This document shows, piece after piece, positions 1-7,040 of a DNA stretch of 7,040 bases. The stretch lies in contig JALWSI010000085.1 of NCBI GenBank assembly GCA_027080315.1, forward strand, positions 1 to 7,040, read 5' to 3'. This DNA comes from a bacterium. GTDB taxonomy: Bacteria; Thermosulfidibacterota; Thermosulfidibacteria; Thermosulfidibacterales; JALWSI01. The translations under genes were made by a program, and so were the position numbers. The notes beneath the pieces are model-generated. The model was not told the origin of the DNA. It ran no database searches and worked only from the letters and a program-made list of their open reading frames with translations. Position 1 is the stretch's first letter. The number at the start of each line of letters is the position of its first letter.

Positions 1-1336
1 AGCAGGCAAGGCTTAAAGGGGTCTCTGAAAGATCAAGGTAGATGTTGCCAAAAAGCAGCTCGCCCCTTGGAATCTTTCCGATAGCCTCAAGATGCAATCT
101 GGAAAGAGAAGGCAAAAGTCTTCCCTTAATCTTGATTATCCCCTCTATTCCCTCCCCTGCGTCCTCTCCATCTCTGCTCTGAAACCTCAAACCCTTCCCT
201 TCAAGGGTGGAATTAAACTCCACGCCTTTACCGGTGGCTCTTCCCACAACCGAGAACCTGTCCTTCCCCTCAACACTTACGGCTGTAAAGGAATCCAGAA
301 AGGAGAAGAGTCCTGTATTTTCACCCCAGAGTGCAAAGGCAAAACCGTCATCCAAAGCCGTGGCATTGGCCTTTATTCCATCCAACCTTACCCCACCAAA
401 GGACGAGCACAGAGCAGCCCCAACCCTTAGTCTGGGCTTGAACTCCACAACCGTCTTTCCAGTAAGATTTCCAGAGGGCAAGAAGAAGGTGAAAGGCTCA
501 ATAGAAGCCCTGCCCTTCAGAAAAGATGCCTTGGCGGATAGTTCCATTGAGGGAAAGACCCTCTTCCCCCTTCTGAATCTCTCAAGCCAGACCGACGCCT
601 CCGCCTTGCGCAAGGCCCATCTTTCAAACCTCAGCTCTCCCTTGGCCTTTGCCCCAGCGTTTATTGAGGAAGACTTCGCCCTCATCCCATCAACCTCAAA
701 GCCCACAGCAACATCCCCATCCAGAGAGATGGAAGAAGGAAGAGATAGACTAAGGGGAAGCTGCAGCGAAACCTCAGGCTGTGTAAGGTCAGCATAAACC
801 GAACCAAGAACCAGGGTGCTGTTCTGACCAACAACCTGAAACCTCCCCAGGGCAAGTTTAAGCTCAGGGGTGGTAACCTCGCCTCCTTCAAACTCCCCTT
901 TCAGGATCCTCACCCTTTTGAAGAGAAAGACTTTGGTTAAGGCCAAAGCTGTGCCTCCCAATGCGCTGGGTGGTGGCAGAGAAGGAACACCTTTGAGGTG
1001 GAGTGAGACCCTTCCCAGATTGAAGGCCTCAAGAACCAAGGTGCCCTTGGAGACCCTGCCGGTGGCATTCAGACCTGTAACCGACAAGGTTGAGCCATCA
1101 TCCATTTTCACTTGCAGATCCCTGAGAAAGAGCCTGAAGGGAGCAAGCGCAAATGAGAACTCCCCCACAGTGCAGTTGCCTCTCAGTGAAGAAGAGACCG
1201 CCCTCTCAAGGGCAAGGCGGGCAAGCTTAGGGCCAACAAGTCCCAACACAAGAAGGAAAAGGCCAAAAGCGAGAACGGCAGACAGAAACCATCTGCCAAA
1301 AGAGAAGGAGCGGCGGTGGGTCAGATCCTCATCCAT
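1..1336 (-). CDS. AsmA/TamB-like envelope protein, N-terminal part (3' end outside window)
   Basis: The minus strand is open from an ATG at 1336 to the left edge, giving 445 codons with no stop. Residues 1-14 are short and basic. Residues about 15-37 form one hydrophobic segment (RWFLSAVLAFGLFLLVLGLV), so the protein is likely anchored in the inner membrane with the rest in the periplasm. The following stretch, including VGEFSFALAPFRLFLRDLQV, has the layout seen after the anchor in AsmA, DUF748 and TamB-type proteins. The remainder is a long run of short beta-strand-like segments with frequent K-G, G-R and V-E turns, as expected for the groove-forming repeats of this superfamily, whose members bridge or maintain the envelope lipid layer. 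The start lies 9 nt after the stop of the MBL gene in the same frame; its purine-rich GAGGGG abuts the ATG, so translational coupling is likely. The exact subfamily cannot be given because the C-terminal half is missing. Superfamily placement is by pattern, not by search. Confidence 0.72.
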   Translation of the reverse strand, partial: MDEDLTHRRSFSFGRWFLSAVLAFGLFLLVLGLVGPKLARLALERAVSSSLRGNCTVGEFSFALAPFRLFLRDLQVKMDDGSTLSVTGLNATGRVSKGTLVLEAFNLGRVSLHLKGVPSLPPPSALGGTALALTKVFLFKRVRILKGEFEGGEVTTPELKLALGRFQVVGQNSTLVLGSVYADLTQPEVSLQLPLSLSLPSSISLDGDVAVGFEVDGMRAKSSSINAGAKAKGELRFERWALRKAEASVWLERFRRGKRVFPSMELSAKASFLKGRASIEPFTFFLPSGNLTGKTVVEFKPRLRVGAALCSSFGGVRLDGIKANATALDDGFAFALWGENTGLFSFLDSFTAVSVEGKDRFSVVGRATGKGVEFNSTLEGKGLRFQSRDGEDAGEGIEGIIKIKGRLLPSLSRLHLEAIGKIPRGELLFGNIYLDLSETPLSLAC

Positions 1337-1345
1337 CCCCTCGTC

Positions 1346-2050
1346 TCAAAAAACAATCTCTCTACCCACCCCCAAAGGCAGAAACTCTCCCGGCCACTGG
1401 CTTCTGAAAAGGGCAATGGCGGCATCTCCTGTGCAGTGGGTGGGCCCCGCCTCTCTCACTCCAAGGGCGTAGAGCCGTTCCATCACCCTGCGCACCTCGG
1501 TCTCTGAGTGGTCAAGAAGATGAAATCCACCCATGACCGCTACGGGAGCTTCACCAAAGGTCTTTTTAACGTACTCGGCCATTCTCACCACCCCAGGATG
1601 GGCACAGCCGGTTATCATCAGAAGCCCCCTATCGCCCTTCACCACCAAGGCCGACTCAGGCACCACACCTGACACAGGGGCGGTTATGTGAACGTTTGGC
1701 ATTAGCTCAATCTCATTCTCAACCCAGCAGGGTTCCCCGCCAATTCTGGCAACCTCCTTTGCAAAGCGGGGAGAAAACCCCCTATGCATGAAGACAGGAG
1801 CCCCCTCTCTCTCCTCCAGCAGTTCCAAGAGTCCGCCTGTATGATCCCAGTGAAAGTGAGAGAGAGCAATGGCCTGGATACGCTTAGGGGAGAGGCCCAG
1901 CATCTCCATGTTTGCAAGCAAGGTGTCTCCGTGGCTTCCGGTGTCAAAAAGCACCACTCCGTCCTCCGTCTCAACCCAGCATGAAAACCCCCATCCCTCT
2001 TGAAGACCATCCACTGCAACAGTGTTGTCAAAGGTCACCACAATCCTCAT
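1346..2050 (-). CDS. Metallo-beta-lactamase-fold hydrolase, COG1237 type
   Basis: This encodes a 234-residue soluble, probably cytoplasmic, MBL-fold protein. Visible metal ligands are H65-F-H67-W-D69-H70 in SHFHWDHTGG, H151 in GCAHPG, H177 in GGFHLLDH and H205 in PTHCTG. A strand with FDTG (35-38) precedes the HxHxDH motif. The order GCxHPG, GGFHL, HCTG and a C-terminal GxGxxIxF is the pattern of COG1237. Members of that family are often labelled 7,8-dihydropterin-6-methyl-4-(ribofuranosyl)aminobenzene 5'-phosphate synthase, after an archaeal methanopterin enzyme. In bacteria the true substrate is generally unknown, so I do not assign one. The protein is shorter than many relatives because the region after the first motif is compact. 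A longer reading from 2122 would add 24 residues of basic, unconserved sequence. The ATG at 2050 is preferred because GGAGG sits 7 nt upstream and the ATG overlaps the TGA of the acetyltransferase gene. The AsmA-like gene follows after 9 nt. Confidence 0.9.
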   Translation of the reverse strand: MRIVVTFDNTVAVDGLQEGWGFSCWVETEDGVVLFDTGSHGDTLLANMEMLGLSPKRIQAIALSHFHWDHTGGLLELLEEREGAPVFMHRGFSPRFAKEVARIGGEPCWVENEIELMPNVHITAPVSGVVPESALVVKGDRGLLMITGCAHPGVVRMAEYVKKTFGEAPVAVMGGFHLLDHSETEVRRVMERLYALGVREAGPTHCTGDAAIALFRSQWPGEFLPLGVGREIVF

Positions 2051-2523
2051 CTGGCATCCTCCCCAAAATTGACCCTGTACAGGTAAGCCTCTTCGTCGCA
2101 TAGATGGGGAAACTTTGGACACCTCACACAGTCAAACCAGATCTTCTGGGGCAACTCCTCCTTCTTGCATCTAACAAAGCCAATCCTCTCAAAGAACCCT
2201 CCCTCTCTGGTCAAAGCAAACACCCTTGGAATTCCCAACTCAGCAGCCTCTTCAAGGCAAGCATTCACAAGAGCACGGCCTATTCCTTTGCCCTGCATCT
2301 CACTTTGAACAGAAAGGGACCTCACCTCTGCAAGGTCCTTCCAGAGCACCTTCAGGCAAACTGCTCCAACCACCTGGTTGCCCTCTTCAGCCACAAAGTA
2401 GTCCCTGATAGACTCGTAGATGTTTACCAGAGGCACCGCCAGCAGATCTCCAGAGGAGACGAACCTGCCAATCAACTCGTGTATGGTCTCGGCATCAGAG
2501 AGCTGTGCTTTTCTCACCACCAT
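2047..2523 (-). CDS. Short N-acetylglutamate synthase-like GNAT acetyltransferase (ArgA type, COG1246)
   Basis: This 158-residue protein is a single GNAT domain. It likely transfers acetyl from acetyl-CoA to the amino group of glutamate, the entry step of arginine synthesis. The N-terminus VRKAQLSDAETIHELIGRF, the DLAEVRSLSV strand (63-72), the acetyl-CoA loop Q77-G-K-G-I-G82, the FFERIGF segment (110-116) and the C-terminal ELPQKIW-D-C-x-x-C-P-K-F block (123-138) match what I know of the short, kinase-less NAGS proteins. Three cysteines (C132, C135, C142) cluster near the C-terminus. Divergent argF and argG next door support the arginine role. Substrate is inferred from family and context; another amino-acid acetyltransferase role is possible. 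A GTG at 2550 would add nine residues, but the family begins at the MVVRKA position, an AAGGCGG element lies just upstream of the ATG, and the longer start would run into the putative argF promoter. The stop overlaps the MBL start as ATGA. Confidence 0.85.
   Translation of the reverse strand: MVVRKAQLSDAETIHELIGRFVSSGDLLAVPLVNIYESIRDYFVAEEGNQVVGAVCLKVLWKDLAEVRSLSVQSEMQGKGIGRALVNACLEEAAELGIPRVFALTREGGFFERIGFVRCKKEELPQKIWFDCVRCPKFPHLCDEEAYLYRVNFGEDAR
2058..2064 (-). promoter_or_regulatory. Ribosome binding site of the MBL gene
   Basis: On the minus strand the sequence GGGGAGG lies 7 nt before the ATG at 2050. This strong Shine-Dalgarno decides the start of the MBL-fold gene in favour of 2050 over the longer reading from 2122. 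It lies inside the last codons of the acetyltransferase gene. Confidence 0.75.
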
Positions 2524-2539
2524 GAGCCCGCCTTTCTGT

Positions 2540-2568
2540 TTGACAATCACAACCTGGTAGGGTTAAGT
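2540..2568 (+). promoter_or_regulatory. Candidate sigma70-type promoter for argFG
   Basis: A perfect TTGACA (2540-2545) is followed after a 17-nt spacer by TTAAGT (2563-2568), a weak -10 with three of six consensus matches. Transcription would start near 2575, leaving a leader of roughly 25 nt before the argF TTG. The element sits in the 78-bp gap between two divergent genes of the same pathway. The -35 and spacing are seen directly; promoter activity is inference. No ARG-box-like palindrome stands out in the gap, and no convincing minus-strand promoter was found. Confidence 0.4.
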
Positions 2569-2586
2569 AGCACCCACTTCTGACAA

Positions 2587-2596
2587 AAGGAAGGGG
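2587..2596 (+). promoter_or_regulatory. Ribosome binding site supporting the argF TTG start
   Basis: AAGGAAGGGG lies 5 nt before the TTG at 2602. An in-frame TGA at 2581-2583 removes any upstream start, and the next residues (GKDLISLLDL) are the usual N-terminus of ornithine carbamoyltransferase, so TTG is the only sensible initiation codon. Confidence 0.7.
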
Positions 2597-2601
2597 AAGT
2601 C

Positions 2602-3531
2602 TTGGGAAAGGATCTTATCTCTCTTCTTGACCTCCAAGAAGAAGAGATTGAACAGCTACTGAAGAGTGCCAGCCGCCTTAAAGCCATGCAGAAGCGGGGC
2701 ATCTCTTACCGCCCCTTTGTGGGGAAGACCATGGCACTGCTTTTTGAGAAGCCTTCTACCCGAACGAGGCTCTCTTTTCAGGCTGGCATGCATCAGCTTG
2801 GGGGAGATTCCATATTCCTGAGCCCCGAGCACACCCAGCTAAGCCGGGGAGAAACCCTTGAAGACACCGCCAGAACGGTCTCCTGTTTTGCAGACATCGC
2901 GGTTCTGCGCACCTTTGCCCACCGCACCGTTGAGGTGTTTGCCCATAACGCTTCAATCCCGGTGATCAACGGCCTCACCGACCTGTTTCATCCCTGCCAG
3001 ATCCTGGCAGATCTCCTCACAATACAGGAGTGTTTTGGAGAGTCTCGCCACAAAATAGTGGCATTTGTAGGAGACGGAAACAACGTGGCCCACTCGTGGA
3101 TAAACCTGGCAGCCCTGTGGCCCATAGAGGTCAGGGTGATAACGCCTGTGGGATACGAACCCTCAGAAGACGTGGTTGAACACGCCAAGAGGTGTGGAGG
3201 AAAGGTCATTGTGACCTCAGAGCTAAAGGCTGTGAAAGGGGCCCACGTGATCTACACCGACGTGTGGGCAAGTATGGGTCAAGAGAAGGAGCACCAGAAG
3301 AGGGTGAGTGAGTTCAAAGGCTACCAGGTGAACAGCAGGTTGATGGAGCTTACAGAGAAAGATGCTATTTTCATGCACTGTCTGCCTGCTCACCGAGGCG
3401 AAGAGGTTACAGCAGAGGTGATTGACGGTCCTAAATCTGTTGTTTGGCAAGAAGCCGAAAACAGGCTGCACATGCAGAAAGCTATCGTGATAAAGCTAAT
3501 GGGAGGAGAAGGAGATGTCGTCGTTAAATAA
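2602..3531 (+). CDS. argF: Ornithine carbamoyltransferase
   Basis: The enzyme carbamoylates ornithine with carbamoyl phosphate to give citrulline in the cytoplasm. The 309-residue protein is normal length for the family. The carbamoyl-phosphate loop is S52-T-R-T-R56, followed by R103-T, the H130-P-C-Q133 motif and GDGNN-V-AHSW (157-166). The ornithine loop D220-VWA-S-M-G226 and the H259-C-L-P262 motif are intact. The SMG loop separates it from aspartate carbamoyltransferase. Initiation is at TTG, set by a good Shine-Dalgarno and an in-frame stop just upstream. The gene diverges from the NAGS-like gene and its 3' end overlaps argG by 17 nt, so the two are surely co-transcribed and probably translationally coupled. 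The arginine-biosynthetic neighbourhood favours an anabolic role over the catabolic deiminase pathway (arcB). AGG is the commonest arginine codon (6 of 16). Confidence 0.97.
   Translation: MGKDLISLLDLQEEEIEQLLKSASRLKAMQKRGISYRPFVGKTMALLFEKPSTRTRLSFQAGMHQLGGDSIFLSPEHTQLSRGETLEDTARTVSCFADIAVLRTFAHRTVEVFAHNASIPVINGLTDLFHPCQILADLLTIQECFGESRHKIVAFVGDGNNVAHSWINLAALWPIEVRVITPVGYEPSEDVVEHAKRCGGKVIVTSELKAVKGAHVIYTDVWASMGQEKEHQKRVSEFKGYQVNSRLMELTEKDAIFMHCLPAHRGEEVTAEVIDGPKSVVWQEAENRLHMQKAIVIKLMGGEGDVVVK
3501..3514 (+). promoter_or_regulatory. Ribosome binding site of argG inside the argF end
   Basis: The purine-rich run GGGAGGAGAAGGAG ends directly at the argG ATG (3515). GGGAGGAG gives a spacing of 6 nt. 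It encodes the MGGEG residues near the ArgF C-terminus, so coding and initiation signals are superimposed. Confidence 0.65.
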
Positions 3532-4711
3532 GGTGGTTCTGGCGTACTCCGGGGGATTGGACACATCCATAATGATTCCCTGGTTAAAGGAGAAGTATGG
3601 ATGTGAGGTGGTGGCCTTCGCTGCAGATGTGGGCCAGCAGGAAGATATGGACAAGGTGAAAGAGAAGGCCTTAGCCACTGGCGCCTGCGAAGCCTATGTG
3701 CTGGACCTAAAAGAGGAGTTTTTGAGAGACTACTGCTTCAAGGCTCTGAAGGCAGGGGCCATCTACGAAGGCAAGTATCCCTTGGGGACAGCGCTGAACC
3801 GTCCCATAATCTCCAAATACTTGGTTGAAATTGCCAAGAAGACCGGAGCAGATGCAGTGGTGCACGGGGCCACAGGAAAGGGCAACGACCAGGTGAGGTT
3901 TGAGGTCTCAGTAATGGCTTTGGACGCCAACCTGAAGTGCATAGCCCCTGTTCGCACCTGGGAGTTCAAGTCCCGTCAGGAGGAGATCGCCTACGCCCAG
4001 GAGAAGAACATTCCCATAGAGGTCTCCGTTGAGAAGCCCTACAGCATTGACCGCAACCTTTGGAGCATCAGCATTGAGTGCGGAGTGCTTGAGGACCCCT
4101 GGAACGAGCCTCCAGAAGACGCCTACCTCATCACCACCTCTCCAGAAAAGGCCCCCAACGAGCCCCTTTACCTTGAGATTGAGTTTGAGAAGGGTGAGCC
4201 TGTTGCTGTGAACGGCAAGAGGATGAACCCTGTTGAGATGATAGTTGAACTCAACGAAATGGCAGGAAAGCACGGGGTTGGCAGGGTGGACATAGTTGAA
4301 GACAGGCTCGTTGGCATAAAGTCAAGGGAGATCTACGAGGCACCGGGAGCCACGGTGCTGCTAACGGCCCACAAAGAGCTTGAGTATTTAGTGCTTGACA
4401 GAGAGACCTTCCGCTACAAAGAACACTTGGCCATCAAGTACGCCGATCTGGTTTACTATGGCTACTGGTTCTCTCCTCTGCGTGAGGCTTTGGACGCCTT
4501 TGTGGATGAGACCCAGAAGAGGGTGAACGGGGTGGTCAGGCTTAAACTCTACAAGGGCAACTGCGTGCCTGTGGGGAGAAAATCCCCCAACTCCCTCTAC
4601 AACTTCAACCTTGCAACCTACGATCCAGAAGACTCCTTTGACCACAGAACAGGAGAAGGCTTCTGCAAGGTATGGGGCCTTCCTCTCATGGTGGCAGGTT
4701 CAAGAAAGTGA
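3515..4711 (+). CDS. argG: Argininosuccinate synthase
   Basis: ArgG joins citrulline and aspartate with ATP hydrolysis to AMP and pyrophosphate, forming argininosuccinate. The 398-residue length is typical. The N-terminal PP-loop motif is A10-Y-S-G-G-L-D-T-S18. The citrulline/aspartate site is seen in YEGKYPLGTALNRP (84-97) and HGATGKGNDQVRFE (117-130), followed by the conserved EFKSRQEEI (150-158) and PYSIDRNLW (175-183) segments of the synthetase domain. All key residues appear intact. It starts within argF (17-nt overlap) behind a strong purine-rich ribosome binding site, so production of the two consecutive enzymes is probably matched. argH, which often follows in arginine clusters, is not found downstream in this window; a hairpin and an unrelated channel gene follow instead. 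Confidence 0.98.
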   Translation: MSSLNKVVLAYSGGLDTSIMIPWLKEKYGCEVVAFAADVGQQEDMDKVKEKALATGACEAYVLDLKEEFLRDYCFKALKAGAIYEGKYPLGTALNRPIISKYLVEIAKKTGADAVVHGATGKGNDQVRFEVSVMALDANLKCIAPVRTWEFKSRQEEIAYAQEKNIPIEVSVEKPYSIDRNLWSISIECGVLEDPWNEPPEDAYLITTSPEKAPNEPLYLEIEFEKGEPVAVNGKRMNPVEMIVELNEMAGKHGVGRVDIVEDRLVGIKSREIYEAPGATVLLTAHKELEYLVLDRETFRYKEHLAIKYADLVYYGYWFSPLREALDAFVDETQKRVNGVVRLKLYKGNCVPVGRKSPNSLYNFNLATYDPEDSFDHRTGEGFCKVWGLPLMVAGSRK

Positions 4712-4718
4712 CCCAAAA

Positions 4719-4746
4719 GGAGGGCCTTGCTGCTGCAAGGTCCTCC
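4719..4746 (+). terminator. Hairpin after argG, possible terminator or mRNA-stabilising stem
   Basis: The arms GGAGGGCCTTGC (4719-4730) and GCAAGGTCCTCC (4735-4746) pair over 12 bp with one G.U, closing a TGCT loop, 7 nt after the argG stop. On the plus strand no U-tract follows, so classic intrinsic termination is uncertain; a 3' stabilising stem or Rho-related role is possible. Read on the minus strand the stem is followed by TTTT, but no minus-strand gene ends here. The remaining gap to 4832 shows no further convincing element apart from the ribosome binding site. Confidence 0.5.
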
Positions 4747-4820
4747 ATCACAATCCCATTTCACCTTAGTGGGAGAAGATCTCGTCCAGACCCTGTTTGA
4801 CGAAAAGCCCCAAAATAGTT

Positions 4821-4828
4821 GAGAGGAG
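4821..4828 (+). promoter_or_regulatory. Ribosome binding site of the MscS-type channel gene
   Basis: GAGAGGAG lies 3 nt before the ATG at 4832. An in-frame TGA at 4820-4822 fixes this as the first possible start. It is followed by a clear signal peptide, which supports it. Confidence 0.6.
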
Positions 4829-4831
4829 CAC

Positions 4832-5950
4832 ATGCTAAGGATAAGGCCGCTCATTTTATGCCTATGTATGCTCGTGTTGCCTCTCGTGGCTGGGGCATCA
4901 CCTCCCAACACTGTTCCCTTCAACCTTAAAGAGGCAAAGAAGGGCATAGACCCTAAAGAGGTTGAGGAGAAACTCAAGGATTGCCAGAAGATTGTGGCAT
5001 ATCTGAACAGCCTAACTCAAGGCGAACCCCACCAGAAAGAGAACCTATCCCAGGCAGCTGACCTTTTTCAGGGAGCCATCTATCAGCTAACCAAGCTAAA
5101 GGTTGACCTATCAGCGCCCACAGAGGGGATCTCAATCTCCATCCCTGAGCTCACAAACTCTCCACCCTACCCCTTGAAGCTCTACATGGATCTTCTAAGT
5201 GAATACTCAACCATTGCCCAGCAGCTGGAATCGGCCAACCTGAAAACCCAGCTTCTGCAAGACGAGCTGGACAGCTTAGAAGAAGAGATAAACGACCTGA
5301 CCCCCCAGTGGGTTTCACTGAAGCAGAAAATTCCCGATGTTTCATACTATCTGGTGCTGGCACAGCTCATAAACTCACAGGCCCAATACCTCTACGGCCT
5401 TTTGAAGCTATCCCTAACCCAGAAGAGGATAGAACAGCTTTCACAGCTCCAAACAAAGGTGGAAACCTTGCTCAAAAAGGTGTTTCTCCATTTAAAGATA
5501 GAGAAGAAGGACCTTGATGCCGCTCAAGCGAGTTACCAGAAAACCAAGGCTCTATTGGAAAAGGTACGCAATCAGGTAAGAAATGAGCTCACCCGCCTGA
5601 ACCGCAAAATGGCCCTTCTTGAGGTGAGAAAGACCCGGGTTATTGAGAAGCTCAACGCGGCAAACACGCCATCTACAAGGAAGAACACCCTTAAGATAGA
5701 GAAAACAAGGTTTGAGGTGATGCAAGAGGAGGCCCAGATCTCAAGGAAGATCATCTCTCAAAAAGAGAGAAGCGCCCTTCTAGACTACACAGGAGCATCC
5801 TTCAGGCTTCAGTGGCTAAAATGCTATGTGGGTACCTGTACAACCCAGGAGAAGGTTAAGAACATTGGGCTTTGGAAGGATCGCATATCCAAGCTTGACA
5901 GCTACCTGACCTCGGTTAAAGCCGCCATAAACAGGACTTATCACCCTTGA
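4832..5950 (+). CDS. MscS-type channel, N-terminal periplasmic coiled-coil part (ends in premature TGA)
   Basis: The 372-residue reading begins with a signal peptide: basic MLRIR, a hydrophobic core (residues 6-20) and an A-G-A site, so cleavage after A22 is likely; there is no lipobox. The mature part is mainly predicted helix. A coiled-coil stretch lies near QQLESANLKTQLLQDELD (about 130-165), and a long helical region covers roughly 190-320. Cysteines C331 and C336 (CYVGTC) could form a periplasmic disulfide. No membrane segment follows in this frame; it ends at TGA 5948-5950. Large MscS relatives such as E. coli MscK and MscM have secreted, helical periplasmic domains ahead of the channel, which fits the role here. 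The channel domain follows directly in the +1 frame, so I read this as the front part of one broken gene. A separate periplasmic protein encoded just before a channel gene is the alternative. Confidence 0.72.
   Translation: MLRIRPLILCLCMLVLPLVAGASPPNTVPFNLKEAKKGIDPKEVEEKLKDCQKIVAYLNSLTQGEPHQKENLSQAADLFQGAIYQLTKLKVDLSAPTEGISISIPELTNSPPYPLKLYMDLLSEYSTIAQQLESANLKTQLLQDELDSLEEEINDLTPQWVSLKQKIPDVSYYLVLAQLINSQAQYLYGLLKLSLTQKRIEQLSQLQTKVETLLKKVFLHLKIEKKDLDAAQASYQKTKALLEKVRNQVRNELTRLNRKMALLEVRKTRVIEKLNAANTPSTRKNTLKIEKTRFEVMQEEAQISRKIISQKERSALLDYTGASFRLQWLKCYVGTCTTQEKVKNIGLWKDRISKLDSYLTSVKAAINRTYHP
5931..5950 (+). other. Frame transition within the channel gene
   Basis: The signal-peptide frame is open to TGA 5948-5950. 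The channel frame is open from just after a TAA at 5928-5930. Any join must therefore occur in these 20 nt and needs a +1 shift. Removing one G from the AGG at 5933-5935 would give the smooth helical join AINR-LITLEQSS, the simplest repair. The in-frame end is CAC-CCT-TGA-A, where a +1 slip from CCT to CTT would also enter the second frame at GAA. Which explanation holds cannot be told from this sequence. Confidence 0.7.
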
Positions 5951-7040
5951 ACAGAGCAGTCTCAGCGGAGAAGAAGCTCAGAAGGCATTACTACTAAAAA
6001 AGGCGTACAGAAGCCTTCTGCAGTCCATCACTTCCCTGCTTCAGCTTTACCAGGAAAACCTTGGCAAAGGTAAGGATATACGCCTGAAGATGGAGTGCAC
6101 CCTAAACCTCTTCAGGAAGCGAGCAGGGGGCATGGAGAGGCTCTACACCTGGTTCACCGAGAACAGAAAGACAATCTCAAAGAAGCTGAACGCCGTCCTC
6201 AACTACCCCATCTGGACCATAGGCCAGACACCATTCACTTTGGCAAGCATACTAAGATTCCTGATGGTGCTTGTGGTGGGCATTATACTGGTCAGGCTGA
6301 TCCGCCATCGCACTTACAGAATCCTAACCGAGCGCATGGCCTTATCTCCCGGACCCGTCAACTCTCTAACCACCTTGGTCTATTACGTGATGATTCTTTT
6401 GGTATTTCTTATTGCCCTTTCAGAGGTTGGGGTTGACATGAAACAGGTGACCATAATCTTCGGTGCCCTTGGTGTTGGAATTGGATTCGGCCTCCAAACC
6501 ATAGCCAACAACTTCGTGAGCGGGATAATCCTGCTCACCGAACGCTCCATACAGGCAGAGGACATCGTTGAGCTGGAAGACGGCACCCTTGGGGAGGTTA
6601 GAAAGATCAGCATCCGCTCAACGGTTATTCGCACCTACGATGGCCTTGACATCATCGTACCCAACTCTGATCTGGTATCGGGCAAGGTAACCACCTGGAC
6701 CTACGAAGACGACTGGAGGCGGCTGAAGATCCCCTTTGGAGTGGCCTACGGTTCTGATCCACAACAGGTGGAAGAGGTTGCCAAAAAAGCGGCACGATCT
6801 GTGGGAAGCACCGTTGAGGACCCGCACCATCCCGTGCAGGTGTGGTTTGAGGGGCTGGGCAACTCCTCTTTAAACTTCACCCTTCTGGTCTGGATTCGCA
6901 TGCACCAGATCAAATCCAAGACCGGCCTAAAAAGCGACTACTACTTCGCCCTCTACCAGAGCCTGAACGAAGCGGGCATAGAGATTCCCTTTCCCCAGCA
7001 GGACATTCACATTCGCAGCATCTATCCCGAAGCCATAGAG
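5931..7040 (+). CDS. MscS-type mechanosensitive channel, channel part (other frame, 3' end outside window)
   Basis: This frame gives 370 open codons to the right edge. It begins with more amphipathic helix (LEQSSLSGEEAQKALLLKKA), then has three membrane segments: FTLASILRFLMVLVVGIILV (from 6234), LTTLVYYVMILLVFLIALSE (from 6366), and the glycine/alanine-rich pore helix from 6447 containing GALGVGIGFGLQTIANNFVS. The pore helix, the following ERSIQAEDIVELEDGTLGEV beta domain and the PNSDLVSGKVTTWT block are hallmarks of the MscS family core, and the cytoplasmic alpha/beta part continues to IPFPQQDIHIRSIYPEAIE at the edge. MscS channels open under membrane tension to release solutes during osmotic downshift. 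No good start lies at the beginning of this frame; the first ATG is 6090, with an AAGGA only about 13 nt upstream, and would cut into a helix. That favours fusion with the upstream part, together about 737 visible residues. Confidence 0.88.

Follow-up and report, generated by a model that had tools for sequence, protein, structure and literature searches.

A long MscS-type channel gene, very probably disrupted by a net 32-nt loss in a fragmented MAG

Introduction

MscK (KefA) of E. coli (PDB 7uw5 and 7ux1), a protein of 1120 aa with eleven TM helices (PMC9653487), shares an MscS-type core with the channel family to which the gene analyzed here belongs. Genes of any family can appear interrupted in draft genomes, and assembly is a documented source of frame breaks, many of which are due to the assembler, the platform and the coverage (Cooley and Wright 2024, PMC11017572). 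The stretch of DNA analyzed in this work, referred to as the window, is an entire contig of 7040 bp (C85). It belongs to a MAG of 1.84 Mb that is 94% complete and fragmented into 253 contigs.

Results

The preliminary description of this DNA, made from the sequence alone, reported a secreted helical ORF at 4832-5950 and an MscS ORF in the +1 frame from 5931, and both were found as described (Table 1). The former codes for 372 aa, has its only hydrophobic stretch at the N-terminus (residues 1-26) and finishes with an out-of-frame tail, TYHP, followed by TGA at 5948-5950. The frame of the latter is bounded upstream by TAA at 5928-5930 and stays open to position 7040, where the gene leaves the contig. 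The GC content by codon position follows a coding pattern on both sides of the junction, each side in its own frame. Both halves are otherwise undamaged, the junction being the sole sign of loss of function. The window also includes a small arginine cluster (2047-4711). A search of the relatives at E 1e-10 for the five proteins that the window encodes upstream placed none of them close to the gene.

Table 1. Features of the 7040-bp window.
Feature	Position	Strand	Basis or remark
GNAT N-acetyltransferase, ArgA-like	within 2047-4711	-	NF005840
argF, TTG start	within 2047-4711	+	
argG	within 2047-4711	+	
Long MscS-type channel gene, 5′ part: signal peptide and periplasmic helical domain	4832-5950	+	46-48% identity to continuous 790/830-aa ORFs; hydrophobic N-terminus
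Same gene, 3′ part, +1 frame: end of helical domain, three TM segments, MscS beta and alpha/beta domains	5931-7040	+	Pfam PF00924, PF21082, PF21088; 66-70% identity
Junction AGG-A-CTT, apparent site of the net 32-nt deletion	5933-5939	+	A5936 in place of 33 bases in the three closest relatives
First ATG-started ORF of the 3′ frame, 317 aa to contig end	6090-7040	+	core-size MscS possible if translation restarts

The region 5934-7040 matched three Pfam families, PF00924 (62.3 bits), PF21082 (33 bits) and PF21088 (27.1 bits), all above the gathering cut-off, so that the first, second and third MS_channel domains of the MscS superfamily were all detected. The best sequence-profile match of the core was MscK (E 1.5e-51). 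The NCBIfam MscK equivalog (NF008438), the cut-off of which is 991 bits, gave 165.5 bits with the part present in the window and 171.5 bits with the full-length protein of the relative L022. The latter has three hydrophobic segments besides the N-terminus and not the eleven TM helices of MscK. The periplasmic helical domain (4832-5950) had no Pfam match, and a fold search returned a convincing match for the MscS core only, barely covering the helical domain. This Pfam-unmatched domain is present in 37 or more loci of public genomes. The family is distributed among Thermodesulfobacteriota-like MAGs and some others.

To compare the locus with its relatives we used the 47 nearest loci in a public genome set (L022-L068) and, as a second set, five same-order genomes that carry the gene. 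When the L022 and L023 proteins were used in tblastn searches, a first HSP in frame 2 (4799-5935 or 4844-5935, 46% and 45% identity) was adjoined by a second one in frame 3 (5937-7040, 70% and 67% identity). Separate searches with each part led to the same single ORFs in all five same-order genomes. These ORFs, of 790, 830, 638, 744 and 716 aa, have no internal stops, and the one of 638 aa is truncated by the contig end. The preliminary description had proposed looking in relatives for one long ORF across the site; such an ORF, which in relatives exceeds 700 codons, was found in continuous form in 5/5 same-order genomes and 37/47 loci (638 aa in the shortest), although the two sets are not independent, since the five genomes are probably among these 37 loci under different locus ids. 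Across the 37 loci the continuous ORF measures 638-904 aa. Nine others (L053, L054, L055, L057, L060, L061, L062, L066 and L067) code for core-only MscS proteins of 301-366 aa, which are close relatives of the core, start about 80 residues into the window's 3′ part and have no N-domain gene nearby. The family thus occurs naturally in long and short forms. The remaining locus, L050 (Desulfothermus okinawensis JCM 13304), is broken at another place: an independent break in the region 2670-4960, where the frame switches several times close to an A7 run (about 3290-3310), has the look of a sequence error. A consistent two-gene organization in relatives, named beforehand as the observation that would speak against a single gene, was considered and rejected on these counts. 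No conserved split at the window's junction was seen among the five same-order genomes and the 47 loci. These results indicated that 4832-5950 and 5931-7040 are two parts of one ancestral gene, and the broad reading of the preliminary description, namely that a frame change divides a single large MscS-type gene, was borne out by the single ORFs that span both parts.

At the junction, the window reads AAC AGG (N-R, up to 5935), A5936 and then CTT ATC ACC CTT GAA CAG (LITLEQ). The three closest relatives (L022-L024) have NR-LQTTSEIINGK-VIALEQS, with small differences in L023, and the motif NRLQTTSEIINGKVIALEQS is almost identical across them. They carry 11 extra residues, LQTTSEIINGK, between N-R and VIALEQS. 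In agreement, the tblastn HSPs break at 5935 and restart at 5937, skipping 11 query residues (395 to 407 in L022, 434 to 446 in L023). The columns absent from the window are filled, with no gaps, in 37/37 long relatives. In L022 the missing segment corresponds to residues 363-373, which the AlphaFold model (mean pLDDT 80.7) places within a helix predicted with confidence (332-379). Since 33 nt are expected and one is present, the net loss is 32 nt, which gives the observed +1 frame. As judged from the aligned sequences, the event appears to have removed a net 32 nt from a conserved helix immediately ahead of the membrane part, and not to be a one-base insertion. The ancestral junction sequence was taken from relatives with only 45-48% identity in the N part, none of the same species, genus or family. 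The junction contains neither a homopolymer nor a tandem repeat, and a repeat search found no direct repeats of at least 8 nt in 5850-6050. A repeat-mediated or phase-variable deletion was set aside on the latter ground, as judged from the assembled sequence.

Frame breaks elsewhere were surveyed by comparing 60 contigs of the MAG plus the window with samples of two related MAGs, G003 and G005. Frame-broken pairs in the window's MAG amounted to 3/58 genes against G003, the window included, and to 1/16 against G005, this one being the window itself. The corresponding figures for the related MAGs were 2/57 and 2/57 (G003) and 0/19 and 1/64 (G005). A few percent of the comparable genes are therefore frame-broken in the window's MAG and in the related MAGs alike, and some of these breaks may represent natural variation. 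At a further break in the same MAG (L120, 1862-1955), neighboring HSPs change frame across a 2-nt step when compared with a G003 protein. The genome showed no second or intact copy of the gene, either by DNA search or when a degenerate pattern of the missing motif was used, and a plasmid search gave no match.

Discussion

The locus combines intact continuous orthologues with a disruption unique to the window sequence, as in a broken gene. We consider it very probable that one ancestral long MscS-type channel gene is interrupted in this contig, having lost a net 32 nt. The preliminary description had proposed a single extra G at 5934/5935. Removal of one base does restore a readable sequence, AINRLITLEQSS, and the gene could in that case be one that naturally does without the 11 residues. 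However, the corresponding columns are occupied in all the long relatives, including the three closest (46-48% identity in the N part), in which the surrounding motif is nearly invariant. A one-base insertion is accordingly very improbable, and because the relatives show a 32-nt loss, a one-base correction would yield the wrong protein. Among the causes suggested in that description, a mutation and a sequencing or assembly error stay live, whereas the one-base insertion and phase variation, for which neither a homopolymer nor a suitable repeat is at hand, do not. The case is of interest mainly as a caution: the sequence alone pointed to a one-base insertion, and it was the relatives that revealed the loss of 32 nt.

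Two other explanations take the split as functional. CUU UGA of prfB is a known +1 shift site, and the CCT-TGA at 5945-5950 resembles such sites, a likeness that serves only as a lead; with the frame change running in the +1 direction, programmed ribosomal frameshifting could join both frames. Yet all the long relatives read straight through, none having a frame change at the site, and joining the frames would not restore the conserved turns of the helix to the product. A close Shine-Dalgarno stimulator is also absent. Programmed frameshifting is disfavored because the relatives need none, and we regard it as extremely improbable. In a gene fission, one ORF would give a secreted subunit of its own and the other an MscS channel reduced to the core. 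The nine core-only relatives indicate that a core can occur with no N domain attached, and there is an ATG at 6090, but those loci lack a neighboring N-domain gene and the break interrupts a helix midway, well upstream of the natural core start. Furthermore, no promoter-like site was seen, and the ATG at 6090 lacks a convincing Shine-Dalgarno. Fission is very unlikely. Equally little is to be expected of a split fixed in the lineage, with a free periplasmic coiled-coil fragment and a reinitiated core-only MscS acting jointly or separately.

The reading preferred here, an ordinary broken gene or an assembly fault, involves no new mechanism. The ancestral product would have consisted of a signal peptide, a periplasmic coiled-coil domain of about 400 residues, three TM helices and the MscS core. 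The loss of 32 nt in the helix that precedes the membrane part shifts the frame by +1 and leads to termination four codons on. If the deletion exists in the cells, translation from 4832 would produce a secreted periplasmic fragment of 372 aa with the tail TYHP, and in the absence of a restart there would be neither channel core nor full-length channel. A restart at ATG 6090 could in principle give a simple core-only MscS. If the deletion arose in assembly, the cells would have a normal gene. We give somewhat better than an even chance to the deletion being real in some or all of the population; that it is an artefact is a substantial possibility, a little short of even. The window gene, a conserved gene of a draft assembly with a single break of frame and no other damage, is in this respect like assembly-induced pseudogenes, but unlike them in that the event is a net loss of 32 nt and not a one-base or stop-codon error (PMC11017572).

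With respect to known channels, the window family resembles E. coli MscS, which has three TM segments, a beta domain and a C-terminal alpha/beta domain (PF21088, PF00924 and PF21082), although MscS has 286 aa and lacks a large periplasmic domain. Compared with MscK, its members are shorter, at about 760 aa, and L022 has fewer membrane segments. The gene is best described as coding for a long MscS-type channel that has three TM helices and, in the periplasm, a coiled-coil domain, and a three-TM MscS channel family with a large coiled-coil domain outside Pfam represents a modest annotation gap.
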